A stretch of DNA of 64,000 bases, from the NCBI RefSeq assembly GCF_033170385.1, contig NZ_CP126170.1, positions 2,008,001-2,072,000 on the forward strand, written 5' to 3'. Every line of letters starts with the position of its first letter. Position 1 is the stretch's first letter. Source of the stretch: Xanthomonas rydalmerensis. Its GTDB lineage: Bacteria > Pseudomonadota > Gammaproteobacteria > Xanthomonadales > Xanthomonadaceae. The notes below the pieces were generated by a model. The model worked only from the letters and a program-made list of their open reading frames with translations, ran no database searches and was not told where the DNA came from. Positions 1 to 64,000 of the stretch are shown in pieces. Both the position numbers and the translations under genes were made by a program.

Positions 1-2
1 CC

Positions 3-1232
3 GGGCGCGGTCCGCAATCGCCGCTGGCGCAGCGCGCCTGCACCGACTACATCGGCGTCGGCGGACGCATCGAGGAGTTCGACGCAGCGCTGGCGCCGGC
101 CGATGTGGTGGTCGATGCGCTGCTCGGCATCGGCCTCAATCGCGCACCGGACGCCGAACTGGCCGCGCTGCTCGGCGCGCTGGGCGGGCTCGGCGCGCCG
201 GTGCTGGCGCTGGACGTGCCCAGCGGCGTGGACGCCGAGTCCGGCAGCGTGCCCGGTGCGGTGTTGCCGGCGACGCTGACGCTGCAGTTCATCGTGGCCC
301 ACGCCGGCTTGCATACCGGCGCGGCCTTGAACCATGTCGGCGAGCGGGCGCTGGCGACGCTGGAGGTGCCACCGGCCGCGTTCGCCGGCTGCGCGCCGCG
401 CGCGCAGGCCTGGGCCGTTGGCGCCTTGCGCAGCCGTCTGGCGCCGCGTCGGCAGGACAGCCACAAGGGCGATTCCGGCCATGTGCTGTGCGTCGGCGGC
501 AACCTCGGCAGCGGTGGGGCGGTGATGCTCAGCGCCGAATCGGCGCTGCGCAGTGGGGCCGGCCTGGTCAGCGTGGCGACCCGCGGCGTGCACGTGGCGC
601 CGTTGCTGGCGCGCTGTCCGGAGGCGATGGTGCATGCGGTCGACGAGGCGGCGTCGTTGGCGCCGTTGCTGGGCAAGGCCAGCGTGGTCGCACTCGGCCC
701 CGGGCTGGGCCAGGACGCCTGGGCGCAGGCGCTGTGGCAGGCGGTGCTGGCCGACGAGGACTGCGCACTGGTGGTGGATGCCGACGCATTGAATCTGCTG
801 GCGCAGGCGCCACGTGCCGTGCCGCAGGCGGTGCTGACCCCGCATCCGGGCGAGGCCGGGCGCCTGCTCGGTATCGCCACCGCCGAGGTGCAACGCGATC
901 GCTTCGCCGCTGCCGCGGCGTTGGCCGAGCGCTATCAGGCCGCGGTGGTGCTGAAAGGCGCCGGCAGCCTGGTTGCCGCGCCCGGGCAAACGCCACGGGT
1001 GATCGCCGCCGGCAATCCGGGCATGGCGGTCGGCGGCATGGGCGATCTGTTGACCGGGGTGATCGCGGCGCTGCGCGCGCAAGGCCTGCCGGCATTCGAA
1101 GCGGCCAGCGTCGGCGCCCTGCTGCATGCCGGCGCCGGCGACCATGCCGCTGCCGCGGGCCAGCGCGGGCTGCTGCCCACCGACCTGTTGCCGGCGTTGC
1201 GGCGCCTGTCCAATCCGGAATCCGAACCATGA
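3..1232 (+). CDS. nnr: Bifunctional NAD(P)H-hydrate epimerase / ADP-dependent dehydratase, 5' end cut by window
   Basis: Metabolite-repair enzyme that epimerises damaged NAD(P)H hydrate and dehydrates it back to NAD(P)H in the cytoplasm. The frame is open from base 3, so the start lies outside the window and 409 residues are visible. The early part carries the end of the epimerase (YjeF_N) domain, with VVDALLGIGL followed by a VPSGVDAESG stretch. The second half is the ribokinase-like dehydratase, with NPGMAVGGMGDLLTG near the C-terminus, the family's nucleotide/catalytic signature. The stop overlaps the tsaE start (ATGA), indicating translational coupling. The nnr-tsaE-amiC-mutL order is common in gammaproteobacteria and supports the call. 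Confidence 0.93.
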   Translation, partial: GRGPQSPLAQRACTDYIGVGGRIEEFDAALAPADVVVDALLGIGLNRAPDAELAALLGALGGLGAPVLALDVPSGVDAESGSVPGAVLPATLTLQFIVAHAGLHTGAALNHVGERALATLEVPPAAFAGCAPRAQAWAVGALRSRLAPRRQDSHKGDSGHVLCVGGNLGSGGAVMLSAESALRSGAGLVSVATRGVHVAPLLARCPEAMVHAVDEAASLAPLLGKASVVALGPGLGQDAWAQALWQAVLADEDCALVVDADALNLLAQAPRAVPQAVLTPHPGEAGRLLGIATAEVQRDRFAAAAALAERYQAAVVLKGAGSLVAAPGQTPRVIAAGNPGMAVGGMGDLLTGVIAALRAQGLPAFEAASVGALLHAGAGDHAAAAGQRGLLPTDLLPALRRLSNPESEP

Positions 1233-1711
1233 GCATCACCTTGTTCCTGCCCGACAGCGAGGCCACCGAACGCCTCGGCCGCGCGCTGGCCGCGACCCGC
1301 CCGGCGCAGGCCTCCGTGCATCTGCACGGGGATTTGGGCGCCGGCAAATCGACCCTGGCGCGGGCGCTGCTGCGCGCGCTCGGCGTGCAGGGGGCGATCC
1401 GCAGCCCCACCTACACCCTGGTGGAGCGCTACCCGTTGGCCGACGGCGAGGCCTGGCACCTGGATCTGTACCGCATCGGCGCGGCCGGCGAACTGGATTT
1501 CCTGGGGCTGGACGAGGGCGGGGCCACGCTGTGGCTGGTGGAATGGCCCGAGCGCGGTGGGGACGTGCTGGCGCCGGCCGACCTGGACGTGCGCCTGGCG
1601 GTGCGCGATCACGGGCGCAGCGTCGCCCTGCAGGCGCGTACCGATGCGGGCGCCGCGTGGCTGGCGCGGGTGGCCGAGGAGGCCGACTTGCAAGGACTTT
1701 TTGCCGGCTGA
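1229..1711 (+). CDS. tsaE: tRNA threonylcarbamoyladenosine biosynthesis ATPase TsaE
   Basis: P-loop ATPase that works with TsaB and TsaD to make t6A at position 37 of ANN-decoding tRNAs. The 160-residue protein has a Walker A motif GDLGAGKSTL near residue 35, the family motif SPTYTLVERY near residue 62 and LVEWPER near residue 108; length is normal for TsaE. The ATG overlaps the nnr stop by four bases. The following gene amiC starts 80 bases downstream. Confidence 0.95.
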   Translation: MSITLFLPDSEATERLGRALAATRPAQASVHLHGDLGAGKSTLARALLRALGVQGAIRSPTYTLVERYPLADGEAWHLDLYRIGAAGELDFLGLDEGGATLWLVEWPERGGDVLAPADLDVRLAVRDHGRSVALQARTDAGAAWLARVAEEADLQGLFAG

Positions 1712-1791
1712 CGCTAGAAAGTGAAGGCAGGTTATGGATTATTAAGGGAAAACCGCTTGCCTTTGGCTCCCAGCGATGTTTGAATCGCGTT

Positions 1792-3369
1792 ATGCGCCCG
1801 GGGACCCGTCTTTTCACCAGTCTTGCCGCTGCCGCAGGCTGGTGCCTGGCGGTGCAGACGGCGTTTGCCGGGCAGGTACAGTCGGTCTCGCTCGACAACG
1901 GTGCCACCGGCACCCGCGCCGAGATCCGCCTGCAGGGCAGTGGCGGCTTCAGCACGCTGTCGCTGGCCAATCCGAATCGCCTCGTGGTCGATCTTCCCGA
2001 TTCCTCCGCCGCCAAGGGCCTGAAGCTGCCGGCCGGCGGCGGCGTGGTCAGCGCGGTGCGCACCGGACACCCGGTGCCGGGCACCTTGCGCATCGTGTTC
2101 GACCTGAGCAGCTCGGTGGTGGCGTTCAAGCCGCAGATGCAGACCATCGGCGGCAGTTCGGTGCTGGTGATCGAGTGGCCGGGCGAGGCGCCGTCGGGTC
2201 GTGCGGTGGCTGGCGACGCGCCGGCAGCCGCGACCCCGGTACCGCAGGCCGCGCCGCCCGTTCCGGCGCCGAAGCCCGCAGTGGATGCGCGCGCCGAAGC
2301 GGCACGCGCGACTGCGGCGCTGACCTCGTCGGTGGTGCAGCGTGCCAATCAGCCCGCACCGACGCCGGTCCCGCCGCCCGTGGCGCCCGCGCCCGCACCG
2401 ACCGTCGTCGCCTCTGCGCCGAGCGTTGCTGCGGCGGTGCCCGGCCGTCCCGTGCCCGGCGTGGTGCCGGCGCCCGCGACGGTCGCGCCGCCGGCGAACG
2501 ATCCTTCCGAGCGTGACGACGCGGACGACGACGCAGCGGTTGCCGCTGCCGCCGAAGCACGGCCGGTGATGCCGAGCGCGGCATCGCGGGTGAAGATGGC
2601 GCCGGGCATGCGCCCGCTGATCGTGGCGATCGATCCCGGCCATGGCGGCCAGGATCCAGGCGCGAGCGGCCCGAGCGGCAAGCACGAGAAGGACGTGACC
2701 CTGGCGATCGGACGCGAACTGGCGCGTCAGATCAACGCCACGCCGGGCATGAAGGCCTACATGACCCGCACCACCGACGTGTTCATTCCCTTGCCGATGC
2801 GCGCGCAGAAGGCGCGCGCGGCCAAGGCCGACATCTTCATCTCGATCCACGCCGACGCCGCGGAAAACCGCAGCGCGACCGGTTCCTCGGTGTACGTGCT
2901 GTCGACCAAGGGCGCGTCCTCGCAGCGCGCGCGCTGGCTGGCGGACAAGGAAAACGCCGCCGACCTGATCGGCGGCGTGCGCCTGCAGAAGACCGACAGC
3001 ACCCTGGCCAACGTGTTGCTGGACCTGGCCCAGAGCGGGCACATGAAGGCCTCCGAAGACGCGGCCGGCCATGTGCTGGGCGGGCTGAAGCGGATCGGCA
3101 ACAACCACAAGCCCGAGATCGAGCGCGCCAACTTCGCGGTGCTGCGCACCTCGGACATGCCGGCGATGCTGGTCGAGACCGCCTTCATCTCCAACCCGGA
3201 CGAAGAGCGCCGGCTGACCGATCCGGCCTACCAGCGCCGCATCGCCGGCGCGGTGCTCGACGGCGTCAGCACCTTCTTCACCCGGCAGCCGCCGCCGGGC
3301 ACGCTGTTCGCCGCGCGTGCGCAGGCCGAGGCGGAAGCGGCCAGCACCGTGGCCGGCGGCAGCCGCTGA
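1792..3369 (+). CDS. amiC: N-acetylmuramoyl-L-alanine amidase, AmiC type (AMIN + Amidase_3)
   Basis: Periplasmic zinc amidase that cleaves septal peptidoglycan during cell separation. About 525 residues: signal peptide (cleavage near AFAG), AMIN domain (about residues 30-130) that targets the septum, a long Pro/Ala-rich linker (about 140-265), and an Amidase_3 domain. Zinc and catalytic residues are visible in IDPGHGGQDPGA, the E of HEKDVTLAIG, ISIHADA and VETAFISN. ATG 1792 gives a good signal peptide (MRPGTRLFTSLAAAAG); an in-frame TTG at 1780 is a possible alternative. The linker is longer than in E. coli AmiC, as is common in high-GC relatives. mutL follows on the same strand. Confidence 0.92.
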   Translation: MRPGTRLFTSLAAAAGWCLAVQTAFAGQVQSVSLDNGATGTRAEIRLQGSGGFSTLSLANPNRLVVDLPDSSAAKGLKLPAGGGVVSAVRTGHPVPGTLRIVFDLSSSVVAFKPQMQTIGGSSVLVIEWPGEAPSGRAVAGDAPAAATPVPQAAPPVPAPKPAVDARAEAARATAALTSSVVQRANQPAPTPVPPPVAPAPAPTVVASAPSVAAAVPGRPVPGVVPAPATVAPPANDPSERDDADDDAAVAAAAEARPVMPSAASRVKMAPGMRPLIVAIDPGHGGQDPGASGPSGKHEKDVTLAIGRELARQINATPGMKAYMTRTTDVFIPLPMRAQKARAAKADIFISIHADAAENRSATGSSVYVLSTKGASSQRARWLADKENAADLIGGVRLQKTDSTLANVLLDLAQSGHMKASEDAAGHVLGGLKRIGNNHKPEIERANFAVLRTSDMPAMLVETAFISNPDEERRLTDPAYQRRIAGAVLDGVSTFFTRQPPPGTLFAARAQAEAEAASTVAGGSR

Positions 3370-3503
3370 GGCGCTATCATTAACGGCTGATCCTCGATGA
3401 CGGCGTCCGCGCCGCGAGCCGTGCCGATGTTCTTTTCCTGCTGTCGTTTTCGTCCTGTCGCCAACACCGGTGCGCGCCTGCGCGTGCATGGAGCGACGGC
3501 GGC

Positions 3504-5381
3504 ATGAGCATTCGTCAGTTGCCCGAGATCCTGATCAACCAGATCGCCGCTGGCGAAGTGGTCGAGCGTCCGGCCTCGGTGGTCAAGGAATTGGTGGAGA
3601 ACGCGCTGGACGCCGGCGCGCACCGCGTCGACATCGATCTGGAAGAAGGCGGCGTGCGCCTGATCCGCATCCGCGACGATGGTGGCGGCATTGCGCCCGA
3701 GGAACTGCCGCTGGCGATATCGCGACATGCCACCAGCAAGATCGCCTCGCTGGACGACCTGGAATCGGTGGGCACGCTCGGCTTCCGCGGCGAAGCGCTG
3801 CCGTCGATCGCTTCGGTTAGCCGCTTCACCCTGGCTTCGCGCCGTGCCGGCGACGAACACGGCGCGGCCCTGCAGGTCGAGGGCGGCAAGGTCGGCGAGG
3901 TGCAGCCGCGCGCGCTGCCGCCGGGTACCCTGGTCGAGGTCCGCGAGCTGTTCTACAACGTGCCGGCGCGGCGCAAGTTCCTGCGCGCCGAGCGCACCGA
4001 ACTGGGCCACATCGAGGAGTGGCTGCGTTCGCTGGCGCTGGCGCGCCCGGACGTGGAACTGCGCGTGTCGCACAACGGCAAGCCGTCGCGGCGCTACAAG
4101 CCCGGCGATCTGTACTCGGATGCGCGCCTGGGCGAGACCCTGGGCGAGGACTTCGCGCGGCAGGCGCTGCGCGTGGACCACAGCGGCGCCGGCCTGCGTC
4201 TGCACGGCTGGATTGCGCAGCCGCATTACTCGCGCGCCAGTGCCGACCAGCAATACCTCTACGTCAACGGCCGCTCGGTGCGCGATCGCAGCGTCGCCCA
4301 CGCGGTGAAGATGGCCTACGGCGATGTGCTGTTCCATGGCCGCCAGCCGGCCTATGTGCTGTTCCTGGAGCTGGAGCCGTCGCGGGTCGACGTCAACGTG
4401 CATCCGGCCAAGCACGAGGTGCGCTTCCGCGATGCGCGGCTGATCCACGATTTCGTTTACCGCACGTTGCAGGACGCGCTGGCGCAGACCCGTGCCGGCA
4501 GCCTGCCCGGCGCGATCGGTGCCGAAACGGCGCCGGCGCCTGCCGCGGGCGCTGCGGCCTGGGCACCCGCAGGCGCGCCGAACGGCGGCAGTGGGGCGGG
4601 CGGTGGCGGACAGGGCTACGGCTACGGTGCGCAGTGGCGCCCGGCACAATCGCCGCTGGGCTTGCGCGTGGAGGAGGCGCCAGCGGCGTATGCGGCGCTG
4701 TACGCGCCTGCCGCAGAGGCGGGAAGTGCCACCGGCCTGCCGCGGCAGACCCAGGACCCGGCCGGCGGCCTGCCACCGACGTCCGCCGACAGTGGCGTGC
4801 CACCGCTCGGCTACGCCATTGCGCAGTTGCACGGCATCTACATCCTGGCCGAGAACGCCGACGGCCTGATCGTGGTGGACATGCACGCCGCGCACGAACG
4901 CATCGGCTACGAGCGCCTGAAGACCGCGCACGACGGCATCGGCCTGCACGCGCAGCCGCTGCTGGTGCCGATCACCCTGGCGGTCGGCGAACGCGATGCC
5001 GACACCGCCGAGCGCGAGGCGGAGACGCTGGCCGCGCTCGGTTTCGAGATCACCCGCAGCGGCCCGCAATCGCTGCACGTGCGCAGCATCCCGGCCTTGC
5101 TGGCGCAGGCCGAGCCGGAGGCCTTGCTGCGCGACGTGCTCACCGACCTGCGCGAACACGGCCACAGCGGCCGCGTCGCCGGCGCGCGCGACGCGCTGCT
5201 GTCGACCATGGCCTGCCACGGCGCGGTGCGCGCCAACCGGCGCCTCACCGTGCCGGAAATGAACGCCTTGCTGCGCGACATGGAAGCCACCGAGCGCTCC
5301 GGACAGTGCAATCATGGGCGTCCGACCTGGGCGCGGTTCACCCTGGGCGAGATCGATCGTTGGTTCTTGCGGGGGCGATGA
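3504..5381 (+). CDS. mutL: DNA mismatch repair protein MutL
   Basis: GHKL ATPase that links MutS mismatch recognition to strand incision. The 625-residue protein has [16 protein letters not shown] and TSKI...LGFRGEAL in the N-terminal ATPase, a low-complexity Gly/Ala linker (about residues 330-430) and a C-terminal dimerisation domain. The C-terminal domain carries [12 protein letters not shown], matching the metal-binding endonuclease signature DQHA(X)2E(X)4E except for Q to M, plus ACHGAVRA and CNHGRPT. This suggests the nicking type of MutL found in bacteria without MutH (inference). The stop overlaps the next start (ATGATG). Confidence 0.97.
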
Positions 5382-6310
5382 TGCGCAAGCGGGTGTGGAC
5401 GACGGCGTTGCTGGCGGCGATCGTCGCCTTGGGGGGCTGCGGCAAACAGGCGCCGGCACCGGCCGCGCCGAAGGCGATGGACGCGCGCTTCGTGGCCGAC
5501 GAACAGGCCTGGCGTGCGCAGCGCCAGCGCGAGCTGCAGGCGCCGGATGGCTGGACCAGCCTGGTCGGCCTGCACTGGCTGGAATTGAAAGAGCACTACA
5601 TCGGCAGCGGCGCGGACAGCGGCATCCGCCTGGCGGTGGGGCCGGCTCGGATGGCGCTGGTGTCGCAGGTGCAGCGCGAGGTCTACCTGACCCCCGAGCG
5701 TGGCGCCGCGCTCAGCGTCGCCGGTACGCCGGTGCAGGGGCGCATCCGCCTGTACAGCGACCATGACCCGCAGCCGACGGTGATCGACTTCGACGACGGC
5801 AAGGGCAAGCTCAGCCTGATCGAACGCGGCGGCCGCTATGCGCTGCGGGTCAAGCACGCCGACGCGCCGACCCGGCGCAGTTTCACCGGCGTGGCGTCCT
5901 GGCCGCTGGCCGAATCCTGGCGCGTGCACGGGCGCTTCGTGCCCAATCCGCCGGGCACGACCCTGCCCATCGTCGACATCATCGGCGTCACCACGCCATC
6001 GCCCAATCCCGGCGCGCTGGAGTTCGAGCGCGGCGGCAAGCGCTTCCGCCTGCAGGCGATCGGCGAGCCGGACGGGAAACTGTTCGTGGTGTTCGCCGAC
6101 CGCACCAGCGGCCACGGCAGCTACCCGGCCGGACGCTTCCTGGACGTGGACGCACCGGCGGCCGACGGCAGCGTGGTGCTGGATTTCAACCGCGCCTACG
6201 ATCCGCCGTGCGCGTTCACCCCGTTCGCCACCTGTCCGCTGCCGCCGCCGGAGAACCGCCTCGACCTGGCGGTGGATGCCGGCGAGAAGACCTACGCCGC
6301 CACCCATTGA
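5378..6310 (+). CDS. DUF1684-family lipoprotein
   Basis: Predicted envelope lipoprotein of about 310 residues. A short charged N-terminus leads to the lipobox LGGC (Cys near residue 22), and the body matches the DUF1684 pattern: an N-terminal WR..R...L..PDGW(T/L)..VGLHWL segment, a central [11 protein letters not shown] region and a C-terminal [22 protein letters not shown] motif with conserved Cys. Function is not established. Tandem ATGs at 5378 and 5381 overlap the mutL stop. The TraB/GumN gene follows 13 bases downstream, so the two may be co-transcribed. Confidence 0.8.
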
Positions 6311-6323
6311 ACCGAGGATGCCG

Positions 6324-7304
6324 ATGACCCCGTTCCCGCGCCTGTTGCGCCGCCTGCTGCTGGGCCTGTCGCTGTGCCTGGCGCTACCGGCCTTGGCCCG
6401 CACGCCGCCGCCGGTGGCGGCGACGCCCGTCGCACCGGTCGCCGCTGCGCCCGCCGTGGCGCCGCCCACGCCGCTGTTGTGGAAGGTCAGCGGCCCGCGC
6501 GGCACGCTGTACCTGCTGGGCTCGTTCCACATGCTCAAGGCCGACGACTACCCGCTGGCGCGCGAGGTCGATGCGGCCTATGCGGCGTCGCCGCGGCTGC
6601 TGTTCGAACTGTCGCCGAAGGACGTGGACGCGCCGCAACTGGGTGCGCAGATGCTGCAGGCGGCGCAGCGCCATGACGGCAAGCGCCTGCAGGACGACCT
6701 GGACCCGGCCACCTGGGAGCGGCTGCGCCGCTATGCCGCCGGCCACGGCCTGCCGCTGGCGCAGATGAGCGGCTTCGAGCCGTGGTTCGTCGGCCTCAGC
6801 ATCAGCATCGCCGACATGAAGGCGCAGGGCCTGCAGGCCGATGCAGGGCTGGACCGCCACTTCATGACCCTGGCCCTGCAGGACGGCAAGACCGCCGAGG
6901 GCCTGGAGACCGCGCAGGCGCAGATCGACCTGCTCGACGGCATGGACCCGGTGGAGCAGAAGCAGATGCTGACCGAGGCGCTGGACGATGCCGAGCAGGG
7001 CGCGGCGCAGACCCTGCGCCTGCACGACGCCTGGCGCCGCGGCGACGAGCGCCAGCTGTGGCAGGAGATCGGCGCGCAGATGAAACGCGACTACCCGCGG
7101 CTGTACCAGCGCATCGACGTGGAGCGCAACCAGGCCTGGCTGCCGCGGCTGGAGCAACGCCTGAAGGATGGCGGCGGCGACACCATGGTGGTGGTCGGCG
7201 CGCTGCACCTGCTGGGGCCGGACGGCGTGGTCGATGGCCTGCGCGCGCGCGGCTACAAGGTCGAGCGGATCTGCGCGAGCTGCAAGCCGGCGCGGTCGCG
7301 CTGA
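6324..7304 (+). CDS. TraB/GumN family protein, exported
   Basis: About 326 residues with a signal peptide (LLLGLSLCLALPALA) and the two signatures of the TraB/GumN fold: GSFHMLKADDYPL near the start and VVVGALHLLGPDGV near the end, whose Gly-x-x-His residues are thought to bind metal or form the active site. The molecular function of bacterial members is unclear; GumN lies beside the xanthan cluster in Xanthomonas, but this is a paralogue elsewhere. ATG 6324 is chosen over 6318 because a GAGG lies six bases upstream. The TGA stop lies in the first unit of the tandem repeat array. Confidence 0.85.
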   Translation: MTPFPRLLRRLLLGLSLCLALPALARTPPPVAATPVAPVAAAPAVAPPTPLLWKVSGPRGTLYLLGSFHMLKADDYPLAREVDAAYAASPRLLFELSPKDVDAPQLGAQMLQAAQRHDGKRLQDDLDPATWERLRRYAAGHGLPLAQMSGFEPWFVGLSISIADMKAQGLQADAGLDRHFMTLALQDGKTAEGLETAQAQIDLLDGMDPVEQKQMLTEALDDAEQGAAQTLRLHDAWRRGDERQLWQEIGAQMKRDYPRLYQRIDVERNQAWLPRLEQRLKDGGGDTMVVVGALHLLGPDGVVDGLRARGYKVERICASCKPARSR

Positions 7305-7720
7305 AGCAAGTCTGCGAGGCTTCGCCCGACCCTCATCCGCCCCTTCGGGGCACCTTCTCCCGGTGGGAGAAGGGAGAGAGGCTAAAGCCCCTCTCCCGTC
7401 GGGAGAGGGGTTGGGGTGAGGGTAGGGCGCGAAGCGCCGCGCTGAAGCAAGTCTGCGCGGCTTCGCCCGACCCTCATCCGCCCCTTCGGGCACCTTCTCC
7501 CGGTGGGAGAAGGGAGAGAAGCTAAAACCCCTCTCCCGTCGGGAGAGGGGTTGGGGTGAGGGCGGGGCGCGAAGCGCTGCGCTGAAGCAAGTCTGCGAGG
7601 CTTCGCCCGACCCTCATCCGCCCCTTCGGGGCACCTTCTCCCGGTGGGAGAAGGGAGAGGCTAAAGCCCCTCTCCCGCCGGGAGAGGGGTTGGGGTGAGG
7701 GTAGGGCGCGCAGCGCCCCG
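7298..7720. repeat. Three tandem ~140-bp palindromic intergenic repeat units
   Basis: Units begin at about 7298, 7439 and 7579 (spacing 141 and 140). Each starts GCGCTGAAGCAAG and contains two hairpins, one built on CCTTCTCCCGGTGGGAGAAGG and one on CCCTCTCCCGTCGGGAGAGGGG, ending GGTTGGGGTGAGGG. The gap between the TraB/GumN gene and phaR is almost entirely this array. The same element appears inverted at 53266-53597 and as a single arm at 18006-18042. No coding capacity is apparent. Confidence 0.9.
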
Positions 7721-7745
7721 CCGAAGCTCGCCCCGCGCGCAGGGC

Positions 7746-8264
7746 TCAGCGCGGACGCGACTTCGGCGCAGCGCCGGCCGGCGGCTCGCCGGGCTTGCCG
7801 GTGCCCGTGCCGGCGGCGGGGCGGCCGAAGCCGGCGCCGAGGTTGCGCTGGAACTCCTGCCACAGCTCCAGGTTGCGCTCGGTGAGCTGGTTCATCATGG
7901 TCCACGGGGTCTGACCCAGCAGATTGCCCATCTGCTGGCGGAACTGCTGCTGCTGGTCGAGAAACACCTGCATGCTGCGCTCCAGGTAGTTGCCCATGAA
8001 GCCCTGCAGCGAGTCGCCATAGAAGCGGATGATCTGGCTGAGCAACTGCGTGGACAGCATCGGCTCGCCGTCCTGTTCCTGGTCGGCGATGATCTGCAGC
8101 AGGACCGCGCGGCTGAGGTCTTCGCCGGTCTTGGCGTCGCGGACTTCGAATTCCTCGCCGTCGATGATCAGCTGGCGAACGTCTTCGATGGTGATGTAAC
8201 TGGAGATCTCGGTGTCGTAGAGGCGGCGATTGGGATACTTCTTGATGATGCGAATCTCAGCCAT
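7746..8264 (-). CDS. phaR: Polyhydroxyalkanoate synthesis repressor PhaR
   Basis: DNA-binding repressor that senses polyhydroxyalkanoate (PHA) granules and controls phasin and its own synthesis. The 172-residue protein starts MAEIRIIKKYPNRRLYDTE, the near-invariant N-terminus of the PHB/PHA accumulation regulator DNA-binding domain, followed by the regulator domain repeats (LLQIIADQEQ, LLSQIIRFYG). The C-terminus is Gly/Pro-rich. It lies downstream of phaB on the same strand, separated by 207 bases holding GCAGCAT motifs that may be its operator. Confidence 0.93.
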   Translation of the reverse strand: MAEIRIIKKYPNRRLYDTEISSYITIEDVRQLIIDGEEFEVRDAKTGEDLSRAVLLQIIADQEQDGEPMLSTQLLSQIIRFYGDSLQGFMGNYLERSMQVFLDQQQQFRQQMGNLLGQTPWTMMNQLTERNLELWQEFQRNLGAGFGRPAAGTGTGKPGEPPAGAAPKSRPR

Positions 8265-8292
8265 GAAGCGATCGCTCTGTGACGGTAGGCGC

Positions 8293-8378
8293 GCAGCATG
8301 GCGCAGCGCAGCAGGGCTTGCAACCGCCGTTACTCCCTGAACACGCGGGTGCAGCATAGAAATCATGCTGCGCAGCAT
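8293..8378 (-). promoter_or_regulatory. Cluster of GCAGCAT motifs upstream of phaR, candidate PhaR operator
   Basis: Seen directly: GCAGCAT at 8293-8299, 8351-8357 and 8372-8378, and its complement ATGCTGC at 8365-8371. The middle two form an inverted repeat with a 7-base spacer, and the last two form a perfect 14-bp palindrome ATGCTGCGCAGCAT. From memory, PhaR sites in other bacteria are TGC/GCA-rich inverted repeats and phaR is often autoregulated. Assigning these motifs to PhaR is inference. Confidence 0.45.
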
Positions 8379-8471
8379 TCGCGGAGCGGCCAAGGGCCGC
8401 CACGCTGCGCTTCGCGCCGGTTGGGGTAGCGTTACCTCGCGCGAAAGCCGCCGACTGAGCGATTCAGTCGA

Positions 8472-9212
8472 TCACCAACCCATGTGGTGGCCGCCGTTGA
8501 TGTCCAGGTTGGAACCGGTGATCCATGCGGCTTCCTCGGCGACCAGGAACGCCACGGCGTAGGCGATCTCCTCCGGCTTGCCGAGACGCCCGGTGGGGAT
8601 CTCGGCGGCGATCTTGGCGCGCACTTCCTCCGGCACCGCCATCACCATGTCGGTGGCGACGTAGCCGGGCGAGACCGTGTTGACGGTGATGCCGTAGCTG
8701 GCGTTTTCGCGTGCCAGCGAAATGGTGAAGCCGTGCATGCCGGCCTTGGCGGCGGCGTAGTTGGCCTGGCCGTACTGGCCCTTGAGGCCGTTGATCGAGC
8801 TGATCTGGATGACCCGGCCCCAGCGCTGCTGGCGCATGCCCTCGATCACCGGTCGGGTGACGTTGAACACCGAGTTGAGGTTGGTGTTGATGACTTCGTG
8901 CCATTGCTCGGCGGTCATCTTGTGGAAGGTGGTGTCGCGGGTGATGCCGGCGTTGTTGACCAGGATCTCGACCGGGCCGAGCTGGCGTTCGACCTCATGC
9001 ACCAGGGCCTGCGCGTGCTCGGGCGAGGCGACGTCGCCGGGGACGATGGCGACGTCATGGCCGCGCTCGCGCATGCGCTGCTGCCAGGCCAGGGCCTTGG
9101 CCTGGTCGCGGTAGTTGCTGGCCACGCGGTGGCCCTGCGCGGCCAACCGCTCGCAGATCGCGGTTCCGATGCCGCCGGTGCCGCCGGTGACCAGCGCAAC
9201 GCGTGATGTCAT
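8472..9212 (-). CDS. phaB: Acetoacetyl-CoA reductase (SDR family)
   Basis: NADPH-dependent short-chain dehydrogenase that reduces acetoacetyl-CoA to (R)-3-hydroxybutyryl-CoA for PHA synthesis. The 246-residue protein has TGGTGGIG at the N-terminus, NNAG near residue 90, the catalytic Ser (QISSINGLKGQYGQ) and YAAAKAG, with a PGYVATDM motif. A GGAG lies eight bases before the ATG. Being upstream of phaR on the same strand favours PhaB over FabG, a close relative; substrate is not proven by sequence alone. Confidence 0.87.
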   Translation of the reverse strand: MTSRVALVTGGTGGIGTAICERLAAQGHRVASNYRDQAKALAWQQRMRERGHDVAIVPGDVASPEHAQALVHEVERQLGPVEILVNNAGITRDTTFHKMTAEQWHEVINTNLNSVFNVTRPVIEGMRQQRWGRVIQISSINGLKGQYGQANYAAAKAGMHGFTISLARENASYGITVNTVSPGYVATDMVMAVPEEVRAKIAAEIPTGRLGKPEEIAYAVAFLVAEEAAWITGSNLDINGGHHMGW

Positions 9213-9279
9213 GGATGTCGCTCCGGATAGAGAGGGAAAGGGAAGAGCGGCCGTGCTGCGGCCGAAGGTGCGATTCTAG

Positions 9280-10206
9280 TCAGCCTTGATGTCGCTGGGG
9301 ATGTCGCTGCTGACCGGCGGCATCGTCCACGCTCCGGTCCTGCGCCGGCAGTCCGGCCGGATCGAAGGCCCGCAGCGCCGCGGCCAGCAGCGCCGGCACC
9401 GAACCGGCGCCTGCCAATGCCGCGGGCGGCTGGCCCAGCGTGGCCCAGGCCAGGCGCAGCGCCGGCAGCGGGTCGGCATCGTCGAGCGGCAGCGCCGCGT
9501 GCGACTTGGACAGCTTGCGGCCGTCGGCGTCGAGCAGCAGCGGCAGGTGCAGGTAGCGCGGCGTCGGCAGGCCCAGCGCACGCTGCAGCAGGATCTGCCG
9601 CGGCGTGGACTCCAGCAGGTCGGCGCCGCGCACCACGTCGGTGATGCCTTGTGCGGCATCGTCGACCACCACCGCCAACTGGTAGGCCCAGCAGCCGTCG
9701 GCACGCAGCAGCACCACATCGCCGACCTCGGCATGGACGTCCTGGCTCAGCCGGCCGCGCACGCCGTCGTCGAAGGCGACCACGCTGGCCACGCCGGGCG
9801 GCACGCGCAGGCGGATGGCCGGCTGCGCGCGCGGCGCGGTGGCGACGCAGGCATGGTGCACGCCACCTTGCGCCGCCAGCGCGCTACGGCTGCAACTGCA
9901 GGGAAAGGCGAGGCCTGCCTGCAGCAGCCGCTGCAGCGCGTCGCGGTAGACCGGGTCGCGCTCGCTCTGCCGCAGCACCAGTCCGTCGGCCTCCAGGCCG
10001 CAGGCGCGCAGGCTGGCCAGTTGCCGCTCGGCGGCGCCGGGCACGCTGCGCGGGCGGTCCACGTCCTCGATGCGCAGCAGCCATTGGCCGCCGGCGTGGC
10101 GGGCAAGCAGCCAGCTGCCGAAGGCGGCAAGCAGCGAACCCAGGTGCAGCGGGCCGGTGGGCGAGGGCGCGAAGCGGCCGCGATAGGGAGGCGGGGACAT
10201 GGGCAA
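9280..10206 (-). CDS. gluQ: Glutamyl-Q tRNA(Asp) synthetase
   Basis: Truncated GluRS paralogue that attaches glutamate to queuosine in the anticodon of tRNA-Asp. Motifs: [16 protein letters not shown] (HIGH region), CSCSRSAL with a C-x-C beginning the zinc-site region, and KLSKSH (KMSKS). At about 308 residues it lacks the anticodon-binding half of GluRS, as expected. A TTG at 10206 lies seven bases after GAGG, better spaced than the ATG at 10200; either could be used. The Gln/His-rich tail ([10 protein letters not shown]) looks like read-through of low-constraint sequence. Confidence 0.92.
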
Positions 10207-10303
10207 GCTGAATCCTCGGTCAGGTACGCGCTTGAATTCAAGCGGCCGACACCGCAGATTCGAGCCAATCCTTCCATTTAATCTATGCGGAGCCCACGCT
10301 CAC

Positions 10304-11188
10304 ATGTTCAATCGTATCGCCCTGTTCCTCATCACCAACCTGGCGGTGCTGGTGCTGGCCGGCATTGTCATGTCCGTGTTCGGGGTCAATCCCAACCAGA
10401 TGGGCGGCCTGCTGGTGATGGCCGCGATCTTCGGCTTCGGCGGCTCGCTGGTGTCGCTGCTGCTGTCCAAGTTCATGGCCAAGCGCGCCACCGGTGCGCA
10501 GGTGATCACCGAGCCGCGCAACCACACCGAGCGCTGGTTGCTGCAGACCGTGCAGCGCCAGGCGCAGGCGGCCGGCATCGGCATGCCCGAAGTGGCCGTG
10601 TACGACGGCCCCGAGATCAACGCCTTCGCCACCGGCGCCAACCGCAACAACGCATTGGTCGCGGTCTCCACCGGCCTGCTGCAGAACATGACCGAGGACG
10701 AGGCCGAGGCGGTGCTGGGCCATGAGATCAGCCACATCGCCAACGGCGACATGGTGACCATGGCGCTGCTGCAGGGCGTGCTCAACACCTTCGTGATCGT
10801 GCTGGCGCGCGTGGTCGGCGGCGTGATCGACAGCTACCTGTCGGGCAACCGCGACGGCCGCCGCGGCCTGGCCTACTTCGCGATCGTGATGGTGCTGGAA
10901 CTGGTGTTCGGCCTGTTCGCGACGATGATCGCGATGTGGTTCTCGCGCTACCGCGAGTTCCGTGCCGACGCCGGCGGCGCCCGCCTGGCCGGCCGCGCCA
11001 AGATGATCGCGGCGCTGCAGCGACTGGAACTCAACCATGGGCAGAGCACCTTGCCGTCGCAGGTGCAGGCGTTCGGCATCGCCGGCGGCCTGGGCCAGGG
11101 TCTACGCAAGTTGTTCATGAGCCACCCGCCGCTGTCCGAGCGCATCGCCACCCTGCGCGCCTCGCACGTCAACGCGACAGTGAGCTGA
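10304..11188 (+). CDS. htpX: Membrane-bound zinc metalloprotease HtpX
   Basis: Inner-membrane M48 protease acting in quality control of membrane proteins alongside FtsH. The 294-residue protein has two N-terminal membrane helices (residues 1-55), zinc motif HEISH within [12 protein letters not shown], two further hydrophobic helices, and a downstream glutamate ligand in [11 protein letters not shown]. Length fits the family. A strong hairpin terminator follows, so the gene is probably monocistronic. Confidence 0.96.
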
Positions 11189-11207
11189 GCCACCGCGGGA
11201 TCGACAC

Positions 11208-11246
11208 GCCGACCGGCGAAGCGCAGGCTTCGCCGGTCGGCGCTTT
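11208..11246 (+). terminator. Rho-independent terminator after htpX
   Basis: A perfect 15-bp stem (GCCGACCGGCGAAGC with its complement), a GCAG loop and a short TTTT run at 11243-11246, 20 bases after the htpX stop. It lies between convergent genes. Confidence 0.75.
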
Positions 11247-11276
11247 TGCGAATCCCCAATCCCGAATCTCCGCCCC

Positions 11277-13349
11277 TCAGGCAAAATCGAACGTCATCCC
11301 CGGCGTGGCCAGGCCCACGAACTCGCCCTGCACGTAGTCGACGCCGGCGCTGAACAACAGGCTCATCGAGGTCGCGTCCGAGACGAACTCGGCGATGGTG
11401 CGGATGCTCGCCGACTGCGCGCGTGCGGTGATCTCGCGGATCTTGTCCTGGTGTTCGCGGGTCTGCGTCAGGTCCTGGGTGAAGCCGCGGTCCAGCTTCA
11501 GGAACGAGGGCTGGAAGTGCGCCAGCAGCTGGAACGAGTCCAGGCCGGAGCCGAACTGTTCCAGCCCGACCTTGCAGCCCAGGGTGGTGGCGTCGGCCAG
11601 GAACTGCTGCGCGTTGCGCAGGTGGGTGAACACCTTGGCCTCCGGCGTCTGCAGCCACAGGCGATCGCCGGGCACGCCGTGCGCGGCCAGTTCGCGCCGG
11701 ATCAGATCGACCATCTGCGTGTCGGCGAAGGCCTCCGGGCTGACCTTGACCAGCAGGCTGGTGGCGTGGCCGGCGCGCTGGCGTTCGCCGATCACCGCGA
11801 TCGCGCGGGCGACCACCCAGCGGTCGATCTCGGCGGTCAGGCCGTGCTCGGCGGCGATGCCGAGGAAGGTCGACGGGCCGATCAGCTCGTCGTTGCGCTC
11901 CAGGCGCAGGTAAGCCTCGTACAGTTCGTGCGGCTCGCCCTGCAGGTTCAGCACCGGCTGGTAGTGCAGCAGGAAGCCGTCGCCCGCCAGGGCCTCGCGC
12001 AGGTGCTGGACCCAGCGCTGCACGCGCTCCTCCTCGAGGCGGTCGGCCGCGCCGGGGTCGAAGATCTTGCAGGCATTGCCGCCGAGTTCGACGGTCGCCT
12101 GCACGTTCTCGCTGGCGCGCGCCAGGACCTGGCCGACGCTGGCGATCTTCTCGCCGATCTGCACGCCGCCGATGCTGACGGTGACCGTGGCCGAGCGCTC
12201 GCCGACGCTGAACACGTGGCTGGCGTAGGCCTGCAGCAGGCGTTCGGCCAGCGCCGCGGTGCGCGCGTAGTCGCCTTCCAGCAGCAGCGCGAAGTTGTGC
12301 TCGCCGAAGCGCGCGGCCTGTACGTCGCCGTCGATGGCGGCGGCCAGGTGCTGGGCCAGCGCCGCGACCAGCGCGTCGGCCGAATCCAGGCCGATGTCGG
12401 CCAGTAGCCGCGCGTAGTGGTCCGGCTCGACCAGCAGGAAGCCGTACTGGCCCTCGCCGCGGCCGACCTGGGCCACCGCGGTTTCCAGCGCCAGCATGAA
12501 GGTCGGGCGGTTGAGCAGGCCGGTGACCTGGTCGCGCTGGCGCAGGTCCTCGACCTCGCGCGCCAGTTCCGGGTCGAACTCTTCGCGGCGGCGGAACACC
12601 ACCTGCACGCAGGCTTCGCCCTCGTAGCTGGCGGTGGCGAACTCCATCGTCGCCGGAAAGCTGTCGCCTTCCAGGGTGCGTGCGTCCACCTGATACTGCG
12701 CCGGCGGCGGCTCGCCCTTGCTTAGCGACTTCAGCAGTTGCTTGAAGCCTTCCACGTGTTGCGGGGCGACCATGTCCAGCAGCGACACGCCTTCGACGTC
12801 GTCGAACGACGCGAACCCGAACATCTCCAGGTAGGCGTCGTTGGCGCGGATGTGCATGCCTTCGTGGATGTAGGCGATCGGGTCGCGCGAGGAGGCGATC
12901 AGCGCATCGCAGCGGCGTTCGGTCTCGCGCATCTGCGCCTCGATCCGGCGCAGCCCGCGTCGTGCCTGCAGGTCGGCCCAGGTGGTGCGGACCACCGCGA
13001 GCAGATGTTCGGGGCGCTGCCGCAGCGCGATCGCGCGCGCGCCGCCGGCCACGGCCTCCAGCCATTCCTGTTCGTCGATGCGTTCGGCCAGTACGATGAC
13101 CGGGATGTCCTTGCCGCTGGCCGCGACCCGCTGCAGTACCTGCGGCAGGGGGATCGACTGGGCCTGCGCGCTGAGCACCAGGTCGATCGGCTGCGCGGCC
13201 AGCGTCGCCGACAACTCCTCGGCGTGCTGCGGCCGCGACGGGCGCACGGCGATGCCGCTGTTGCGCAGGCTGCTGACGATCGCCTCGGCGTCTTCGCCGC
13301 TGTCGTCGACGATCATCAGGCGGAGGGTGATGTCTTTGCCTGTGTGCAT
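11277..13349 (-). CDS. fimX: FimX-like regulator, degenerate REC-PAS-GGDEF-EAL protein
   Basis: 690 residues with a receiver-like domain (about 10-125, MIVDDSGEDAEAI), PAS domain (about 140-255), GGDEF domain (about 265-430) and EAL domain (about 440-685). The GGDEF active-site motif is RFGEHNFALL, so it cannot be a normal diguanylate cyclase. The EAL motif reads YEAYLRLE and the metal-binding residues look incomplete, so phosphodiesterase activity is unlikely. This fits FimX, a c-di-GMP receptor that works with PilZ and PilB in type IV pilus assembly in Xanthomonas and Pseudomonas. The start has GGAGG four bases upstream. It is alone on its strand, with no pilus gene nearby. Confidence 0.8.
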   Translation of the reverse strand: MHTGKDITLRLMIVDDSGEDAEAIVSSLRNSGIAVRPSRPQHAEELSATLAAQPIDLVLSAQAQSIPLPQVLQRVAASGKDIPVIVLAERIDEQEWLEAVAGGARAIALRQRPEHLLAVVRTTWADLQARRGLRRIEAQMRETERRCDALIASSRDPIAYIHEGMHIRANDAYLEMFGFASFDDVEGVSLLDMVAPQHVEGFKQLLKSLSKGEPPPAQYQVDARTLEGDSFPATMEFATASYEGEACVQVVFRRREEFDPELAREVEDLRQRDQVTGLLNRPTFMLALETAVAQVGRGEGQYGFLLVEPDHYARLLADIGLDSADALVAALAQHLAAAIDGDVQAARFGEHNFALLLEGDYARTAALAERLLQAYASHVFSVGERSATVTVSIGGVQIGEKIASVGQVLARASENVQATVELGGNACKIFDPGAADRLEEERVQRWVQHLREALAGDGFLLHYQPVLNLQGEPHELYEAYLRLERNDELIGPSTFLGIAAEHGLTAEIDRWVVARAIAVIGERQRAGHATSLLVKVSPEAFADTQMVDLIRRELAAHGVPGDRLWLQTPEAKVFTHLRNAQQFLADATTLGCKVGLEQFGSGLDSFQLLAHFQPSFLKLDRGFTQDLTQTREHQDKIREITARAQSASIRTIAEFVSDATSMSLLFSAGVDYVQGEFVGLATPGMTFDFA

Positions 13350-13408
13350 GAAGCCTCCCGGAGACGGGGTTTAATACACGATGGCCGCTGCGGCGTCCAT
13401 GAATGAGG

Positions 13409-13592
13409 GGCGGGGATTCGAGATTCGGGAGTGGGGATTCGAGGTGAAGCGGAGATTTGGGATTCGGGATTGGGGATTCGTCAAGACAAACTCCGCCCGG
13501 GTTGGGTTGGTCGGCCTGGGCTGGCTCGCGTATCTACAGCCGTGATGAGCCCGCCTTGGCGAATCCCCAATCCCCAATCCCCAATCCCGGCG
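13409..13592. repeat. Two runs of GGGATTC/GGGGATT heptamers around a short spacer
   Basis: Two tracts of imperfect 7-bp repeats, about 13411-13480 (GGGATTCGGGATTGGGGATTC type) and about 13559-13590 (the complementary CCCCAAT orientation), occupy most of the gap between fimX and the flavoprotein gene. The opposite orientations could fold into a large cruciform. The same heptamer occurs at 11250-11269, 17921-17950, 26815-26873, 54603-54637 and 54761-54819. Confidence 0.85.
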
Positions 13593-13598
13593 GCAGGG

Positions 13599-14795
13599 TC
13601 ACGCCGCCAAGCCAGCCGCATGGCCCGAGGCCCAGGCCCACTGGAAGTTGTAGCCGCCCAGCCAGCCGGTGACGTCGAGTACTTCGCCGACGAAGTACAG
13701 GCCGGGCACGCGCCGCGATTCCATGGTCGAGGACGACACCTGGTCGGTGTCCACGCCGCCCAGGGTGACTTCGGCGGTGCGGTAGCCTTCGGTGCCGCTG
13801 GCCACCAGCGGCCAGGCGCCGAGTAGCTCGGCGGCCGCGCGCAACTGCGGTTCGTCCAGCTGGCGCACCGGCTTGTCCGGCAGCCAGACCTCGCACAGGC
13901 GTTGCGCGAACCGGCGCGGCAGCGCCTCGCCCAGCACCGTGCGCAGCTCGGCGGCACCGCGCAGGCGTTTCTGGTCGCGCAGCCAGGTCGCCGCGTCCTG
14001 CCCCGGCAGCAGGTCCAGGCGCAGGTCGTCGCCCGGCTGCCAGTACGAGGAGATCTGCAGGATCGCCGGGCCGCTGACACCGCGGTGGGTGATCAGCATG
14101 AAGTTGCGGAAGCGCGCGCCGTTGCAACTGGCCTCCACCGGCAAGGCGAGGCCGGACAGGTCGTGCAGGCGTTCCTGGTGCTTGCCGCTCAGGGTCAGCG
14201 GGACCAGCCCGGCACGGGTCGGCAGCACCGCGTGGCCGAACTGCCGCGCCAGTTCGTAGCCGAAGCCGCTGGCGCCGAGGCTGGGAATCGACAGGCCGCC
14301 GGTGGCCACCACCAGCGACGTCGCATGCACCGGGCCATCGTCGGTGTCCAGGCGGAAGCCCTCGCTGCCGCGTTCCACCGCGCGCACGCTGCAACCGGTG
14401 CGCACCGTTACCCCGGCCGCGGCGCACTCGTCCACCAGCATGCGCACGATCTGCTTGGAGGAGACGTCGCAGAACAGCTGCCCCAGTTCCTTCTCGTGGT
14501 AGGCGATGGCGTGGCGTTCGACCAGGTCGATGAAGTCGGCGGGGCGGTAGCGGGCCAGCGCCGACTTGCAGAAGTGCGGATTGGCGGACAGGAAGTTGCC
14601 CGGCCCGGTGCCGGTATTGGTGAAGTTGCAGCGGCCGCCGCCGGACATCAGGATCTTCTTGCCGACCTTGTTGGCATGGTCGATCACCCGCACCCGGCGT
14701 CCGCGCTGGCCGGCGACGATCGCGCACATCAGCCCGGCGGCGCCGGCACCGATCACCACGACGTCGGTCTGGATGGGGGCGTTCCCGGCGCTCAT
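13599..14795 (-). CDS. BaiN/HI0933-like NAD(P)/FAD-dependent oxidoreductase
   Basis: About 398-residue flavoprotein of the HI0933/BaiN family (YhiN in E. coli). It has a dinucleotide-binding GAGAAGLMCA near residue 15, the diagnostic KKILMSGGGRCNFTN segment near residue 48, ATGGLSIPSLG in the middle and FVGEVLDVTGWLGGYNFQWAWASG near the C-terminus. Physiological substrate is unknown for most members. The start overlaps the yaeQ stop (ATGA), so the two are translationally coupled. Confidence 0.88.
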   Translation of the reverse strand: MSAGNAPIQTDVVVIGAGAAGLMCAIVAGQRGRRVRVIDHANKVGKKILMSGGGRCNFTNTGTGPGNFLSANPHFCKSALARYRPADFIDLVERHAIAYHEKELGQLFCDVSSKQIVRMLVDECAAAGVTVRTGCSVRAVERGSEGFRLDTDDGPVHATSLVVATGGLSIPSLGASGFGYELARQFGHAVLPTRAGLVPLTLSGKHQERLHDLSGLALPVEASCNGARFRNFMLITHRGVSGPAILQISSYWQPGDDLRLDLLPGQDAATWLRDQKRLRGAAELRTVLGEALPRRFAQRLCEVWLPDKPVRQLDEPQLRAAAELLGAWPLVASGTEGYRTAEVTLGGVDTDQVSSSTMESRRVPGLYFVGEVLDVTGWLGGYNFQWAWASGHAAGLAA

Positions 14796-15337
14796 GCCGC
14801 GGCTTTGCGCACCGAGGGAGTGAAGGCGAAGCTGCCGCTGTCGCCCAGCCACTGCACTTCGCCGTCCTGGATCATCACGTCGAACCGCATGCTGCGCTGG
14901 ATCAGCTCGGCCGCCGCGGCGACGGCGTCGGCCGGCAGGTCGATCACCTGCACCTGCTTGAGCTTGGCCAGGGCGGAGGCATTCTTGTCCCACCAGATGT
15001 CCGCGGCGCGGCCGCCGTAGTTGGCCACCACCACCGAGCGCGCCCGGCCGCAGGCCTTGCGCACCCGCGACTCGTCGGGCTGGCCGACCTCGATCCATTG
15101 CTCGATCGCGCCGGTGTAGTCCATCCGCCACAGGTCGGGCTCGTCGTCGCTGCTCAGGCCCTTGCCGAACAGCAGGCGCTCCTCGGCGAACAGGGCGAAG
15201 GTCAGCAGGCGCGCCATCAGCCGCTGGTCGGTCTCGGACGGGTGTTGCGCCAGGGTCAGGGAATGGGCGGCGTAGTAGCCGCGGTCCATGTCGGAAATCT
15301 GCAGCTCCGCCTTGCGGAGGGTGGCGGTGAGGGCCAT
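14792..15337 (-). CDS. yaeQ: YaeQ family protein
   Basis: A 181-residue protein matching YaeQ from its start (MALTATLRKAELQISDMDRG) to the region ending IQDGEVQWL. YaeQ has a PD-(D/E)XK nuclease-like fold, and its role is not settled (an early link to RfaH suppression in E. coli was not firmly mechanistic). It is the first gene of a two-gene unit with the flavoprotein. The upstream 480-base gap holds its promoter and the divergent cold-shock leader. Confidence 0.92.
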   Translation of the reverse strand: MALTATLRKAELQISDMDRGYYAAHSLTLAQHPSETDQRLMARLLTFALFAEERLLFGKGLSSDDEPDLWRMDYTGAIEQWIEVGQPDESRVRKACGRARSVVVANYGGRAADIWWDKNASALAKLKQVQVIDLPADAVAAAAELIQRSMRFDVMIQDGEVQWLGDSGSFAFTPSVRKAAA

Positions 15338-15667
15338 GCGGCTACCGGGATCGAGGGCGCAATAGGATACGGTGTGCGGCGGCGCCGGGCCCGGAACGTG
15401 CGTGGGACATGGGGATCGGTGCCGGCCGCCTTGGCTGGGGCGGGCGAGGGGCCGCAGGCTGATGTGGACGCATGCGCCATGGCCTCGGGCTCGGTCGCCG
15501 TTGCCAGGTACGCGGGCGGATTTGCGCAATTTCCACGGGCCGGCAGGGGGTTCGGCCGCGCTGGCGCTAACTTTAGGGTTGGGTTCAGCTTCCTTGTGGT
15601 GGATCCCGGTTTGTCTACACAAACATGTCGCTTTTTGAGCGCTACCCGCGTATGGTGACCCCACTGT

Positions 15668-15821
15668 GTTTGCTAGAGTCACCGTGAATCGTGGCTTGGT
15701 GCAGTAGATCTCGCGATCCACTTCATCGTTCCGCTCGCTTTACTAACGCCTGCAACTCAGTCTCGGCCTCGATTTCCGATGGCTGCGATTTCTTCAATTC
15801 AATGTTTCAGGAGTTAGCAAA
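15668..15821 (+). promoter_or_regulatory. Conserved 5' leader of the first cold-shock gene
   Basis: A block at 15668-15740 aligns with 63559-63632 upstream of the second cold-shock gene, with an 18-nt identical core (gtcaccgtgaatcgtggc at 15678-15695) and further identity across tagatc, atcc and catcgtt, with one indel. It is followed by about 80 A/T-richer bases and AGGAG before the ATG. No conserved reading frame in gene orientation explains it. A cold-responsive mRNA leader like that of E. coli cspA is the likely explanation (inference). The rest of the 15338-15821 gap shows nothing recognisable. Confidence 0.65.
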
Positions 15822-16031
15822 ATGACTGACCGTCAGAACGGCACCGTGAAGTGGTTCAACGATGCCAAGGGCTTCGGCTTCATCACCCCGGAAAGCGGCC
15901 CGGACCTGTTCGTGCATTTCCGCGCGATCCAGGGCACCGGCTTCAAGTCGCTGCAGGAAGGCCAGAAGGTGACCTTCGTCGCCGTGCAGGGCCAGAAGGG
16001 TATGCAGGCTGACCAGGTGCAGGCCGTCTAA
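15822..16031 (+). CDS. Cold-shock protein, CspA family
   Basis: A 69-residue single cold-shock domain with RNP1 (KGFGFI) and RNP2 (LFVHF), as in single-stranded nucleic acid chaperones that melt RNA structure. AGGAG lies upstream of the ATG. It has its own leader and terminator, so it is monocistronic. A second gene at 63704 encodes a very similar protein with the same leader block; the two share [16 protein letters not shown]. Confidence 0.97.
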
Positions 16032-16059
16032 GGACGCCCGCCACCGCAAGGTTGCCAGA

Positions 16060-16090
16060 CGCCGGAAGCGCAAGCTTCCGGCGTTTTTGT
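16060..16090 (+). terminator. Rho-independent terminator of the first cold-shock gene
   Basis: Perfect 9-bp stem CGCCGGAAG / CTTCCGGCG (16060-16068 and 16075-16083) with a 6-base loop, followed by TTTTTGTTT. It lies 28 bases after the stop codon. Confidence 0.9.
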
Positions 16091-16234
16091 TTGGGCGATC
16101 GTTTTTCGGGCATCGCGCGCGCTGCGGCGGCGGCGCTGCGGCCGGGTCGCCAGGCGCAGCGACGGGCCCTGCATGCGCGGCTTCACACCCGCATCCGGCT
16201 ACCATGGCGGCCCCCGAGCTCCGGAGCCGTCGCC

Positions 16235-16927
16235 ATGATCACCGTGCATCACCTCAACCAGTCCAGGTCGCAGCGCGTGTTGTGGTTGCTGGAGGAACTG
16301 GCGCTGCCGTACCAGGTGATCAAGTACCAGCGTGATCCCAAGACCATGCTGGCGCCGCCGGAACTGCGCGCGATCCATCCGCTGGGCAAGTCGCCGGTGC
16401 TGGTGGACGACGGTCACGTCCTGGCCGAGTCCGGGGCGATCCTCGACTATCTGGTGGACCGCTACGACACCGGCAGCACGCTGTCGCCGGCGCCGCAGCC
16501 GCTGGATTCGCCCGAGCGCCTGCGCTACCGCTACTGGATGCACTACGCCGAGGGCTCGGCGATGCCGCCGCTGCTGATGAGCCTGGTGTTCGGGCGGATC
16601 CGCTCGGCGAAGATGCCGTTCTTCGCGCGGCCGATCGCCAAGGCCATCGTCGACAAGGCGATGCAGGGCTTCGTCGGGCCGCAGGTGCGCCTTCACCTGG
16701 ACTGGATGGAGCGCGAGCTGGCCGAGACTGGCTGGTTCGCCGGCGACCGCTTTACCGCGGCGGACGTGCAGATGAGCTTCCCGGTGCAGGCCGCGGCCGC
16801 GCGCATCGGCCTGCAGACGCATCCGAACCTGGCCGGGTTCGTGCAGCGGATCGAGCAGCGCCCGGCCTATCTGCGCGCGCTGCAGCAGGGCGGCCCGTTC
16901 GAGCTGCTCGGTAGCGCGGACGGCTGA
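16235..16927 (+). CDS. Glutathione S-transferase family protein
   Basis: A 230-residue cytosolic GST-fold protein. The thioredoxin-like N-terminal domain begins MITVHHLNQSRSQRVLWLLEEL, where SRSQR carries the likely glutathione-activating Ser, followed by the cis-Pro loop (GKSPVLVDD) and ESGAILDYL for glutathione binding. The helical C-terminal half contains AGDRFTAADVQMSFP, the N-capping box region. Substrate unknown. It reads towards the convergent esterase gene. Confidence 0.9.
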   Translation: MITVHHLNQSRSQRVLWLLEELALPYQVIKYQRDPKTMLAPPELRAIHPLGKSPVLVDDGHVLAESGAILDYLVDRYDTGSTLSPAPQPLDSPERLRYRYWMHYAEGSAMPPLLMSLVFGRIRSAKMPFFARPIAKAIVDKAMQGFVGPQVRLHLDWMERELAETGWFAGDRFTAADVQMSFPVQAAAARIGLQTHPNLAGFVQRIEQRPAYLRALQQGGPFELLGSADG

Positions 16928-16960
16928 ACCCGGTTCGCGCCGCTCGCGGTGCCGGCCGGA

Positions 16961-17854
16961 TCAGGGGCCGGCGGGACGCGCCGGGCAGGCGCGCACGAAG
17001 GCGATGCTGTCGGCCATGACCGGCAGCGCCGGGTCGTCCTTGCGCAGCGCCAGCACCAGACGCATGTGGCCGACGCCGGGATAGGTCTTCAATTCGGCCG
17101 GCACCCCGACGCGCTGCAGCGCGGCCTGCAGCGACTGGCTGTTGTGCGGTTCCACCACCGTGTCGGCGTCGCCGTGCAGCAGCAGCGCCGGCGGCTCGTC
17201 GCCGTCGACGAAGTTCACCGGCTGCGAGCGCCGCTGCTGTGCCGGGTCCTGGCCGAACATGCCGATCAGGTCCGGGTCGGTCAGCGGCAGGAAGTCGTAG
17301 GGGCCGGCCAGTCCGACCAGGCCGCACAACTGCCGCGGCGACAGGCCCTGCGCCTGCAGCCAGTGGCCGTCGGTGGTCAGCAGCGCGGCGATGTGCGCGC
17401 CGGCGGAGTGGCCCATCAGCACCAGCCGTTGCGGGTCGCCGCCATACTCGGCGGCATGGCGCTGGCTCCAGGCCACGGCGGTGGCGGCGTCGCGCATGAA
17501 CCCATCCAGGGTCACCTGCGGATACTTGCGGTAGTCCGGCACGATCGCGACCACGCCGTGCCGCGCCAGCGCTTCGCCGGCCCAGCGGTAGTTCTGGCGG
17601 TTGCCGGTCTTCCAGGTGCCGCCGTGGAAGAACACCACCACCGGCGCGTGTTGCACCCCGGCCGGGCGGTACACGTCCAGCGCCAGGCCGTGCGCCGCGT
17701 CGTAGACGATCCCGCGCTGCTCGCTGAGGCCATGGCGCGAGGAACCGGCGTTGAGGCCGCCGAAGAACAGGCTGCTGCAGGCAGAGACCAGCAGCGAGGA
17801 CAGGGCGATCAGGGCGTTGCGGGGCCAGCGGGGCGGAGACGGACGGTCGGACAT
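16961..17854 (-). CDS. Alpha/beta hydrolase lipoprotein, HSL/BD-FAE-like
   Basis: A 297-residue predicted lipoprotein esterase. The N-terminus has a hydrophobic segment ending in the lipobox VSAC, then FFHGGTW (oxyanion-hole HGG motif), GHSAGAH with the nucleophilic Ser, HGDADTVV with the acid and GVGHMRL with the His, giving a complete triad. The HGG plus GxSAG pattern fits the hormone-sensitive-lipase-like BD-FAE group. The start [10 protein letters not shown] at 17854 is preferred over upstream in-frame codons because those run into the heptamer repeat. Substrate unknown. Confidence 0.85.
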
Positions 17855-17920
17855 GGGCGATCCCGGAGAGGAGCGCGGAGCATGCCGGATGCCCATGTCG
17901 GTGGCGAGTGGAGGTGGGGC

Positions 17921-18042
17921 GGGGATTGGGGATTCGGGAGTGGGGATTGGCAAGAGCGTGGGCTTGCGGTGCCTGCGTCGGCGCCGTGGAGCTTTTGCGG
18001 CGCCGTACCCTCACCCCAACCCCTCTCCCGGCGGGAGAGGGG
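17921..18042. repeat. Heptamer run (17921-17950) and a single arm of the palindromic repeat (18006-18042)
   Basis: 17921-17950 is GGGGATTGGGGATTCGGG-type sequence. 18006-18042 contains the CCCTCACCCCAACCC arm and the CTCTCCCGGCGGGAGAG hairpin that make up half of the 140-bp element seen at 7298 and 53266. Together they fill most of the gap between the divergent hydrolase and selO genes. Confidence 0.8.
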
Positions 18043-18129
18043 CTTTGCAGGCCCGCGCGGCGACAGGCCTGCACCGTGTGCTCACCTCGCGGCCTTTCCA
18101 ATCCAGGTTGTGCCTTCTACGCTGTGCTC

Positions 18130-19701
<1,572 letters not shown>

Positions 19702-19890
19702 GCAGGGCCGGCGCGTGCGCTCAGGCTGTCGGTCCGGGCGCTGATGGCGCGGTCCGGCGCGCGATTCGGGCGAGGCGTGAGGTTTTCCAGCGTGCGGGGC
19801 TCGTAACCGCGCCCCCGTCGCCCGCCGGCGTACGCCCGGCCCGCGCCTGATGCCCGCCTTGCGCCGTGACGGCGAAGGGGTGAGGGCACC

Positions 19891-19920
19891 TTCATCAGCG
19901 CCTTCTTGTCTTTGATAAAT
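19891..19920 (+). promoter_or_regulatory. Candidate promoter of the RND efflux genes
   Basis: An AT-rich GATAAAT at 19914-19920 could act as a -10 box, with a poor -35 (TTCATC, 19891-19896) at 17-base spacing, 37 bases before the adaptor start. It stands out in a very GC-rich surround, but the -35 match is weak. The rest of the 255-base gap after selO shows no gene. Confidence 0.3.
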
Positions 19921-19956
19921 TAGACGCTCCCCTTCGTCGTCCCCAGGATCAAGCGC

Positions 19957-21114
19957 ATGCCCGCGCCTCTCGTCCAGCGCCGCCGCGCGCTGCCGTTGCT
20001 GCTGACCGTCGTCGTGCTCGCGTTCGCCGGCTGCAAGGGCGGGGGCAGCGCCCAGACACCGGCGCCGAAAACGGTGGAGGTGCTGACCCTGCAGCCGCAA
20101 AGCGTGCCGCTGAGCGTTGAACTGGCCGGGCGCACGGTGGCCTCGGAAGAATCGGAGGTGCGGCCGCAGGTCAGCGGCATCCTGCGCCAGCGCCTGTTCG
20201 AAGAGGGCGCCACGGTGCGGGCCGGGCAGCCGTTGTTCCAGATCGAGCCGACCCTGTACCAGGCCGCGGCCAACCAGGCACAGGCCAATCTGGCCACCGC
20301 CGAGGCCACGCTCGCCGCCGCCACGCTGCGCGCCGAGCGCTACCGCACGCTGGGCAAGACCCGGCTGGCCGCGCAGCAGGACGTGGACGATGCGCAGGCT
20401 GCCTACAAGCAGGCGCTGGCCAGCCGCGACGCGCAACGCGCGGCGCTGGACACCGCACGCACGCAACTGCGCTTCGCCACGGTCGTGGCGCCGATCGGCG
20501 GGCGCATCGGCCGCGCGCGGGTGACCCCGGGCGCACTGGTCACCGCCAACCAGACCGACGCCATCGCCAAGATCCAGCAGCTGGATCCGATGAACGTGGA
20601 CATCACCCAGTCCGGCAACCAGTTCCTGGCGCTGCGCCGGGCGATCGCCGCCGGTGGCGTGCAGCCGGCCAGCACGCAGGTGCGGCTGACCCTGTCCGAC
20701 GGCACCGCGTACCCGTTGCCGGGCACGCTGGAGTTCGCCGACCTCGACGTGGAGGAAACCACCGGTGCGGTGACCCTGCGCGCGCGTTTCCCCAATCCGG
20801 ATGCGCAACTGCTGCCGGGCATGTACGTGCGCGCGCTGGTGGGGCAAGGCGTGCGCCAGCAGGCGCTGCTGGTGCCGCAGGCAGCGGTGGACCGCACCCC
20901 GCGTGGCGAAGCCGTCGCCTGGGTGGTGGGTGCCGACAACGTGGTGCGCCAACGCGAGTTCACCACGCTGCGCGCGGTGGGCGATCGCTGGCTGGTCGGC
21001 GATGGCCTGAAGCCCGGCGAACGGGTGGTGGTGGCGGGCCGGCAAGGCCTCAGCGACGGTGCCAAGGTGACGGTGAAGGCCGCCGCCGCCGCGCCTGCCG
21101 CCGGCCAGGGCTGA
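19957..21114 (+). CDS. RND efflux periplasmic adaptor (AcrA/MexA family), lipoprotein
   Basis: A 385-residue membrane-fusion protein bridging the inner-membrane pump and an outer-membrane channel. It has a lipobox at LAFAGC (Cys near residue 26), a biotinyl-lipoyl domain split around a helical hairpin (about residues 55-190; VRPQVSGILRQRLFEEGATV and VVAPIGGRIG halves), then beta-barrel and membrane-proximal domains. AGGA lies upstream of the ATG. The pump gene follows after five bases. No TetR-type regulator gene lies beside it. Confidence 0.92.
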   Translation: MPAPLVQRRRALPLLLTVVVLAFAGCKGGGSAQTPAPKTVEVLTLQPQSVPLSVELAGRTVASEESEVRPQVSGILRQRLFEEGATVRAGQPLFQIEPTLYQAAANQAQANLATAEATLAAATLRAERYRTLGKTRLAAQQDVDDAQAAYKQALASRDAQRAALDTARTQLRFATVVAPIGGRIGRARVTPGALVTANQTDAIAKIQQLDPMNVDITQSGNQFLALRRAIAAGGVQPASTQVRLTLSDGTAYPLPGTLEFADLDVEETTGAVTLRARFPNPDAQLLPGMYVRALVGQGVRQQALLVPQAAVDRTPRGEAVAWVVGADNVVRQREFTTLRAVGDRWLVGDGLKPGERVVVAGRQGLSDGAKVTVKAAAAAPAAGQG

Positions 21115-21119
21115 GCCGC

Positions 21120-24100
21120 ATGCTGCCGCGTTTCTTCATCCACCGCCCGATCTTCGCCTGGGTCCTGGCCATCTGCATCATGGCCGCTGGCGCCATCGCC
21201 GTGTTCACCCTGCCGATCGAGCAGTACCCGGACATCGCGCCGCCCTCGGTCAATGTCACCGCCACCTACAACGGCGCCTCGGCGCAGACCGTGGAGGACA
21301 GCGTCACCCAGGTGATCGAACAGCAGATCAAGGGCATCGACCACCTGCTGTACTTCTCCTCGACCAGTTCTTCGTCCGGACAGGCACGGATCAGCATCAC
21401 CTTCGACCAGGCGGCCAATCCCGACATCGCCCAGGTGCAGGTGCAGAACGCGGTCAACCAGGCGCTCAACCGGCTGCCGCAGGAAGTGCAGCAGCAGGGC
21501 GTGACCGTGGCCAAGTCGCAGGGCGACAGCCTGATGGCGGTGGCGATCTACGACCGCACCGACCGCATGGACAACGTCGACATCTCCGACTACCTGGTCA
21601 GCACCCTGCAGGACCCGATCAGCCGCATCAACGGCGTTGGCGAGATCAACGTGTTCGGCGCGCAGTACGCGATGCGGGTGTGGCTGGACCCGCACAAGCT
21701 CAACGCCTACCAACTCATGCCCGGCGACGTGCGCAGCGCGATCCTGGCGCAGAACACCCAGGTGACCGCCGGCGAGCTCGGCGCGCTGCCCACCGGCGCC
21801 GAGCAGGAACTCAACGCCACGGTCACCGCGCAGTCGCGGCTGCAAACGCCCGAGCAGTTCCGGCAGATCATCCTGGCCACGCGCGCGGACGGCTCCAGCG
21901 TGCGCCTGGGCGATGTGGCGCGGGTGGAGATCGGCGCGGAGAACTACCAGAACAACGCCACGCTCAATGGCCACCCGGCGTCCGGCTTCTCGGTGACGCT
22001 GTCCGCCGGCGCCAATGCGATCGCCACCTCCGACGCGATCCACGCCACCATCGAACGGCTCAAGCCGACCTTCCCGCCGGGCCTGGACGTGGCCTATCCG
22101 CGCGACAGCACGCCGTTCGTGCGCATCTCCATCGAGAACGTGGTGCACACCCTGGCCGAGGCCATCGTGCTGGTGGTGGTGGTGATGTTCCTGTTCCTGC
22201 AGAACGCCCGCGCCACGCTGATCCCGGCGATCACCGTGCCGGTGGTGCTGCTGGGCACCTTCGGCATCCTCGCCGCGGCCGGCTTCACCATCAACACGCT
22301 GACCCTGTTCGCGATGGTGCTGGCGATCGGCCTGCTGGTGGACGACGCCATCGTGGTGGTGGAGAACGTCGAGCGGATCATGCACGAGGAACACCTGCCG
22401 CCGCGCGAGGCCACCGAGCGCTCGATGGGCGAGATCACCGGCGCGCTGATCGGCATCACCGTGGTGCTGGGCGCGGTGTTCCTGCCGATGGCGTTCTTCG
22501 GCGGCTCCACCGGCATCATCTACCGGCAGTTCTCGATCACCATCGCCTCGGCGATGGCGCTGTCGGCGCTGGTCGCGCTGACCCTGACCCCGGCGCTGTG
22601 CGCGACCCTGCTCAAGCCGGTGGAGCAGGAGCGCAAGCTCGGCCGCTTCTTCCAATGGTTCAACCGCAGCGTCGAGCGCGGCCAGCAGGCCTACCAGCGC
22701 CGCCTCGGCAGCGTGCTGCAGCGGCCGCGGCGCTGGATGGCGCTGTATGCGCTGGTGGTGCTGGCGATGGTCGTGCTGTACATGCGCATGCCCACCGGCT
22801 TCCTGCCGGTGGAGGACCAGGGCCAGGTGCAGATCCAGTTCACCACCCCGGAAGGCACGCCGCTGGCCAAGACCCAGGCCCTGGGCAAGCGCATCAGCGA
22901 CTACTTCATGACCCACGAGAAGGCCAATCTCACCGCGATCTTCATGGTGGTGGGGCGCAACAACGCCGGCACCGGGCAGAACGCCGGCCAGGCCTTCGTG
23001 GCGCTCAGACCCTGGGGCGAGCGCAACCGCGACAACACCGCGCAGGCCATCATCGACCGCGCCAACGCGCATTTCCGCGGCGTCGGCGACGCCAAGATCA
23101 GTGTGCTGTCGCCGCCGGCGGTGCGCGGCCTGGGCCAATCCAGCGGCTTCGAACTGTGGATCCGCGACAGCGACGGCGCCGGCCGCGCAGCGCTGCTGAA
23201 GGCGCAGCAGCAGGTGCTCAAGGCCGCCGGCGACGATCCGCAGCTGACCGCGGTGCGGCTCAACGGCCTGGGCGACAAGGCGCAGCTGCAGGTGGACATC
23301 GACCATGCCCAGGCCAGCGCGCTGGGCCTGGCGCAGAGCGACATCAATACGACCCTGGCCACTGCGTGGGGCGGCAGCTACGTCAACGACTTCATCGACC
23401 GCGGCCGGGTCAAGCGCGTGTACGTGCAGGGCGACGCGCCGTACCGCGCGCTGCCGGAGGACATCGCGCAGTGGTACGTGCGCGGCAGCGGCGGGCAGAT
23501 GGCGCCGTTCGCCAGTTTCGCCAGCACCCACTGGACCCGCGGCCCGCAGCTGCAGCAGCGCTTCAATGGCCTGCCGGCGTCGCAGATCCAGGGCGGCGCG
23601 GCGGCCGGCAGCAGTTCCGGCGAGGCGATGCAGCGCATGCAGGCGCTGGTGGCCAAGCAGGAGGGCTTCGATCTGCAGTGGAGCGGGCTGTCCTATCAGG
23701 AGCAGTTGTCCAGCAACCAGACGCTGTGGCTGTACACCGCCTCGATCCTGTTCATTTTCCTGTGCCTGGCGGCGCTGTACGAGAGCTGGTCGATCCCGGT
23801 GGCGGTGTTGCTGGTGATTCCGCTGGGCGTGGTCGGCACGGTGCTGGCGACCACGCTGGCCGGCTTCGTCAACGACATCTATTTCCAGGTCGGCCTGCTG
23901 ACCACGATCGGCCTGTCGGCGAAGAACGCGATCCTGATCGTCGAATTCGCCGAGGCGCGACAGCGTGCCGGGCGGCCGTTGCTGGAGGCGACGCTGGAAG
24001 GCGCGCGGCTGCGCCTGCGGCCGATCGTGATGACCTCGCTGGCGTTCGTGGCCGGCGTGCTGCCGCTGGCGCTGTCCACCGGCGCCGGCGCCTCCAGCCG

Positions 24101-24245
24101 CCGCGAGATCGGCGTGTGCGTGATCGGCGGCATGGTCACCGGCACCGTGCTGGCGGTGTTGCTGGTGCCGTTGTTCTTCGTGCTGGTGCGGCGCGCGCTG
24201 CGGCGCAGCCCGGCGGATGCGGCAACGGCAGCGCACAGCGGGTAG
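21120..24245 (+). CDS. RND multidrug efflux pump, AcrB/HAE1 family
   Basis: A 1041-residue proton-driven inner-membrane exporter with the usual 12 helices and two large periplasmic loops. It starts MLPRFFIHRPIFAWVLAI, typical of HAE1 pumps. The proton-relay Asp pair is in LLVDDAIVVVENVERIM and the partner Lys in GLSAKNAILIVEFAEA. Length and motifs indicate a complete functional pump. The outer-membrane factor is not encoded here, so a TolC-type channel elsewhere must be used. Drug range cannot be read from sequence. Confidence 0.95.
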   Translation: MLPRFFIHRPIFAWVLAICIMAAGAIAVFTLPIEQYPDIAPPSVNVTATYNGASAQTVEDSVTQVIEQQIKGIDHLLYFSSTSSSSGQARISITFDQAANPDIAQVQVQNAVNQALNRLPQEVQQQGVTVAKSQGDSLMAVAIYDRTDRMDNVDISDYLVSTLQDPISRINGVGEINVFGAQYAMRVWLDPHKLNAYQLMPGDVRSAILAQNTQVTAGELGALPTGAEQELNATVTAQSRLQTPEQFRQIILATRADGSSVRLGDVARVEIGAENYQNNATLNGHPASGFSVTLSAGANAIATSDAIHATIERLKPTFPPGLDVAYPRDSTPFVRISIENVVHTLAEAIVLVVVVMFLFLQNARATLIPAITVPVVLLGTFGILAAAGFTINTLTLFAMVLAIGLLVDDAIVVVENVERIMHEEHLPPREATERSMGEITGALIGITVVLGAVFLPMAFFGGSTGIIYRQFSITIASAMALSALVALTLTPALCATLLKPVEQERKLGRFFQWFNRSVERGQQAYQRRLGSVLQRPRRWMALYALVVLAMVVLYMRMPTGFLPVEDQGQVQIQFTTPEGTPLAKTQALGKRISDYFMTHEKANLTAIFMVVGRNNAGTGQNAGQAFVALRPWGERNRDNTAQAIIDRANAHFRGVGDAKISVLSPPAVRGLGQSSGFELWIRDSDGAGRAALLKAQQQVLKAAGDDPQLTAVRLNGLGDKAQLQVDIDHAQASALGLAQSDINTTLATAWGGSYVNDFIDRGRVKRVYVQGDAPYRALPEDIAQWYVRGSGGQMAPFASFASTHWTRGPQLQQRFNGLPASQIQGGAAAGSSSGEAMQRMQALVAKQEGFDLQWSGLSYQEQLSSNQTLWLYTASILFIFLCLAALYESWSIPVAVLLVIPLGVVGTVLATTLAGFVNDIYFQVGLLTTIGLSAKNAILIVEFAEARQRAGRPLLEATLEGARLRLRPIVMTSLAFVAGVLPLALSTGAGASSRREIGVCVIGGMVTGTVLAVLLVPLFFVLVRRALRRSPADAATAAHSG

Positions 24246-24293
24246 GATGTCGCGCCCCCCATCGATCGTCCCGGCCTGCCGGGACGCGTGACC

Positions 24294-24833
24294 ATGACCG
24301 ACGCCGTTGCCGATTCCCCGACCTGGGCCACTTTGATTCGCGATGTGCCGGACTTTCCCAAGCCCGGCATCCTGTTCAAGGACATCACCCCGCTGCTAGC
24401 CGACGGGCCTGATTTCGCCTCCGCCCTGGATGCGTTGGCCCAGCCCTGGCGCGGCACTCCGCTGGACGCGGTGCTGGGCATCGAGGCCCGCGGCTTCATC
24501 CTCGGCGCGCCGCTGGCGCACGAACTGCGCACCGGTTTCGTGCCGGTGCGCAAGCCCGGCAAGCTGCCGGCACAGACCCTGGCCCAGGACTACGGCCTGG
24601 AGTACGGCCGCGACCGCATCGAGATCCATGCCGATGCGCTACGGCCGGGCATGCGCGTGCTGCTGGTCGACGACGTGCTGGCCACCGGCGGCACGCTGCT
24701 GGCGGCCCTGGCCCTGGCGCAGCGGATGGGCGCCGAGGTGGTGGCGGCGACGGTGCTGGTGGAACTCGGCGAACTCGGTGCGCGGGCGCGCTGGCCCGCG
24801 GACATTCCGCTCACCGCGCCGTTGCGCTACTGA
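24294..24833 (+). CDS. apt: Adenine phosphoribosyltransferase
   Basis: Purine salvage enzyme converting adenine and PRPP to AMP. The 179-residue protein has [21 protein letters not shown] at the N-terminus, [10 protein letters not shown] in the middle and the PRPP-binding loop [16 protein letters not shown] 24294 is used; an in-frame GTG two codons upstream is possible. It follows the efflux pump by 48 bases on the same strand, but no functional link is evident. Confidence 0.96.
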
Positions 24834-24890
24834 GGCAGATGCCGCGCACGGGCGCGGCCTAGATCGGGCGCGTCTGCGGCGGCAACCGGC

Positions 24891-25418
24891 TCAATGGGGG
24901 TAGATCACGTCCTCCAGCGCCGAGTCGGCATACGCGTCGGCGTGGCTCAGGTGGCCATCGAACGGACCGATCTTGCAGATCCGGCCGGCGTCGGTGAATA
25001 CCAGTTGCAGCCCGTGTTCGGCTTCCCAGTCGCAGTTGCACTCCAGGCTGATGCGCAGGCGGCCGTCGCGATAGCGGCTGACGTAGGCCTCGCCGCCGAA
25101 CTGCACGTGTCGCCACACTTGCGACGGGTCGTCGATGCGCGGGCAGGGTGTGCCGTATTGCTGGTGCAGGGCATGCATGCGCCGGTAATAGGCGAACACA
25201 TGCGGCGTCGCCGCGTCGAGCACGGCCTGGTCGATGCGCAGGAATGCGGCGACGGCGGCGGCGAAGTCGGCCGGCGCCGGATCCTCCGCGTAGTCCTCGA
25301 ACACGAAGCTGCACGCGTCCTGCATCCACGGCACCGATACCGCTGCGCTCCAGGCGGTGCCGTCTTCGTCCTGCTCCAGCGACGCGAGGACGGTCTGCAA
25401 TTCCGTCGATGCGTTCAT
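24891..25418 (-). CDS. DUF6985-like hypothetical protein
   Basis: A 175-residue cytoplasmic protein with no signal peptide. The C-terminal half has ISLECNCDWEAEHGLQLVF followed by KIGPFDGHLSHADAY, a pattern I associate with the DUF6985 family, whose members are often in polymorphic-toxin or immunity contexts. No toxin is adjacent. Its start overlaps the dbpA stop (ATGA-type), so it is translated downstream of the helicase. Function unknown. Confidence 0.75.
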   Translation of the reverse strand: MNASTELQTVLASLEQDEDGTAWSAAVSVPWMQDACSFVFEDYAEDPAPADFAAAVAAFLRIDQAVLDAATPHVFAYYRRMHALHQQYGTPCPRIDDPSQVWRHVQFGGEAYVSRYRDGRLRISLECNCDWEAEHGLQLVFTDAGRICKIGPFDGHLSHADAYADSALEDVIYPH

Positions 25419-26791
25419 AGCTTGGCGACGCGGAACCGGCGGCCCTTGATCTTGCCGGCCTGCAGCTGCGCCAGCGCCTTGCCGGCATGGGCACGGGCAA
25501 TGGCGACGTAGGAGCGGGTGGCGTAGATCGCGATCTTGCCGATCGCCGCGCCGGACAGCCCGGCATCGCCGGTCAGCGCGCCGAGGATGTCGCCGGGACG
25601 CAGCTTGTCGGTCTTGCCGCCGTCGATGCGCAGGGTGACCATCGCCGCCTGCGGCAACTGCGCCGGCCGCGCGGTGGCCAGCGGTGCGCGCGACCAGCGC
25701 AGCGGCTGGCCCTGTTCGGTTTCCAGCGCCTGCGCGCGCGCGGTCTCGCGCGGCGCCACCAGGCTCAGGGCCAGGCCATGCTTGCCGGCGCGCGCGGTGC
25801 GGCCGATGCGGTGGCGGTAGGTCTCGCTGTCGGTCGGCAGTTCGTAGTTGATCACCGCCGCCAGGTCTTCCACGTCCAGCCCGCGCGCGGCCACGTCGCT
25901 GGCCACCAGCACGTTGCAGCTGCGGTTGACGAAGCGCACCAGCACCTCGTCGCGGTCGCGCTGCTCCATGTCGCCATGCAGCGCGAGTGCGGAGAAGCCG
26001 AACTGCTGCAGCGACCCGGCGACTTCGTCGACCTCCTTGCGGGTGTTGCAGAACACCACGCTGGACTCGGGAGTGAAGCGCAGCAGCAGGCCGGCCACCG
26101 CCTTCTGCCGGTAGGTGGGGTCGATCTCGAAGAACTGCTGGTCGATTTCCGGCGCGCTGTCGGCGCCTTCGATGGTGATTTCCGCCGGTTCCTTAAGCAG
26201 GTCGCGCGCCAATGCGCGGATTTCCTCCGGGAAGGTGGCCGAGAACAGCAGGCTCTGCCGGTGCTTGTCGCACCGGCTGGCGATTTCGCGGATCGGCTCC
26301 TCGAAACCCATGTCGAGCATGCGGTCGGCCTCGTCCAGCACCAGCGTGCGCACCCCGCCCAGGTGCAGCGCCCGCTTGCGCGCCAGCTCTTGGATGCGGC
26401 CGGGCGTGCCGACCACCACCTGCGGGTCGTGCGCCTCCAGCGAGGCCAACTGCGGGCCCAGCGGCATGCCGCCGGTCAGCACCACCAGCTTCATGTTGGG
26501 GATGCCGGTGGCCAGCTTGCGCAGCTGCTTGCCGACCTGGTCGGCCAGTTCGCGGGTCGGGCACAGCACCAGCGCCTGCGCGCGGCTCAGCGCCGGATCC
26601 AGCTTGTGCAGCAGGCCCAGGCCGAACGCCGCGGTCTTGCCGCTGCCGGTGGGCGCCTGCACGATGACGTCCTGGCCGGCCAGGATCGGCGGCAGGCTCT
26701 GCGCCTGCACCGGGGTCATGCTCGTGTAACCGAGCGCATCGATGCCGGGCGCGAGCGCGGGAGAAAGGGAGAGAGAGGCGAAATCGTTCAT
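25415..26791 (-). CDS. dbpA: ATP-dependent RNA helicase DbpA
   Basis: DEAD-box helicase that acts on 23S rRNA hairpin 92 during late 50S assembly. The 458-residue protein has Q-motif FASLSLSPALAPGIDALGY, Walker A APTGSGKT, DEAD in LDEADRMLDMGF, SAT (LLFSATFPEE), and HRIGRTARAG. The C-terminal domain (about 380-458, starting VTLRIDGGKTDKLRPGDILGAL) is the RNA-recognition domain that defines DbpA. The ORF ends in a four-base overlap with the DUF6985-like gene. Confidence 0.95.
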   Translation of the reverse strand: MNDFASLSLSPALAPGIDALGYTSMTPVQAQSLPPILAGQDVIVQAPTGSGKTAAFGLGLLHKLDPALSRAQALVLCPTRELADQVGKQLRKLATGIPNMKLVVLTGGMPLGPQLASLEAHDPQVVVGTPGRIQELARKRALHLGGVRTLVLDEADRMLDMGFEEPIREIASRCDKHRQSLLFSATFPEEIRALARDLLKEPAEITIEGADSAPEIDQQFFEIDPTYRQKAVAGLLLRFTPESSVVFCNTRKEVDEVAGSLQQFGFSALALHGDMEQRDRDEVLVRFVNRSCNVLVASDVAARGLDVEDLAAVINYELPTDSETYRHRIGRTARAGKHGLALSLVAPRETARAQALETEQGQPLRWSRAPLATARPAQLPQAAMVTLRIDGGKTDKLRPGDILGALTGDAGLSGAAIGKIAIYATRSYVAIARAHAGKALAQLQAGKIKGRRFRVAKL

Positions 26792-26814
26792 GCGGCATTT
26801 TAGCCGGTTGACGG

Positions 26815-26873
26815 CGGGGATTCGGGAGTGGGGATTGGTGAGGGGGGGATTCGGGATTCGGGATTCGGGAGTG
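26815..26873. repeat. GGGATTC heptamer run upstream of dbpA
   Basis: Tandem imperfect GGGATTCGGGAGTGGGGATTG-type heptamers, including three successive GGGATTC copies near 26848-26869. They fill much of the gap between dbpA and the alpha/beta hydrolase gene. Confidence 0.85.
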
Positions 26874-27026
26874 GGTGGGCCGGCGTGCCCTGAGCGTCGC
26901 GTGGTGCGCGTCGTGCGTCGTCGTGACGGCTTCAGCTGCGGCGGGCTTGCCTCTGGAGCACTGGTAGGTTTCGTTCGGAACAGATGAGAACGGCCGCTGC
27001 AGCGGATTCGGGACGTGAATGCCTGC

Positions 27027-27716
27027 TCAGGTCAGTGCCGCGAACCAGTCGGCGATGGCGCATGCGCTGGCGGCCGGGGCGGTCTGCAGCAACAAGTGCG
27101 GGCCAGGCAGCTCGATGCAGCGGGCGCCGGGAATGCCGACGAGGATCGTGTTGCCCGCTGCGCGATGCATCAGCCGATCGTGGCGGGCGCGCAGGTACAG
27201 GGTCGGCACGGCGACGTCGGCGAGGCGGGCGCTGACGTCCACGCGCAGGGCGCTCGCCGCGCGGTCGCGCAGCACCGCCGGGGCGATCCCGCGCAAGGTG
27301 CGTGTCAGTTGCGTCTCCAGCGCCGGCGTCGCCCAGCGCCCGAGCAGCCACCAGCGCAATGCGGCCGTGGGCAGGCGATGCGCCGGTGCGAAGCGTGTCA
27401 GCGACGCGAACGGCGCCAGTGCCGGGACCGGATTGCGCGCGAAGGTGGTGGACAGGACCAGGCCGGCCAACCCGGCCGGGCGTTGCGCCGCGAGCGACAG
27501 GGCGATAGGACCGGAGAACGACTCGCCGAGCAGAACGAAGCGCTGCTGTGGCAGCGACTGCCGTGCCAGTTGCTCCAGTTCCGCGTACGACGCTGGTCGG
27601 TCGCTTGGGTATGCCACCACTGTGACCTGCGCAAAGTAACGCCGGGCTTCGGCGACGAAGGCGGGCAGCAGTGCGCTGGTGCCGTCCAGACCAGGCAGGA
27701 TGACGAGCGCGGTCAT
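27027..27716 (-). CDS. Alpha/beta hydrolase
   Basis: A 229-residue cytoplasmic hydrolase. It begins MTALVILPGLDGTSALL (oxyanion-hole region), has the nucleophile elbow GESFSG near residue 66, an Asp in RARHDRLM and a His in GPHLLLQ, giving a full Ser-Asp-His triad. Substrate unknown. The start at 27716 is chosen because the upstream in-frame extension has no homology-like composition. Genes on either side are unrelated. Confidence 0.82.
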   Translation of the reverse strand: MTALVILPGLDGTSALLPAFVAEARRYFAQVTVVAYPSDRPASYAELEQLARQSLPQQRFVLLGESFSGPIALSLAAQRPAGLAGLVLSTTFARNPVPALAPFASLTRFAPAHRLPTAALRWWLLGRWATPALETQLTRTLRGIAPAVLRDRAASALRVDVSARLADVAVPTLYLRARHDRLMHRAAGNTILVGIPGARCIELPGPHLLLQTAPAASACAIADWFAALT

Positions 27717-27834
27717 GATCGGGGCGGGATTCGGTGGGTGGCCACGGCGTGGAGGCGATGATAGGAGGGCACGGCGGATAAACGGCGGCGTCCAGGCGCG
27801 AGGTGGACGCAGTCTAGCGGTGCGACGCGTCCTT

Positions 27835-28132
27835 CTACGCCGTTTTCGGCGCCAGACCGAGGGCGGCCCCGTTGTGCAGGAAGACGCGATCGTCGGTCTC
27901 GGCGATCCTGGCCTCTGCGCCGGCCCTCGGCCGCGGATCTGCCGGCCCGTCGTCCAGGTGCAGCAAGAGCCGACGCAAGTGGGGTTCGGAGGGTGGAGGG
28001 CGAGTGGCAGGCGTCGTCGGGGGTGCCGGCACCGAACTGCGCCTCGAGTCGTTCCACGGCGATGCGCATGGTGCGGCAGCGTTGGCCGCAGCACAGGTCC
28101 GGCGCGGCGTTCGGGTTCGGCGAGGGGCGCAT
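27835..28132 (-). pseudogene. Possible frameshifted small gene divergent from uup
   Basis: From an ATG at 28132 the minus strand reads MRPSPNPNAAPDLCCGQRC followed by RTMRIAVERLEAQFGAG, with third codon positions almost all G or C as in real genes here. Near 27990 the gene-like frame shifts by one to read SEPHLRRLLLHLDDGPADP and ends ...DDRVFLHNGAALGLAPKTA at a TAG (27835-27837). Joined, the pieces would give about 100 residues with a CCxxxC cluster. Either a frameshift (natural or sequencing) broke one small gene, or coding-like composition is misleading. Function unknown. The rest of the 27717-28149 gap shows nothing. Confidence 0.35.
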
Positions 28133-28149
28133 CCACGTACAATGGCGCA

Positions 28150-30039
28150 ATGCCTCTTATCACTCTGCAGAACCTCGACTACAGCGTCGGCGGCCCCTTG
28201 TTGCTGGAAAAGACCGACCTGTCGATCGAGCCGGGCGAGCGGATCGCCCTGATCGGCCGCAACGGCGCCGGCAAATCCACCTTGATGAAACTGATCGCCG
28301 GCGAGCTCAAGCCCGACGACGGCGAAGTTCGCGTGCAGCAGGGCGTGCGCATCGCCCGGCTCGAGCAGGAGGTGCCGCATGGCGCCGCCGGCAGCGTGTT
28401 CGACGTGGTCGCCGACGGCCTGGGCGAGCTTGGCCATTGGCTGGCCGAGTTCCATCGGCTCAGCCATGCCGCCGAGTTCGACGGCGATGCGCTGGGCGCG
28501 GTGCAGTCCAAGATCGATGGCGCCAATGGCTGGGCGCTGGACCAACGGGTCAACGAGACTCTGACCCGCCTGGAGCTGGACGGCGATGCCGAGTTCGCGC
28601 GGCTGTCCGGCGGCATGAAGCGCCGGGTGCTGCTGGCGCGGGCGCTGGTGTCGGCGCCGGACCTGCTGTTGCTGGACGAACCGACCAACCACCTCGACAT
28701 CGAGGCCATCGACTGGCTGGAAGGCTTCCTCAAGGGCTGGAACGGCAGCGTCGTGTTCGTGACCCACGACCGGCGTTTCCTGCGTGCCCTGGCCACCCGC
28801 ATCGTCGAGATCGACCGCGGCCAGGTCAGCAGCTGGCCGGGCGACTGGGCCAACTACGAGCGCCGCCGCGAGGAGCGGCTCAACGCGCAGGCGCAGGAAA
28901 ACGCGCGCTTCGACAAGCTGCTGGCGCAGGAAGAAGTGTGGATCCGCCAGGGCATCAAGGCGCGGCGTACCCGCGACGAGGGCCGGGTACGGCGGCTGGA
29001 AGCGATGCGTCGCGAGCGCACCCAGCGCCGCGAACTCGGCGGCAACGTGCGCATGGAAGCGGCGCAGGGCGAGTCCTCCGGCAAGAAGGTGATCGAGGCC
29101 AAGGACCTGAGCTTCGCCTTCGGCGCGCGCAGCATGGTGCGCGATTTTTCCACCACCATCCTGCGCGGCGACCGCATCGGCCTGATCGGCCCCAACGGCA
29201 GCGGCAAAACCACGCTGCTGAAGCTGTTGCTGGGCGAACTGACCCCGGACCAGGGCGAAGTGCGCGCCGGCACCAATCTGCAGGTGGCGTACTTCGACCA
29301 GTACCGCGCCACCCTGCGCGAGGACTGGAGCGCGATCGAGAACGTGGCCGAGGGCCGCGACTTCATCGAGGTCAACGGCAAGCGCAAGCACGTGCATGCC
29401 TACCTGCAGGATTTCCTGTTCACCCCGGAGCGCGCGCGTGCGCCGATCACCCGTCTGTCCGGCGGCGAGCGCAACCGCCTGCTGCTGGCGCGGCTGTTCG
29501 CGCAGCCGTCCAACCTGCTGGTGATGGACGAACCGACCAACGACCTGGACGTGGAAACCCTGGAGCTGCTGGAAGAACTGCTCGGCGACTACAGCGGCAC
29601 CTTGTTGCTGGTCAGCCACGACCGCGATTTCATCGACAACGTGGTGACCTCGACCATGGTCATGGAAGGCGATGGCCGCATCGGCGAGTACGTCGGTGGC
29701 TACAGCGACTGGGTGCGCCAGCGCCCGGCGGCCCCGGCCAGTGCCATGGCAGTCGCCAAGGCCTCGGCCACCGCGGCGGCGACCACGCCGGTGGCGGCCG
29801 CCGCGGCGCCCGCGCCGGCCAAGCGCAAGCTCAGCTACAAGGACGCGCGCGAACTGGAGCAGTTGCCGGCGCGGATCGAAGCGCTGGAACAGCAGGTCGC
29901 GGCACTGACCGAGGCGATGACGGACGCGGCGTTCTATCAGCGCGACGCGGCGGCGGTGAATGCGCACACGCAGGCCTTGAGCCAGGCGCAGGCGGACCTG
30001 GATGCGGCGTATGCGCGCTGGAGCGAGTTGGACGCCTGA
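28150..30039 (+). CDS. uup: ABC-F family ATPase Uup
   Basis: Soluble twin-ATPase protein of the ABC-F class; E. coli Uup binds DNA, affects transposon excision and may act at the ribosome. The 629-residue protein has two Walker A motifs (GRNGAGKSTLMKL and GPNGSGKTTLLKL), two signatures (RLSGGMKRRVLLARAL and RLSGGERNRLLLARLF) and two Walker B sites (LLLDEPTNHLDI, LVMDEPTNDLDV). A charged linker precedes a C-terminal coiled coil (about 560-629, starting KRKLSYKDARELEQLP), which identifies Uup rather than EttA or YheS. Confidence 0.92.
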   Translation: MPLITLQNLDYSVGGPLLLEKTDLSIEPGERIALIGRNGAGKSTLMKLIAGELKPDDGEVRVQQGVRIARLEQEVPHGAAGSVFDVVADGLGELGHWLAEFHRLSHAAEFDGDALGAVQSKIDGANGWALDQRVNETLTRLELDGDAEFARLSGGMKRRVLLARALVSAPDLLLLDEPTNHLDIEAIDWLEGFLKGWNGSVVFVTHDRRFLRALATRIVEIDRGQVSSWPGDWANYERRREERLNAQAQENARFDKLLAQEEVWIRQGIKARRTRDEGRVRRLEAMRRERTQRRELGGNVRMEAAQGESSGKKVIEAKDLSFAFGARSMVRDFSTTILRGDRIGLIGPNGSGKTTLLKLLLGELTPDQGEVRAGTNLQVAYFDQYRATLREDWSAIENVAEGRDFIEVNGKRKHVHAYLQDFLFTPERARAPITRLSGGERNRLLLARLFAQPSNLLVMDEPTNDLDVETLELLEELLGDYSGTLLLVSHDRDFIDNVVTSTMVMEGDGRIGEYVGGYSDWVRQRPAAPASAMAVAKASATAAATTPVAAAAAPAPAKRKLSYKDARELEQLPARIEALEQQVAALTEAMTDAAFYQRDAAAVNAHTQALSQAQADLDAAYARWSELDA

Positions 30040-30042
30040 AAA

Positions 30043-30076
30043 GCCGGGGCCCGGGACCGGGGACCCGGGGCACGAA
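30043..30076. repeat. GGGACCCGG heptamer-like run after uup
   Basis: Short GC-only repeat (GGGCCCGGGACCGGGGACC type), facing a complementary run at 30155-30186 that lies inside the barstar coding sequence. The two could pair across about 75 bases. Confidence 0.7.
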
Positions 30077-30133
30077 AAAACAAGGGCAGATCAAGGAGCG
30101 CAATTATTCCCGTCGCACGCGCAGGGAACATTG

Positions 30134-30595
30134 CTACGCCGGATCGCGCTCTTCCGGGTCCCCGGTCCCGGGTCCCGGGTCCCGGCTTCCGCCCACGAAC
30201 GCGACGAAGCTGACGCCGTCCTGGGCCCACTCGCGGGCGACGTCGTCGAGGATCTCCAGCAGCACGTCGAAGGCCGGCTGCGCCACCGCCTGCAACTGCC
30301 CGGCATCCTCCAGCAGCAGCGCATAACCGCGGGGGGAGGGCAGCCAGGACAGGTCGCGCAGGCCATCGGTGAGCGCGTCCCAGTTGCGGCCGAAGCCGGG
30401 TGGGAAGTCCAATTGCGCGGCCAACCGCATCAGCAGCATGGCCTTGCCGGTGCAACCGTCCAGGTCGATCCGGCACAGCCGCAGGCCGGCGTCGCGGGCC
30501 AGGGCGGCGACGCTGTCCAGGTCGCGGTTGGCGACGCGATACACGCCGGAGGCAGCCGGCTCGGCCAGGTTCAGCGCGAACGGGAAGCCGCTCAT
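30134..30595 (-). CDS. Barstar-family ribonuclease inhibitor
   Basis: A 153-residue homologue of barstar, the intracellular inhibitor of barnase. The core runs from about residue 30 to 133 (RIDLDGCTGKAMLLMRLAAQLDFPP, FGRNWDALTDGLRDL, LLEDAGQL), matching the barstar fold; FGRNWDAL is the signature around the Asp helix that plugs the RNase active site. Its start overlaps the stop of the ribonuclease gene upstream. The last ~18 residues (GSRDPGPGTGDPEERDPA) are encoded by the GGGTCCC repeat and are probably not part of the fold. Confidence 0.9.
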   Translation of the reverse strand: MSGFPFALNLAEPAASGVYRVANRDLDSVAALARDAGLRLCRIDLDGCTGKAMLLMRLAAQLDFPPGFGRNWDALTDGLRDLSWLPSPRGYALLLEDAGQLQAVAQPAFDVLLEILDDVAREWAQDGVSFVAFVGGSRDPGPGTGDPEERDPA

Positions 30596-31059
30596 GGCGT
30601 CGGCCCCGCACCGCCGACCTGGAAGCTGCGGAAACTGTCGTAGTGGTCGTCGCTGTAATACCAGACCTGCGGCGGCGTGCCGCCGGTGACGATGCGGCGC
30701 GCGCCGCGATGCGACAGGCCGGGGGTATCGACGGTGTACTCGCGGTAATAGCCGCGCGGTTGCGCCGGCAACCGGTTCTCGCGGTTGCCGAACACGCTGC
30801 CATCCTGGCGATGCGGGAACGGGCCGCCACGCAGGATCAGCGCCACCGTGGCGTGCGCTTCGGGCGGCAGAAACGCCGGCAGTTCCGGCGATGCCGCGTC
30901 GGCGGGCGTGGAGTTGCCGGGTGCGGTGTATGGGGTCTTTGCGGCGGCGTCGAGCGAGGGCGCGAATTGCGGGTGCGGCGGATGCTGCAGCCCGCGGATG
31001 CCCCACAGCCCGCCGACCAGCAACACGATGGCGGCGATCAACAGCACGGGCTTGCGCAT
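30592..31059 (-). CDS. Barnase-family (guanyl-specific) ribonuclease, exported
   Basis: A 155-residue ribonuclease with an N-terminal signal or anchor (about residues 5-20), a Pro-rich spacer and a barnase-like catalytic domain (about 75-150). Expected catalytic residues are present: Glu107 (YYREYTV), Arg121/122 (RGARRIV) and His139 (SDDHYDSF). FGNRENRLP matches the barnase FxNREGxLP substrate-binding loop. GGAG lies before the ATG. Its TGA overlaps the barstar ATG, so inhibitor and enzyme are coupled. Likely role is extracellular RNA degradation or competition (inference). Confidence 0.9.
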
Positions 31060-31354
31060 GGACTCTCCTGCAGGAACGGCAGCGGCGCGCGGCATGGCGC
31101 CATCGCGCACAGTATGGGCCGGCCTGCCTGTTCCCGCTCTAAACGCCGCCGGTCACGCCTGTGACGCGTGCGATTCACATCCGACTAACCGGGGCGTGGG
31201 GCATGGTAGGCGCCGATTCGTAAGGCCGGCCGGCACCGCCGCCGCGGGATGGGACGATGTTTCCCCAGCCGCGCCCTTGGTAAGGTCGCCGACCGTCCCT
31301 ACCATTGCTCACGCAACGCTCGTCCTTTCGACGGCGAAAGTCCAGGAGAACCGC

Positions 31355-31966
31355 ATGGCCTACACCCTCCCCAAGTTGCCCTACGCCTACGACGCGCTGG
31401 AACCGCACATCGATGCGCAGACGATGGAGATCCATCACACCAAGCATCACCAGACCTACATCAACAACGTCAACGCCGCGCTGGAAGGCACCGAGTACGC
31501 CGATCTGCCGATCGAGGCGCTGGCGTCCAAGCTGAAGTCGCTGCCGGAGAACCTGCAGGGTCCGGTGCGCAACAACGGCGGCGGCCATGCCAACCACTCG
31601 CTGTTCTGGACGGTGATGGCGCCCAATGCCGGCGGCACCCCGAGCGGCGACGTGGGCAAGGCGATCGACAGCGAACTGGGCGGCTTCGACAAGTTCAAGG
31701 AAGCCTTCACCAAGGCCGCGCTGACCCGCTTCGGCAGCGGCTGGGCCTGGCTGAGCGTCACCCCCGACAAGAAGCTGGTGGTCGAGAGCACCGCCAACCA
31801 GGACAGCCCGCTGTTCGAGGGCAACACCCCGATCCTGGGCCTGGACGTGTGGGAACACGCCTACTACCTGAAGTACCAGAACCGCCGTCCGGACTACATC
31901 GGCGCGTTCTTCAACGTGGTCGACTGGAAGGAAGTGGAGCGCCGCTACCACGCCGCGATCGGCTGA
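31355..31966 (+). CDS. sodA: Superoxide dismutase, Mn type
   Basis: Cytoplasmic enzyme converting superoxide to hydrogen peroxide and oxygen. The 203-residue protein has metal ligands in [26 protein letters not shown] and [13 protein letters not shown]. The outer-sphere Gln in STANQDSPL and GG before HANHS favour manganese over iron. AGGAG lies eight bases before the ATG; a CTTTCG-ACGG-CGAAAG hairpin at 31325-31340 sits just upstream. A strong terminator follows, so it is monocistronic. Confidence 0.96.
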
Positions 31967-31992
31967 TCGCGCGCCAGCATCGCGACATGAAG

Positions 31993-32018
31993 AAGGCCGG
32001 GTTCGCCCGGCCTTTTTT
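31993..32018 (+). terminator. Rho-independent terminator of sodA
   Basis: Stem GGCCGGG / CCCGGCC with a TTCG tetraloop and a TTTTTT run (32013-32018), 26 bases after the sodA stop. The rest of the 31967-32400 gap holds a REP hairpin and nothing else recognisable. Confidence 0.92.
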
Positions 32019-32203
32019 GTGTGTGTCAGACAGAAGCGCTGTAGTGCGAGCGGGGCGTGGCAGCGAGGTGCGGAGAGGCAGGTTGGCACGTGCCTTCGCG
32101 CGCGTGAGCAGCGTGCTTCGGCAGCGATGGCGGTCTGTGCCGCATCGGCCACCGCTTGCGCCGCTGCGTCGCCAGGGCACCTCGAACAACCTAGGGACGC
32201 ACC

Positions 32204-32271
32204 TGTAGGAGCGGCTTCAGCCGCGATGGGCGTTACCGGGAATGCCCGTCGCGGCTGAAGCCGCTCCTACA
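32204..32271. repeat. GTAG-headed REP hairpin
   Basis: A 68-bp inverted repeat: TGTAGGAGCGGCTTCAGCC on the left and its complement on the right (GGCTGAAGCCGCTCCTACA), separated by an imperfectly paired middle. A near-identical copy is at 49525-49590. GTAG-headed REPs of this kind are known in xanthomonads and pseudomonads and are thought to be mobilised by RAYT transposases; none is in the window. Confidence 0.88.
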
Positions 32272-32400
32272 ACAGATGCGGTGATGCGTGACGAAGGCAG
32301 GGCATCAGCGGTGCACGATCGTTGCGTGCAATGGCACACCGCCGGTCCATCCCCACGCGCCGTATCGCACGGCGTGCGACCTCGCCCAGCTGGCCGTCCG

Positions 32401-33288
32401 CTACGGCGCCGGTTGCAGCGATGTCGGCATCGGGTCCAGCGGCTGCAGTGTCATCAGCAGGCCACGCGTGCCGGCTGCGGGCAGGTTCGGCGCCGGCGCG
32501 AACAGGCGTGCGCCGCGCAGCGGGCGGAAGTGGCCGCGTTCGAAGAACACGTGGTCGGCCGCCGCCGTCGTGGCGGGTGCCCGCACGTCGATCCGGTTGC
32601 GTGGCGACTCGCCGCGCACGCTGCCGTCCTCGAAGCGCACCGCCAGCGGCGCCAGTTCGGGCGCGCGCGCTGCGGCGAAGAAGCCGCCCGCCAGCAGCGA
32701 AGGCACGCCCTCGGCGGTGGCATCGATCCATGCCATCAGATCCTCGGCCTGTTCGCGGCGGCTGGCGCTGCCGTCGCGCGCGGCGTGCAGTCGAGTGAAG
32801 TACAGGTTCACCGGCTGCCCGTGCAGGTCCACCCGCACCAGGCCGGCCACGCTGTAGTCCTCCAGCGGATGCAGCAAGGTCTCGGCTTCCTCCAGCACCG
32901 GCAGGCGGGTCAGCAGCGCGTTGCCGCGGCGTTGCGGTCGGCTCGGCGGATCGGGGCTGATGAAGTGGCAGTGGTAGCCCAGGCGCGCGGCCAGCCATTG
33001 CGCCTGGTTCGGCATCTCCGGCGTCTGCAGCACTTCCTGCAGGGCGATGGCGTCGGGGTGCAGCCGCTGCAGGGCCACCACGATGCGCTCGCGGCGTGCG
33101 GGCCAGTCGTCGCCCTCCTGCGCCTGGCGTGGATCGACGGCGAGCGTGAGGGTGACCACGGTAAGGGGGCTGTCCGGCGCTGCCTGGACCGTCGGCACCG
33201 CGTCGGTCATGGCCTGCGCCTGTGCCAATGCCGCCACGGCCAGCAACAGCCAGCCGGTGCGATGCCATCGGAAGACGCGGGGATTCAT
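32401..33288 (-). CDS. Exported EEP-fold (DNase I/phosphatase-like) protein with lost catalytic residues
   Basis: A 295-residue protein with a signal peptide, showing the endonuclease/exonuclease/phosphatase layout: PDAIALQEVLQ (family Glu kept), GNALLTRLPVLEE, LYFTRLHA, LLAGGFFAA and AADHVFF. Usual catalytic residues are missing: Asn of (T/S)xN is replaced in VVTLTLAVD, THL is TRL, GDFN is GGFF and the terminal SDH is absent. It is therefore probably not an active nuclease or phosphatase; a binding role is possible. The frame is intact with normal codon use, so it is not an obvious pseudogene. Confidence 0.8.
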   Translation of the reverse strand: MNPRVFRWHRTGWLLLAVAALAQAQAMTDAVPTVQAAPDSPLTVVTLTLAVDPRQAQEGDDWPARRERIVVALQRLHPDAIALQEVLQTPEMPNQAQWLAARLGYHCHFISPDPPSRPQRRGNALLTRLPVLEEAETLLHPLEDYSVAGLVRVDLHGQPVNLYFTRLHAARDGSASRREQAEDLMAWIDATAEGVPSLLAGGFFAAARAPELAPLAVRFEDGSVRGESPRNRIDVRAPATTAAADHVFFERGHFRPLRGARLFAPAPNLPAAGTRGLLMTLQPLDPMPTSLQPAP

Positions 33289-33436
33289 GTGGCGATGCTA
33301 CGGCGCAGGGTCTCAGGGTTGCGTATACAGCCGGCGGCGCTGCGGCGTCCGCCACACAATCGATGCCGCGCAGCTGACAATCGCGAACATCGCCCCGCCT
33401 CCGGCGCGCGGAGGCGGGGGGACGCGGCGCGAAAGC

Positions 33437-35686
33437 TCAGTGCTGCAGCACGCCGTCCTTCAGGTGCAGCGGCGCGCGCGCTTCCACCTGCGTCGCCGAA
33501 CGGCCCAGCAGCAGCTCGTAGTCGCCGGCGGCGATGTGCCAGTGGCGCTTCTTCGGATCGAAGTCGGCCAGGGTCTTGGGCTCGGCGACGATGCTGACGT
33601 GGCGGCTCTCGCCCGGCTTGAGCATCACCTTGTCCCAGCCGACCAGGCGGATCGGGGTGTGGTGGCCCTGCGGCAGGCGCAGGTACAGCTGCGGCACGTC
33701 GGCGCCTTCGCGATCGCCGGTGTTGCGCACATCGAAACTGGCGACGACGTGGCTACCGTTGGCCTGCACCTTGAAGTTCGAGTAAGCGAACGTGGTGTAG
33801 GACAGGCCATAGCCGAACGGATACACCGGCTCCAGGCCGCGCGCGGCGAACCAGCGGTAGCCGACGTTGGCGCCTTCGATGTTGTAGTCGACGTTGCTCC
33901 CCGGCGGTTGCGCCGGCTTGAAGCCCAGGCCGGGAATCGACGGCCGCGGCAGTTGCGACACGTCGCGCAGCCAGGTCACCGGCAGGCGGCCGGACGGATT
34001 GACCTCGCCCAGCAGCAGCCGCGCCAGACCTTCACCGCCGCGGATGCCCGGGTACCAGGCCTCCAGCACCGCCGGCACCTGCTGCAGCCACGGCATCGCC
34101 ACCGGGCCGTTGGTCTCCAGCACCACCGCCGTCTTCGGGTTGGCCTTGACCACTGCCGCGATCAGTGCGTCCTGCTTGTCGGGCAGGGCGATGTCCGGCA
34201 GGTCCACCGATTCGGCCGACCATTGCGTGGCGAACACGATCGCCACCTCGGCCTCGCGCGCCAGCTTGGCCGCGGCCGCGGGGTCGTCGCCGCTGGCGTA
34301 GTCGATCTGCGCATCCGGCAGCGCCTTGCGCAGCGCCTGCAGCGGCGAGGACGGATGGAACATCACCGGTCCCGGCCAGGTGGTCGGGGCGATCCCCGGC
34401 ACCGCGTTGCCGCCGTTGACGGTGACCCCGACCATCGAGGAACCGCCGCCGCCGATCACACCCTTGTCGGCATGCCCGCCGATCACCGCGATGCGGCGCA
34501 GGTTGCGCGACAGCGGCAGCAGCTTGCCCTCGTTGCGCAACAGCACCGTGCCTTCCTCGACCACGCGCTGCGCGGCCAGGCCGCCGGCGGCATCGTCGAT
34601 CGGCTGGTGCTGCGGCGGGTTGTCGAAACTGCCGGTGGCGATGAAGGCGCGCAGGATGCGCTTGACCATGTCGTCCAGGCGCGCCTGCGGCACGGTGCCG
34701 GCGGCCACCGCCATGCGCAGCGGCTGGTCGAAGTACACCGCCTTGTCGAACACTTCGCCGGCCGACTGCTGGTCCAGGCCGGCCAACGCCGCCTTGGAGC
34801 CGCTGTGCACGCCGCCCCAGTCGGACATCACGTAGCCGGGGAACTTCCACTCCTGCTTCAGCACCTGGTTGAGCAGGTAGTCGTGCTCGCAGCCGTACAC
34901 GCCGTTGATGCGGTTGTACGAACACATCACCGAGCCGGGCTGGCCGATCTTCAGCGCCAGCTCGAAGGCCAGCAGGTCCGATTCGTGCATGGCCTGTTCG
35001 CCGATGTCGGCGCTGTGGGTGTTGCGCCCGGTCTCCAGGTCGTTCATCGCGAAGTGCTTCATGGTCGAGACCACGTGCTGGCTCTGCACGCCGCGGATCG
35101 ATTCGCCGACCAGCACGCCGGCCAGCAGCGGATCCTCGCCGGCGTACTCGAAGTTGCGGCCGTTGCGCGGGTCGCGCTGCAGGTTGACGCTGCCGGCCAG
35201 CAGCACGTTGAAGCCCTGCTGCCAGGCCTCGCGGCCCATGGTGGCGCCGCCGGCGAAGGCCAGCGCGCGGTTCCAGGTGGCGGCGGTGGCGGGGCCGGAG
35301 GGCATCGCGGTGGCGTGGTCGCCGGGGCGGATGTTGCCGGGGTTGGTCACGCCGACGCCGGCATCGGCCAGCTGCTGCGCGGGGATGCCCAGGCGCTCGA
35401 CCGCCGGCACGTAGCCGGCCGAGCCGATCGCGCCGGGTGGCCGCGGGCCGCCGTCCTTGCCCAGCCCGAAGTAGCTGTGCAGCATCTGGAACTTCTCGTC
35501 CGGCGTCATCGCCTGCACCAGCAGCGCGGCGCGCCGGTCCGGCGACAGGCTGCGGTCGTTCCAGGGACGCTGCGCAGCAGCGGCGTTCGGCGTGGACGCC
35601 GTGCCCACGGCCGTCGCCGGCGGCGCGGCGGAGGCGGGCGCGGTCAGCGCGAGGGTCAGGCAAAGGGATCCTGTAAACGTTTTCAT
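33437..35686 (-). CDS. Glycoside hydrolase family 3 beta-glucosidase, exported
   Basis: A 749-residue protein with signal peptide, GH3 N-terminal TIM barrel, GH3 C-terminal domain and a C-terminal fibronectin-III-like domain (about 650-740). The nucleophilic Asp lies in GYVMSDWGG, and KHFAMNDLETGR (KHF motif) binds substrate. Aryl-beta-glucosidase or related exo-glycosidase activity on plant-derived oligosaccharides is the family expectation; exact sugar is unknown. A LacI-type 14-bp semi-palindrome overlaps the start codon. The M14 peptidase gene lies 76 bases upstream on the same strand. Confidence 0.93.
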   Translation of the reverse strand: MKTFTGSLCLTLALTAPASAAPPATAVGTASTPNAAAAQRPWNDRSLSPDRRAALLVQAMTPDEKFQMLHSYFGLGKDGGPRPPGAIGSAGYVPAVERLGIPAQQLADAGVGVTNPGNIRPGDHATAMPSGPATAATWNRALAFAGGATMGREAWQQGFNVLLAGSVNLQRDPRNGRNFEYAGEDPLLAGVLVGESIRGVQSQHVVSTMKHFAMNDLETGRNTHSADIGEQAMHESDLLAFELALKIGQPGSVMCSYNRINGVYGCEHDYLLNQVLKQEWKFPGYVMSDWGGVHSGSKAALAGLDQQSAGEVFDKAVYFDQPLRMAVAAGTVPQARLDDMVKRILRAFIATGSFDNPPQHQPIDDAAGGLAAQRVVEEGTVLLRNEGKLLPLSRNLRRIAVIGGHADKGVIGGGGSSMVGVTVNGGNAVPGIAPTTWPGPVMFHPSSPLQALRKALPDAQIDYASGDDPAAAAKLAREAEVAIVFATQWSAESVDLPDIALPDKQDALIAAVVKANPKTAVVLETNGPVAMPWLQQVPAVLEAWYPGIRGGEGLARLLLGEVNPSGRLPVTWLRDVSQLPRPSIPGLGFKPAQPPGSNVDYNIEGANVGYRWFAARGLEPVYPFGYGLSYTTFAYSNFKVQANGSHVVASFDVRNTGDREGADVPQLYLRLPQGHHTPIRLVGWDKVMLKPGESRHVSIVAEPKTLADFDPKKRHWHIAAGDYELLLGRSATQVEARAPLHLKDGVLQH
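35672..35685. promoter_or_regulatory. LacI/GalR-type operator-like semi-palindrome at the GH3 start codon
   Basis: tgtaaacgttttca fits the LacI-family pattern of TG and CA ends around a central CG, with one mismatch between the arms. It covers the ATG and first codons, where a repressor would block expression. Because these bases also encode MKTFT, chance is possible. No LacI-family gene lies nearby. Confidence 0.3.
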
Positions 35687-35762
35687 ATCGGGGCGAACAG
35701 CCTCACTAGCAGATAAAGGGAAGGCGCATCGGGGGGAGTTGGGGGGAGGGCGGAACCGCGCG

Positions 35763-37535
35763 TCAGGACGGTGCTTCGTCGCTGCGCATGACCGGGTACA
35801 GGCGGTAGCGCTCGTCCCAGGAGTTGTGGCGGCGGTAGAAGAACTCCAGCCGCGCTTGCGGGTCCTTGGCGAAGGCCGCGTCGTGTTCGAGCTTGTCCTC
35901 GAACTCGGCCTTGAGCGCCGGGTCGCTGGCCAGCATCTGCCGCGCCACGTCCTCGGCGACGTAGTCCTCCATGTATTCGGCGCGCTCGAACGCGCTGTTG
36001 AACTCGCCCCATTGCAGCAGCGAGTCCGGCGCCTGCGGTTCCAGCAGCGCTATCAGCAGCCGCGCCTTGGGCTGGGCGATCGGCACGAACAGCGCGCCGG
36101 CGCAGACGGCGCGGGTCTCGGGTTTCCAGGCGCCGGTGACGCTGAGCCGCTGGTGGCCTTCGGACGAGCGCGCGGCGAAGCTGGCGTCGTCGGCGCGGAA
36201 GGTCTGCACCGGCAGGGTGGCGTCGTGGTCCAGCGTGCGGAAGGCAATGCCGTGCTGGCGCAGCTTGGCACCGACCAGGGCGGCCTGCGCCGCCGGCACC
36301 AGGTAGCCGGCGCGCGGCGCGGCGACTTCGACGCTGGGCACGATCTGGTCGCGCAGCGGCACGCGCCATATCTGCGGGGTGCGCTCGTCGTAGCGGGTCA
36401 TCAGCGCGCCGGAGACCGGCGAGGGCGTGCGCGTATAGGCGTAGCCGCGGAAGTCCACCAGGTGCGAGGCGTCGGTGGTGCGGTAGTCCAGCGCCACGGT
36501 CTTCCCTTCCAGGGCTTGCGCGCGCACGTCGGCGGCCAGTGCGTCGGCGCGCCACTGCGCACCGTGCCGCGCCACCTGCTGCAGTACCGAGACGATGGTG
36601 TTGCGGGTGATGCGCACGCGTTCGGGGTAGCGCTTCCACGAATGCGTCTCCACCAGCATGCCGAAGCGGTTGCGCAACTGGAAATAGCCATGCGAAAAGC
36701 GCGGTGTCGGCACGCCGTCCTCGAAGCCGGAGGTCGGGTCGTCGTTGACCACGAACGAGGGGTAGTAGGGCAGCGGCAGCGAGCCCTGCCGCTTCAGGTC
36801 GGCGAGCACGCCGTCGCGCAGGCGCAGGCCGTCGCCACGCAGCGCGGTGTCGCCGGCGTGCAGCGGTTCCACCTGAATCGACACGTCGTGCTCGAACTGC
36901 GCGCCGTCGGTGACGTGCAGGTCCACGTACAGCAGCGGATCCCATTGCTCGACCAGGCGCAGCATCGCCTGCATCTCCGGCGCATCGGCCTTGACGTAGT
37001 CGCGGTTGAGGTTGAGGTTCTGCGCGGTGGTGCGCCAGCCCATCTGCTCCGGGCCGCGCTGGTTGGGCCGGTTCCAGGCGCCGAAGCGCTCGTGTCCGTC
37101 GACGTTGAACACCGGCACGAACAGCCACACCTGCTTGTCCAGCGCGCCGCGCGCGGCCTGGCCGTCGAGCAGCTGGCGCAGCGCGAGGAAGCCGGCGTCC
37201 TTGCCGTCGATCTCGCCGGCATGGATGCCGCCCTGGATCAGCACCACCGGCAGCTTGCGCGCCTGTGCGGCGGCGGGATCGAATGCGCCGGAGGTGGACA
37301 CCGCCAACGCCTTCATCGGCCGGCCTTCCGGCGTGGTGCCGAAGTCGAAGCAGCGCACCGCGTGCGGATAGCGCTGCGCGAACGCATCGCACAGCGCGAT
37401 GGTTTCGGCGTAGCGGCCGGTGCGCGCGAACCCGCTGCGCTCGGCCTCGGTGGACAGGCCCGCCTCGCTGGCCAGCGATGGCATGCTGCACAGCAGCATC
37501 GGCAACAGCAGGGTGGCCAGCCAGGCTCGGATCAT
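35763..37535 (-). CDS. M14-family zinc carboxypeptidase-like peptidase, exported
   Basis: A 590-residue exported protein (signal peptide MIRAWLATLLLPMLLCSMPSLA). The M14 zinc site is visible: GGIHAGEIDGKD (H-x-x-E), the later His in YVDLHVTDG, and the general-base Glu in LVETHSWKRYP. NLNRDYVKADAPE is the substrate carboxylate-binding region. A long C-terminal part follows the catalytic domain. Peptide or peptidoglycan cleavage is plausible; substrate unknown. It lies upstream of the GH3 gene on the same strand, possibly co-transcribed. Confidence 0.88.
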   Translation of the reverse strand: MIRAWLATLLLPMLLCSMPSLASEAGLSTEAERSGFARTGRYAETIALCDAFAQRYPHAVRCFDFGTTPEGRPMKALAVSTSGAFDPAAAQARKLPVVLIQGGIHAGEIDGKDAGFLALRQLLDGQAARGALDKQVWLFVPVFNVDGHERFGAWNRPNQRGPEQMGWRTTAQNLNLNRDYVKADAPEMQAMLRLVEQWDPLLYVDLHVTDGAQFEHDVSIQVEPLHAGDTALRGDGLRLRDGVLADLKRQGSLPLPYYPSFVVNDDPTSGFEDGVPTPRFSHGYFQLRNRFGMLVETHSWKRYPERVRITRNTIVSVLQQVARHGAQWRADALAADVRAQALEGKTVALDYRTTDASHLVDFRGYAYTRTPSPVSGALMTRYDERTPQIWRVPLRDQIVPSVEVAAPRAGYLVPAAQAALVGAKLRQHGIAFRTLDHDATLPVQTFRADDASFAARSSEGHQRLSVTGAWKPETRAVCAGALFVPIAQPKARLLIALLEPQAPDSLLQWGEFNSAFERAEYMEDYVAEDVARQMLASDPALKAEFEDKLEHDAAFAKDPQARLEFFYRRHNSWDERYRLYPVMRSDEAPS

Positions 37536-37599
37536 CTCGGCACCGTGTCGGAACAGACCCCCATGATGCGGGCAGCGCGCCGATTGCGAAAGCACCCTG

Positions 37600-37864
37600 G
37601 GGCGTGTCACCCATTCCCGAGCATGCCGCGCCGCGATTGCACGTGCCTGTGGCAAGGAAGAGCGAGGAAATGGACGTGCGTCCACGCCCGAGCGATGACG
37701 CGGCCACGGGCGCGCGCAAGCGCGGCCCTTCGGGTTGGGCCTGGCAGGCGCGCGGCCGGCGCCGCGCGGCTTGACCTGACGGCCAGTCAGGCGCTGCGCC
37801 ACGCAACGCCGGCAGCGCGCCTGCCAGACCCAACGCGGCATACTCGGGAATGGGTGACACGCCC
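37600..37864. repeat. Nested inverted repeat of ~265 bp, MITE-like
   Basis: Outer arms of 31 bp (37600-37630 and 37834-37864) match with one mismatch; both contain GTGTCACCCATTCCCGAG or its complement. Inner arms of 19 bp (37735-37753 and 37815-37833) match with one mismatch. On the right, inner and outer arms abut; on the left a 104-bp segment separates them. Without that segment the element would be one ~50-bp-arm hairpin. It lies between the divergent M14 and POT genes; the rest of the 37536-37959 gap shows no gene. Confidence 0.8.
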
Positions 37865-37959
37865 TGGCGGTTCGATTCGCCGGAACGTTGGGGTAACCTT
37901 CTGAAAATTTTGCCTGGACGAGGGCCCGTGAGCAGCCAAGCCACCACGAGACACGCCGC

Positions 37960-39516
37960 ATGAGCGCGGCGCAAGAGCGCGCCACCGCGCGCATGCCGCG
38001 GCAGATTCCGTACATCATCGGCAACGAGGCCTGCGAGCGCTTCAGCTTCTACGGGATGCGCAACATCCTGGTGCAGTTCCTGATCACCTCGCTGCTGCTG
38101 CAGGAAGTGACCGCGCCCGGCCGCGAGGCCGAGGCCAAGCACATCATGCACAGCTTCATGATCGGCGTGTACTTCTTCCCGCTGCTCGGCGGCTGGCTGG
38201 CCGATCGCTTCTTCGGCAAGTACAGCACCATCCTCTGGTTCAGCCTGATCTACTGCGTGGGACACCTGTGCCTGGCGCTGTTCGAAGGCCATCGCAACGG
38301 CTTCTTCCTCGGCCTGGGCCTGATCGCGCTGGGCGCGGGCGGGATCAAGCCGCTGGTGGCCTCGTTCATGGGCGACCAGTTCGACCAGGGCAACAAGCAC
38401 CTGGCCAAGGTGGTGTTCGACGCCTTCTACTGGATCATCAACTTCGGCTCGCTGTTCGCCTCGCTGCTGATCCCGCTGGCGCTGAAGAACCTGGGCCCGG
38501 CGTGGGCGTTCGGCATCCCCGGCATCCTGATGCTGGTGGCGACCCTGGTGTTCTGGGCCGGGCGCCACCGCTACGTGCGCGTGCCGCTGCCGCCCAAGGA
38601 TCCGCACGGTTTCGCCCAGGTGGTGCGCACCGCGCTGCTGCGGCAAGCGCCGGGGCAGGGGCGTCCCGGACTGGCCCTGGCAGGCGTGGCGGTGCTGCTG
38701 GCGCTGGGCACCTTCGCGCTGGTGCCGACGCTGGGCCTGGTGATCTGCCTGTGCCTGGCGCTGGTGCTGCTGCTGGCCGGCATTGGCGGCGGCACCTGGT
38801 GGCAACTGGAGCGCGCCCGCGCGGTGCATCCGGACGCCGCGGTGGACGGTGTGCGCGCAGTGCTGCGGGTGCTGGTGGTGTTCGCGCTGGTCACCCCGTT
38901 CTTTTCGTTGTTCGACCAGAAGGCCTCGACCTGGGTGCTGCAGGGCCAGCAGATGCAGATGCCGGCGTGGTTCAGCGCCTCGCAGATGCAGGCGCTGAAT
39001 CCGGCGCTGGTGATGCTGCTGATCCCGTTCAACAACCTGGTGCTGTACCCGCTGCTGCGCCGGCGCGGTTACGAGCCGACCGCACTGCGGCGGATGACCG
39101 CCGGCATCGCCTTCAGCGGCCTGGCCTGGATCGTGGTCGGCAGCCTGCAGGTGATGATGGATGGCGGCGACGCCTTGTCCATCGCCTGGCAGATCCTGCC
39201 GTATGCGCTGCTGACCTTCGGCGAAGTGCTGGTCTCGGCGACCGGCCTGGAGTTCGCCTACAGCCAGGCGCCGCAGTCGATGAAGGGCGTGGTGATGAGT
39301 TTCTGGAACCTCACCACCACCGTCGGCAACCTGTGGGTGCTGCTGTCCAACGCGGCGGTGCGCAATGACCGCGTCACCGCGCACATCGGCAGCACCGGGC
39401 TCAGCGAGACCGCGTTCCTGATGTTCTTCTTCGCCGCCTTCGCGTTCGTCGCCGCACTGCTGTTCGGGCTGTACGCGCGCCGCTACCGCATGGTCGACCA
39501 CTACCGCCCCGCCTGA
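37960..39516 (+). CDS. POT-family proton-dependent oligopeptide transporter
   Basis: A 518-residue inner-membrane importer of di- and tripeptides driven by protons. The E-x-x-E-R-F signature is in NEACERFSFYGMRNILVQ (helix 1), and further POT motifs are GVYFFPLLGGWLADRFFGKY and VFDAFYWIINFGSLFA. At least 12 hydrophobic segments are visible. The rhomboid gene follows after eight bases. The divergent exported M14 peptidase could supply peptides, though this is only suggestive. Confidence 0.93.
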   Translation: MSAAQERATARMPRQIPYIIGNEACERFSFYGMRNILVQFLITSLLLQEVTAPGREAEAKHIMHSFMIGVYFFPLLGGWLADRFFGKYSTILWFSLIYCVGHLCLALFEGHRNGFFLGLGLIALGAGGIKPLVASFMGDQFDQGNKHLAKVVFDAFYWIINFGSLFASLLIPLALKNLGPAWAFGIPGILMLVATLVFWAGRHRYVRVPLPPKDPHGFAQVVRTALLRQAPGQGRPGLALAGVAVLLALGTFALVPTLGLVICLCLALVLLLAGIGGGTWWQLERARAVHPDAAVDGVRAVLRVLVVFALVTPFFSLFDQKASTWVLQGQQMQMPAWFSASQMQALNPALVMLLIPFNNLVLYPLLRRRGYEPTALRRMTAGIAFSGLAWIVVGSLQVMMDGGDALSIAWQILPYALLTFGEVLVSATGLEFAYSQAPQSMKGVVMSFWNLTTTVGNLWVLLSNAAVRNDRVTAHIGSTGLSETAFLMFFFAAFAFVAALLFGLYARRYRMVDHYRPA

Positions 39517-39524
39517 GACCCCGC

Positions 39525-40160
39525 ATGCCCTCCGTCACCCCCGTCAACCTGATCCTGATCGTCCTTACCGTGCTGGTGTCGTGGGCGGCGTTCAACAACC
39601 GCCGGCTGCTCGACCGGCTGATCCTGTGGCCGCCGGCGGTCGATCGCCACAAGCAGTACGACCGGCTGGTGACCTACGGCTTCATCCACGCCGATTTCCC
39701 GCACCTGCTGTTCAACATGGTCACGCTGTACTTCTTCGGCGGCCCGATCGAGGTGCTGATGGAGCGGCTGACCGGCAACATGCTGGTGTATCCGCTGTTC
39801 TACCTGTCCGCGCTGGTGGTCTCGATCCTGCCGAGCTACCTGAAGAACCAGAAGAACCCCAACTACATGAGCCTGGGCGCGTCCGGTGCGGTGTCGGCGG
39901 TACTGTTCGCCTTCATCCTGATGGCGCCGTGGACCGGGATCTTCTTCTTCTTCATCCCGATTCCGATCCCCGCCATCCTGTATGCCGTGTTCTACGTCGG
40001 CTACAGCATCTGGATGGACCGCCGCGGTGGCGACAACGTCAACCACAGCGCGCACCTGGCCGGCGCGGCGTTCGGCGTCATGTTCCTGCTGATCATGGAA
40101 CCGTCGGTGCTGCAGCATTTCCTCGGTGAGCTGGCGAACCCGCGCTTCGGGCGGGGGTGA
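39525..40160 (+). CDS. Rhomboid-family intramembrane serine protease
   Basis: A 211-residue membrane protein of about six helices. The catalytic Ser is in GASGAVSAVLFAF (GxSG) and the His in NVNHSAHLAGAAFG; GFIHADFPHLLFNM is the loop-1/helix-2 region typical of rhomboids, including the HxxxN oxyanion residues. It cleaves membrane proteins within the bilayer; substrates are unknown. It is probably transcribed with the peptide transporter. Confidence 0.93.
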   Translation: MPSVTPVNLILIVLTVLVSWAAFNNRRLLDRLILWPPAVDRHKQYDRLVTYGFIHADFPHLLFNMVTLYFFGGPIEVLMERLTGNMLVYPLFYLSALVVSILPSYLKNQKNPNYMSLGASGAVSAVLFAFILMAPWTGIFFFFIPIPIPAILYAVFYVGYSIWMDRRGGDNVNHSAHLAGAAFGVMFLLIMEPSVLQHFLGELANPRFGRG

Positions 40161-40308
40161 TACGCGGCGCGGCGGTGCCTGCACGGCGGTGCGCGATCGG
40201 CACCTTTCGGATGCGGTGCATCAGGTGGACGCAGGGCGTCAGTGCGCCCGTGGACCACCGTATCGCGGACAGGCTGGCTGCGGCGGCGCGTGCGGCCGCC
40301 GTCGCCGC

Positions 40309-40515
40309 TCAGCGGGTCTGCTGGCCGCGCAGCTGCACCTTGGCGCTGCCGATAGCCGCGTTCTCGTAGGTGACCTTGAGGCGCTGGTAGACCTCGTCGT
40401 CGAGCTGCTGGAACTCGCCGCCATGATGGTCGCCGCTGACCGACAGTTGGAACAGCCCTTCCAGCAGGGAGGCGTTGTGGTCGCCCTGGTTGTATTTGTT
40501 CTCGTTCTCGCTCAT
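40309..40515 (-). CDS. Small acidic hypothetical protein (68 aa)
   Basis: A 68-residue soluble protein (MSENENKYNQGDHNASLLEG...), charged and without signal or membrane segment. A GGGAG lies eight bases before the ATG. Composition is unlike the Ala/Arg-rich spurious frames around it, which argues that it is real. No family recognised and no conserved partner is adjacent; the rhomboid gene is convergent, about 150 bases away. Confidence 0.7.
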   Translation of the reverse strand: MSENENKYNQGDHNASLLEGLFQLSVSGDHHGGEFQQLDDEVYQRLKVTYENAAIGSAKVQLRGQQTR

Positions 40516-40730
40516 GCGCGTGGCTCCCTGTTGGATCGCTGCGTGATGGGAGGTGCAACTCCCATGCCAGGTTTTCGTCCTGTCCTGGCGGTATCGGCCG
40601 CGCGCGGCACGACTTGAGCGGCGTCCGGGTGACGCGCCGCGTCGGCGGCGTGACGCGGTGAGGCACGTGTTTCACATGGCCGCGGCGAGCCGCAGCGGAC
40701 ACTGCGCGCTCCGCGACACAGCCAGCCCTC

Positions 40731-41015
40731 ATGTCCGAACCCACCGTCCCGATCGCGCACGATCCGCAGCAGCGGCGCTTCACCCTGGAGGTCGACGGCC
40801 ACCGCGCCGAACTCGACTACGTGCTGGAGCAGGGGCGCATGGTCATCACCCACACCGGGGTGCCGACGCCCATCGGCGGGCGCGGCCTGGCGGCGCAGCT
40901 GGTCACCGCCGCGCTGGACCACGCGCAGGCGCAAGGCTGGAAGGTGGTGCCGGCGTGTTCGTACGCGGCGGTGTTCATCCAGCGGCATCCGCAGTACGCC
41001 GCGCTGCTCGCCTGA
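40731..41015 (+). CDS. Small GNAT-fold N-acetyltransferase (YjdJ-like)
   Basis: A 94-residue protein of the short GCN5-related acetyltransferase group. It carries GGRGLAAQLVTAALDHAQAQGWKVVPACSYAAVFIQRHPQY, matching the acetyl-CoA-binding helix and the C-terminal CxYxxxFxxxHPEY pattern of this family. Substrate unknown. It lies alone in a 200-base-spaced context. Confidence 0.85.
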   Translation: MSEPTVPIAHDPQQRRFTLEVDGHRAELDYVLEQGRMVITHTGVPTPIGGRGLAAQLVTAALDHAQAQGWKVVPACSYAAVFIQRHPQYAALLA

Positions 41016-41103
41016 GCGCGCAGCATCGCAACGGCGCGATAATGCGCGCCAATCCACAGATATCGCAGGAACAGGGGCAGTCGACGTGAGCAGGGCAGAG
41101 ACG

Positions 41104-41952
41104 ATGGGCAACGGGCGGATGGCATGGACGGCACTGGCGGTCGCGGCGGCGCTGGCACTGGCCGGCTGCAAACGCGAGGAACCGACCGCCGCACCGGCAC
41201 CCGCCGCGGCACCGGCACAAAGCGAGGCTGCCGCGCCCGCGGCGCCGGAGCCGGCGCAGGCCACGCCACCGGAACTGAAGGACATCGTCGAACACAGCCC
41301 AAGCTATGTGGTCGGGATCACCTTCCCGCCGTCGATCAACCGTTATCCGGGATTGGCCGACGCGGCCAACCGCTATGCGCAGAGCGCGCGCAGCGAGCTG
41401 ATGGAAGCGATCGACGGCCTCGGCAACGATCGCCCGCGCGCGCCCTACGAACTGTCGCTGCAGTTCGAGATGCTGCTGGAGCGCCCGGACCTGGTCGCAC
41501 TGAGTGCCGACGGCAGCCGCTATACCGGCGGTGCCCACGGCGAACCGCTGGTGGCGCGCTGGGTGTGGCTGCCGCAGCAGCAGCGCATGCTCACCGCCGA
41601 GACGCTGATTCCGGATGCGACGCACTGGAAGCAGGTGGCCGACTATGTCGCCGCGCAGCTGCGCCAGGCGGTGCAGACACGGGTCAATGCCGAGCAGGTG
41701 CCGCCGGAGGATCAGGACGAGCAGGTGCGTAGCGCCAGCAAGATGATCGCCGAGGGCACCGAGCCGCAGCCCGGCAATTTCAGCCAGTTCCAGCCGCTGG
41801 TCGACGCAGCGGGCAAGATCACCGCCTTGCGCTTCGTGTTCCCGCCGTACCAGGTGGGGCCGTATGCCGATGGCACGCAGACCGTGGACGTGCCGGCCAG
41901 CGTGCTGCGCGAGCTGGTGGCGCCGGAGTACGCGCCGCTGTTCGCCGCCTGA
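41104..41952 (+). CDS. DUF3298/DUF4163 lipoprotein (RsiV-like fold)
   Basis: About 282 residues. A short N-terminus leads to the lipobox ALAGC, then an Ala/Pro-rich spacer (about 20-55) and a C-terminal DUF4163/DUF3298-like module with YTGGAHGEPLVARWVW and a VFPPYQVGPYADGTQTVDVP strand region, both typical. This fold occurs in RsiV, a lysozyme-sensing anti-sigma factor, but there is no transmembrane or sigma-binding segment here. A possible GTG start lies at 41086; ATG 41104 is preferred for the signal peptide. Confidence 0.83.
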   Translation: MGNGRMAWTALAVAAALALAGCKREEPTAAPAPAAAPAQSEAAAPAAPEPAQATPPELKDIVEHSPSYVVGITFPPSINRYPGLADAANRYAQSARSELMEAIDGLGNDRPRAPYELSLQFEMLLERPDLVALSADGSRYTGGAHGEPLVARWVWLPQQQRMLTAETLIPDATHWKQVADYVAAQLRQAVQTRVNAEQVPPEDQDEQVRSASKMIAEGTEPQPGNFSQFQPLVDAAGKITALRFVFPPYQVGPYADGTQTVDVPASVLRELVAPEYAPLFAA

Positions 41953-42089
41953 GAGGTCGCCACCGCGCCGGCGCACGACGGCGCGTGGCGCATGGCGTGC
42001 ACAGCGCGCCAGAACGCAACGCATGCCCTCGTCGTGGCGGGGCGCAATGGGTAGCATTGACCGCTTCCCCCACTTGCAATCGATTTCTC

Positions 42090-42608
42090 ATGGGCAGTTT
42101 TGATCAGACCGAGCGGCGCGTGGCGCACACCTGCGCGCGCTATCCGGCCTTTCCGCGCGAGCCTGCCGTCCTGGTCCGGCTGGTCAAGCATCTGTACAAG
42201 CGCGTGCATGCCAATGCCAGCGGGATGCTCAAGGAATACGGCATCAGTCCGCCGGAATACGAGATCCTGATGATGCTGTACGGCACGCCCGAGCAGCGCA
42301 TCACGCCCACCGAGGTGGCCGAGGCCGCCAGCGAGAAGCCGGCCAACATCACCCGTCTCACCGACAGCCTGTGCAGCAAGGGACTGCTGTCGCGCACCGC
42401 CAGTCCCGACGATAGGCGCAAGGTTGCATTGACCCTGCAGCCGGACGGCATCGCCCTGATCGAGCGGCTGCTGCCGGACGTCTGCGCGTTCCTGGACACG
42501 GAGACGGCGGCGCTGGATGCCGGCGAGCAGCAGCAGTTGGAGATGCTGCTGAAGAAGATGCTGGCCGGCATCGATGGCCTCGACGCCGCAGCCGAGCCGA
42601 TGACCTAG
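42090..42608 (+). CDS. MarR-family transcriptional regulator
   Basis: A 172-residue winged-helix repressor-type protein. MLKEYGISPPEYEILMMLYG and TPTEVAEAASEKPANITRLTDSLCSKGLL form the helix-turn-helix, and RTASPDDRRKVALTL is the conserved wing. No drug pump or oxidative gene is divergent from it. A CAATG-GGTAG-CATTG inverted repeat at 42045-42059 could be an operator (weak). It is convergent with the anti-sigma gene. Confidence 0.9.
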   Translation: MGSFDQTERRVAHTCARYPAFPREPAVLVRLVKHLYKRVHANASGMLKEYGISPPEYEILMMLYGTPEQRITPTEVAEAASEKPANITRLTDSLCSKGLLSRTASPDDRRKVALTLQPDGIALIERLLPDVCAFLDTETAALDAGEQQQLEMLLKKMLAGIDGLDAAAEPMT

Positions 42609-42635
42609 GCCGCGCTGCCTGCGGGGCAGGGCCGC

Positions 42636-43418
42636 CTAGCGCCAGCCGCGCGCCCGCGCGCGCTGTTCGGCGTCGGCATCCAGCGCCTCGCCGACGATGC
42701 GCGCATCCACCGCTTGCAGCACCGCGGCCGGCATCGGGCTGGCCGCCATGCGCATGCCGCTGCCATCGTGACTTTCGCTGGCGGGCACCAGCAACTCCAC
42801 CCGCCATGCGCCATCGCGCTGGCAGGCCAGGCCGGCGCTGGCGCTCGGCAGGGCGAAGGTGCGGCAGTAATGGCCGTCGCGATCGCGGAAGCTCAGGCCG
42901 ATGCGAACGCCGCCCTGGGGTTGGCCGGACAGCTGCTGCGCCAGTGCCTGCGCCAGCACGCCCTCGGCGACGCCCCCCTGTGTTGCGGCGACGGTCGGGC
43001 GCGGCGCAGCGCCCTGCGGCAATTGCCGCTGCGCGATCCACAGCCCCAGCAGCAGCGCCGCCGCCAACGCCGCCGGCAGCGCCCAGCGGCGGCGTGCACG
43101 CGGCCGCAGTGGCGTCGGCCGGCTCGCATGCGCCGTCGCCTGGACGGGCGGGGGAGATGACGCAGCGACAGCAGCGTCCTGGTCGGGCGCTTCGGCCGGT
43201 CGCGCGCGCGCGGCGGCGAGCAGGCGCTCTGGCACCTCCTCGTCCAGCACCGGCGCGAAGCCGGCAAGCAACCGCGCCTGCAGGCTGCGCAGCCGCTGCA
43301 GGGCCTGCGCCAGTTGCGGGTCGGTGCGTAGCGCCGCTTCCACCTGGGCGGCCTGCGCCGCATCCAGTTCGCCGTCGGCGTAGGCCTGCAGGGTGAGTGC
43401 ATCGATCGTGCTGTTCAT
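42636..43418 (-). CDS. Membrane-anchored anti-sigma factor
   Basis: A 260-residue protein. The N-terminal ~80 residues (LTLQAYADGELDAAQAAQVEAAL) look like a cytoplasmic anti-sigma domain but lack the zinc-binding H-x3-C-x2-C motif. A membrane helix follows at about 108-126 (WALPAALAAALLLGLWIAQ), and a periplasmic domain (about 127-260) carries two Cys residues in GHYCRTFALP and GLACQRDGAW. It follows the ECF sigma gene with an ATGA overlap, the usual order. It probably senses an envelope signal. Confidence 0.85.
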   Translation of the reverse strand: MNSTIDALTLQAYADGELDAAQAAQVEAALRTDPQLAQALQRLRSLQARLLAGFAPVLDEEVPERLLAAARARPAEAPDQDAAVAASSPPPVQATAHASRPTPLRPRARRRWALPAALAAALLLGLWIAQRQLPQGAAPRPTVAATQGGVAEGVLAQALAQQLSGQPQGGVRIGLSFRDRDGHYCRTFALPSASAGLACQRDGAWRVELLVPASESHDGSGMRMAASPMPAAVLQAVDARIVGEALDADAEQRARARGWR

Positions 43419-43948
43419 GCGGTCGCCTCCAGTGACGCTTGCAGGGCTTCGCGACCGCGCGCGAGCCGGCTGGTGAGTGTGCCGAGCGGAATCTCCAGCA
43501 CCGCCGCGGCGTCCTTGTAGGACAGGCCTTCGATCAGCACCAGCGCGATCGCCAGGCGTTGTTCCTCGGGCAGGCCGGCCATCGCCGCCTGCACCGCCAT
43601 CCAGTCCTGCTGCCGCTCCAGCGGCGTGTCGCCGACGTGTTCGCCCTCGGCGGCATCGACGAACACCTGTCGCCGTCGCCGCTGCGCCCGTACCTCGTCG
43701 ATCCAGGCGTGGCGAATGATGCCGTACAGCCAGTACTGCAGCGGCGTCTCCGGCCGCCATTGTTCGGCGCGGCGCAGTGCGCGTTCGATCGCGATCTGCA
43801 GCAGGTCGTCGGCATCCTCGCGATGGCCGGCGACGGCACGCGCGAAGCGCCGCAGTTGCGGCAGCAGGGTACAGATGCCGTCGCCGACGGCGGCCGTGGG
43901 ATCGGCGTGCATGTGGGGGATACGTTCGGCGGAGGCGTTTTCTTCCAT
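43415..43948 (-). CDS. ECF-type sigma-70 factor
   Basis: A 177-residue extracytoplasmic-function sigma factor. Region 2 is HREDADDLLQIAIERALRRAEQW through YGIIRHAWIDEVRAQRRR; region 4 is LPEEQRLAIALVLIEGLSYKDAAAVLEIPLGTLTSRLARGREAL. It is coupled to the membrane anti-sigma gene by a four-base overlap and divergent from the S8 protease gene across an 83-base gap. It probably controls itself and the protease (inference). An internal ATG (MHADP) 12 codons in is an alternative start. Confidence 0.92.
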   Translation of the reverse strand: MEENASAERIPHMHADPTAAVGDGICTLLPQLRRFARAVAGHREDADDLLQIAIERALRRAEQWRPETPLQYWLYGIIRHAWIDEVRAQRRRRQVFVDAAEGEHVGDTPLERQQDWMAVQAAMAGLPEEQRLAIALVLIEGLSYKDAAAVLEIPLGTLTSRLARGREALQASLEATA

Positions 43949-44031
43949 GGGCGCGGCGCGGCGTTCACGGCATGTCGGAATGGCTGGATTAGTGTGGCAC
44001 GCCAACAGGGGCGGGCGACGGAGCGGGGGGC

Positions 44032-45333
44032 ATGGCGACGGGCAGGCGAATGCGCTGGATGGCGGCGGCCTTGCTGGCGGTGGCGACACCGGCATTGGCG
44101 CAGCTGGCGCTGCCATCGGCGGGCGGGCTGGTGCAGGACGTCACCCAGGGCGTGCACAGCGGCATGGATCGGTTGGGACAGTCGATGCAGGACGCGCGTG
44201 GCGATCTCGAACGGCTGCGCCTGAAACGCCTGCAGGCGCTGCTGCGCAGCGATCCGCGTGGGTTGGAGCGCGACGAGGGCGGCGCCGTGGTGATGCGCGG
44301 GCAGGTGGTGGCGCTGGAGCCGGACCCAGCCGCGTTGCAGGCGGCGCAGGCGGCCGGCTTCGCCGTGTTGGAGCAGCGCAGCTTCGGCGAATTCGGCCTA
44401 CGCTTGGTGGTGCTGCAGGTGCCGTCGGGCCTGTCCACGCGCCGCGCGTTGCAGCAATTACGCGAGCGCGATCCGCAGGGTCAGTACGACTACAACCACG
44501 TCTACAGCGGATCGGCCGCGACGCCACCAGCACCAGCACCTGCCAGCGCGCCCGCGGCACCGGCAGCCGCAAGCGCTGCGGCGGGCGGATTCGTGGTCGG
44601 CCTGATCGATAGCGGCGTGGACGCGTCGCATCCGGCGCTGGCCGGCGTGCAGGTGCAGACCTGGGGCTGCGGCGGGCAGGTGCGCGCGCAGCCGCACGGC
44701 ACGGCGGTCGCCTCGCTGCTGGCCGGCCGCGCGGTGGCGCACGGGCCGTTCGCGCGCACGCTGTATGCGGCCGATATCTACTGCGGGCAGGCCGACGGCG
44801 GCACCGTGGTGGAGTTGGTCGGCGCGTTGGCGTGGATGGCGCAGCAGCAGATGCCGGTGATCAATATCAGCCTGATCGGCGGCCCCAACCGCGCCTTGCA
44901 GCTCGCCGTGCAGCGCATGCTCGCGCGCGGCCATGTGCTGGTCGCAGCGGTGGGCAACGACGGCCCGGCGGCACCGCCGCTGTATCCGGCCGCTTATCCC
45001 GGAGTGATTGGCGTCACCGCGGTGGATGCGCGTGCGCGGGTGTTGCCGGAGGCCGGGCGAGGACCGCAGGTGGCCTTCGCCGCGATCGGCGAATTGATCG
45101 CCGCGGCGCCGCAGGGCCGTTGGCAGACGCAGCGCGGCACGTCGTTCGCCGCGCCGCTGGTAGCGCGGCTGGCGGCGCAGGCGTTGCCGCAGCCGGATCC
45201 ACAGGCGGCCGCGCAGGTGCGTACACAGTTGCAGGCGCAGGCGCGCGATCTCGGTGCGCTTGGCGCCGATCCGGTATACGGCGCCGGGCTGCTCGGCGCG
45301 GACCTGCCGCTGCAGCGCGCGCCGGGCGGCTGA
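44032..45333 (+). CDS. S8 (subtilisin-like) serine peptidase, exported
   Basis: A 433-residue protein with signal peptide (cleavage near ALA-Q, residue 23). A 135-residue N-terminal region is followed by an Ala/Pro linker (about 161-185) and a subtilase domain with Asp193 (GLIDSGVDASHP), His222 (PHGTAVASLLAG), Asn309 (AAVGNDGP) and Ser371 (GTSFAAPLVA), a full catalytic set. It is short for a secreted subtilase and has no C-terminal module. Divergent from the ECF sigma/anti-sigma pair, so possibly its target or a regulator by proteolysis. Confidence 0.92.
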   Translation: MATGRRMRWMAAALLAVATPALAQLALPSAGGLVQDVTQGVHSGMDRLGQSMQDARGDLERLRLKRLQALLRSDPRGLERDEGGAVVMRGQVVALEPDPAALQAAQAAGFAVLEQRSFGEFGLRLVVLQVPSGLSTRRALQQLRERDPQGQYDYNHVYSGSAATPPAPAPASAPAAPAAASAAAGGFVVGLIDSGVDASHPALAGVQVQTWGCGGQVRAQPHGTAVASLLAGRAVAHGPFARTLYAADIYCGQADGGTVVELVGALAWMAQQQMPVINISLIGGPNRALQLAVQRMLARGHVLVAAVGNDGPAAPPLYPAAYPGVIGVTAVDARARVLPEAGRGPQVAFAAIGELIAAAPQGRWQTQRGTSFAAPLVARLAAQALPQPDPQAAAQVRTQLQAQARDLGALGADPVYGAGLLGADLPLQRAPGG

Positions 45334-45437
45334 ACGCATTCTGTCTGCGCCCATCCCGGCCGGGATGTTCTGCGCCGTTCGACACGTAGGACCAGATGAG
45401 AGCCGCAGATGGCCTGCGGCGTCATGAGGAGAACGCG

Positions 45438-46223
45438 ATGAACGGCAAGACTCTGTTGGCGAGCGCGGTGCTGGTGGCGACGGTGGCGCTGACCCCGGGC
45501 GTGGCCGGCGCGCAGGTGCTGGGCGGTGCGGGCAGCGTGGGCGGCGCCGTCAACGGCACGCTGGGCGGCCTGGGGGGCGGCAGCCTCGGCGGCAACGGAA
45601 TGGGGGCAGGCCGCCTGGACGCCGGGGTTCCGCTGGATCGGGCGCGCAGCGGCATCGAGCAACAGTCGCAGCGTACGCGGATGGCGGCACAGCGGGCGGC
45701 GGCGCGTGGCACGGCCACGGCGGACAGCGCCGCGCAGAGCGTGGGCATCGCGGTGAACGAGGGCCGGACGCTGGCCGGCAACGCTGCCGCCAGCGGCAAT
45801 GCGGCGGCACGGAATACGGCCGGTAGCGCGATGGGCCAGGCCAATGCTGCGCTCGGCGCGGCGAGCAGCGCGGTCAATCCCGCTGCGACGTTGTCCACGG
45901 CTGGCAATGCCGCTGGTGCAGTCGATGGCATGGCCGGTCACGGTGCGGGCGCGGCGAATGCGGCCGGCAATGGCGGTAGCAACGGTGCCGCCAGCGGTGC
46001 TGGTCTGCCCACGGTGCCGGCGTTGTCCGGCAGCGGCAATGCCACTGGCGCGGCCAGCGGCAGCGCGTCTCATGGCGCAGGCACGCGTGGCGGGTCGGTG
46101 TCGGGCCAGGCGGGTGCGGGCGGCCAGGGCGGTGCGCAGGCCGGCACCGGTCAGGCGCAGGGACAGGCCGGCGGCGCGGCCTCGTTGGGCGTTAGCGTCG
46201 ATGCCTCCGGCAACGGCCAGTAG
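45438..46223 (+). CDS. Exported Gly/Ala-rich protein of unknown function
   Basis: A 261-residue protein with signal peptide (MNGKTLLASAVLVATVALTPGVAGA). The mature part is low in hydrophobics: Gly-rich (GGLGGGSLGGNGMGAG), then Ala/Ser/Asn/Gly-rich imperfect repeats (ASGNAAARNTAG, AGNAAGA, SGSGNATGA) to the end. No Cys is present in the mature part. GAGGAG lies before the ATG. It follows the subtilase gene after 104 bases. A surface or matrix substrate of that protease is one idea; nothing proves it. Confidence 0.75.
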   Translation: MNGKTLLASAVLVATVALTPGVAGAQVLGGAGSVGGAVNGTLGGLGGGSLGGNGMGAGRLDAGVPLDRARSGIEQQSQRTRMAAQRAAARGTATADSAAQSVGIAVNEGRTLAGNAAASGNAAARNTAGSAMGQANAALGAASSAVNPAATLSTAGNAAGAVDGMAGHGAGAANAAGNGGSNGAASGAGLPTVPALSGSGNATGAASGSASHGAGTRGGSVSGQAGAGGQGGAQAGTGQAQGQAGGAASLGVSVDASGNGQ

Positions 46224-46277
46224 CCGCTTGCGGACTGCACGCGGCGCACTGCGTGTCTCCGCTGAAATAGCAGGCTG

Positions 46278-46311
46278 AAAAACACGACGCCCGGCTGAGC
46301 CGGGCGTCGTG
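46278..46311 (-). terminator. Terminator of the M3 peptidase gene (minus strand)
   Basis: A perfect 13-bp stem (CACGACGCCCGGC and its complement), loop of three, and on the minus strand a TTTTT tail (plus strand AAAAA at 46278-46282), 92 bases beyond the M3 peptidase stop. It may also serve the convergent Gly/Ala-rich gene. Confidence 0.82.
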
Positions 46312-46403
46312 CGTGTTGCGTCATGCGGTTGATCGCGGTGTCTTCCGCCGCGAGGTCGTCGCGAGGTGGCGGCACGGCCGCGTGGTCCATGCCGCGATGC
46401 GCC

Positions 46404-48590
46404 TCAGCGTGCGCTCGGCGTCGCCGCCGGCGTGGCGTTGAGGCCGCGCTTCTCCAGCAAGGGTTCGATCTGCGGTGCGTGCCCGGCGAAGTCCTGGAAC
46501 AACTGCATCGCATCGACGCTGCCGCCGCGCGAGAGCAGTGTCTTGCGGAAGCGGTCGCCGTTGGCGCGGCTCAGCCCGCCGTGCTGCTTGAACCACTGCT
46601 GGGTGTTGGCATCCAGCACCTCGGACCAGATGTAGGCGTAGTAGCCGGCCGCGTAGCCGCCCATGATGTGGCTGAAATACGGCGTGCGGTACCGCGGCGG
46701 CACCGGCGCATAGGCGATGCCGTCGGCGGCCAGCGCCTTGGCCTCGAAATCCATCACGCCCGATGCCGGGGGCACCTGGCCAGCGCTGAGCTGGTGCCAG
46801 CGCTGGTCCAGCATCGCCGCACCCAGGTACTCGGTGGTGGCGAAGCCCTGGTTGAACTTGGCGGTGGCCACCACCTTGTCCAGCAGCACCTGCGGCATCG
46901 GCGCGCCGCTCTGGTAGTGCTTGGCGTAGTGCTTGAGGATGGCCGGATCGTCGGCCCACATCTCGTTGACCTGCGAGGGAAACTCGACGAAGTCGCGCGG
47001 CACGCTGGTGCCGGAGAAGTACGGGTACTTCACGTTCGAGAACATGCCGTGCAGCGCATGGCCGAACTCGTGGAACGCGGTGGTGACTTCGTCCCAGGTC
47101 AGCAGGGTCGGCTGGCCGGCCGGCGGCTTGGGGATGTTGAGGTGGTTGGCGACCACCGGCTTGTCGCCGGTCAGCGCCGACTGCGACACGTAGGAGCTCA
47201 TCCAGGCACCGCCACGCTTGGACTCGCGTGCGTACATGTCGGCGATGAAGATCGCCAACTGGCTGCCGTCGGCGTCGAACACGTCGTAGACCAGCACGTC
47301 GTCGCGGTAGGTGGGCAGGTCGGTGCGCTGCTTGAAGGTCAGCCCGTACTCCTGGTTGGCGGCGTAGAACACGCCATTTTCCAGCACGTTCTTCAGTTCG
47401 AAGTAGGGCTTGAGCTGGGCCTCGTCGAAGTCGTACTTGGCCTGGCGCACCTTCTCGGTGTAGTAGGCCCAGTCCCAGGCTTCGAGCTTGAAGCTGGGCT
47501 TGCCGGCGGCCTTCTGCTCCTGGTCGATCATCGCCTGCAGGTCGGCGGCCTCGCGCTTGGCGTTGGCCACCGCGGCCGGGGCCAGCTTGCCGAGCATGGC
47601 GTTGACCGCTTCGGGGGTCTTGGCGGTCTGGGTTTCCAGCGAGTAGGCGGCGTGGTTCGGGTACCCGAGCAGCTTGGCGCGGTCGGCGCGCAGGGTCATG
47701 ATCCGCGACACCAGCGCGGTGTTGTCGTAGGGGCCGCCGTGGCTGCCGCGCGACACCGAGGCTTCGTAGATCTTCTGCCGCAGCGCGCGGTCCTTGAGCT
47801 GGGCCAGCGGCGGCTGGCCGGTGGTGTTGAGCAGGGCGATCACGTACTTGCCGTCGAGCTTGCGCGCCTTGGCCGCTTCGGCGGCCGCGGCGATCTGCGC
47901 ATCGGACAGGCCGTCGAGCTGCTTGACGTCGTCCACCACGACCGCGGCGGCGTTCACTTCGGCCAGCACGTTCTGGCTGAACTTGGTGCCCAGTTCGGCC
48001 AGCTCGGCGTTCATCGCCTTGAGCTTGGTCTTGTCGGCGTCGTTGAGCTTGGCGCCGTCGCGGACGAAGTCGCTGTGGTACTTCTCGATCAGGCGCACGC
48101 CCTCCGCGTCCAGGCCGAGCTGGTTGCGGGTGTCGTACAGGGTCTGGATGCGCGCGAACAGCTTGGGGTTGAGCGCGATCGCGTCGCGGTGCGCGGCCAG
48201 CTTGCCGGCGTACTCGGCCTGCAACTGCTTGCGGGTGTCGTTGGTGTCGGCACCGACCAGGTTGAAGAACACGGTGGTGGCGCGGTCCAGGACTTGCCCG
48301 CTCTTCTCCATCGCCACGATGGTGTTGTCGAAGGTCGGCTTGGCCTGTTGGTCGGCGATGGCCTGGATTTCCTTCAACTGCTGCGCCATGCCGGCGTCGA
48401 ACGCGGGGGCGAAATCGCTGTCCTTGATCTTGTCGAACTGCGGGTAGTGCAGCGGCAGCGGGCTTTCGGCGAAGAACGGGTTGGCCTGCGTGGCCGCCGT
48501 GGCGGCGGTGGGCGTGGTGGCCGGAGCGGCGTAGGCAGGCATGGCGAGTCCGAGCGTGGCGGCGAGGGCAAGGGCGAGGCGAGAGGTCAT
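46404..48590 (-). CDS. dcp: M3-family zinc metallopeptidase (Dcp/oligopeptidase-like), exported
   Basis: A 728-residue periplasmic peptidyl-dipeptidase. Signal peptide MTSRLALALAATLGLAMPAYA, long helical N-terminal region, then the HEFGH zinc site in TTAFHEFGHALHGMFS with the third ligand Glu in FVEFPSQVNEMW, and a C-terminal FSHIMGGYAAGYYAYIWSEVLDA motif with substrate Tyr residues. Length and order match Dcp. It is alone on its strand. The gene symbol is by family similarity; other M3 members are possible. Confidence 0.93.
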   Translation of the reverse strand: MTSRLALALAATLGLAMPAYAAPATTPTAATAATQANPFFAESPLPLHYPQFDKIKDSDFAPAFDAGMAQQLKEIQAIADQQAKPTFDNTIVAMEKSGQVLDRATTVFFNLVGADTNDTRKQLQAEYAGKLAAHRDAIALNPKLFARIQTLYDTRNQLGLDAEGVRLIEKYHSDFVRDGAKLNDADKTKLKAMNAELAELGTKFSQNVLAEVNAAAVVVDDVKQLDGLSDAQIAAAAEAAKARKLDGKYVIALLNTTGQPPLAQLKDRALRQKIYEASVSRGSHGGPYDNTALVSRIMTLRADRAKLLGYPNHAAYSLETQTAKTPEAVNAMLGKLAPAAVANAKREAADLQAMIDQEQKAAGKPSFKLEAWDWAYYTEKVRQAKYDFDEAQLKPYFELKNVLENGVFYAANQEYGLTFKQRTDLPTYRDDVLVYDVFDADGSQLAIFIADMYARESKRGGAWMSSYVSQSALTGDKPVVANHLNIPKPPAGQPTLLTWDEVTTAFHEFGHALHGMFSNVKYPYFSGTSVPRDFVEFPSQVNEMWADDPAILKHYAKHYQSGAPMPQVLLDKVVATAKFNQGFATTEYLGAAMLDQRWHQLSAGQVPPASGVMDFEAKALAADGIAYAPVPPRYRTPYFSHIMGGYAAGYYAYIWSEVLDANTQQWFKQHGGLSRANGDRFRKTLLSRGGSVDAMQLFQDFAGHAPQIEPLLEKRGLNATPAATPSAR

Positions 48591-48922
48591 CAAGCGGTAT
48601 CCGCAATCATGGTGATCGGGCAGGCTACCCCAGGCAAGCAGGCGTGGCCCGTGACGAAAGCCATGGGAGCGCTGCAGCATCGACGCTTGTTTCTCAGGGC
48701 TTTGCGGCATTTGGCGTGAACCTTGATGCAGTGCGCTCTCATGCGCGGCTGCGCCGTGAAGGCGGTTGCATGGGTGGTGCGCCGGCAGTGTGTTGCCTTG
48801 TCCGCGCGAGCGCCTGCGATGCTGGCTTATGCGTGGGGTCCGGCCTGCTGGCGACGCGTGCGGGCACCGCGTAGCATCGCGTCGAACCAGCGCCGCAGCG
48901 GCGCGCCGCAGCACGAGGAATC

Positions 48923-49414
48923 ATGGACACGCCGACCACCGCCTACGCCTTCACCGCGACCACGCTGGACGGGCAGGCGCAGCCGCTCGCCGAGTACACC
49001 GGCAAGGTGCTGCTGATCGTCAATGTCGCCTCCAAGTGCGGCTTCACGCCGCAGTACGCCGGGCTGCAGGCGCTGTGGCAGCGCTATCGCGAGCGCGGAC
49101 TGGTGGTGCTGGGCTTTCCCTGCGACCAGTTCGGCCATCAGGAACCGGGCGATGCCGCGGAGATCCGCCAGTTCTGTTCGCTCAGCTACGACGTCGATTT
49201 CCCGATGTTCGCCAAGGTGCAGGTCAACGGCGACGGCGCGCATCCGCTGTGGCGCTGGCTCAAGCAGCAGAAATCCGGGCTGCTCGGCATCGCCGCGATC
49301 AAGTGGAATTTCAGCAAGTTCCTGATCGGCCGCGACGGCCAGGTGCTGGCGCGCTATGCGCCGACCGACAAGCCGGAAGCGCTGGCGGCCGATATCGAGC
49401 GGGCGCTGGGCTGA
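48923..49414 (+). CDS. Glutathione peroxidase
   Basis: A 163-residue thiol peroxidase reducing hydrogen or lipid peroxides. The active-site Cys is in NVASKCGFTPQYAGLQ, with GFPCDQFGHQEPG (Gln and second Cys) and IKWNFSKFLIGRDG (Trp/Asn) completing the tetrad. Non-selenium type; bacterial enzymes often use thioredoxin. The divergent M3 peptidase gene shows no link. Confidence 0.94.
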   Translation: MDTPTTAYAFTATTLDGQAQPLAEYTGKVLLIVNVASKCGFTPQYAGLQALWQRYRERGLVVLGFPCDQFGHQEPGDAAEIRQFCSLSYDVDFPMFAKVQVNGDGAHPLWRWLKQQKSGLLGIAAIKWNFSKFLIGRDGQVLARYAPTDKPEALAADIERALG

Positions 49415-49524
49415 CGATTCGACCGCAAACGCCCGGCGTGGTCCCGAATGCCGGGGTGGTTGCCTTGCCCACACACGATTTCGCCACTATTGCGCTTTGA
49501 CCTGCCGCCATGTCGCTTATGCCG

Positions 49525-49590
49525 GTAGGAGCGGCTTCAGCCGCGATGCGCTTTACCGGTAAAGCCTGTCGCGGCTAAAGCCGCTCCTAC
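49525..49590. repeat. GTAG-headed REP hairpin, second copy
   Basis: GGTAGGAGCGGCTTCAGCC on the left and GGCTAAAGCCGCTCCTAC on the right (one mismatch), with the middle partly paired. It lies between the convergent glutathione peroxidase and fpr genes, as often seen for REPs. Same family as 32204-32271. Confidence 0.88.
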
Positions 49591-49611
49591 GACGGGAGAC
49601 GCGCAGCGCCG

Positions 49612-50391
49612 TTACTTCTCGACGAACGCGCGCTCGAACACGTAGTGGCCCGGCGAGCCGATGCGCGGCGAGGCGATGAAGCCGCGGGCGTCCAGGGTGT
49701 GGCGCAGGTCGGCCAGCATCTGCGGGCTGCCGCAGATCATCGCGCGGTCGTGTTCCGGGTTCAGCGGCGGCAGGCCGAGGGTGCGCTGCATCTCGCCGCT
49801 CTCGAGCAACTCGGTGAGGCGGCCACGGTTGCGGAAGTCCTCGCGGGTCACCGCCGGGTAGTACAGCAGCTTCTCGCGGATGGTCTCGCCGAGGAACTCG
49901 TGCTGCGGCAGTTCCTTCTCGAAGTAGTCGCGGTAGGCCAGATCCTTCTCGAAGCGCACGCCGTGGGTGAGGATCACCTTGTCGAAGCGCTCGTAGGTTT
50001 CCGGGTCCTTGATCACCGACAGCCACGGCGCCAGGCCGGTGCCGGTGCCCAGCAGGTACAAATGGCGGCCGGGGTGCAGGTCGCTGATCAGCAGGGTGCC
50101 GGTGGGCTTCTTGCCGACCAGCACCGAATCGCCCGGCTTGATGTGCTGCAGGCGCGAGGTCAGCGGGCCGTCCGGCACCTTGATGCTGAAGAACTCCAGT
50201 TGCTCTTCCCAGTTGGCGCTGGCGATGGAGTAGGCGCGCAGCAGCGGCCGCGTCTCCGTCTCCAGGCCGATCATCACGAACTGGCCGTTGTCGAAGCGGA
50301 AGCCGTCGTTGCGGGTGGTGGTGAAGCTGAAGTAGTCCTCGGTCCAGTGGCGGACATCGAGCACCGTTTCGGGGCCAAAAGCGGAAGACAT
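49612..50391 (-). CDS. fpr: Ferredoxin--NADP(+) reductase
   Basis: A 259-residue flavoenzyme passing electrons between NADPH and ferredoxin or flavodoxin. FAD-binding RAYSIAS near residue 53, NADP-binding GTGTGLAP near residue 116 and ICGSPQM near the C-terminus are seen, ending VFVEK-like (RAFVEK), as in the gamma-proteobacterial type. An 11-bp-arm palindrome lies 50-77 bases upstream. In other bacteria fpr answers to oxidative or iron stress. Confidence 0.94.
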   Translation of the reverse strand: MSSAFGPETVLDVRHWTEDYFSFTTTRNDGFRFDNGQFVMIGLETETRPLLRAYSIASANWEEQLEFFSIKVPDGPLTSRLQHIKPGDSVLVGKKPTGTLLISDLHPGRHLYLLGTGTGLAPWLSVIKDPETYERFDKVILTHGVRFEKDLAYRDYFEKELPQHEFLGETIREKLLYYPAVTREDFRNRGRLTELLESGEMQRTLGLPPLNPEHDRAMICGSPQMLADLRHTLDARGFIASPRIGSPGHYVFERAFVEK

Positions 50392-50441
50392 GCCGTTGAT
50401 CGTGATGGGGAAGGAACGGCGGCCATTCTACCCCATGCCGG

Positions 50442-50468
50442 CTCAAATGAGATCAAATCTCATTTGAG
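50442..50468. promoter_or_regulatory. AT-rich 11-bp-arm palindrome upstream of fpr
   Basis: CTCAAATGAGA (50442-50452), spacer TCAAA, TCTCATTTGAG (50458-50468), a perfect inverted repeat in an otherwise ~70% GC region. It lies upstream of fpr (start 50391) and just after the small exported protein gene (ends 50495). It could be a regulator site for fpr or a terminator for the upstream gene, but no T-run follows in either direction. Confidence 0.55.
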
Positions 50469-50494
50469 GCCCGGTACCGATCACGCGATCCGGC

Positions 50495-50893
50495 TCACTT
50501 CTCGAACGAGACCTCGTAGGAAAGGTATAGCGGCGCCTGCGGCGGTGCCAGCAGCGGGCGCTGGCGTAGGAAACGTTCCAGGCACAGGGCCAGCGGGGTG
50601 GTGCCGTTGCGCCAGCTGGCGCCGACGCTGCCGTCGGCCTGCACCTGCACCACCACGGTGAACGGCGAGGTGTCCGGACGCGGCGTGGCGCAACTTGCCA
50701 CGCCCTCGTCCAGCGCCGCGCGCTGCAGGGTCTGCAGGCGTTCCTGCATGGCTGCCGGCAGGCGGGCCTCGTCGCGGTCGGCCAGGGCCTTGGCCGCGGC
50801 GTAGTCGGAAGGCGCCGGCGTGTCCGCGGCGGGAGCGGCGAGTGCCGGGACGGCGAGGGCGACGGCGAACAGGCAGGACAGGGTGCGGAGCAT
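50495..50893 (-). CDS. Exported TonB-C/AgmX-like small protein
   Basis: A 132-residue protein with a clear signal peptide (MLRTLSCLFAVALAVPALAA). The C-terminal part reads FTVVVQVQADGSVGASWRNG, then TPLALCLERFLRQRPLLAPPQAPLYLSYEVSFEK; the strand-Gly-Thr-Pro-Leu-A-x-C pattern resembles TonB C-terminal or AgmX/PglI C-terminal domains. Two Cys residues in the mature part could form a disulfide. Function unknown. It lies 25 bases after the ABC exporter gene on the same strand. Confidence 0.75.
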   Translation of the reverse strand: MLRTLSCLFAVALAVPALAAPAADTPAPSDYAAAKALADRDEARLPAAMQERLQTLQRAALDEGVASCATPRPDTSPFTVVVQVQADGSVGASWRNGTTPLALCLERFLRQRPLLAPPQAPLYLSYEVSFEK

Positions 50894-50918
50894 GGCGGTG
50901 TCGGAAGGGGCGGACAGG

Positions 50919-52802
50919 CTAACGATACCCAGCGGCCTGCAGTTCGAACAGTTCCGCGTAGCGGCCGCCCTGCGCCATCAGTTCGTCGTGGGTGCCGCTG
51001 GCCTCGATCCGGCCATCGGCCAGGACCAGGATGCGGTCGGCCATGCGCACGCTGGAGAAGCGGTGCGAGATCAGTACCGCGGTGCGGTTGTCGGACAGCT
51101 CCTTGAAGCGCTGGAACACCTCGAACTCGCTGCGCGCATCCAGTGCGGCGGTCGGCTCGTCGAGGATCATCACCTGCGCGTCGCGCATGTAGGCGCGGGC
51201 GATGGCGATCTTCTGCCACTGCCCGCCCGACAGGTCCACGCCGGTCTTGAAGCGGCGCCCGATCACCTGCGCGTAGCCCTGCGGCAGGCCGTCGATCAGC
51301 TCGGCGGCCATGGCCCGCTGCGCGGCGGCGCGGATCCGCGCCGCGTCGTCCAGTGCCTCGACCTGGCCGACGCCGATGTTCTCGCCGGCGCTGAAGTGGT
51401 AGCGCACGAAATCCTGGAAGATCACCCCCAGGTTGGCGCGCAGGTCGTCCAGGTCGTAGTCGCGCAGGTCGCGCCCGTCGAGCAGGATGCGGCCCTCGTC
51501 CGGGTCGTACAGCCGCGCCAGCAGCTTGACCAGGGTGGTCTTGCCGGCGCCGTTCTCGCCGACCAGGGCCAGCACCTCGCCGGCGCGCAGCGCGAAATCC
51601 AGGTGCCGCACCGCCCACTGCTCGGCGTCCGGGTAGCGAAAGCCGACGTTCTCGAACACGAAGCCCTGCACGATCGGCCGCGGTACCGGCACCGCGCCCG
51701 GACGGCTGCGGATCTCCGGGACGATGCGGAAGAACGAATACAGGTCGTCCAGGTACAGCGCCTGCCCGGCCACCTGCGAAAAGCCGATCAGCAGCCCTTC
51801 CAGCAACTGCCGCAGGCGCAGAAAGCTGCCGGCCAGGAAGGTCAGGTCGCCGATGCTGAAATCGCCGCGCACGGTGCGCCAGGCGATGTAGCCATAGGCG
51901 CCGTAGTAGCCCAGCGTGCCCAGCGCCGCCAGCACGGTGCCCCACAGCATGCGCTTGCGCGCCAGCGCGCGGTTGGCCTGGAAATAGCGGTCGGCCAGGG
52001 CCCGGTAGCGGGTGATCAGGAAGTTGTGCAGGTTGAAGATCTTCACTTCCTTGGCGGTCTCGACGCTGGCGCCGAGCTGGCGCAGGTAGTCGAGTTGGCG
52101 GCGTTCGGCCGTCCACTGGAAGTTGAGCGAGTAGCCCAGCGCGTTGAAGTGCGCCTCGCCGATGAAGGCCGGCACCAGCGCCACCGCCAGCAGGGCGATG
52201 AGCCACGGCGCGTACACCAGCAGGCCGACCGCGAAGCTGGCCACGGTGATCGCATCCTGCACCTGGCCGAACAACTGGCTCATCAGGTTCATGCGGCCCA
52301 TGGTCTGGCGCCGCGCGCGGTCCAGCCGGTCCTGTTGTTCCGGGTCCTCGAAATCCTCCAGGTCCAACTGGGCAGCGTGCTCCATCAACTGCACGCTGGT
52401 GGTGTTGTTGAACAGCTCCGACAGCAGCGTGTCGGCATAGCTGACCAACCGCCCGAGCAGGTCCGAGGCGATCGCCAGCGCCAGTTCCAGGCCCAGCAGT
52501 TCCAGCAGCCGGTTCAGGCGGCCGCTGGCCAGGGCCTGGCCCAGCGAGTCGAACCCGGGCGATTGCCCGACCAGGTGGATGGCCTCGTCGATGATCAGCT
52601 TGCCCACGTACAGCGAGGCCACCGGCAGCAGCGCCCGGATCACGCGCAGGCCGATGCTGCTGAGGGTCAGCCAGCGGCTGGTCTGCCAGATCTGGCGCAG
52701 GAACGGCGGCAGGTTGCGCATCGCGTCGAAGCGCTCGCGCAGGCTCGGGCCGGTGGCGGGCGCGGTGCGGGCGCCGCCATGGGAAGGGGAGGTGGATGCC
52801 AT
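50919..52802 (-). CDS. ABC exporter with fused membrane and ATPase domains
   Basis: A 627-residue half-transporter that would work as a homodimer. Six membrane helices (about residues 45-350), then an ATPase domain with Walker A GENGAGKTTLVKL, Q-loop VIFQDFVRY, signature LSGGQWQKIAIARA, Walker B VMILDEPTAALD and H-loop ISHRFSS. The signature is LSGGQ(W/R). No peptidase domain and no partner permease. Substrate unknown; peptides, lipids or drugs are all possible. The small exported gene follows. Confidence 0.92.
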   Translation of the reverse strand: MASTSPSHGGARTAPATGPSLRERFDAMRNLPPFLRQIWQTSRWLTLSSIGLRVIRALLPVASLYVGKLIIDEAIHLVGQSPGFDSLGQALASGRLNRLLELLGLELALAIASDLLGRLVSYADTLLSELFNNTTSVQLMEHAAQLDLEDFEDPEQQDRLDRARRQTMGRMNLMSQLFGQVQDAITVASFAVGLLVYAPWLIALLAVALVPAFIGEAHFNALGYSLNFQWTAERRQLDYLRQLGASVETAKEVKIFNLHNFLITRYRALADRYFQANRALARKRMLWGTVLAALGTLGYYGAYGYIAWRTVRGDFSIGDLTFLAGSFLRLRQLLEGLLIGFSQVAGQALYLDDLYSFFRIVPEIRSRPGAVPVPRPIVQGFVFENVGFRYPDAEQWAVRHLDFALRAGEVLALVGENGAGKTTLVKLLARLYDPDEGRILLDGRDLRDYDLDDLRANLGVIFQDFVRYHFSAGENIGVGQVEALDDAARIRAAAQRAMAAELIDGLPQGYAQVIGRRFKTGVDLSGGQWQKIAIARAYMRDAQVMILDEPTAALDARSEFEVFQRFKELSDNRTAVLISHRFSSVRMADRILVLADGRIEASGTHDELMAQGGRYAELFELQAAGYR

Positions 52803-52951
52803 CGGCGCATTGTGCCGGGGGCGGGCGTGCGCGGGGAGTGTGGACTGAGCCGGGGCGGAGGCTGCACCGGCGCTGACGCCGGTGGCTGGCGCGCGATGTC
52901 TGAAGACGAGGAGTGGCTTAGCATCGTGGATGTCCAGCCAAGGCCGTTGCC

Positions 52952-53212
52952 ATGTCCGATCCTGCCGCGCCTGCATTTGCCCGCCTGCGTGCGCACATGC
53001 CGTCGTGGCGCGAACTGCTGGGCTGCACGATTTTCGCCTTGGTGGCCACCGCGCTGCTGCTGTGGGGCAACGCCGCCGTGTTGGTGTTGACGCTGTCGTA
53101 TGTGGCTTTCGCGATCGGCTACAGCCTGTTTCGCTTGTTCGGCGGGCGCGGCGGCATCGATCTCGAACAGTTGTGGCGCGATGTGCTCGATGCGGTACTC
53201 GGTCTGTGCTGA
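52952..53212 (+). CDS. Small membrane protein of unknown function (86 aa)
   Basis: An 86-residue protein with one or two membrane spans (about residues 22-64, IFALVATALLLWGNAAVLVLTLSYVAFAIGYSLF), a soluble N-terminal part and a charged tail LEQLWRDVLDAVL. It is divergent from the ABC exporter. No family recognised. Confidence 0.7.
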   Translation: MSDPAAPAFARLRAHMPSWRELLGCTIFALVATALLLWGNAAVLVLTLSYVAFAIGYSLFRLFGGRGGIDLEQLWRDVLDAVLGLC

Positions 53213-53265
53213 TGCGGTGTTGGTGGAAGCAGGTCTGTCCGGCGCGACGGCCGGGTCATGCGTCG

Positions 53266-53597
53266 GCCCGTACCCTCACCCCAACCCCTCTCCCGGTGGG
53301 AGAGGGGCTAGCGCTTCCCTTCTCCCTGCGGGAGAAGGTGCCCCGAAGGGGCGGATGAGGGTACGGGCGAAGCCTCGAAATGCTTGCTGCCGCCAGGCGC
53401 TCCGTGGCGGCCGTACCCTCACCCCAACCCCTCTCCCGGTGGGAGAGGGGCTAGCGCTTCCCTTCTCCCTGCGGGAGACGGTGCCCCGCAGGGGCGGATG
53501 AGGGTACGGGCGAAGCTTCGAATACTTGCTGCCGCCAGGAGTTCCATGGCGGTCGTACCCTCACCCCAATCCCTCTCCCGGTGGGAGAGGGGCTGAT
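53266..53597. repeat. Tandem ~143-bp palindromic repeat units (about 2.4 copies), inverted relative to 7298
   Basis: Each unit starts TACCCTCACCCCAACCCC (copies at 53271, 53414 and a partial at 53556), followed by CTCTCCCGGTGGGAGAG, TTCTCCCTGCGGGAGA and GGCGGATGAGGGTACGGGC. Spacings are 143 and 142. It is the inverse of the element at 7298-7720. It fills most of the 412-base gap between the small membrane protein and the amidinotransferase-fold gene. Confidence 0.9.
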
Positions 53598-53624
53598 TCT
53601 GCGTCTCACGGGAGCATCTTTGGC

Positions 53625-54527
53625 TTATTCGTCCAGCCGCAGCGTCAGGCATTTGGCGGCGCCGCCGGCCTTGAGGAATTCGTCCAGCGGGGTCTGCACC
53701 ACGCGGTAGCCGATCGCGGCCAGCGCGGCGCATAGCGTGGGCGAGGCGCGGTTGAGCAGCAGGGTGTCGTCCAGGTCCACCGCGTTGCAGGCGAAGGCGA
53801 GGGCGTCGGCCTCGCCGACGGCGATGCGCCGCGAGGCCGGGATGTGCTGGGCGATCGCCTGCTGCGCGTCGGCATCGAACGCGGCCGGGTAGTACAGCAG
53901 GTAGCCGTCGCGCAGCGGGCAGAAGCAGGTGTCCAGGTGATAGAAGCGCGCGTCGACCAGGCGCAGCGGCACGACTTCGATGTCCAGCAGGTCGGTCAGT
54001 TCGTGCGCGGCGGCCAGGTCGCTGCGGTGGCCGTGGCCCATCCACAGCCGGCGTGCGCCGCGGTCCAGCAGTGCGTCGCCGGCGCCTTCGAAATACACCT
54101 GCTCCGGCAGTTCGCGGATGCGCAGCCCGGCCTGGCGACACCAGGCGGTGAACAAGGCTTCCTCGCCACGGCGTTCGGCGTGGCGGAAGCGGCTGGGCAC
54201 GAAGCGGTCGCCAAGCACCAGGCCGGCGTTGGCGCTGAACACCATGTCCGGCAGCCCCGGGGCGGCGGCGATGCAGTCGACGCGCGCTCCTGCCGCCTCG
54301 GCGGCGGCCACCAGCGCGTTCCACTGCGCCTGCGCCCGCTCGCGGCTGGCGGCGTGGACGTTGCCTTCCATCCAGGGGTTGATCACGTAGTCCACCGCGA
54401 AGTGCTGCGGCGCGCACATCAGCAGGCGGTGGCCATGGCCGGCGGCGCTGCGGAACTGCGGCTCGGGGGAGGCGAGGGCCATGTCGGTCTCGTCGGCCAG
54501 GCCGCCAGCAAGGACGTTCTCGATCAT
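53625..54527 (-). CDS. Amidinotransferase/dimethylargininase-like (GME fold) enzyme
   Basis: A 300-residue guanidine-modifying enzyme of the five-fold propeller superfamily. It has LPDMVFSANAGLVLGD, YFEGAGDAL, FYHLDTCFCPL (catalytic His) and GGAAKCLTLRLDE at the C-terminus with the nucleophilic Cys, so the Cys-His-Glu/Asp triad is present. The family covers dimethylarginine hydrolase, arginine dihydrolase and amidinotransferases; which reaction it performs is not clear. ATG 54527 is used, because sequence further upstream is repeat-rich. Confidence 0.83.
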   Translation of the reverse strand: MIENVLAGGLADETDMALASPEPQFRSAAGHGHRLLMCAPQHFAVDYVINPWMEGNVHAASRERAQAQWNALVAAAEAAGARVDCIAAAPGLPDMVFSANAGLVLGDRFVPSRFRHAERRGEEALFTAWCRQAGLRIRELPEQVYFEGAGDALLDRGARRLWMGHGHRSDLAAAHELTDLLDIEVVPLRLVDARFYHLDTCFCPLRDGYLLYYPAAFDADAQQAIAQHIPASRRIAVGEADALAFACNAVDLDDTLLLNRASPTLCAALAAIGYRVVQTPLDEFLKAGGAAKCLTLRLDE

Positions 54528-54602
54528 GCGCGCACTCCGCGTCGGGGATGCGCGCCACGCTAGCGACGCCGTGTTGCGAGGACATGTCGGTGGACTGGTG
54601 GC

Positions 54603-54819
54603 GGGATTGGGGATTCGGGATTCGGGATTGGGGATTCGTGCAAGCAGAACCGCGCGCGCTGCGGGCCTGCTGGCGTTAGCGTGCGTGGTCGTGGTCCAGC
54701 GGCGAGCAACCGGGAGTTTTGAAACGCCACGCATCCTTGCCGACTACGCGATCCTGCCCCCGATTCCCGATTCCCGATTCCCCAATCCCCAATCCCCAAT
54801 CCCCAATCCCCAATCCCGG
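54603..54819. repeat. Two opposed heptamer runs (54603-54637 and 54761-54819)
   Basis: The first run is GGGATTGGGGATTC-type; the second is its complement (CCCGATTCCCGATTCCCCAATC), with five successive CCCCAAT units. The opposite orientations could fold into a stem of 35 bp or more with a ~125-base loop. They fill most of the 304-base gap between the amidinotransferase-fold gene and the CMD gene. Confidence 0.87.
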
Positions 54820-54831
54820 CGCGCAGCGCCT

Positions 54832-55272
54832 TTACGGCAGCGCCGGCTGCAGACCCACGCCCAGCCGGTTCCAGGCGTTGATCACCGCCACGGCCATGGT
54901 CAGGGCGCTGATCCCGGCCGGATCGAACTGCGCCACCAGCGCGTCGTAGACGGCCTGCGGCGGCGCGCCGGCGGGCAGCGTGGTCAGCGTTTCGGCCCAG
55001 TCCAGCGCGGCGCGCTCGCGTGCGTCGAAGAAGCGACTGTCGCGCCAGGCGGCGAGGGTATCGAGCTTGCGTGGCTCGGTGCCGGCCTTGCGCAGGGCGG
55101 TGGCATGCATGTCGATGCAGTAGGCGCAGCCGTTGAGCTGGGAGACGCGCAGGAACACCAGTTCGGCGAGGGCGCTGCCAAGCACGCCATCGTGCACGTG
55201 CTGGCTGGCGGTCAGCAGGGCACGGAACGCTTCGGGTTCGTGGCGGGTGTAGTCGATGCGGTGGAAGTGCAT
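54832..55272 (-). CDS. Carboxymuconolactone decarboxylase family protein (AhpD-like)
   Basis: A 146-residue AhpD-like protein with the redox motif CAYCIDMH (C-x-x-C-x-x-x-H) near residue 49. Such proteins often act as peroxidase-linked reductants or have unknown substrates. It lies 84 bases after the ECF41 sigma gene, the classic ECF41 partner arrangement, and a TGTCACA-N16-CGTC element precedes it. Confidence 0.92.
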   Translation of the reverse strand: MHFHRIDYTRHEPEAFRALLTASQHVHDGVLGSALAELVFLRVSQLNGCAYCIDMHATALRKAGTEPRKLDTLAAWRDSRFFDARERAALDWAETLTTLPAGAPPQAVYDALVAQFDPAGISALTMAVAVINAWNRLGVGLQPALP

Positions 55273-55316
55273 GGTGGGTCGCTCATGGCGGACACCGTGG
55301 CCGCCTTCCCCTCCAG

Positions 55317-55343
55317 GACGCGGCTGCGCGCGCCGATGTGACA
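55317..55343 (-). promoter_or_regulatory. Putative ECF41 promoter of the CMD gene
   Basis: On the minus strand: TGTCACA (55343-55337), a 16-base spacer and CGTC (55320-55317). From memory this matches the reported ECF41-type promoter (TGTCACA near -35, CGTC near -10). Transcription would start near 55310, about 40 bases before the CMD ATG. Confidence 0.75.
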
Positions 55344-55356
55344 GCGCCGCCGCAGG

Positions 55357-56229
55357 TCAGTCGCGGCCGGCTGCAGGCGGCGCCGGCAGCTTGTCCGGGT
55401 TCATCAGGGTCAGCACCTCGGCGATGCGCTCGCCGTCGATGACCAGCAGCGTCGCCGAATGCAGCCGCGGCCCCAGGAAGCGCAGGATCGCCGGTTCGCC
55501 GTTGACCGTGCCGATCCGCGTCTGCAGGCCCAGGTCGCGCCGCGCCAGCGCCCAGTACAGCCGGCCGATGCGCTCGGCGCCGTGCAAAGGGCGCAGGCTG
55601 GCGGTGACCTTGCCGCCGCCGTCGGAGCGCAACTGGGCGTCGGCATGCAGCAAGGCGGCGATGGCGGCGCGGTCGCCGCGCTGCGAGGCGTGCAGGAAGC
55701 GCTCCAGCAACTGGCGGTGGCGCTCGGGGGTGACCGCGAAGCGCGCCTGGCCCTGGCCGAGCCGCTCGCGCGCCCGGTGCACCAGTTGCCGGCAGCCGGC
55801 CTCGCTGCGTTCCAGGGCGCGGCCGATCTGCGCGTAGTCGTAGTCGAACGCCTCCTTCAGCAGGAACGCCGCGCGCTCGTGCGGACCGAGCCGCTCCAAC
55901 AATGCCAGGAACGCCACCGACACCTGCTCGGCGCGGTCATGGCGCTCGGCCGGGTCGGCGTCGTCGGCGATCTCCAGCGGCTCGGGCAGCCACGGGCCGA
56001 CGTAGTGGACGCGGGCGCTGCGCGCCGCGCGCAGGCGGTCCAGGCCGAGCCGGGTGGTGGCGGTCACCAGCCAGGCTTCGGGGTCGCGGATCGCGCCACG
56101 GTCGCTGGCCTGCCAGCGCAGCCAGGCGTCCTGCACGGTGTCCTCGGCGTCGGCGCGGCTGCCGAGCAGGCGGTAGGCCAGGCCGAACAGCCTGGCGCGG
56201 TGGGATTCGAAGGTCGGATCGTGGGTCAT
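55357..56229 (-). CDS. ECF41-type sigma factor with SnoaL-like C-terminal extension
   Basis: A 290-residue sigma factor: region 2 (about 10-75, FGLAYRLLGSRADAEDTVQDAWLRW), region 4 (about 105-160) and a C-terminal NTF2/SnoaL-like domain (about 170-285) that in ECF41 proteins regulates activity in place of an anti-sigma. Two diagnostic motifs are visible: WLPEP in the linker (residues 80-84) and NPDK near the C-terminus (277-280). The CMD-family gene follows on the same strand. Confidence 0.93.
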   Translation of the reverse strand: MTHDPTFESHRARLFGLAYRLLGSRADAEDTVQDAWLRWQASDRGAIRDPEAWLVTATTRLGLDRLRAARSARVHYVGPWLPEPLEIADDADPAERHDRAEQVSVAFLALLERLGPHERAAFLLKEAFDYDYAQIGRALERSEAGCRQLVHRARERLGQGQARFAVTPERHRQLLERFLHASQRGDRAAIAALLHADAQLRSDGGGKVTASLRPLHGAERIGRLYWALARRDLGLQTRIGTVNGEPAILRFLGPRLHSATLLVIDGERIAEVLTLMNPDKLPAPPAAGRD

Positions 56230-56238
56230 GACGACCAG

Positions 56239-56265
56239 GACGGAACAGGGCGTGCCGGCGTGACA
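56239..56265 (-). promoter_or_regulatory. Putative ECF41 autoregulatory promoter, nearly leaderless
   Basis: On the minus strand: TGTCACG (56265-56259), a 16-base spacer and CGTC (56242-56239), only 9 bases before the sigma ATG (56229). With a start site 5-8 bases after the -10 element, the mRNA would begin at or within a few bases of the start codon. It has the same spacing as the CMD element with one mismatch in the -35. Confidence 0.65.
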
Positions 56266-56330
56266 CCGGGCGGGGCCGCCACTTTGCCCTAAAATGGGCG
56301 GGTTTCCCCCCGCCAGCCGCAGAGCCAGCC

Positions 56331-57851
56331 GTGACCTCGATCAAGCAGGAAGACCTCATCCAGTCCGTCGCCGACGCGCTGCAGTACATCAGCTACTACC
56401 ACCCGGTCGACTACATCAAGAATCTCTCCGCGGCCTACGAGCGCGAGCAGTCGCCGGCGGCCAAGGACGCCATCGCGCAGATCCTGATCAACTCGCGGAT
56501 GTGCGCCGAGGGCCACCGGCCGATCTGCCAGGACACCGGCATCGTCACCGTGTTCCTCGAGATCGGCATGAACGTGCGCTGGGACGACGCCACCATGGGC
56601 GTGGAGGACATGGTCAACGAGGGCGTGCGCCGCGCCTACAACCATCCGGACAACAAGCTGCGCGCCTCGGTGCTGGCCGACCCGGCCGGCAAGCGCCAAA
56701 ACACCAAGGACAACACCCCGGCGGTGGTCAACGTGAAGGTTGTCCCCGGCGACACCGTCGACGTCATCGTCGCGGCCAAGGGCGGCGGCTCGGAGGCCAA
56801 GAGCAAGTTCGCCATGCTCAACCCGTCCGATTCCATCGTCGACTGGGTGCTCAAGACCGTGCCGACCATGGGCGCTGGCTGGTGCCCGCCGGGCATGCTC
56901 GGCATCGGCATCGGCGGCACCGCCGAGAAGGCGATGCTGCTGGCCAAGGAAGCGCTGATGGAGCCGATCGACATCGTCGATCTGCAGGCCCGCGGCGCGT
57001 CCAACCGTGCCGAGGAGCTGCGCCTGGAGTTGTATGAGAAGGTCAACGCGCTGGGCATCGGCGCGCAGGGCCTGGGCGGCCTGACCACGGTGCTGGACAT
57101 CAAGGTCAAGGACTACCCGACCCACGCCGCCAACCTGCCGGTGGCGCTGATCCCCAACTGCGCTGCCACCCGCCATGCGCATTTCACCCTGGACGGCAGC
57201 GGCGCGGTGATGCTGGATCCGCCGTCTCTGGAAGACTGGCCCAAGCTGACCTACAACCCGACCAACGCGCGCCGGGTGAACCTGGACACCATCACTCGCG
57301 AGGAAGTGGCCAGCTTCAAGCCGGGCGAGACGATCCTGCTCAACGGCAAGCTGCTGACCGGCCGCGACGCCGCGCACAAGCGCATGATCGACATGCTCAA
57401 CCGCGGCGAGACGCTGCCGGTGGACTTCACCAACCGCTTCATCTACTACGTCGGCCCGGTCGATCCGGTGCGCGACGAAGTGGTCGGCCCGGCCGGCCCC
57501 ACCACCGCCACGCGCATGGACAAGTTCACCCGGCAGATGCTGGAGCAGACCGGCCTGCTGGGCATGGTCGGCAAGTCCGAGCGCGGCGATGCGGCGATCG
57601 CCGCGATCCGCGACAACAAGGCGGTGTACCTGATGGCGGTCGGCGGCTCGGCCTACCTGGTGTCCAAGGCGATCAAGGCCAGCAAGGTGCTGGCCTTCGA
57701 AGACCTGGGCATGGAGGCGATCTACGAGTTCGAGGTCAAGGACATGCCGGTGACCGTGGCGGTCGACTCGAGCGGCGAGTCGGTGCACAAGACCGGCCCG
57801 CGCGAGTGGCAGGCGCGTATCGGCAAGATCCCGGTGGTGGTCGAGGCCTGA
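56331..57851 (+). CDS. fumA: Fumarate hydratase, class I (single chain)
   Basis: Iron-sulfur fumarase interconverting fumarate and malate in the TCA cycle. The 506-residue protein starts at a GTG. [4Fe-4S] Cys candidates are in PICQDTGIV, GAGWCPPGML and IPNCAATRHAHF, with GIGIGGTAEKAM and VGPAGPTTATRMD as substrate-binding regions typical of the FumA/FumB class. Class I fumarase is oxidant-sensitive. A class II enzyme may exist elsewhere. GST and copper genes follow. Confidence 0.95.
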   Translation: MTSIKQEDLIQSVADALQYISYYHPVDYIKNLSAAYEREQSPAAKDAIAQILINSRMCAEGHRPICQDTGIVTVFLEIGMNVRWDDATMGVEDMVNEGVRRAYNHPDNKLRASVLADPAGKRQNTKDNTPAVVNVKVVPGDTVDVIVAAKGGGSEAKSKFAMLNPSDSIVDWVLKTVPTMGAGWCPPGMLGIGIGGTAEKAMLLAKEALMEPIDIVDLQARGASNRAEELRLELYEKVNALGIGAQGLGGLTTVLDIKVKDYPTHAANLPVALIPNCAATRHAHFTLDGSGAVMLDPPSLEDWPKLTYNPTNARRVNLDTITREEVASFKPGETILLNGKLLTGRDAAHKRMIDMLNRGETLPVDFTNRFIYYVGPVDPVRDEVVGPAGPTTATRMDKFTRQMLEQTGLLGMVGKSERGDAAIAAIRDNKAVYLMAVGGSAYLVSKAIKASKVLAFEDLGMEAIYEFEVKDMPVTVAVDSSGESVHKTGPREWQARIGKIPVVVEA

Positions 57852-57961
57852 TCGGCCGCACCGCGGAACGCCGGCGAGGACGCCGGCGTTCCGCGTGGCG
57901 CTGGCGGTGCGCCGGCGTCGCGGCAATAATCGGCGCTGGTTCCGCCTCCGGGGAAAGCGTC

Positions 57962-58597
57962 GTGTCCATCGTGCTTTACGGCTCGCCCAGTACCGCCTCG
58001 TTCGTCGTGCACTGGTTGCTGATCGAACTGCAGGTCGATTTCGAACTGCGCATGCTCGATTTCGAGCGCCAGGAGCAGAAACGCCCCGAGTACCTGGCGA
58101 TCAATCCGCAGGGGCGGGTACCGACCCTGTTGCTGGACGGGCAGGTGCTGACCGAGTCGGTCGCCATCGCCATGCACCTGGCCGACCTCTATCCGCACGC
58201 CGGCCTGGCGCCGCCCCCCGGCACCCCCGAGCGCGCGGCCTACTATCGCTGGATGCTGTTCGGCGCCTATACCCTGATGCCGGCCTACCGCGACTGGTTC
58301 TATCCCGACGAACCGGCCGGCGCCGACAACGCCGAGCGCGTGCGCGCCAGCGCCCGCGCATTCCTGGAAAAAGCCTGGGACGAGGTGGCCACGCACCTGG
58401 AGCAGGGCGGCCCCTACCTGCTGGGCGAGCACTGCAGCGCCGCCGACTTCGTGCTGGTCATGCTGATGCGCTGGTCGCGCAACATGCCACGGCCCACCGA
58501 CAGCTGGCCGGCGCTGAAGGCCATGGCCGAGCGGATGAAGGCGCGCCCGGCGTTCCACGAGACCTATCGGCGGGAAGGCATTACCGACTGGATGTGA
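57962..58597 (+). CDS. Glutathione S-transferase family protein (second)
   Basis: A 211-residue GST-fold protein starting at a GTG. VSIVLYGSPSTASFVVHWLLIEL gives the N-terminal strand with a Ser at the active position (SPSTAS), then NPQGRVPTLLLDGQVLTESVAIAMHLADLYP (cis-Pro and glutathione-binding Glu/Ser). The C-terminal helical domain contains LGEHCSAADFVLVMLMRWS. It is unlike the GST at 16235. Substrate unknown. Confidence 0.9.
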   Translation: MSIVLYGSPSTASFVVHWLLIELQVDFELRMLDFERQEQKRPEYLAINPQGRVPTLLLDGQVLTESVAIAMHLADLYPHAGLAPPPGTPERAAYYRWMLFGAYTLMPAYRDWFYPDEPAGADNAERVRASARAFLEKAWDEVATHLEQGGPYLLGEHCSAADFVLVMLMRWSRNMPRPTDSWPALKAMAERMKARPAFHETYRREGITDWM

Positions 58598-58737
58598 GCA
58601 GGGTGCGGGTGCGCTGATCGGAAGCGACGGCGGCTGCATTGCCTGGCGTCGGCTATCGGGTTTTTCCGGCAGTTTTCTGCGGCAACGAAACAGCACTCGC
58701 GGAAGCTGCGCAAGCGGTTTCGTCTTGCGCTCTATAT

Positions 58738-58773
58738 TGGAGTCGAACCAACGACTGGAGTCGAACCAACGAC
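58738..58773. repeat. Tandem 18-bp repeat resembling a tRNA T-arm
   Basis: tggagtcgaaccaacgac occurs twice head to tail (58738-58755 and 58756-58773), perfectly. On the minus strand each copy reads gtcgttggttcgactcca, like the T-stem/loop of a tRNA (GGTTCGA). No acceptor stem, anticodon arm or complete tRNA surrounds it. It is probably a tRNA-derived fragment that duplicated. The rest of the ~300-base gap between the GST and DUF2946 genes shows nothing clear. Confidence 0.6.
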
Positions 58774-58894
58774 GCGCGGATCAACAGGCACTGCGCTGAC
58801 CGCTCGCGTGGTTTGCCGTCCCCATCCTGCGTCACGTTGTCGCACCCGGCACCGCGGTCGGCTCGCTGTCGGTGCTGCCGCCTAGAATGACGCG

Positions 58895-59338
58895 GTGTCC
58901 GCCCTCCGTGCTCCCGCCCGACTGCGCCGCCTGATGCGTTGGCCTGCCTTGCTGGCCGCGCTGTTGCTGGTGGTCGCGCCGGTGGCCAGCCGGTTGCTGG
59001 AGGCCGCAAGCCTGCCGGTGCCGATGTGCACCTCGGCCGGATTGCAGGCCGCCGCGGACGTGCTGCCGCAGCACGCTGCCGTCCACGCCGGTCATGACGA
59101 CGCGTCGGGCGCGCAGCGCGACCATGGCCCGGCGCATGCCGCCTGCGACTACTGCGTGCTCGCCGCGCGGCTGCTGCCGTGGCTGGCGATCGTCCTGCTG
59201 CTGGCCGCGTCGCTGCCGGCGCCGAGGGCCACCACGCTGCTGCGCCATCGTGTCCATGCCGCCGTGCGCTGGCGCGCGCACGGCGCACGCGGGCCGCCAG
59301 TTGTTCTCCAGAACGCTCTCCTGTTTCCGGTGCGCTAG
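58895..59338 (+). CDS. DUF2946 protein, His/Met/Cys-rich exported loop
   Basis: A 147-residue membrane protein starting at a GTG (an ATG at 58934 is the alternative). A hydrophobic helix (about 15-38) is followed by a metal-ligand-rich loop (MCTSAGLQ...LPQHAAVHAGHDDASGAQRDHGPAHAACDYC, given in part) and a second helix (LLPWLAIVLLLAASLPAP). DUF2946 proteins are often found with copper genes. The copper receptor gene follows after 34 bases. Role in periplasmic copper handling is likely but unproven. Confidence 0.83.
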   Translation: MSALRAPARLRRLMRWPALLAALLLVVAPVASRLLEAASLPVPMCTSAGLQAAADVLPQHAAVHAGHDDASGAQRDHGPAHAACDYCVLAARLLPWLAIVLLLAASLPAPRATTLLRHRVHAAVRWRAHGARGPPVVLQNALLFPVR

Positions 59339-59372
59339 GCGCGCCGGCGCCGTTCTTTTCTGGAGTTCCCTC

Positions 59373-61427
59373 ATGCCTCAGTTCCTGCCGTCGCCCGCGC
59401 GGGCGGCGTTGTCGTGCTGCATCCTCGCGAGCCTGTTTCCCGCCGCCGGCCACGCCGAGACGCCCGATGCCACCACCCTCGACCGGATGCAGGTGACCGC
59501 CACCGCGCCGGTCGCGCCGCTGACCTGGACGGTCGATCCGAAACTGCCGCGGCAGCCGGTGCCGGCCAGCGATGGCGCCGACTATCTGAAGACCGTGCCG
59601 GGCTTCGCCGCGATCCGCAACGGTGGCACCAACGGCGATCCGGTGCTGCGCGGCATGTTCGGCTCGCGGCTCAACGTGCTCAGCAACGACGGCACCCTGG
59701 TCGGGGCCTGCCCGGCGCGGATGGACAACGCCTTGTCCTACATCGCCCCGGAAACCTTCGACCGGCTCACCATCGTCAAGGGCCCGCAGACCGTGCGCTG
59801 GGGACCCGGCGCCTCCGCCGGCACCGTGCGTTTCGAGCGCGACACGCCGCATTACGCGGCGCCGACGCTGGAAGGCGAGGCCAGCGCGCTGGTCGGCTCC
59901 TGGAACCGCAACGACCAGACCCTCGACCTGCGCGGCGGCAACCGCAGCGGCTACGCCCGCGTGGACGCCAACCGCTCCGAGTCCGGCGACTACCGCGATG
60001 GCGATGACGCGGTGGTGCCGTCGCGCTGGCGCAAGTGGAATGCCGATGCCGCGGTCGGCTGGACCCCGGATCCGGACACCGTGCTGGAACTCTCCGCCGG
60101 CACCGGTGACGGTCTGGCCCGCTACGCGGGGCGCAGCATGGACGGCGTCCAGTTCCGCCGCCGAAGCTATGCCGCGCGCTTCGAGCGCACCGATCTGCCC
60201 GGCGCCTGGGAAGCGCTGCGCGGCAATGCCTATGTCAACGACGCCGACCACGTCATGGACAACTACACGCTGCGCCGGCCCAACCCGCAGTCGGCGATGC
60301 CGATGCCGATGGCCTCCAACGTGGACCGGCGCACCAGCGGCGGGCGCGTGGAATCGGAGTGGCGCTGGGAGCAGATCGTGGTCCAGGCCGGCGTCGATAC
60401 CCAGCAAAGCCGCCACCGCGACCGCAGCGCCAGCGGCGAGGGCGTGTACCGGAGCCTGCCGTGGCGCACCGACGCGCGGTTCGACAACCTCGGCGCCTTT
60501 ACCGAAGCCACCTTCGGTGCCGGCACGGCGCAGCGCTGGATCGCCGGCCTGCGCCTAGACCGCGCGCAGGTCGAGGACACCCGCCGCAGCGTCGGCATGA
60601 TGGGCATGCCCAATCCCACCGCCGGGCAGACGCGCAGCGAAGACCTGGGCAGCGGCTTCCTGCGCGTGGAACGCAACCTCTCGGCCGACACCGTCTGGTA
60701 TGCCGGCTTCGGCCGCAGCGCGCGCATGCCCGACTACTGGGAACTGTTCTCGGCCGACATGGGCCCGATGGGCACGGCCAATGCGTTCGCCGGGCTGCGC
60801 CCCGAGCGCACCACCCAGCTCGACCTCGGCCTGCAGTACCGCGGCGCGTCCGTGCAGAGCTGGGTCTCCGCCTATGCCGGGCGGGTGCAGGACTTCATCC
60901 TGTTCACCTACGCCGACGGCGGCATGATGGGCACTACCACCCGTGTCGACAACGTCGATGCGCGCATTGCCGGCGCCGAGGCGGGAGTGGACTGGCAGCC
61001 GCGGCAGGGTCTGACCCTCGGCGGCACGCTGGCCTATGCCTGGGGCGAGAACCGCAGCGACGGCACGCCGTTGCCGCAGATGCCGCCGCTGGAATCGCGG
61101 CTACGGCTGGAGTGGGAAGGGCAGCGCTGGTCGGCTGGGGCGCTGCTGCGCGCGGTCGCGCGGCAGGGACGGGTGGCGCTGGACCAGGGCAACGTGGTCG
61201 GCCGCGACCTCGGCCGCAGTGCCGGCTTCGCCACGCTGGGGCTGAGCGGTGGCTACCGGGTGAGCGCGGCGTTGCGGCTGAGCGCCGGCATCGACAACGT
61301 GTTCGACCGGCGCTACAGCGAACATCTCAACCTCGCCGGCAGCGCCGACTTCGGCTTTCCGGCCGATCCGGTGCGCATTGCCGAACCGGGCCGCAACCTG
61401 TGGTTGAAGGGCAACTACCGGTTCTGA
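59373..61427 (+). CDS. oprC: TonB-dependent copper receptor (OprC/NosA-like)
   Basis: A 684-residue outer-membrane receptor: signal peptide, plug domain with DYLKTVPGFAAIRNGGTNGDPVLRGMFGSRL and CPARMDN (a Cys-x-x-x-Met pattern typical of OprC copper binding), then a beta-barrel ending GNYRF with a terminal Phe. Met-rich loops (SAMPMPMASN, SVGMMGMPNP, ADGGMMGTTT) fit copper binding. Copper uptake feeds cytochrome oxidases or other cuproenzymes. Probably in one unit with the DUF2946 gene. Confidence 0.93.
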   Translation: MPQFLPSPARAALSCCILASLFPAAGHAETPDATTLDRMQVTATAPVAPLTWTVDPKLPRQPVPASDGADYLKTVPGFAAIRNGGTNGDPVLRGMFGSRLNVLSNDGTLVGACPARMDNALSYIAPETFDRLTIVKGPQTVRWGPGASAGTVRFERDTPHYAAPTLEGEASALVGSWNRNDQTLDLRGGNRSGYARVDANRSESGDYRDGDDAVVPSRWRKWNADAAVGWTPDPDTVLELSAGTGDGLARYAGRSMDGVQFRRRSYAARFERTDLPGAWEALRGNAYVNDADHVMDNYTLRRPNPQSAMPMPMASNVDRRTSGGRVESEWRWEQIVVQAGVDTQQSRHRDRSASGEGVYRSLPWRTDARFDNLGAFTEATFGAGTAQRWIAGLRLDRAQVEDTRRSVGMMGMPNPTAGQTRSEDLGSGFLRVERNLSADTVWYAGFGRSARMPDYWELFSADMGPMGTANAFAGLRPERTTQLDLGLQYRGASVQSWVSAYAGRVQDFILFTYADGGMMGTTTRVDNVDARIAGAEAGVDWQPRQGLTLGGTLAYAWGENRSDGTPLPQMPPLESRLRLEWEGQRWSAGALLRAVARQGRVALDQGNVVGRDLGRSAGFATLGLSGGYRVSAALRLSAGIDNVFDRRYSEHLNLAGSADFGFPADPVRIAEPGRNLWLKGNYRF

Positions 61428-61685
61428 GCGATCGGCGATCGGCGATCGGTGGGCGCGGTCGCATGGCGACTGCGCCGCCATCGGGGTAGGGCGCTGATGT
61501 GCGCCCAGGCACAACGCATGCAGCTCTCATCGAGGCGGCGCCGCATACGAAAAACTTCAACGCTGCCTGCGTCCGTCGTGACTGCAGCAATCCAGACGTC
61601 CGCGGGTCGCGCGCGGAATGCGCGACCAGCACACGCGACGCCCGCCAGTCGGGCGCCGCGCGTGCCGCTCAGGCGTGGCGTTGGC

Positions 61686-62837
61686 TCAGAACCATTCCAG
61701 CAGCGAGATACCGACGCCGACGTAGGTGGCGCGGTGGTTGTAGTCGATCATGCTCTCGCCGTAGCCGTCGAACACCTGCACATGGCCGCGCAGCAGGTTG
61801 CTGATCGGGAAGCCCCAGTCCAGCTGCACCGCGCCGTGCGAACGGTCGCCGCCGCGCAGCGAGTGCCGCGCCATCAGCGCCACTTCGTGGCCGTTGCGGT
61901 TGTAGATCAGGGTCGCGTCGCCACGGCCCATGTAGTCCTCGATGTCCGGGTTGTTGTCCTGCTTGCGGCTCTCCGGGATGCGGTACCAGGGGCGCAGCAC
62001 CAGCGCCCAGTTGTCGCGGTCCAGGCCGATGTTGAGCATCGCCCGGTTCCAACTGCGTGACAGCGGATCGCTGCGGCCGTTGGACTGGTGGGTCAGCTGG
62101 ATGCCGGTCATCCGTCCCTTCCAGCCGAACAGGCTGTAGTTGTTGCGGAACACCAGCATCAGTTCCGGCTCGTAGTTGGTCTCGCGGAACGGGCGCGACT
62201 GCTCCGAGTTGTAGACCTGCCAGCGCGAGCTCTGGGTGTAGGCACCCCACAGGTCGCCGTTGTCACCGAAGATGTTCTCCACGATCTTGGTCTTGAAGCT
62301 CAGCTGGAACTTCGCCTCCACGCTGTCCAGCGGTTCGGCGGTGGTCACCGTGTTGACCGGGTTCGGCGAGGACGGCAGCTCGTTCTTCTTGCTGGTCCAG
62401 AACGCCGGCAGCAGGTATACCGGCTTGTAGGCGCGCAGCTGGAAGGTGCCCAGCTTGGAGTCCTTGGCCAGTTCCCAGCGGCTATCCAGCAGCGAACCCT
62501 TGCCGGCATTGGCGATGGTGCTGTCGTAGCGGTCCTGCTTGAAGATCGCGGCGGCGCGCTGGCGGGTGCGCTCGGCGACGCCGGCATCCTCCGGCACGCT
62601 GGCGTCCAGTTGCTGCTTCTGGCGTTCGCTGGCGACCTGCGCGGCGGCATCGGCCGCCTGCGGGTCGGCGGTCCGGCGCGACAGCGCCTGGTCGTAGCAG
62701 GCCAGGCGGGCGGCGTCGCTGGAGATGGCCACGCAGGCTTCCGGCGAGGCGGGAGTGGGCAGGACTTCCTGCGCATGTGCAAGCGGCACGGCCGCGATCG
62801 ACAGCAGTAACAGGGGGCGGACCTGGCGGTGGGACAT
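61686..62837 (-). CDS. pldA: Outer-membrane phospholipase A
   Basis: A 383-residue protein with signal peptide. The catalytic set of OMPLA is visible: His and Ser in QLTHQSNGRSDPLSRSWNR and the Asn there, with YEPELMLVF upstream and DGYGESMIDYNH, ending EWF with a terminal Phe as for outer-membrane barrels. Before the barrel lies a ~70-residue region starting ACVAISSDAARLACYDQAL, a C..I..D..RL.CYD motif. OMPLA degrades misplaced phospholipids in the outer leaflet. Confidence 0.94.
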   Translation of the reverse strand: MSHRQVRPLLLLSIAAVPLAHAQEVLPTPASPEACVAISSDAARLACYDQALSRRTADPQAADAAAQVASERQKQQLDASVPEDAGVAERTRQRAAAIFKQDRYDSTIANAGKGSLLDSRWELAKDSKLGTFQLRAYKPVYLLPAFWTSKKNELPSSPNPVNTVTTAEPLDSVEAKFQLSFKTKIVENIFGDNGDLWGAYTQSSRWQVYNSEQSRPFRETNYEPELMLVFRNNYSLFGWKGRMTGIQLTHQSNGRSDPLSRSWNRAMLNIGLDRDNWALVLRPWYRIPESRKQDNNPDIEDYMGRGDATLIYNRNGHEVALMARHSLRGGDRSHGAVQLDWGFPISNLLRGHVQVFDGYGESMIDYNHRATYVGVGISLLEWF

Positions 62838-62979
62838 GCGGTTCTCGCTGCAACGGGCGGCGCGGGCGGGTGGTGCGCTGCCGGGGTGAATGGCCGGCAG
62901 CGAAAATACAGGAAGTGACGACAACAGGGTCATCACGCGTTCATGCTGTCGCCGCGACGCCGTCTTCAGGCCGGCGTCT

Positions 62980-63465
62980 TCAGAGCAGCCAGGCCACCGC
63001 GAACACCGCGAGCATCGCCAGCGCCAGGCCGAGTTTGGCGGCGGTGCCCAGCACGATCCCCAGCCAGGTGCCGACGCCGACCCGGGTCGCCTGGCGCAGT
63101 TCGCGGCCGTGCCAGTACTCCCCGGCCAGGGCGCCGACGAAGGGGCCGACGAACAGCCCGATCGGCATGAAGAACATGCCGGCGATCCCGCCCAGCACCG
63201 ATCCCCACAGCGCCTTGCGACTGGCGCCGACGCGCTGCGCGCCGAACGCAGTGGCCAGCAGGTCGACCAGCAGCGACAGCGCGGTGAGCACGCCCAGCAC
63301 GGTCAGCGTCGGCCAGCCGAGGCGTTGGAAGCCATCGGCCCAGGCCGCCAGCAGCATCCCGGCGAACATCAGCGGCGTGCCGGGCAGGGCCGGCAGCAGC
63401 ACCCCCGCCAGCCCGACCAGCACCAGCAGCCCGGCGCACAGGTAATAGATGAACGCAGGGTCCAC
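62980..63465 (-). CDS. DUF456 membrane protein
   Basis: A 161-residue inner-membrane protein with four to five hydrophobic segments and the DUF456 pattern LAGVLLPALPGTPLMFAGMLLAAWADGF and the Gly-rich IAGMFFMPIGLFVGPFVGALAGE. The likely start is a GTG at 63465 (VDPAFIYYL). Function unknown. Confidence 0.88.
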   Translation of the reverse strand: MDPAFIYYLCAGLLVLVGLAGVLLPALPGTPLMFAGMLLAAWADGFQRLGWPTLTVLGVLTALSLLVDLLATAFGAQRVGASRKALWGSVLGGIAGMFFMPIGLFVGPFVGALAGEYWHGRELRQATRVGVGTWLGIVLGTAAKLGLALAMLAVFAVAWLL

Positions 63466-63558
63466 GTGGCTCACCGCGGGGGAGATTTGGGGGTTGACAG
63501 ATGGGGTCTTTTTGCTGATTGCATTTTCATTTTGACCGGGGTAAGTTGCAGCCGCTGC

Positions 63559-63703
63559 GTTTGCAAAGGTCACCGTGAATCGTGGCCTGATGCGGTAGAT
63601 CCATCGATCCGCTACATCGTTATACCTCGCTTCCTCCTTGCAACCAGCCGCCGCCCCCACGGCGTACCCACCCCTGAGACGAGTTCCAAGGAGTAAGTCC
63701 ATC
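63559..63703 (+). promoter_or_regulatory. Conserved 5' leader of the second cold-shock gene
   Basis: 63559-63632 aligns with 15668-15740, including the identical 18-nt core at 63569-63586. A TTGACA at 63494-63499 could be a -35 box with a poor -10. The leader ends with AAGGAG and a 10-base spacer before the ATG. The rest of 63466-63703 shows no gene. Confidence 0.65.
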
Positions 63704-63922
63704 ATGAACGGCACTGGCAATCGCGAAAACGGCACCGTGAAGTGGTTCAACGATGCCAAGGGTTTCGGTTTCATCAGCCGCGAAAACGGCGAGGACGTGT
63801 TCGTGCACTTCCGGGCCATCCAGACCCAGGGCTTCAAGAGCCTGAAGGAAGGCCAGAAGGTCAGCTTCACCGTGGTGCAGGGCCAGAAGGGCCTGCAGGC
63901 CGACGCGGTGCAGCCCATCTGA
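63704..63922 (+). CDS. Cold-shock protein, CspA family (second)
   Basis: A 72-residue cold-shock domain protein with KGFGFI and VFVHF RNA-binding motifs. It differs from the 15822 gene mainly at the N-terminus (MNGTGNRE) and in the middle of the domain. It carries its own leader and terminator. Confidence 0.97.
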
Positions 63923-63947
63923 GGATTGCCGCGCGATGTGGCGCGCA

Positions 63948-63978
63948 GCAAAAAGGCCCGCATTGCGGGCCTTTTTGC
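63948..63978 (+). terminator. Rho-independent terminator of the second cold-shock gene
   Basis: GCAAAAAGGCCCGC and its complement form a 14-bp stem around ATT, with TTTTT at 63972-63976 inside the right arm and TTTT just after. It starts 25 bases after the stop and can act in either direction. Confidence 0.92.
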
Positions 63979-64000
63979 GTTTTCAGGGGATATCGGATCA

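Follow-up and report, generated by a model that had tools for sequence, protein, structure and literature searches.

An ECF41 sigma factor gene and the CMD gene downstream of it very probably form a unit in which the freed sigma factor fires twin promoters, one yielding a leaderless sigma mRNA and the other a CMD mRNA with a 36-nt leader that bears an inverted repeat. The unit lies in the window, the whole 64,000-nucleotide stretch analysed here, within the 5.04-Mb single-contig genome of Xanthomonas rydalmerensis. In the mechanism proposed, a SnoaL-like extension would restrain the sigma factor until a ligand or a change of state intervenes, and the freed sigma factor, together with core polymerase, would then act at its own promoter and at the CMD promoter. 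Transcription from the sigma promoter would begin on the AUG or one base before it, giving a leaderless mRNA that is translated without an SD site. The CMD mRNA would open with the inverted repeat, likely as a small hairpin, and its output could pass through a further step at the mRNA 5' end. Promoters of this type respond to ECF41 expression (PMC3426412).

On sequence evidence the locus is an ECF41 sigma-CMD unit, and the protein matches bear out the ECF41 membership proposed in the first-pass annotation. The sigma factor gene (positions 55357 to 56229, minus strand) encodes 290 amino acids comprising sigma2, sigma4 and the SnoaL-like C-terminal extension. Its sigma domains are matched by the Pfam families PF04542 (E 1.2e-13) and PF08281 (E 2.8e-12), and SnoaL_2 is found in the extension at E 5.5e-5 and 24.1 bits, below the Pfam cut-off of 27. 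The protein passes the cut-offs of NCBIfam TIGR02957 (327.7 bits; cut-off 323.25) and of the SigJ model NF007214 (305.4 bits; cut-off 271), and the SigJ structure 5xe7 aligns to residues 6-286, extension included, with E 1.8e-48. The motifs WLPEP, DGGG and NPDK stand at residues 80, 203 and 277, so that WLPEP and NPDK are both present as claimed; NPDK is presumably an ECF41 motif, as the earlier annotation stated. Among 164 compared proteins, WLPEP occurs in 136 and NPDK or NPEK in 139. WLPEP is the ECF41 linker motif between sigma2 and sigma4 (PMC3426412), and NPDK was not found in the main text of that paper. The nearest named relatives found for the sigma gene are from Xanthomonas sp. F10 (96% identity) and NCPPB 1128 (94%).

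The CMD gene (54832 to 55272, minus strand), which is the COE gene of the unit, encodes a CMD/AhpD-like protein of 146 amino acids (PF02627, E 3.7e-18) that matches the structures 2ijc (E 2.6e-36) and 2o4d, which is PA0269 (E 3.2e-36). No anti-sigma-like ORF was recognised by eye among the neighbouring ORFs of the window. A divergent gene (56331 to 57851, plus strand), named fumarate hydratase from a reading of its translation, flanks the unit and lies outside it. Two arrays of 7-base tandem repeats are found past the end of the CMD gene, CGGGATT in 5.3 copies (54602-54638) and CCCCAAT in 8.4 copies (54758-54818), the second seemingly in the opposite orientation to the first.

Both genes are preceded by an element of their own. 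The predicted ECF41 promoter of the CMD gene, TGTCACA-N16-CGTC (55343-55317, minus strand), is an exact consensus match, and the predicted autoregulatory promoter of the sigma gene, TGTCACG-N16-CGTC (56265-56239, minus strand), has G instead of A as the seventh -35 base. This G is shared by 60 of 88 orthologues, or 63 when those with another first base are included. The start codons are ATG at 56229 for the sigma gene and ATG at 55272 for the CMD gene, both on the minus strand, leaving 9 nt between CGTC and the sigma ATG. The two elements, their 16 spacer bases and the 9-base distance are exactly as the first-pass annotation described them, and the consensus that it cited is identical to the published ECF41 promoter, TGTCACA-n16-CGTC (PMC3426412).

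With the spacing left free, the window holds two matches against 0.64 expected, and at least two are reached in 13 of 100 shuffles, a weak signal when taken alone. The exact-spacing pattern has four matches in the 5.04-Mb genome, two of them at this locus, and a control pattern read backwards has five. One further match (L011) lies 19 nt before the ATG of a 91-codon frame, where long open frames cross on both strands, and the other (L012) lies inside open frames with no long frame beginning within 128 nt. From the genome rate, we estimate about 5e-5 chance matches in the approximately 100 bases preceding any one gene, so that chance does not explain an element in front of both of these adjacent genes. 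The genome-wide and orthologue counts together rule out chance as the source of the motif.

The orthologue sample was drawn from a family search of 297 genomes, in which the protein was found in 123 at E up to 1e-50, with 36 loci taken from named genomes. The 147 hits gave 124 distinct genes, of which 88 have at least 59% identity, 34 have 40-59%, and two below 40% (L046 and L047) were left out of the counts. Not counted were L009 and L010, which represent the locus of L001, L045, which lacks its 5' end, and genes duplicated over the first 300 nt. Also left out were G235, whose scores equal those of G223, and two fragments, G104 and G176, all three at 60% identity or more, as well as many family places below 50% identity. 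The sigma start was taken as an ATG 5-60 nt past CGTC, the one at 8 or 9 nt being used if present; a later ATG is possible as the start in L083, L096 and L109, and L125 and L137 of the deeper clade, which have GTG at 8 nt, were counted by their ATG at 32. A thinned set holds 41 genes with less than 85% nucleotide identity. Outside the family, 398 genomes of the phylum were sampled, of which 45 have the protein (E up to 1e-40), and 40 of 43 places were loaded.

Within the 105 nt scanned upstream of the sigma gene, NGTCAC-N17-CGTC is present in all 88 orthologues, with T as its first base in 85. The exact motif is absent from the reverse strand (0/88) and from within the gene (0/88), and mononucleotide shuffles of the upstream stretches yield 0.005 motifs per 88. 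In the 41 genes, conservation of the TGTCAC and CGTC columns is 0.98-1.0, compared with 0.32-0.76 in the 30 columns preceding them. Every one of the 88 genes has ATG as its assigned start, which lies 9 nt from CGTC in 56 genes, 8 nt away in another 26 and 27-33 nt away in six, with nothing intermediate; in the thinned set the 8/9-nt gap accounts for 37 of 41 genes and the long gap for four. The 8/9-nt arrangement, seen in 82 of 88, is the rule in these orthologues. On the tree, the only exceptions to this type among the 88 are L064 and a single group of five, some branch supports being low, and parsimony places about eight switches between 8 and 9 nt and two to the long form. L109, which belongs to the same group as long-leader members, has in-frame ATGs 8, 32 and 44 nt past CGTC, and its start is a possible intermediate toward the long leader.

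The 82 short-gap genes have 44 distinct spacer sequences between CGTC and ATG, and a pyrimidine stands directly before the ATG in 80 of them. The spacer sequence is only partly free to vary, since some of its columns are conserved, those directly after CGTC being C (0.95) and T (0.85). It nevertheless varies more freely than the spacer length, which suggests that the position of the transcription start relative to the AUG is constrained. A second, upstream promoter may provide basal sigma expression; the 60 nt upstream contain no highly conserved block, and the top column (0.82) lies beside the -35.

The CMD gene follows the sigma gene on the same strand and has its own element in 82 of the 88 clade loci. 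For the others, CMD is on the opposite strand with the element present in L100, L106 and L109, its start falls outside the loaded stretch in L098, its element has TGTC in place of an exact CGTC in L122, and no CMD was detected at the L079 locus. The distance from CGTC to the CMD start is 42-51 nt in 88 of 92 cases, 57 nt in two and 67 nt in one, with one giving no value. The ninth base after CGTC is G in 83 of 92 CMD promoters, mostly followed by A-A, and both mapped ECF41 targets start with G (PMC3426412). Similarly, the ECF41 target promoter of S. meliloti is printed with a G as its last base, the ninth after CGTC (PMC6180224, Table 1). The text form of that table does not preserve the bold type used there to mark starts, and the last base is taken as the start because one lower-case, doubly confirmed start stands last (PMC6180224, Table 1). 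The predicted start of the CMD mRNA in the window is accordingly placed at the ninth base, the G at 55308 (minus strand), with a leader of 36 nt.

This leader carries an inverted repeat that the first-pass annotation did not contain, GGCGGCC-N5-GGCCGCC or a variant, situated between the CMD promoter and the ATG. Its core starts 10-15 nt after CGTC in 90 of 92 cases, which corresponds to roughly +3 to +8 in the predicted CMD mRNA. In the window the possible hairpin GGCGGCC-ACGGT-GTCCGCC (55287 to 55305, minus strand) begins at +4 and includes one C.U mismatch. Judging from how its arms change among orthologues, the repeat seems somewhat likelier to be an RNA hairpin than a DNA operator bound by a repressor, a reading that we hold to be realistic though less probable. 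Across 87 distinct leaders, 90.3% of cells are paired, against 57.8% and 64.2% when the 3' side is slid by +3 and -3 columns (the two best slides), and there are 27 double-change cells against 8.0 in shuffles, none of 500 shuffles reaching 27. These figures argue against an operator, and yet the +3 slide itself retains 23 double-change cells, and the RNAalifold covariation term is small (-0.21), both of which suit that reading.

Because kinship inflates shuffle tests, change events were counted on the sigma-protein tree. In the inner five pairs, 11 single changes yield G.U or U.G, A.C and C.A never arise in this way, and five double changes keep pairing; this again weighs against an operator, while 12 single changes that break an inner pair weigh in its favour. 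For the two outer pairs, changes from G-C to A.C and to G.U are equally frequent (five events each), which is also what an operator could show, and C-to-T mutation bias could be a partial source of the wobble-type pattern. Operators are commonly placed right after +1, and the repeat lies directly past the predicted +1. Furthermore, when the 73-nt piece of the window is folded, the minimum-energy structure lacks the hairpin and is no better than shuffles (z 0.34, with 122 of 200 shuffles as good), a further point for a DNA site. If the RNA hairpin that we favour does form, it may serve as a stabiliser of the mRNA 5' end, one known possibility.

A role of the hairpin as terminator of the sigma gene was considered and rejected; in L100, L106 and L109, whose CMD gene is on the strand opposite to the sigma gene, the CMD leader still carries the repeat, and no T run comes after it in the window. 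Rfam gave no match for the repeat. A model of the repeat, R1, built with the window's sequence among others, ranks the CMD leader best in the genome (E 1.4e-4), the next hit having E 0.009, with 48 hits at E up to 10 from the 150 of 10769 first-look candidates that were scored. The next seven hits were inspected, with ORFs listed for three, and the further hits were taken as chance and not as copies of the repeat; L200, L201 and L204 fall in a common coding sequence, which we take to be chemoreceptor-like, and L199 lies in a long frame.

The same ninth-base position, applied to the sigma gene, would give a leader of 0 or 1 nt. In the 8-nt genes the ninth base coincides with the A of the ATG (26/26), and in the 9-nt genes it precedes the ATG and is C in 53 of 56, followed by A. 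The predicted start of the sigma mRNA in the window is thus the A of the ATG or the preceding base (56229 to 56230, minus strand). The starts proposed in the first-pass annotation, 55310 and 56230, are within 2 nt of those predicted here. SD-pairing energy before the sigma starts averages -1.83 against -1.72 in shuffles (n=87) and reaches -5 kcal/mol or lower in 4 of 87, and the mean before the CMD genes is -5.04 (n=91). The six genes with the long gap of 27-33 nt are also without SD (mean -1.78), so absence of SD alone is no proof of leaderlessness. The rule that a leadered gene has an SD fails in the clade, where none of the six is at -5 kcal/mol or lower; in the deeper clade 6 of 14 are.

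It is unlikely that the sigma-gene element is real and gives a short leader instead, with the start a few bases upstream or the start codon further downstream. A 1-nt leader is possible in the gap-9 genes, where the ninth base, mostly C, precedes the ATG, and further in-frame ATGs occur in the 8-nt members L083 (at 14), L096 (at 74) and L109 (at 32 and 44); in the other 79 of the 82 genes, however, the scanned stretch has none, and the clade proteins align with the query from residue 1-7. The usual +1 base is a purine, which points to the A of the ATG, and SD pairing before the ATG is no stronger than in shuffles.

It is highly improbable that the sigma element is unused, with sigma constitutive, CMD the sole target and the motif conserved because of something else, for instance the divergent fumarase promoter: the sole detectable targets in two organisms were COE genes or a COE-sigma transcript and the commonest sigma-COE gene order has a sigma gene without the motif (PMC3426412), but for R. 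sphaeroides sigma and CMD were proposed as one operon, unlike here (PMC3426412), and the sigma motif in the present clade is near-invariant, correctly spaced and oriented, and kept without fumarase. The divergent fumarase adjoins the sigma gene in 72 of 88 orthologous loci and was not found in 16. One of these (L036) has only 123 nt upstream and is uninformative, and the other 15, with approximately 980 nt or more upstream, all keep the motif, which rules out the fumarase promoter as the cause of its conservation. The conserved elements, their spacing and the position of the start site support a positive loop with a leaderless sigma mRNA; the loop and the predicted leaderlessness are well supported by these comparisons. 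Comparative sequence tests thus support both main proposals of the first-pass annotation, that each gene has its own promoter and that the sigma transcript is leaderless.

Beyond this clade the arrangement becomes scarcer. In the deeper family clades (40-59% identity), the sigma-gene element is found in 19 of 34 genes, and the 8/9-nt gap in five. Five loci (L130, L134, L135, L136 and L146) have nearly the same -35, a spacer of 16 nt and an ATG 8-10 nt further on, with CGAC in place of CGTC, and perhaps reflect a shifted sigma specificity. In L138 and L139 (approximately 50% identity) the 9-nt geometry is present and the sole listed start codon is GTG; since non-AUG starts are reported to be inefficient on leaderless mRNAs in E. 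coli (PMC3616915), these two count against leaderlessness. The sigma leader of L124 has an inverted repeat, GGCTTGAT...ATCAAGCC, between promoter and ATG, and that of L133 has a similar, imperfect one. Outside the family, the element occurs within 250 nt before the sigma gene in 7 of 40 loci, and the 8/9-nt geometry in L158, L159 and L163, all from one other family of the class. Among the remaining 33 loci, CMD was detected in 21, always upstream of the sigma gene, and was not detected in 12. Table 4 of PMC3426412 gives a sigma-gene promoter for 14 of 53 sigma-first ECF41 loci; set against 88 of 88 here, this places the present clade far from the group average. The description of the loop as uncommon, made in the first-pass annotation, therefore holds for ECF41 at large (14/53, PMC3426412) and not for this clade, where 82 of 88 have the 8/9-nt gap.

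These observations matter in several ways for a sigma factor group that is widely distributed (PMC3426412). The promoter-AUG distance of 8 or 9 nt in 82 of 88 genes allows the start site to be predicted to one nucleotide, and the clade appears to offer a natural case of selection for leaderlessness in a regulatory gene, with L064 and the group of L098, L100, L106, L112 and L115 as natural departures for comparison. Moreover, the CMD 5' hairpin, if it truly forms as RNA, would extend the promoter- and protein-level pathway described in PMC3426412 by a post-transcriptional step. A more tentative idea, which we consider doubtful, is that the twin promoters have been selected for opposite 5' ends, a leaderless sigma mRNA independent of SD initiation and a hairpin-first CMD mRNA. 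If so, the loop would stay on when normal initiation is impaired, and the hairpin would give CMD output a control point of its own, acting through mRNA decay, translation or a binding factor.

Autoregulation is established for many ECFs. It is predicted for approximately 55% of them (PMC8103513) and is already known for ECF41, and the conserved leaderlessness is the aspect that would be new, as no description of it was found. The literature search returned nothing on leaderless ECF41 mRNA or on a CMD leader hairpin, a weak negative given that most subscription papers lay outside the search, and a search by title returned no Xanthomonas transcription start-site study. The main text of PMC3426412 does not mention a hairpin, stem-loop or inverted repeat.

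Among known systems, the closest are Ecf41Bli of B. licheniformis and Ecf41Rsp of R. sphaeroides, which according to PMC3426412 share the architecture, the WLPEP motif, the COE (CMD) neighbour and the promoter, and likewise have no obvious adjoining anti-sigma gene. Their mapped targets have leaders of 22 and 23 nt with a ribosome-binding site (PMC3426412), whereas the sigma mRNA here is predicted to be leaderless; Table 5 of the same paper lists 5'UTRs of 31 and 32 nt for the genes whose mapped leaders are given as 22 and 23 nt in its text. RpoE9-SMb20029, an ECF41 factor of S. meliloti, has a single CMD target with the same promoter and a start at the ninth base after CGTC (PMC6180224). It differs in that CMD precedes the sigma gene, the two being likely co-transcribed, and in that the portion of the PMC6180224 table covered here gives no separate promoter for the sigma gene. 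SigJ of M. tuberculosis (5xe7) is homologous over residues 6-286, including the extension, and is actinobacterial. Leaderless mRNA for an ECF sigma factor is likewise described for M. tuberculosis sigEp1, but there the leaderless promoter has a WhiB7-binding motif and the SigE/SigH-like promoter is a separate one upstream (PMC4921905). Lastly, the stabilising 5'-terminal stem-loops of the ompA class place a hairpin at or near the mRNA 5' end, as is predicted here for CMD (PMC7509114).
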